NCBI GenBank assembly: GCA_029932675.1
Contig: JAOZPP010000094.1
Coordinates: forward strand, 1-7,568
DNA from: a bacterium
Lineage (GTDB): Bacteria; SM23-81; DAOVCL01
Direction of reading: 5' to 3'
Length of the DNA: 7,568 bases
Shown: positions 1 to 7,568 of the stretch, piece by piece
How the letters are laid out: the number at the start of each line of letters is the position of its first letter
How positions within the stretch are numbered: the first letter of the stretch is position 1
Made by a program: the position numbers and the translations under genes
The notes under the pieces: generated by a model
What the model was told of the DNA's origin: nothing
Database searches by the model: none
The model's input: only the letters and a program-made list of their open reading frames with translations

Positions 1-20
1 GAATCTGACGGCAATGGGTG

Positions 21-46
21 GGTGGCAGAATCGGGGTTCTGCCACC
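21..46. repeat. Perfect hairpin with TCGGGG loop
   Basis: A perfect 10-bp inverted repeat (21-30 GGTGGCAGAA, 37-46 TTCTGCCACC) encloses the 6-nt loop TCGGGG. The central 16 bases, 26-41, are identical to 2265-2280 in a second hairpin, while the outer arm bases differ in a compensating way. The same outer arms recur, with one change and a different loop, at 2221-2252. No T-run follows on either strand, so this is more likely an interspersed palindromic repeat than a terminator. Confidence 0.8.
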
Positions 47-80
47 TCAGTGATATTTTCTCCTTTTCCTAATTTCCATT

Positions 81-158
81 TTGGGAATCTGCGTCCACCC
101 GTTAAATAGTTTAGAGATAGATATCATCGCATTCCCAAGCTTGCTTTTATTTAACGGG
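81..158. repeat. Two interleaved inverted repeats (pseudoknot-like order)
   Basis: TTGGGAAT at 81-88 is the perfect complement of ATTCCCAA at 131-138. CCCGTTAAATA at 98-108 is the perfect complement of TATTTAACGGG at 148-158. The arms run A-B-A'-B', so both pairings together would form a pseudoknot rather than nested stems. It may be a structured RNA or two overlapping repeat relics. Only the inverted repeats themselves are directly seen. Confidence 0.5.
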
Positions 159-255
159 GTCCATCCGCGGTTTATGAATATTTTGGGTTTATCCTGTCTA
201 AAAATGGAAGTCCCGATACTGTCAGGTTAGCAAATTTGCTTCTCAATAGATCGGC

Positions 256-1377
256 CTATATCTCCATCTCGTAAATACGGTATTTTTTGTAGAGCCTTCC
301 TCCTACAGCGGAGTCAAAGCTGTTTATCAGGTCGTTGTCCTCCAGGTTCCAGGAGAGCTCACACCAACGATAACCGAGCTTAGTAGCTGCCTTCTCAGTT
401 TCGTAATAAAGGACCAAACTTATCCCCTTGCCCCAATACTCCCTTTTTATGCCAAAGACCAGAGCCCTCAAACCATCTATCTTCTTCCGATAGTAGAGGA
501 ACTTGGCAATCCCCCAAGGAGTTAACCTTCCATTGAGCCTCTTTAAAACCTGATTGTAGTCGGGGACAGTCACCCCCACCCCGACCGGTTCCCCTTTTAC
601 CTCAGCAAAGAGAACCAGCTCTGGGACGGCGATGGGCTTGAGCCTTTTGGCCATAAGGTCCATCTCCGCATCGGTCATCGGGACAAATCCCCAGTTTCTC
701 TCCCAGGCGGAGTTGTAAATCTCCTTGATTAGCTCCACTTCCCCCTTTAGATGGCTCATATCCAAAGGCCGTACAACCAAACCCTCTCTTCTCTTTACCC
801 TCTCCACCAACCTCTCAACCCTTTCCGGGATGCCATCCTTGGCCTCCTTCAAGAAGGCATAGAGGTCTTTGGCCTTGTGGAAGCCATAGGCCTCCATAAA
901 CTCAAGGTAGTATGGGGGATTGTAGGGCATCATAATGACCGGCGGAGTATCAAATCCCTCCAAGAGGAAGGCACACTCGTCGTTCATACTCAGGTTCATT
1001 GGACCCCTCAAGAGGCTCATATCCTTCCCTTGACACCAAACCTTCACTCTATCCAAAAGGAATTTGGCCACGCGGTATTCAGGAACTACCTCAAAAAAGC
1101 CCAAAAAGCCTGTCTTCTCCTGATGAAACTGGTTGTGATTATGGTCGATAATGCCCACTATCCTCCCCAGGGTCTGGTCATCCCTGCGGGCCAAAAAGAG
1201 CTCCACCTCCGCGTGCTGGAGGAATGGGTTTTTCCGCAAAGAAAACATTGACTTAACCTCCCGGCGCAGGGGAGGAACCCAATTGGGGTCATCCCTATAG
1301 ATCCTCCAGGGCAAATTGAGAAAATCCCTGAAGTCCTTCCTTGATTCCACCCTTTGCACTCTCACAACTCCCTTCAT
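256..1377 (-). CDS. YghO-like GNAT-fold N-acetyltransferase domain protein
   Basis: This 373-residue protein resembles the YghO-type GNAT-fold family, whose members are usually 370-400 residues; no substrate is established that I know of. The N-terminal stretch with LPWRIYRDDPNWVPPL (about 22-37) is typical of this family. The C-terminal half (about 200-373) looks like a GNAT domain. VLFAEVKGEPVGVGVTVPD (255-273) forms the central strands, and GIKREYWGKGISLVLYYE (309-326) sits where the acetyl-CoA pyrophosphate loop and following helix belong. The ATG at 1377 is preceded by GGAGAGAAG, a good ribosome binding site lying inside the end of the tetR gene. The start overlaps the tetR stop by 4 bp (ATGA), so the two are probably co-transcribed and translationally coupled. 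Its substrate could be an amine or a lipid-related acyl acceptor; nothing in the sequence decides this. Confidence 0.85.
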   Translation of the reverse strand: MKGVVRVQRVESRKDFRDFLNLPWRIYRDDPNWVPPLRREVKSMFSLRKNPFLQHAEVELFLARRDDQTLGRIVGIIDHNHNQFHQEKTGFLGFFEVVPEYRVAKFLLDRVKVWCQGKDMSLLRGPMNLSMNDECAFLLEGFDTPPVIMMPYNPPYYLEFMEAYGFHKAKDLYAFLKEAKDGIPERVERLVERVKRREGLVVRPLDMSHLKGEVELIKEIYNSAWERNWGFVPMTDAEMDLMAKRLKPIAVPELVLFAEVKGEPVGVGVTVPDYNQVLKRLNGRLTPWGIAKFLYYRKKIDGLRALVFGIKREYWGKGISLVLYYETEKAATKLGYRWCELSWNLEDNDLINSFDSAVGGRLYKKYRIYEMEI

Positions 1378-1952
1378 CTTCTCTCCAATCCCCTGAGGAG
1401 CACCCTCAGGAGGGCTTCTAAGTTATCCTCCGTCCAAATCCCCTCCTCTAAGGCCAGGGAGTATTCTAACCCCCTCAGGGAGGAGACTATAGCCAGGGCA
1501 GTCAGAGGAAGGTTCTCTACCGAGAAGATGGCCTTGCGGACACCCTCTTCCAGAATGGATTTGACTATCTTTAGCTCCTCCTCAAAGCTCTCCCTTCTGG
1601 CCTTTTCAATGACGGAGTATCTCTCTAAGTATTTATCCCGCAAGGCACCGTAATAATTAGATAGTCGGACCAGGTACTTTAGCTTGGTAAGCAGAAAGGC
1701 CTTGAGCTTCCCCTGGGGGGAGTCCTCCCTGTTTATCGCCTCCCAGACCTTTTTCTTCAGGAACTCCCTCTCCTCCTCGATCACCTCGGCAAATATCCTC
1801 TCCTTACTCTCAAAGTAGTGGTAGATGGTTCCCTTGCCGATGCGGGCAAATCTGGCGATCTCCTCCACGGTGGTCTTCTTCAAGCCGAATCTGGCGAAGA
1901 GGTCCCGGGAGACCCTGAGGATAAGCTCCTTTTTATTTGTTTGCAGATCCAT
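1374..1952 (-). CDS. TetR/AcrR-family transcriptional regulator
   Basis: This 192-residue protein has the usual TetR length. The N-terminal DNA-binding domain spans about residues 7-53. ILRVSRDLFARFGLKKTTVEEIA (11-33) covers helices 1-2, and ARIGKGTIYHYFESKERIFAEVI (36-58) covers the recognition helix and its conserved tail. Residues 60-192 form the variable, all-helical ligand-binding and dimer domain, so the effector cannot be read; acyl-CoA or a hydrophobic compound is common in the family. The frame stays open upstream to 2141, but that extension is composed of promoter and repeat DNA, so I take the ATG at 1952. No clear Shine-Dalgarno precedes it. Palindromic ACCAAT/ATTGGT elements surround the start and the promoter, which suggests autorepression. 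It overlaps the GNAT gene by 4 bp. Confidence 0.9.
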   Translation of the reverse strand: MDLQTNKKELILRVSRDLFARFGLKKTTVEEIARFARIGKGTIYHYFESKERIFAEVIEEEREFLKKKVWEAINREDSPQGKLKAFLLTKLKYLVRLSNYYGALRDKYLERYSVIEKARRESFEEELKIVKSILEEGVRKAIFSVENLPLTALAIVSSLRGLEYSLALEEGIWTEDNLEALLRVLLRGLERR

Positions 1953-2023
1953 TGGTAAATTCGACCAATTTGGTTTTATGGTCAATTTAAACAGTAAAAA
2001 AAAGTTGTCAACCAATTTTTTGG
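1951..2023. promoter_or_regulatory. Candidate TetR operators around the tetR promoter
   Basis: Several overlapping palindromes lie across the promoter. They are ATTGGT (1951-1956) with ACCAAT (1964-1969), the 11-bp palindrome ACCAATTTGGT (1964-1974), GACCA (1963-1967) with TGGTC (1979-1983), and CCAATTTTTTGG (2012-2023) beside the -35 box. The shared ACCAA/TTGGT half-site in divergent pairs is what a TetR dimer would bind. Sites over the start region and the -35 would block transcription, so autoregulation is inferred. Confidence 0.45.
1984..2011 (-). promoter_or_regulatory. Predicted sigma70-type promoter of the tetR-GNAT operon
   Basis: On the minus strand a consensus -35 box TTGACA (2011 to 2006) is followed after 16 bp by TAAATT (1989 to 1984) as the -10 box, which matches the consensus at four of six positions. 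A TG dinucleotide lies just upstream of the -10. Transcription would start near 1977, giving a leader of about 25 nt to the ATG at 1952. The placement fits the regulator start well. Confidence 0.55.
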
Positions 2024-2035
2024 CAAACCACTTTA

Positions 2036-2172
2036 ACCGCAAAGCTCGCAAAGTAGTCGCAGGGAACGCAAAGGTTTGAGTGTAAATTGCAATAATTTCA
2101 CCACGGACTATACACAACGCGGCAAAGCCGCAACCAAACAAGGGCCACGGATTACACCAATTACACCGATAG
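2036..2172. repeat. Degenerate intergenic repeat block (CGCAAAG and GGATTACACC words)
   Basis: CGCAAAG occurs three times (2038-2044, 2047-2053, 2067-2073). CCACGGA occurs twice (2101-2107, 2146-2152), the second followed by two ATTACACC words (2151-2158 and 2160-2167, the first being ATTACACC and the second TTACACC after a shared A). A small perfect hairpin GCGGC-AAA-GCCGC sits at 2119-2131. From memory, strings of this kind recur as non-coding filler in many environmental bacterial genomes. I see no coding signal, and the tetR frame crossing it is best regarded as accidental. Confidence 0.5.
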
Positions 2173-2220
2173 AACCCAAATGGATAAGAAAAAGTTCCTA
2201 TGCTCCATAAGCTCTCTTGT

Positions 2221-2433
2221 TGAGGTGACAGAACCTCTATTCTGCCACCTCACCTTTCTGCCGTCAGAATCGGGGTTCTGACGGCTCAGGGTGAACTTTT
2301 GTAGGTGCTGTCAGGGTTCTGCCCTGACGGGGGGTAGAAACCATTCTACCGCACTTTAGTGCGGGTTCAGGGCCTTGAGGCCCCTGGGCTTGATCCCCTA
2401 AAGCCCAGCAAAGGTCACCCCGGCTAAAACCGG
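2221..2433. repeat. Array of about eight consecutive short hairpins
   Basis: Nearly the whole segment is inverted repeat. Hairpins occur at 2221-2252 (13-bp arms, one mismatch, 6-nt loop), 2260-2285 (10 bp, loop TCGGGG), 2310-2328 (7 bp, 5-nt loop), 2333-2350 (7 bp, loop ACCA), 2349-2364 (7 bp, 2-nt loop), 2368-2386 (about 5 bp plus a bulged extension, loop TTGA), 2384-2408 (8 bp, 9-nt loop) and 2420-2433 (4 bp, loop CTAAAA). Arm sequences mostly differ from one hairpin to the next, so this is not a tandem duplication of one unit. It lies downstream of mlaD and upstream of tetR. Confidence 0.75.
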
Positions 2434-2560
2434 ATAGAAAAACTGTAGGGGTATGTCCGAGGGGAGCGGAAATAAATATCTGTCCCTGCCTGGTAGCTGC
2501 AGACCTCGGTCTTCCTCCTTTCACCACTTCCGAAATCACGGCTTCCATCCGAGATACCCA

Positions 2561-2583
2561 AAAATAGGAAGTGTCCCTATTTT
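2561..2583 (-). terminator. Weak intrinsic terminator at the end of mlaD
   Basis: An 8-bp inverted repeat (AAAATAGG 2561-2568, CCTATTTT 2576-2583) with a 7-nt loop overlaps the mlaD stop codon. On the minus-strand transcript the second arm ends in a run of five U. Only two G-C pairs stabilise the stem, so it may be inefficient. Its position right at the end of the operon supports a terminator role. Confidence 0.4.
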
Positions 2584-3550
2584 AAAAGATTTTTAGCTTA
2601 AAATACCTCTTCGGGTTCTTCTTGATGTCCTTGATCAGCTCGTCCAGATCCTTTATCGTTTGGCTGAGATCCTGGTAAAGCTCTTCATCCTGGGCCAACC
2701 TCCCGGCCGTCCCCTGGCCCCTCTCTATCCTCTCAGAGATAGAAGAAATCCTTCCCACCAACCCGGTGAGATTGGTATATAGTGTCGTATCTCTCACCAT
2801 CATGCCCAGGGTCCCCTCCCCCCGCTGCAGGCTATCGGAGAGGGAACTCAGGGAGACCAGGAGACTGCTGAGATTTTTATAGACTGCGGGATCGTTAAAA
2901 AGTTGGGCGATAGTTCCTTCTCCACCCTCCACTTTTCCTGCCAATCTTCTGGCCAAGGCCAAAACCTTATCCAGCCGAAAATAGATGGTTGTGTCGTTGA
3001 CCATCTTCCCTATGGTCCCCTCTCCCCGGTTTATCTTCTCGGCTATCTCCCTGGTGGATTTAGACATCGCTTTCAGATCATCGAAGACCTTAACCCCCTC
3101 CTCGATGATTTCCTCAATATCCACAGGGGTCGAACCCCGGAGATAATCCCCCGGCTGGAGAACAGGCTGATCTATGGAACCTAAGGTGATATTCACAAAC
3201 TTGTCCCCCAAAAGGCCCAGGGTCCCGATATGGGCCACGGAATCCCTCCTAATCCTTGGCTGTACCCGCCGGTTTATCTTCAGGCAAATCTCCACCTGCT
3301 TTCTCTCCAGCCCTTGAGGGAAATCTATGCTAATCACCTTCCCCACATTAAGCCCAGCCAGCCTCACCGGTGCTCCCACCTGTAGGCCGTTTACCCTATC
3401 CATTAAAACCCTGAGCTCATATCTCCTCTGAAAGAGACCCTGGTGTTTCCCGATGGATAATATCATCCCTGCCAGGAAGAGGATGCCCACAAAGATCAAA
3501 AAGCCAACCTTTAATTCCCGGGATGATAACCAATGCAAACTCTTTTTCAT
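2582..3550 (-). CDS. mlaD: MlaD-type MCE-domain protein of a phospholipid transporter
   Basis: This 322-residue protein has a short cytoplasmic N-terminus and one membrane anchor (about 14-33, VGFLIFVGILFLAGMILSIG). An MCE domain follows (about 43-125), with the typical stretches VNGLQVGAPVRLAGLNVGKV (53-72) and IGTLGLLGDKFVNITLGS (108-125). In the MCE family such proteins form hexameric rings that carry lipid between the inner membrane and the periplasm. The C-terminal third holds four repeats of exactly 34 residues, starting at 176, 210, 244 and 278 with G(E/Q)GT, and ends in NPKRYFKLKIF. It is longer than E. coli MlaD because of these repeats. The ATG overlaps the mlaF stop by one base (TAATG), so translation is probably coupled. 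The weak terminator at 2561-2583 follows. Confidence 0.9.
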   Translation of the reverse strand: MKKSLHWLSSRELKVGFLIFVGILFLAGMILSIGKHQGLFQRRYELRVLMDRVNGLQVGAPVRLAGLNVGKVISIDFPQGLERKQVEICLKINRRVQPRIRRDSVAHIGTLGLLGDKFVNITLGSIDQPVLQPGDYLRGSTPVDIEEIIEEGVKVFDDLKAMSKSTREIAEKINRGEGTIGKMVNDTTIYFRLDKVLALARRLAGKVEGGEGTIAQLFNDPAVYKNLSSLLVSLSSLSDSLQRGEGTLGMMVRDTTLYTNLTGLVGRISSISERIERGQGTAGRLAQDEELYQDLSQTIKDLDELIKDIKKNPKRYFKLKIF

Positions 3551-4281
3551 TATTTACCTGCCTGGTTGGAAATGAACTCTCTCACAAAGGGGATCTCCGT
3601 CCTCTTTAGCTCCTCCACCGTCCCTGAGGTCAAAATTCTTCCCTCATGGATCATTGCCAATCTGTCGGCGACCATATAGGCGTTGCGAATCTCATGGGTA
3701 ACCACCACGGAGGTCACCCCGAATTTGGTCTGCATCCTCCTGATCAATCTGTTTATCCTCTCTGCGGTAATGGGGTCAAGGCCGGTGGTTGGCTCGTCGT
3801 AAAGGATATACTCTGGCTCTAAGGCTAAAGCCCGGGCCAAGGCCACCCTTTTCTTCATCCCCCCGCTGAGATTGGAGGGCATCAGGTCCTCTGTCCCCTC
3901 CATCTCCACCAAGGCCAGTTTCTCGGCAACCTTCTCCGCAACCTGTGCCCTGTTTAGCTTGGTGTGCTCCCTCAAGGGATAGGCGACATTCTCTGCCACG
4001 GTGAGGGAATCAAAGAGGGCACCCCCCTGAAAGAGCATGCCAAATTTCTTTCTCACCTCAGTCATCCTTTCCTCTGAGATCTGGGAGGTATCCCTTCCGT
4101 CAATGATTATCTTGCCGGAATCCTGCCTCATCAACCCCAAGATGAGCTTCAAAAGGACGCTTTTACCACAACCACTCCTCCCCAAGACAACCAGCGTCTC
4201 GCCCTTGATCACGGATAGGGTCAACCCCTTAAGAACCTGCTTTTCGCCAAACGATTTATGGATGTCCAGAAGCTCAATCAT
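3550..4281 (-). CDS. mlaF: MlaF-type ABC transporter ATP-binding protein
   Basis: This 243-residue ATPase should power the MlaE permease in phospholipid transport at the cytoplasmic face of the inner membrane. All catalytic motifs are present: Walker A GRSGCGKS (34-41), Q-loop Q85 in LFQGGALFDSLTV, signature LSGGMKKR (138-145), Walker B YILYDEP (158-164) with D162 and E163, D-loop GLDP (167-170) and the switch histidine in VVVTHE (H196). LSGGMKKRVALARA and the GALFDSLTV stretch are characteristic of the MlaF/Mkl subgroup rather than generic importers. It starts 21 bp after mlaE, with AGGA six bases before the ATG, and overlaps mlaD by one base. Nothing looks degraded. Confidence 0.93.
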   Translation of the reverse strand: MIELLDIHKSFGEKQVLKGLTLSVIKGETLVVLGRSGCGKSVLLKLILGLMRQDSGKIIIDGRDTSQISEERMTEVRKKFGMLFQGGALFDSLTVAENVAYPLREHTKLNRAQVAEKVAEKLALVEMEGTEDLMPSNLSGGMKKRVALARALALEPEYILYDEPTTGLDPITAERINRLIRRMQTKFGVTSVVVTHEIRNAYMVADRLAMIHEGRILTSGTVEELKRTEIPFVREFISNQAGK

Positions 4282-4302
4282 AATAGTTCCTTCGCCTCTG
4301 GC

Positions 4303-5076
4303 TCAAGTATAGGTGAGAAAGGCCAAAAGGAGCTTCCCCAGGAAGAAGTCAACGATGAGGATGGAAATAGAGGAGACCACCACGGATCTGGTTGTTGCGC
4401 TACCCACCCCTTTTGTGCCCCCACTGGTGGTTAACCCATAATAACAACCCACTAAGGAGATGATAACCCCAAACACAATTGGTTTTATCACGCCGGTGAG
4501 GATATCGTCCATAGTCACGGCATCAAGCACGGTCTGCTTGTAAATCCCCGTGCTGACCCCTATACTCCAGAGGGAAAGCAGCCACCCCCCAAAAATGCCT
4601 ACGATATCCCCGATCACGGTCAGTACGGGGAGCATAACCACAGTAGCCACAATCCTGGTGGCCACAAGCTTTTTGATGGGGTTTGTCCCCAGGGCCCGCA
4701 GGGCATCTATCTGCTCGGTGACCTTCATCGATCCTATCTCCGCTGTTATCCCCGCCCCCACCCTGCCAGCAACCATCAGGGCCACCAAAACGGGCCCCAT
4801 CTCCCTGATCATAGAGGTACTCACCAAGTTGCCCACATACATCTTCGCCCCAAATTTGGCCATCACTATCCCGGACTGCAGGGCCAAAACCATACCGGTA
4901 AAGAGGGTGGTAAGGAAGACTATGGAGAGCGAATTGACCCCAATAGAGTCCATCTGCTCGACGATGTCCCCGAGGTAGGGGGGCCTTTTTATCCCATACC
5001 TGAGGGTTTTCAGGAAAAGCTCGCCCAAACCATAAAGGGCCCTGAGAAATCTAAAAAAAGCCCTCTCTTCTTTCAT
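4303..5076 (-). CDS. mlaE: MlaE-type ABC transporter permease
   Basis: This 257-residue integral membrane protein of the MlaE (DUF140) family matches the usual length of about 260. An amphipathic N-terminus (about 1-45) precedes several hydrophobic segments (about 48-69, 92-108, 143-171, 198-215 and 232-254). The family hallmark is the loop region REMGPVLVALMVAGRVGAGI (91-110) followed by TAEIGSMKVTEQIDALRALG (111-130). It would form the transmembrane core under the MlaD ring, with MlaF as its ATPase. The ATG at 5076 has a purine-rich AGAGGG about 13 bases upstream, rather far for a strong ribosome binding site. It is the first gene of the mlaEFD unit and lies 92 bp after the radical SAM stop, across a long inverted repeat. 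Confidence 0.93.
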   Translation of the reverse strand: MKEERAFFRFLRALYGLGELFLKTLRYGIKRPPYLGDIVEQMDSIGVNSLSIVFLTTLFTGMVLALQSGIVMAKFGAKMYVGNLVSTSMIREMGPVLVALMVAGRVGAGITAEIGSMKVTEQIDALRALGTNPIKKLVATRIVATVVMLPVLTVIGDIVGIFGGWLLSLWSIGVSTGIYKQTVLDAVTMDDILTGVIKPIVFGVIISLVGCYYGLTTSGGTKGVGSATTRSVVVSSISILIVDFFLGKLLLAFLTYT

Positions 5077-5100
5077 AAATAATCAGGTCCCTCTTCTTTT

Positions 5101-5158
5101 ACAATGAATTGAAAGGAATTGAAAAGCTTTTCCCCTTCTGTTCCTTTCAATTCTTTGT
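5101..5158. repeat. Long AT-rich inverted repeat upstream of mlaE
   Basis: The arm 5101-5118 pairs with 5141-5158 over 18 bases with a single T/T mismatch; the inner 13 bp (5106-5118 with 5141-5153) are perfect. The 22-base loop contains a perfect 12-bp palindrome, GAAAAGCTTTTC (5121-5132). The left arm also holds a near-tandem word, GAATTGAAAG then GAATTGAAAA. Neither strand has a following U-run. It sits between the radical SAM stop and the mlaE ribosome binding site. It could be a transcript-processing or attenuation hairpin, or an interspersed repeat. Confidence 0.65.
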
Positions 5159-5168
5159 AGTGGCAGTT

Positions 5169-6203
5169 TTACCTCAAAAACAACCGGAGGATATTCAAGC
5201 CAACCTCTGGCTGGAAATCCCAGAAAAGGGATGACTCAATCGTTCCCGCATCCACACAGCGGAAACAACCTCTGGCCCTCTTCTGAAGTGATCTCATCCC
5301 TTCGCTTCTTAGAATGGAGCTCAGTCTCTCCTTATAGACATTTCCCAGAGGGTTCTTCCTATCGAGGCAGTTGGTCACATCGCCATTGGGTTCCACTCGG
5401 ATGAATACCCTCTTGCCATTGCAGTTGTATCTGACCACACCCTCCTCGAACATCCTCAGATAGCTCAGGGATTTGTTTACACATTTTCTACCCTTTTTTA
5501 ACTCCCTGATCTTGCGGAAGACCTCCCTCTCTTTCTCCCTGGAAAGCCGAAAATCTAAGGGTTTTGACCCATCAGGGCGCGGAAACTCAGGTTCCCCCCT
5601 GTTCACCGACTCAAAAGTCACCGCGAGGTCCATCTCCTCACATAGTTTAACTATCCTTTCCACCCAGGGATAAGTCAGTCTGCTGACTACGGTGTTTATA
5701 AAAACCTTCAACCCAGGATTTCGGCCTCTGACCAGATTTATCCCCTGAATGGCCCTCTCAAACAGACCATCAACTCCGTGCAGTTCATCGTGTTTCTTAG
5801 AGGGGATATCGATGGAGACGATGAGGAAATCTAAATTGGAGGAGAGCTCCCGGTAATATTTGGGCATCAAATAGCCATTGGTCACCAGCCCTGTCACTAA
5901 ATCCAGCCTCTGGCAGGTCTCCAATATCTCAAAGCTATCCTCCCTGAGCAGAGGCTCCCCACCCCAGAAGGCCGTGCCAATAAATTCCTCCTCCCTTGCC
6001 TGGCTGTAAAAATCTATTATCTTAACGGTGTCCCTCTCCTCCGGTGAATCTCCCCTCCAGAGGCAGGTAGGGCAGCGGGCGAAGCATCTAGCGAAGCTTT
6101 GCCTTAAACCGTCCAGTTATGGCAGCATATACGGGGCGAAGCTTCGAATGTAGAATTAAGAATGAAAAAGACCTGCAGGAGAGGAACCTGGGTCTAAGCT
6201 CAT
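5169..6203 (-). pseudogene. Radical SAM protein with C-terminal cysteine domain, disrupted 5' end
   Basis: Radical SAM enzymes use a [4Fe-4S] cluster to cleave S-adenosylmethionine; the substrate here is unknown. The frame is open from 6116 to 5169 (315 codons). It carries the cluster motif as Cys codons at 6086, 6074 and 6065 (C-x3-C-x2-C in ARCFARCPTCLW), then FWGGEPLL, VTNGYLM and LDFLIVSIDIPSK of the barrel. A twitch/SPASM-like end follows, with YNCNGKR, EPNGDVTNC and GCFRCVDAG. There is no usual start codon between the TAA at 6117-6119 and the first Cys. A good start (ATG at 6203 after AAGAGGGG) is in the same frame but meets TAA at 6156-6158. LRPVYAAITGR, the expected first barrel strand, is read in a different frame (6141-6109). 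One 22-nt insertion plus a 1-nt loss would explain this. A sequencing or assembly error is the main alternative. A TTG at 5924 would start after the cluster motif and is rejected. Confidence 0.75.
6078..6103. repeat. Quasi-palindrome at the radical SAM cluster motif
   Basis: GGCGAAGC (6078-6085) and GCTTTGCC (6096-6103) are inverted copies with one mismatch, separated by ten bases. GCGAAGC also recurs directly at 6079-6085 with G before it, at 6091-6097, and as CGAAGC inside the 10-bp palindrome CGAAGCTTCG at 6137-6146. The arm at 6096-6103 lies inside the 22 bases (6087-6108) that look inserted in the radical SAM gene. This is the pattern expected of template switching or a tiny palindromic insert. 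Confidence 0.6.
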
Positions 6204-6217
6204 AGTTCCCCTCTTAT

Positions 6218-6390
6218 CCTGAATTATTCATAAATCACTGCTATTCATTCTCAACGCCGTGGCTACCTCCTTGTAGGGACTCCGCCTTAGCGGAGTTCGA
6301 AAGGGGCGGACAGACCTGAAGGTCTGTCCCTACGGGTGATAAGAAAACCTCTGAATTACAAACTCGTCAGCAGTTTATGAACAATCCGGG
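6218..6390. mobile_element. MITE-like element with imperfect terminal inverted repeats
   Basis: CCTGAATTATTCATAAA at 6218-6234, followed by TCACTGC, is matched in inverse orientation at 6370-6390. Fourteen of the first 17 positions agree and the inner CTGC is shared. All three mismatches are transitions. The 173-bp interval has no coding capacity and carries the three-way-junction structure at 6273-6333. I see no certain target-site duplication. A single-ended relative of the terminal sequence occurs at 169-197. The left end abuts the ribosome binding site of the broken radical SAM gene. A non-mobile repeat is also possible. Confidence 0.45.
6273..6333. repeat. Three-way-junction palindrome cluster
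   Basis: GTAGGGAC (6273-6280) is the perfect complement of GTCCCTAC (6326-6333) and encloses two perfect hairpins. These are ACTCCGC-CTTA-GCGGAGT (6279-6296) and GGACAGACC-TGAA-GGTCTGTCC (6308-6329). The inner hairpins overlap the outer arms by a few bases, so the closed and open forms compete. Length and conserved bases do not fit a tRNA. Confidence 0.7.
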
Positions 6391-6675
6391 TTATTTCCTC
6401 CCCCCTGAAACTTGACACAAATTTTAAGAAGTTGCCTTATGAAGGAGGCTAGTAGTTATCAGATGGGAGACGAAAAAGGGCCGGTTATCAATCAGCCTTG
6501 ACCTGATAATGCTCCTCGTAGCCCGCAAAAATAGCCTGGTTCTCCTTATTAGCTTGGACACTCTCAGTCTCTTTCCGGGCGGTCAATCCCCCCATCTGAT
6601 CATGAGTAGGGGTTTGATTAATCGAACCCGATCAATCGGGTCGGATGAATCCGGTAGGCCGGTAGCCGCTGCAGT
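6391..6675. other. Intergenic stretch with further inverted repeats
   Basis: I see no credible gene. The 10-bp perfect inverted repeat ATCAGATGGG (6458-6467) / CCCATCTGAT (6591-6600) bounds 143 bp that contain TTATCA (6485-6490) / TGATAA (6504-6509). Beyond it, 6616-6651 forms an extended hairpin with ACCCGAT (6626-6632) and ATCGGGT (6635-6641) at its tip. A plus-strand open frame at 6509-6769 crosses this and has no recognisable product. A 35-residue minus-strand reading from the ATG at 6591 region to 6483 is charged and protein-like, but I cannot assign it. Confidence 0.5.
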
Positions 6676-6842
6676 CTATCTCTGTCGGCTGAAGCTCGGT
6701 GGTTTTGTGGCGATGAAGAAAATGTCTTCCTCCGCTGAGTCGGCCAATATCAACCCTGAAAGAAAATGAACACTCCGATCATAAAGAGCCTTAGAGTAAC
6801 TTTCTTCAGCCTTATTGATGCATCCAAATTAGAGATCTCCAT
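6676..6842 (-). pseudogene. Frameshifted remnant of a secreted protein N-terminus
   Basis: Eleven bases after the glycosyltransferase stop, an ATG at 6842 opens a 30-codon frame. It holds two lysines and an arginine, then the hydrophobic run LFMIGVFIFFQG, and ends at TGA (6750-6752). The frame that continues from 6753 reads LILADSAEEDIFFIATKPPS and ends at TAG (6676-6678). One extra G in the GGG at 6753-6755 would join them into a signal peptide followed by a charged mature start. AEEDIFFIATK-like openings occur in exported helical-repeat (TPR) proteins of related bacteria, but that is recollection and inference. The 3' part is missing. No clear ribosome binding site is seen. A chance hydrophobic frame is the alternative. 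Confidence 0.35.
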
Positions 6843-6853
6843 TTCTAAGGAAG

Positions 6854-7568
6854 CTAATGAACTGAGGCCACTTTCATCTTATCGTGATAGAAATTTATTA
6901 TTCGGCTTGTAATGTCCTCCCATGAATATTGTCTGGCTTTTCTTTTGCCATTTTCTTCCAACATCCTTCTTAAGGGCTCATTGGACAACACTTCTACAAT
7001 GGAATCGGCTATGGCCCGTGAATCCCTTGGTTTGACCAATAGCCCCTCTTGGCCGTGGGTTACCACATGTCTATATCCTTCTATGTCTGAGGCAACGATT
7101 GCCTTTCCAGAGGCCATGGCCTCCAAAAGCACGATGCCGAAACTCTCCTTTCCTGTCGCTGGGGAACAGAAGACATCGCAGGTCGAATAATAGGAAGGTA
7201 AATCCTCTTTTGTCACTAAACCCTCGAACCAGATATCCTCTTCAAATGCCCGAGGAACGAACTGCCTGTAGTATCTTGCCAAGGGACCGCTGCCCACGAT
7301 TATCAACCTGGAATTGGGCAGTTTCTTCTTTATCATCGGAAAAGCCTTGAGGAGATACTTTACCCCTTTGCGGGGTTCCAAACGTCCCAAGAATAGGATG
7401 TTGAGTTTCCCATCATCAAACTTTTTTATCTTTCCGATGCCGTTGAACCTGTCAGTATCAATTCCATTGGGAATAATCCGATATTCGCCATCGAAGTACC
7501 TGTCAACGAAGTCCCTAGCTGATTCTGAAACAGCGATCCTGCCGTGCAGTTTTTTGTTGTATCTCCTC
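6854..7568 (-). CDS. GT4-type glycosyltransferase (GT-B fold), N-terminus outside window
   Basis: The frame is open from the window edge to TAG at 6854-6856, giving 237 residues without a start, so the gene begins beyond 7568. GT4 retaining glycosyltransferases transfer sugar from a nucleotide donor to lipids or polysaccharides at the inner membrane. The visible part starts in the interdomain region (HGRIAVSESARDFV, then RIIPNGIDTDRF) and continues into the donor-binding domain with ILFLGRLEPRKGVKYLLKAF and SRLIIVGSGPL. The family's E-x7-E motif is present in KESFGIVLLEAMASGK, as is GLLVKPRD. It resembles PimA-like mannosyltransferases, but the acceptor cannot be told. An internal TTG near 7390 is not the start, because clear GT homology continues upstream of it. 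Confidence 0.88.
   Translation of the reverse strand, partial: RRYNKKLHGRIAVSESARDFVDRYFDGEYRIIPNGIDTDRFNGIGKIKKFDDGKLNILFLGRLEPRKGVKYLLKAFPMIKKKLPNSRLIIVGSGPLARYYRQFVPRAFEEDIWFEGLVTKEDLPSYYSTCDVFCSPATGKESFGIVLLEAMASGKAIVASDIEGYRHVVTHGQEGLLVKPRDSRAIADSIVEVLSNEPLRRMLEENGKRKARQYSWEDITSRIINFYHDKMKVASVH

Follow-up and report, generated by a model that had tools for sequence, protein, structure and literature searches.

The interrupted radical SAM/SPASM gene

On the minus strand of the window (the whole stretch of 7,568 nucleotides that was analysed), a radical SAM/SPASM gene lies in two parts separated by an insert. The 3′ part (5169-6087) begins at the CxxxCxxC motif, read from 6086, continues through a SPASM domain and ends with the stop codon at 5171-5169. 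This gene body is recognised in Pfam by PF04055 (2.1e-10) and PF13186 (5.2e-07), and the motif (CFARCPTC, 6086-6063) falls within the PF04055 match. Like other radical SAM/SPASM proteins it combines both elements and has an intact homologue, found in a Candidatus Latescibacterota MAG; unlike them it is interrupted and falls far below every NCBIfam subfamily cut-off shown, including that of PTO1314, the best curated match to the body. The 5′ part (6454-6561) comprises 36 codons running to VSHLIT, and GTG at 6561-6559 would be the start codon of the gene.

The Latescibacterota homologue (L053) was the sole relative found in genome contigs, at 60% identity, and a search for orthologues in four genomes of the phylum at E <= 1e-20 returned none beyond the window's own protein. 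It is an intact protein that opens MRRLTYFLRAVRKVLRTRLKGEGPFFVSHLITARCFARCPTCLW. When it was compared with the window by tblastn, its residues 1-32 matched 6549-6454 (E=2e-7), which translate to IRRTRLFLRATRSIIRSRLIDNRPFFVSHLIT, and its residues 33-336 matched 6092-5175 at 60% identity. In the protein these two matches are contiguous; in the DNA the insert, named here element A, stands between them. Across the junction the homologue reads without a gap (GPFFVSHLIT-ARCFARCPTCLW), with LITAR preceding CFARC. Keeping a single CTAG in the window leaves the gene in frame, as LIT-T-RCFARC against LIT-A-RCFARC in the homologue. On this comparison, the N-terminus of the gene is located about 350 bases upstream of the point at which an earlier reading, made from the letters of the window, had placed the break.

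The insert is a copy of a dispersed repeat

The insert between the gene halves measures 361 bp, a length of 3n+1 that accounts for the frame change noticed in the sequence-only reading, and has CTAG at either side. One copy of this target-site duplication (6449-6452) is delimited by the alignment of element copies and by the in-frame empty site of the homologue; the other (6088-6091) by the same two comparisons and by the right ends of other copies. Between them, element A (6092-6448, minus strand) is a dispersed MITE-like repeat that holds two further repeats, B and C. It has no long ORF and is non-coding, and an Rfam search of the window gave no match. Its right end in the window is GCAAAGCTTCG, where other copies have GAAGCTTCGCTAG; the left inverted end of the window copy is degenerate (CTAGCCTCCTTC), with CTAGC and fragments left.

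A search at the DNA level was run against the genome that contains the window, 3.03 Mb in 116 contigs. The query 5950-6260 gave 14 further matches and the query 6000-6500 gave 46, which fall into nested families; the segment 6163-6088 recurs at several other sites with 84-89% identity. About a dozen copies of element A are present in this genome, with roughly 200-370 nt between their ends. Both ends are found together on contigs C98 (twice), C30, C52, C55 and C48, and one end alone on C26, C25, C39, C61, C19 and C66. Nearly all right ends read GCTTCGCTAG and then pass into unrelated sequence. The copy on contig C57 has the 13-mer CTAGCGAAGCTTC at each end, as a perfect inverted pair. Copies also occur in the genome of a sister species (G001), the only other genome of the genus that was compared, where those on contigs C49 and C80 carry near-perfect inverted end pairs that contain one or two mismatches in total. 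Elements A, B and C are each abundant in the sister genome and were undetected in the two other genomes of the phylum that were examined.

The sequence-only reading had proposed that an insertion of 22 nt, together with a second change of 1 nt near the start, broke a gene beginning at the ATG at 6203. Its observations on the minus strand are accurate: LRPVYAAITGR ends at 6109, CFARCPTCLW starts in another frame at 6086, 22 nt lie between them, and the joined ITGR-CFARC does resemble a radical SAM opening. It was also right that the gene is broken at its iron-sulfur motif by an insert of 3n+1 length. The size of that insert is another matter, since the 22 nt (6087-6108) consist of the right-hand end of element A together with a single base of the gene, and other copies carry TTTGAGGCGAAGCTTCGCTAG at this place. 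LRPVYAAITGR (6109-6141), taken for the opening of the barrel, is translated element A, and other copies give LRPVYVAIAGR, LRPVYTARPRR, LRPIYTARPRR and LRPVYAAIARR in the same frame; the N-terminus of the homologue matches 6549-6454 instead. No relatives of the radical SAM protein are encoded within the fetched flanks of the other element A copies, and, judged from these translations, AITGR looks like the start of a radical SAM protein only by coincidence. The ATG at 6203, preceded by GAGGGG, is in frame with the body as claimed, but both this ATG and its ribosome binding site lie inside element A, and a stop closes the frame after 15 codons (MSLDPGSSPAGLFHS). With a single CTAG the junction is already in frame, which leaves no need for a second change of 1 nt; nor is a sequencing error called for, given the many other copies of the insert and the in-frame empty site. 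Since LRPVYAAITGR and the 22 nt alike belong to a repeat that also occurs at places lacking the gene, and the real N-terminus lies upstream of that repeat, the two-change explanation is refuted and retains practically no probability. Another candidate, a 57-nt in-frame duplication between the copies of GGGCGAAGC at 6077 and 6134, was abandoned when the dispersed repeat came to light.

Nested elements and a second empty site

Element B, of about 184 nt, is nested in A (6210-6393, minus strand) and has imperfect inverted ends at 6215-6234 and 6374-6393. Copies in the window's own genome are found on contigs C2 (95%), C104 (90%) and C35 (87%), among others. Nested in turn within B, element C (6273-6333, minus strand) was delimited by its fold and its copies and consists of two GTAG-tagged hairpins in opposite orientation (-17.5 kcal/mol, z -4.7). 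The element C segment alone was matched on C61, C104, C76 and other contigs, and so occurs also without B.

A second full composite, with C inside B inside A, is present at C57:38763-39112 (loci L002/L099). The arrangement is the same there and the flanks are unrelated, which indicates that the composite moved as a unit. The left part of the C57 composite is longer than that of the window copy. In a hand count on the alignment, with indels and the unequal left end set aside, 8 of about 272 positions distinguish the two composites, a figure consistent with recent movement.

An element A copy elsewhere in the genome provides an empty site besides that of the homologue. The copy at C98:15717-15942 (L098:6218-6443) is absent at the matching place in the sister species, on its contig C102 at about 9932. 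The sister sequence reads CCAC-CTTG-TGGTTTGATCC and the filled site CCAC-CTAG-element-CTAG-TAGTCTGATCC, so that one CTTG stands where the filled site has two CTAG. This was read from direct comparison of the sequences, the MAFFT alignment having misplaced the flank. Because this copy is missing in the sister genome, the 4-bp target-site duplication is independently supported, and the two independent empty sites fix both the ends of element A and its target. The same C98 copy adjoins a putative tRNA gene (CGGAGGGAGTCGAACCCCCACCC), judged by its appearance.

Relation to known mobile repeats

Element A resembles bacterial MITEs in being non-coding, dispersed and short, within the 70-400 nt of such elements, in having a 4-bp target-site duplication, and in its ability to interrupt genes. 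Inverted ends, a further MITE trait, are seen in some copies and are degenerate on the left of the window copy. It differs from them in that no parental IS or match to a named family was found for it, and in the two further repeats that it contains. IS5 copies have been reported to be flanked by CTAA or CTAG (PMC11677980); the CTAG target of element A resembles that of IS5, a likeness that need not mean kinship. In a brief literature search no earlier description of the element A family was found, and titles and abstracts concerning repeats in Latescibacteria held nothing relevant.

The search for a mobiliser returned two partial DDE_Tnp_1 genes (PF01609) and three Y1 transposase genes (PF01797). 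None of these loci carries the ends of element A. An IS-sized pair of the 13-bp ends was not found in the window's own genome or in that of the sister species, which is weak evidence given that both genomes are incomplete. GTAG-tagged palindromes of the REP/BIME kind have been described (PMC3733652), and element C shares with them the tag at the foot of two opposed hairpins, the pairing in inverted orientation and the recurrence in many copies, in a setting where Y1 genes are present. Unlike them, it has stems that differ in sequence and are 7-9 bp long, and no Y1 locus was seen flanked by the palindrome as a RAYT would be; the palindrome had no match in the fetched flanks of the three Y1 genes.

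Origin and consequence of the insertion

The explanation that best fits these observations, and that is almost certainly correct, is that a recent insertion of a MITE-type element, A with B and C, at CTAG split the radical SAM gene and most likely inactivated it. On this explanation a non-autonomous element A already carrying B and C entered at CTAG, among the codons that immediately precede the first cysteine, and duplicated this target. The insertion splits the gene after codon 36, counted from the proposed GTG start, shifts the frame by 3n+1 and brings in stop codons. The insertion itself, its ends, its further copies and the two empty sites are directly observed; that a transposase, as yet unseen, mobilised the element in trans and that the gene lost its function is inferred. 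An assembly error, in which a repeat-bearing contig was joined to the gene, might be suspected in a genome of 116 contigs with many repeat copies, as repeats do cause mis-joins; it is nevertheless very improbable, because the two flanks belong to a single gene, follow on from each other in it and match adjacent residues of the homologue, which a mis-join would not give.

It is unlikely, too, that the insertion changed only the start of the gene and that the downstream half still works, from a non-standard start inside element A (e.g., CTG at 6116) or from a promoter supplied by the element. The body frame does run open through 315 codons if the end of element A is counted, with 305 gene codons free of stops. 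Against this, it contains no ATG, GTG or TTG from the last stop codon until TTG at 5924, downstream of the CxxxCxxC motif, and a functional enzyme is therefore unlikely. Moreover, a stop would arise from about 4.4% of single substitutions across the body, so that the frame would have a chance of about 0.44 of remaining stop-free after 2% neutral change. The intact 305-codon frame is thus compatible with a recent insertion and need not imply that the gene still functions; it could mean that the frame is still used, but a recent insertion accounts for it equally well. On the frames present in the window, the enzyme has most likely been inactivated. A further idea is that the composite, moving as a unit, excises precisely from its CTAG sites, so that the gene would be switched reversibly on and off within the population. 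Apart from the fact that such an excision would bring the gene back into frame, nothing favours phase variation, and a switch of this kind is very improbable.

Under the preferred explanation, a recent insertion of element A, what had appeared as a frameshift is instead a small repeat family caught inserting, at a mapped site, in a phylum with few sampled genomes. The case also illustrates how a repeat, when translated, may pass for the N-terminus of a known protein family. The radical SAM gene itself would be an ordinary casualty of an ordinary insertion mutation.

Genes for MlaE, an ABC ATPase and MlaD follow the radical SAM gene on the same strand (2582-5076, minus), and their expression may therefore be altered by the insertion. 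This Mla arrangement does not lie beside the Latescibacterota homologue, whose upstream neighbour we take to resemble an aspartate carbamoyltransferase.
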